Shown piece after piece: positions 1-5,047 of a stretch of DNA of 5,047 nucleotides. Under the pieces are notes generated by a model, which saw only the letters and a program-made list of their open reading frames with translations, was not told where the DNA came from and did not search any database. A program made the position numbers and the translations under genes. Position 1 is the stretch's first letter, and each line of letters opens with the position of its first letter. Origin of the DNA: Nitrospinae bacterium RIFCSPLOWO2_12_FULL_45_22 (GTDB taxonomy: Bacteria > 2-12-FULL-45-22); the NCBI GenBank assembly GCA_001803565.1, contig MHDQ01000191.1, positions 1 to 5,047 on the forward strand. Direction: 5' to 3'.

Positions 1-156
1 TATATCTTGCCCTTTTTTCTCGTTAAGCGGCTCTATGTGACTTTTGCATAGAATTTTGAGAGATAGTGTAACCATCCCTTTGTCCCTGTAAGTTATCATA
101 TAATTCCCTTTAAGCCAACAATGGACTTTTGTTATTTTCAAACCCTTTGCGCGCAT
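1..156 (-). CDS. Unrecognised open frame, N-terminal part, runs off left edge
   Basis: A minus-strand frame is open from just after a TAG at 207-205 to the window edge: 68 codons without a stop in AT-rich DNA, where stops should be frequent. The first ATG in it is at 156-154, preceded by AAGGAAGGA, which can serve as a ribosome binding site at close spacing. From that ATG 52 codons are visible. The peptide is rich in Lys, Leu and Ile and includes GLKITKVHCWLKGNYMI and SHIEPLNEKKGQDI. It is hydrophilic to mixed, with no signal peptide or membrane segment, and I do not recognise a family. Upstream of the TAG the same frame stays readable for a few codons, so this could be a broken gene rather than a true start. 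It could also be a chance open frame. The rest of the gene lies outside the window. Confidence 0.4.
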   Translation of the reverse strand, partial: MRAKGLKITKVHCWLKGNYMITYRDKGMVTLSLKILCKSHIEPLNEKKGQDI

Positions 157-209
157 TCCTTCCTTAAAAGGCTCTCCTCTCAATAATTTTCTTATTGCAG
201 ACTTCTACG

Positions 210-236
210 AATAGCCAATAAAAAGGGCTATTTTTT
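210..236 (+). terminator. Possible intrinsic terminator hairpin
   Basis: The perfect 7-bp stem AATAGCC / GGCTATT (210-216 with 226-232) encloses a 9-nt A-rich loop and is followed by four more T residues on the plus strand. This is the layout of a rho-independent terminator for plus-strand transcription, although the stem has only three G-C pairs. No plus-strand gene is visible to its left, so what it would terminate is unclear. It lies just upstream of the minus-strand open frame at the left edge. Confidence 0.3.
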
Positions 237-352
237 GGACATTTTACCGAGACCAAATATGCCCTCCAGGATATTATTAGGCTACTAATATATATTAAAT
301 TATATATAATTTAGCTATAATATCTAGCCTTTACCAATTTCGGAATGTCCAA
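235..352. repeat. Inverted repeats bounding a 118-bp AT-rich segment
   Basis: TTGGACATT at 235-243 is exactly repeated in inverse orientation as AATGTCCAA at 344-352. The match continues inward (CCGA at 247-250 against TCGG at 340-343) if a 3-nt TTA in the left arm is skipped, giving 13 paired bases. A second inverted pair, AGGCTA at 279-284 and TAGCCT at 325-330, lies inside, followed by an almost purely A/T core. It could be a small MITE-like relic, an insertion-sequence end, or a cruciform-forming regulatory region. No clear target duplication is visible. No protein is encoded. Confidence 0.4.
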
Positions 353-491
353 TTATGCGTAAATTATTGATGCTATTGACTTTTCTTTATATGGTCGAAG
401 AAGTCTGAACTTTGACTCGAAATTTCTATTTATCGAGCCAGAAGAAGTAATTAAGAGATAGATAGGATAGTAAGAGCTAAGGGCTCATAGA

Positions 492-927
492 CTATCTCAC
501 CCTTAGGTGAAGATTCCCGGTTGGGTGGGTCTCTGGAAGGTCATCCTCAGGTCTTGCTTGAGGTGTTTCACCAGGTCTCTGGATACCCTGTTTCTTGCGT
601 ATCCCCCGGGATTTATTTGAATACTATCCGTAGTAGCGTACCATCTGGAATGATTTCTCCGGGATATGCTGGGTAATGGCTGCTATGAACTCTTCAGCCT
701 GGTACATCTGGAAATTCTTTTTATTCTTCCCCCGGCTCATCCTGGAATGGTAAATAACTGTGCCCGTCTCCTCGATATAGCTCATCTTCTCAAGGGAAAA
801 GGTATTGCGGATAATATACTGTGATAGAGCCTCTCTTAAAAAGATAAGTAAACTCTCATAAGCACAGTGGCATAGCTCTGTAAGTAAGTCTCTGTCATAT
901 TTAAAGTAGAGACGAGGCATAATTGGA
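492..927 (-). pseudogene. IS91-family transposase, C-terminal part (degraded)
   Basis: Reading from 927 downward, the peptide passes through IPIMPRLYFKYDRDLLTELC, a segment of the kind that follows the zinc-binding domain in IS91 transposases. It then jumps within FLREALSQYIIRNTFSLEKM to the region around the conserved YIIR tyrosine motif, and continues to ITQHIPEKSFQMVRYYG, a hallmark of the family's C-terminal part. The block normally lying between FLREAL and QYIIR, including the metal-binding HUH histidines, is absent; I estimate more than 100 residues lost, in frame. At 626-624 a TAG stands where family members usually have Trp (YYG-W-YSN). The frame then continues with YSNKSRGIRKKQG to a stop at 494-492. 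The C-terminal cysteine-containing tail of many relatives is also missing. The gene is non-functional. Confidence 0.85.
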
Positions 928-931
928 ATAC

Positions 932-948
932 CAGCAATAATTCACCCT
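932..948 (+). repeat. Left terminal inverted repeat of the MITE-like element
   Basis: CAGCAATAATTCACCCT, a perfect 17-bp inverse match to 1254-1270. The adjacent ATAC at 928-931 is the left copy of the target duplication. Confidence 0.88.
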
Positions 949-1253
949 CTTATCAATAAACATTAAAAAGGTGATAAGTTTTATAATATCAATGAATACA
1001 TCTCAGTGAATAGTTCAAAATGTATATTAAATTTATGCACTACCAATTTTTCTCAGGCATTCAGGAGGGAAAATCTTACCCAAAAACCCTATAAAAGAAG
1101 AAATTTAAGGCTCGGAAAATTAAGAAGTGCATTAATTTGATATACATAATATGTCACTCAAATAGGACAAAATAGTTACATTTTAAGCATAAATTATGTA
1201 TTAAATATGGTATCTGTTCAATACCCAAATAGTATCAACTGTATCTTAAATTA

Positions 1254-1270
1254 AGGGTGAATTATTGCTG
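1254..1270 (-). repeat. Right terminal inverted repeat of the MITE-like element
   Basis: AGGGTGAATTATTGCTG on the plus strand, the exact reverse complement of 932-948. It is followed by ATAC at 1271-1274, the right copy of the target duplication, after which transposase coding sequence resumes. Confidence 0.88.
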
Positions 1271-1561
1271 ATACTGAAAACATATTGACGGTGGGGGACA
1301 GGGTAGAGAATATTATGGTGCAAAAATTCTCCGAGCTGGACCACCTTTTTGGAGTGGCATGAAGGGCAAAACCAACGTCCTTTGCAACTAAAGGCAAGCA
1401 AATACTCTTCGCTGCAATCCTTGCAACGTACCCTTGCGAAACCATTCTTTAGATCACCACATTCCAAATACTCCCTCATTAAGCAAACGCCAGAACGGAG
1501 ATGCCTCAGGTTGTCTGGGATGAACTGTTACATGCTGATCCAATACCTTTCGGTTAATATC
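1271..1561 (-). pseudogene. IS91-family transposase, N-terminal zinc-binding part (degraded)
   Basis: The stretch from about 1480 to 1275 encodes MREYLECGDLKNGFARVRC followed by CKDCSEEYLLAFSCKGRWFC and CPSCHSKK. This is the Cys-rich zinc-binding domain (Transposase_zn_bd type) that opens IS91 transposases, and PVPHRQYVFSI follows it as expected. Upstream, in a different frame (1561 to about 1478), lies VTVHPRQPEASPFWRLLNE, which resembles the extreme N-terminus. The two frames meet at about 1475-1480, and roughly 30 residues usual between them are missing, so a deletion has caused a frameshift. No start codon with a ribosome binding site remains; a TAA at 1564-1562 precedes the N-terminal fragment. 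The coding sequence is cut at 1271 by the inserted element and resumes at 927. An open frame running on to a stop at 1246 reads into the insert and is not native. Confidence 0.85.
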
Positions 1562-1592
1562 TTAGATTGCAGAAAGAAATGTTCATATGTTA

Positions 1593-3176
1593 CTAGAAAG
1601 TGTAAGTAAATTCAAGTTGAATTTCATCGAAATTGCGGTCTCCCCATCCCCACACATCATCATTATTGCCCGCATAACCTGTATATCCAATGTCTACATT
1701 GAAGGTATTCGTTATTTCATAATTCATTTTAGGTCCTGCAAATCTCCAGGAACCGCCATCATTATAGCCTACGGCACAACTAAAAGTGGCCCGGTCGTTC
1801 CAAAATGACTTAGAAATGCTGACAATACCATAAGTCTGCCATTTATCAAGGGTTTTACCCAGTTCGGTCTGGTCATTGTCATAGCCGAAATAGTTATAAA
1901 CTGCTACCCAGGTAGTAATGAGCCAATCAGCCGGACCTTTCACTAAGGGTGGTTTAAACGTTGTTTCCGCATTGAGTGCCCAGCGCATCTCATTTCTTTT
2001 CGTATACCCATCTTTGCCAGGGGCCAGAAATCCAGCGGCAATGTCCCGCGCGCTGGGTTGCTCAGTGCGGGTAGACCGATAGCGGTTAAGGAAATAAGCA
2101 AGCTCTCCCCGCAGGGTCCAATCCTTTCCCAGCATATGGGTTATCTTTTCCCCTGTTGCGCCCAGCATTGTCATACGCACAGGCTTAGGCTCGATTATTA
2201 TCCAGGGTTCCCCCCTGCCAAGGGCAGCAGTATCTATCCCTTTTATAAAATTATAAGGAGTTTTTTCCCATATATACAGGAAATAAAGTCCAAGATCCCA
2301 ACCCCCTTCGGTAAAGGTAGAAACTCTAGCCCCCCATTCGTGGTTTTTAAAGGAAGCTGAGGGTTTATCTGTTTTGAAAAATCTCAAATTTTTATAGCTA
2401 TTCCGGAAGATAAAGGCCGGAGATTGCAAATAGGGAGCCGGCGCATACAGACTCTCCTCATAATCAGGCATCCAGATTAATTCAAACTCAACATCTCCCA
2501 AAAAGGTATCTGCCAGATAATAAGAAATATCAGCCATCCATGCTGTCCTTCTGGTCAGCTCAGTATCATCCACGGCGGTGTCATGTAGTTCTCGAAAATC
2601 ATAACCATGGAGCTGATCAACAAAATGACCAATGTCAGTGGCTTTTCCCCATACGATTTGTTGCTTACCAATCCTAAATTCCCAATCTCCTTTTGACCAT
2701 AAGAAATATCCTTCCCGAAACCACCGCCTGAAACTATGGAAATACTCTAATTCCCTTTCCGTTCCCTCCCCTTTTCCCAAAGCCCCTCTTTGCCAATCGA
2801 AAGAGGAGTCGTAGAGATAATCCAATTGGCCGATGAGGGTCAGGGTGGGGCTGAAATAATACTTGTAGCGCAGTTCTCCCAGCCATTCAATTCGCTGAAA
2901 GTTCTGTTTGATGTGCAAATGACGTCCTCCCCCCAGCGGTGCATCACCCGTATTATGGAGCAGGATATCGCTTTCATTAATAAGATAACCCCTCAACTCT
3001 AAATTAGGAAAGGTTTGTGTTAGGGGCTCTATGATTAAATCCCGCGGGGGATTCATGGGAAAGGGATCCGCCAGGGCGGATCCTCGGAAAAAGAAAAGAG
3101 AAACAATCACTACAAATCCTATTTCTATCGTCCTCTCAGATAAGCTATATCTTCGGTCCATCCTTCCCCCTTTCAT
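1593..3176 (-). CDS. DUF1302-type outer-membrane beta-barrel protein
   Basis: This is an intact gene of 527 codons. The N-terminus has positive charges, a hydrophobic core at about residues 18-31 (IEIGFVVIVSLFFF) and a cleavage site after SALA (residue 36): a Sec signal peptide without a lipobox. The mature protein alternates aromatic and polar residues as in amphipathic beta-strands and ends in LEFTYTF, the terminal-Phe signal recognised by the BAM machinery. FRIGKQQIVWGKATD (about 167-181) and LIWMPDY (about 233-239) resemble conserved strands of the DUF1302 family. Known members are large outer-membrane barrels often encoded beside DUF1329/LolA-like proteins and RND/MMPL exporters. Their substrate is not established, but a role in moving hydrophobic compounds or lipids through the envelope is a common inference. 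The start at 3176 has GAGG four bases upstream; a second ATG at 3161 (codon 6) follows AAAGGGGGAAGG and is a fair alternative. The gene lies 79 bases after the LolA-like gene, with no promoter or terminator visible between them, so co-transcription is likely. Confidence 0.85.
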   Translation of the reverse strand: MKGGRMDRRYSLSERTIEIGFVVIVSLFFFRGSALADPFPMNPPRDLIIEPLTQTFPNLELRGYLINESDILLHNTGDAPLGGGRHLHIKQNFQRIEWLGELRYKYYFSPTLTLIGQLDYLYDSSFDWQRGALGKGEGTERELEYFHSFRRWFREGYFLWSKGDWEFRIGKQQIVWGKATDIGHFVDQLHGYDFRELHDTAVDDTELTRRTAWMADISYYLADTFLGDVEFELIWMPDYEESLYAPAPYLQSPAFIFRNSYKNLRFFKTDKPSASFKNHEWGARVSTFTEGGWDLGLYFLYIWEKTPYNFIKGIDTAALGRGEPWIIIEPKPVRMTMLGATGEKITHMLGKDWTLRGELAYFLNRYRSTRTEQPSARDIAAGFLAPGKDGYTKRNEMRWALNAETTFKPPLVKGPADWLITTWVAVYNYFGYDNDQTELGKTLDKWQTYGIVSISKSFWNDRATFSCAVGYNDGGSWRFAGPKMNYEITNTFNVDIGYTGYAGNNDDVWGWGDRNFDEIQLEFTYTF

Positions 3177-3869
3177 AGGTCCTCGTGTAGCTTAATTCAC
3201 CATACACTTCAGATTGAATTTGACATTCCGCTCGTAACGTGTAGATATCCAGTTCTTATTTACCTGCGGCCGTTATTTTCGTATTAACATTTTCCCAGAA
3301 TTCCCACCTAATTTGAGGTTCCGGCGGAAGATCCTCTTTTTTCTTGAAATAAGGAGGTGGATTTTTTGCCTTTCTCCAGATAAATTCTTTTCGGAGTTGC
3401 CCTTGTGAGAACCAGCGCTTGCTATAATCCTGATCAAATATCCAGTCATACCATTGATAAATGGTCCTTACATTGGTGCTGAGGGTTTTGGCGTTCCATT
3501 GGGACCACGCCCAATAATTCCATGGCTTTACCTGAACCCAGTCTATATCATATACTTTGAAGAGACGACCTTGCCGGTTAAACTGTTCTTCATGAACACT
3601 TCTGAAATCTTTATCTTCCACCCAGGTAACCCTCTTGCTCAAGTAATATTTCGGGTCTACTATATTGTGGCTCTCCACAACAAAGCATCTTTCCCCTTTT
3701 ATCGTATCCACACCCAAGATCTTATGGATCTCTTCCCACCAGGGTTCCCTCTCTTCAAGATCATCCCAGGTAATATCGCAAATACTGTAATTATCGTCTT
3801 TAATCTGGGGATTCTTTACCCTTACCCTTCTCAGCTTATTGCTCCATGACCAGGTCCAGCGGGCCTTTT

Positions 3870-3886
3870 GAACTCCCACGGAGTTC
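3870..3886 (-). promoter_or_regulatory. Perfect 17-nt hairpin 11 nt downstream of the in-frame TGA
   Basis: In the transcript, GAACTCC-GUG-GGAGUUC forms a perfect 7-bp stem with a 3-nt loop beginning with G. It starts exactly 11 nt after the UGA at 3900-3898, and the loop begins 18 nt after the UGA. The minimal SECIS element described for E. coli fdhF is a 17-nt stem-loop about 11 nt downstream of UGA, and general bacterial SECIS models require a G among the first loop bases. The loop here does not reproduce the E. coli GGUC loop or its bulged U. The structure is certain in sequence, but its function as a SECIS is speculative. Confidence 0.3.
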
Positions 3887-3897
3887 AGATAGGAGTA

Positions 3898-4365
3898 TCA
3901 AGTACCTCCCGAACCAACATATTCGGGCGGATAAGTATTTACGCCGATCATATTGCTGTGAAGCTCTCCCGGTTTTATCCCGTCCTGGGTAAGCAAGGCT
4001 TTTATATCCTTATAGTAAAATTTGAATTTACAGAGAAACTCCCTTATCCTTATATTTCCCATATTGTCTACCAGAGTTACTCGATCAAACCGGTCATTAT
4101 CGTGCCCCGACTCCTTACTGGCATAGGAATAGATCATCAATTCTAAAGCTGTATATCCATATTTTTCTATCTCTTCCTTTTCGGTCTGGGTCAATTCTTT
4201 TTTCCCCGGAGGCATTCTGGCGATCATGGGATCTCCAAAGACCTCCTTGGGATTCCGGTATTGATCTCCATTCGCAATAGAAGGAGCCCCTAGAACGACT
4301 ATCCCCAATAGAATAGAGATAAATACTACCCATTCCCTCTCCCGCATTCTCTTTAACTTGTTCAT
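3898..4365 (-). CDS. N-terminal 155 residues of the LolA-like protein (up to the TGA)
   Basis: This is the only part of the gene expected to be made if the TGA acts as a stop: signal peptide plus about 120 mature residues ending PPEYVGSGGT. It lacks the Trp-rich strands that form most of the LolA-like fold, so it is probably not functional alone. A longer frame upstream to 4602 exists, but it covers the intron's domains V and VI. The ATG at 4365 with its strong ribosome binding site is the right start. Confidence 0.6.
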   Translation of the reverse strand: MNKLKRMREREWVVFISILLGIVVLGAPSIANGDQYRNPKEVFGDPMIARMPPGKKELTQTEKEEIEKYGYTALELMIYSYASKESGHDNDRFDRVTLVDNMGNIRIREFLCKFKFYYKDIKALLTQDGIKPGELHSNMIGVNTYPPEYVGSGGT

Positions 4366-4371
4366 GATTTT

Positions 4372-4377
4372 CCTCCT
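4372..4377 (-). promoter_or_regulatory. Ribosome binding site of the LolA-like gene
   Basis: AGGAGG lies six bases before the ATG at 4365-4363, within GAAAGGAGGAAAATC. It fixes the start codon and lies only about 36 bases beyond the predicted intron 3' boundary. The short exon sequence between them (4412-4378) holds no recognisable promoter. Confidence 0.85.
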
Positions 4378-4412
4378 TTCTTCCAGACGAGCGTGCAAAG
4401 GCAACAAGCTGA

Positions 4413-4532
4413 GTCGAGTAGACCGGTTTCTCCCGATGCTACAGGTTGAGGTTTGTTTTCTCCGTTTTCTGCCTGGTTTCTCGGCAGTGCCACAATATTT
4501 CAACCATACATCAGTTGGCCCCAACCCCTCAC
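4413..4532 (-). ncRNA. Group II intron domain VI, extended, with branch-point A
   Basis: Starting with GTGAGGGG right after domain V and ending GGTCTACTCGAC, the basal stem pairs GAG with CTC. That leaves an unpaired A at 4419, seven bases from the 3' end, where the lariat branch point is expected. The roughly 120-nt length exceeds the usual 35-45 nt. The extra sequence still folds into a coherent arm: TTGG/CCGG, CTGATG (4514-4509) with CATCGG (4438-4433), and GGTTGA (4505-4500) with TCAACC (4449-4444). A terminal hairpin CTGCC/GGCAG (4487-4483 with 4473-4469) caps it. GAGAAACC occurs twice (4482-4475 and 4432-4425). Confidence 0.65.
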
Positions 4533-4533
4533 A

Positions 4534-4566
4534 GAACCGGACTTGCGGGATTACCGCATCCGGCTC
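4534..4566 (-). ncRNA. Group II intron domain V (catalytic hairpin)
   Basis: A 33-nt hairpin begins with GAGCCGGA and ends with TCCGGTTC, which pair as the lower stem, carrying the AGC catalytic triad near its 5' side. TGCGG pairs with CCGCA as the upper stem with a small TAAT(C) loop, and a 2-nt AG bulge separates the stems on the 3' side, as in known domain V structures. This is the most conserved part of group II introns and looks intact here. Confidence 0.9.
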
Positions 4567-4577
4567 TTCAAGCAGGC

Positions 4578-5047
4578 TCACATCGTAGCCGCGTAGATCC
4601 AACCATAGCCCTTCAAGATTCTGGGTTTGGGTAAGGGATAGCGAAGCAGTAAAGCTTCAAATTCTGCCCAGTTGAAGCTTTTCCTTTGACTGCGCCGATT
4701 GAGCCACTTGAACCACATCCTCTTTATCGCATAGACAAATTTGTTCAAGGTTGCGTAGTTCCCCGCAAATCCAAAATAGTTGTAGTACCCCTTGAGGACT
4801 CGGCATATATGCTGGTATAGTTCCCGGAATGGAAGCACATTGCGCAATTTCCTGAGTTTATCATTCAAGTCGACCAGTTTTCTTCTCATACGCTTACCAA
4901 TCGTCTTGCGACCCAGTCTTATCCCGCCTCTTCGGCTCCGGGTCATATAGTGAGTAAACCCAAGAAAGTCTAATGTGCTCGGCTTACCCCCTGTAAGCTT
5001 GCTCCTCCGGTATGCATCCTTGCCAAACTATATCAGTCTGCTCTTCT
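4578..5047 (-). pseudogene. ltrA: Group II intron reverse transcriptase/maturase, C-terminal part, with in-frame TAG
   Basis: The frame reads KSRLI-TAG-FGKDAYRRSKLT, then LDFLGFTHYMTRSRRGG, then KRMRRKLVDLNDKLRKLRNV and a long stretch including LKGYYNYFGFAGNY, KWLNRRSQRKSF and LLRYPLPKPRI. This is the end of the reverse-transcriptase thumb followed by the maturase-specific domain X of LtrA-type proteins, which binds the intron RNA and aids splicing. Related proteins usually read RLIEFGR where this one has TAG (5030-5028), so a Glu codon (GAG) seems to have become TAG. The downstream part has an ATG at 4946, but no ribosome binding site makes it a credible start. The polymerase domains lie outside the window. 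The stop at 4580-4578 is 11 bases before domain V, a normal arrangement. No HNH endonuclease domain follows domain X in the usual C-terminal position. Confidence 0.85.

Follow-up and report, generated by a model that had tools for sequence, protein, structure and literature searches.

A dead IS91-like transposase gene of a Nitrospinae bacterium was found interrupted by a 339-bp segment, and this raised the questions of what the segment was, from what it derived and how it reached its present site. All coordinates without a contig name refer to the window, i.e., the whole 5,047-nt stretch of DNA analyzed here. The segment was very probably a MITE that arose from an insertion sequence (IS) by loss of the transposase gene, was moved in trans, and was inserted at ATAC within the IS91-like remnant. 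The element was delimited by the following features:

932–1270, plus strand: MITE of 339 bp, recognized by its terminal inverted repeats (TIRs), target site duplication (TSD), empty site, and colinearity with the IS ends, and oriented with its left end as the 5′ (upstream) end of the putative parent IS
932–948, plus strand: left TIR CAGCAATAATTCACCCT, with similarity to the IS 5′ ends extending to about 962
1254–1270, minus strand: right TIR, with similarity to the IS 3′ end reaching back to about 1237
928–931, no strand: left copy of the TSD ATAC, present as a single ATAC at the empty site on contig C282 (see below)
1271–1274, no strand: right copy of the TSD ATAC, likewise single at the C282 empty site

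The TIRs were perfect over 17 bp, and the element length, the TIRs, and the 4-bp ATAC duplication reported in an earlier note on this DNA all proved exact to the base. That note had also described the interior as non-coding and AT-rich, which agreed with the G+C content of 27% inside the element versus 44% across the remaining window and with a longest open frame of 57 aa; its further statement that the interior bore no trace of a transposase was right for coding sequence but wrong for the 5′ leader of a transposase gene, which the interior matched (see below). The element had a strong predicted fold (z −6.0), largely because of its terminal and internal inverted repeats.

Bacterial MITEs, e.g., Chunjie of Geobacter uraniireducens and QMITE1/2 of Coxiella, have been reviewed, and they are usually AT-rich with a strong fold (PMC10969869). 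The element, of a known and ordinary kind, fitted the standard picture of bacterial MITEs (PMC10969869): it shared with these elements (i) a size below 500 bp, (ii) the absence of a gene, here including any transposase gene, (iii) AT richness, (iv) TIRs (4–30 bp in bacterial MITEs) and flanking duplications (PMC10969869), (v) a stable stem-loop in the transcript (here a predicted fold), and (vi) ends common to an IS, the IS in this case being represented by DDE-transposase-bearing copies that were all decayed. It differed from them in its very low copy number (one full and one partial copy) and in its location within a dead gene instead of an intergenic region.

The interrupted gene was recognized from two parts lying on either side of the element:

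1271–1479, minus strand: 5′ part of the IS91/ISCR-like transposase remnant, with a zinc-binding domain (PF14319, 2.3e-16)
624–931, minus strand: 3′ part of the IS91-like transposase remnant, with the C-terminal part of Y2_Tnp (PF04986, 1.1e-10)

The zinc-binding and Y2 transposase domains of the IS91/ISCR family were both present, as a deleted remnant from which much of the catalytic middle was missing. With the element and one ATAC taken out, an unbroken minus-strand frame RQYVFSIPIMPRLYF was obtained, as the earlier note had claimed, and the same frame could be read in the host genome (G000) itself, where C282 carried a second dead copy of the IS91-like gene that was uninterrupted at the insertion point. 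C282 positions 23416 to 23445 corresponded to window positions 902 to 931, and C282 positions 23442 to 23616 to window positions 1271 to 1445, the four common bases being the single ATAC; the empty site C282:23416-23616 was continuous, composed of 26 bp of left flank, ATAC, and 171 bp of right flank, and its translation RQYVFSIPIMPRLYF was identical to that of the window once the element was left out. The boundaries and the duplication were not a product of chance, because this empty site fixed each of them independently; it gave direct evidence of where the element starts and stops, of the 4-bp duplication, and of the sequence of events, with the IS91 copy arriving first and the element second. 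These data supported the presence of a 339-bp non-autonomous element whose insertion into the remnant of an IS91-like gene was precise to the single base.

The order of these two insertions stood as originally proposed, and the deletions may have preceded or followed the insertion of the element; the IS91-like copies found had deletions that differed from copy to copy. The reading that the 339 bp had belonged to the IS91-like element from the outset, which the earlier note had named as an argument against mobility, was refuted by the C282 paralogue, which lacked the 339 bp and ran uninterrupted and in frame across the site, and this reading retained next to no credibility. The IS91/ISCR family served as the insertion target only, being dead, internally deleted, and unrelated to the MITE. 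Dead and variously deleted IS91-like copies were located in G000 at C282:10001-10252, C282:23203-23616, C74:68-402, and C265:154-208; in those of C282 and C74, the deletion joints contained a shared additional stretch (translated as SWRHSGFSVHNG), which was possibly another repeat.

A further argument against mobility had been the lack of any other copy in the genome, and one such copy was found: a truncated second copy of 85 bp on C164, which displayed 89% identity to the left 81 bp of the MITE and had an intact left end and a missing right half. The host genome (85% complete) contained this partial copy and the one complete copy, with no further complete copies, so that the proposed family was thinly represented in this host. 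The element was not found in 40 other genomes, an absence that says little because the host phylum was represented by only two genomes in the collection. There was no DNA match to the element in plasmids or phages, no match in viral contigs to the transposase fragment or to the 16-mer, and no match in plasmids to the transposase fragments or to a 573-aa relative (see below); the literature searched contained no instance of the 15-bp end.

The 17-mer TIR was searched against 257 Gb of genomes, and 33 exact matches were obtained versus about 30 expected by chance. Twenty-nine of them, having nothing evident in common beyond the 17 bp, were set aside; the other four shared more, namely L007, L011, and L018 from Geobacter-type MAGs and L014 from a Bacillota MAG. 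Same-ended but decayed insertion sequences were recognized in two Geobacter-type MAGs and one Bacillota MAG: (i) in L011, L014, and L018, the end recurred in inverted orientation, so that broken transposase pieces were enclosed in elements of 691 to 1093 bp, and (ii) L060, a further copy reached via protein, had paired ends enclosing transposase remnants. The transposase remnant of L014 matched DDE_Tnp_1 at 2.2e-10. The target duplications were GAGAAA in L018, AAGTT in L060, and TTAAA in L014 joined with L097 (two contigs with an identical 141-bp end, which probably represent opposite sides of a single insertion), and none was seen in L011; the duplication lengths in the family were 4, 5, 5, and 6 bp. 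The earlier note had recommended looking for a full-length IS that shared these ends, and such an IS was found in other bacteria as decayed copies; there was no intact autonomous copy in any genome searched, including 141 of the Geobacter-type order and 97 of the class of the Bacillota MAG.

The MITE and L014 had colinear BLAST matches at element positions 1–31, about 90–110, about 195–215, and 306–339, the last of these pairing the right end of the MITE with the L014 IS 3′ end at 88% identity over 34 bp. The inner matching stretches were two inverted copies of RTGTATAYNNAATTNNTGCACT, and three internal features were delineated accordingly:

1020–1041, plus strand: internal motif 1, ATGTATATTAAATTTATGCACT, at element position 89 and in the IS leaders at 87 to 91
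1126–1147, minus strand: internal motif 2, the inverse of motif 1, with which it forms a convergent pair that also occurred 5′ of the L014, L007, and L011 transposases
1151–1165, plus strand: possible relic of a transposase start, ATG TCA CTC AAA TAG (IS: ATG AAT ATC TCA CTC AAC)

The first motif began at position 89 in the MITE versus 87 in L014, 91 in L007, and 90 in L011, and the second motif began 106 to 154 bp after the first, being located shortly 5′ of the transposase start in L007. A genome scan for the motif identified convergent pairs in G000, G041, G042, and G043 and little else, against a background of zero to one per genome, and the two motifs never occurred together when the MITE interior was shuffled 20,000 times. 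When the 28 bp internal to the TIR were subjected to a shuffle test, the comparison with C164 was the only significant one, and the case for descent therefore rests on the BLAST matches plus the motif pair. Judged from these sequence similarities, the MITE most plausibly consists of the 5′ leader and the 3′ end of an L014-type IS from which the gene was removed; the resemblance of 1151–1165 to a transposase start is suggestive only. The convergent internal motifs could be promoter, operator, repressor, or transposase-binding sites, and the conserved pair offers a defined starting point for determining which sequences besides the ends such elements require.

The events envisaged would be as follows: (i) the parent IS would have lost its transposase gene, while about 220 bp at its 5′ end, including the leader, and no fewer than 34 bp at its 3′ end were retained; (ii) an intact transposase of the parent type would have acted in trans on the CAGCAATAATTCACCC ends and moved the resulting MITE; and (iii) insertion at ATAC within the IS91-like transposase remnant would have occurred via 4-bp staggered cuts. 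We infer the direction of descent (from IS to MITE), the cut-and-insert chemistry, and the mobilization in trans, in which, as is known for MITEs, the transposase would bind the ends. Some observations weighed against this history: the single complete copy, the lack of an intact autonomous copy in the genomes searched, and the unequal duplication lengths in the family, with none in L011. A further one was that the nearest transposase relative in the host was a truncated fragment at C68 with 35% identity and no recognizable ends; with this fragment as the closest host relative and no parent detected in intact form, the element may no longer be mobile.

A competing history, to which a real but clearly smaller chance was given, is that of a one-off IS copy with an internal deletion, which was either deleted in place after insertion or moved once and never spread as a MITE. 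Just one complete and one truncated copy in the host genome would be in keeping with it, as would the deleted copies of 691 to 730 bp in other hosts, in-place deletion being common in the parent IS. The C164 copy, with its 89% match to the left 81 bp of the MITE, speaks for a second copy of the element but stops before the deletion joint, and for this reason a one-off deleted IS stays within the histories to be considered beside that of a mobile MITE.

It was judged unlikely that a host IS1634-type transposase recognizing nearly the same ends moved the MITE, in which case the similarity of the leader would reflect older descent. This possibility drew on C200, where an IS1634-like transposase fragment (E 7e-13) was followed about 80 bp on by CAGCAATAATTCACCT in the right orientation, and on IS1634 duplications of 5 to 6 bp (PMC2266710), near the 4 to 6 bp of the family. 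Beyond the TIR, however, C200 had no detectable similarity to the MITE, the full-length IS1634 gene at C122 had nearby inverted repeats TGTTCACCCC instead of MITE-type ends, and a 16-mer with one mismatch would have about 0.1 chance occurrences in the host genome by our own estimate. The CAGCAATAATTCACCT end itself, at G000:C200:5618-5633 (L055), may be a related end or a chance occurrence. The gene at G000:C122:13842-15110 (L082) encoded a nearly full IS1634-type transposase with one stop and had the inverted repeats TGTTCACCCC near its ends; it was ruled out as the parent since its ends differed. Another 16-mer on C77, with two mismatches, was judged to be due to chance.

The parent IS was compared with the known families. 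The IS remnants carried a DDE_Tnp_1 domain with weak similarity to IS1380, IS4, IS1634, and IS701, and the longer, more distant transposase relatives had an N-terminal HTH_32 region ahead of the DDE domain. IS1380 was the best-scoring model, the 573-aa relative in L075 reaching 55.8 bits where the cut-off lies at 180, and the transposase fragments of the parent IS themselves scored lower; the IS1634 model gave 26 to 32 bits against a cut-off of 100; and the score with the IS701 model was also below its cut-off, while relatives had 5- and 6-bp duplications. No NCBIfam IS model matched the parent IS group above its cut-off, and the group lay between IS1380, IS4, IS1634, and IS701; judged against these models, it may be uncurated. 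Duplications of 4 bp for IS701, 4 to 5 bp for ISH3, and 5 to 6 bp for IS1634 are recorded among the IS4-related families (PMC2266710), and those of the parent family (4 to 6 bp) resembled all three. The parent IS differed from the IS1380/IS4/IS1634/IS701 group in scoring below the NCBIfam cut-offs, in the HTH_32 region lying N-terminal to the DDE domain in its relatives, and in its CAGCAATAATTCACCC ends. As a tentative proposal, held with less than even confidence, the element and its relatives would constitute an IS group outside the current curated models (HTH plus DDE_Tnp_1, CAGCAATAATTCACCC ends, and 4- to 6-bp duplications) that crosses phyla and whose MITEs retain two convergent 22-bp motifs with constant spacing from the end.

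The nested insertion, its empty site, and the likely parent were all visible without a close relative genome, and the mobile elements of the host lineage are tied by them to an IS group common to Geobacter-type and Bacillota bacteria.

Two further observations concerned the surroundings of the element in the window. A LolA-like (PF17131) outer-membrane-type gene on the minus strand (3256–3879 plus 3898–4602) was split by an in-frame TGA and adjoined a DUF1302 gene (1593–3176). Also on the minus strand, the window edge carried an RF00029 group II intron domain together with a GIIM fragment of the maturase-specific type (4413–4568 plus 4578–4946).
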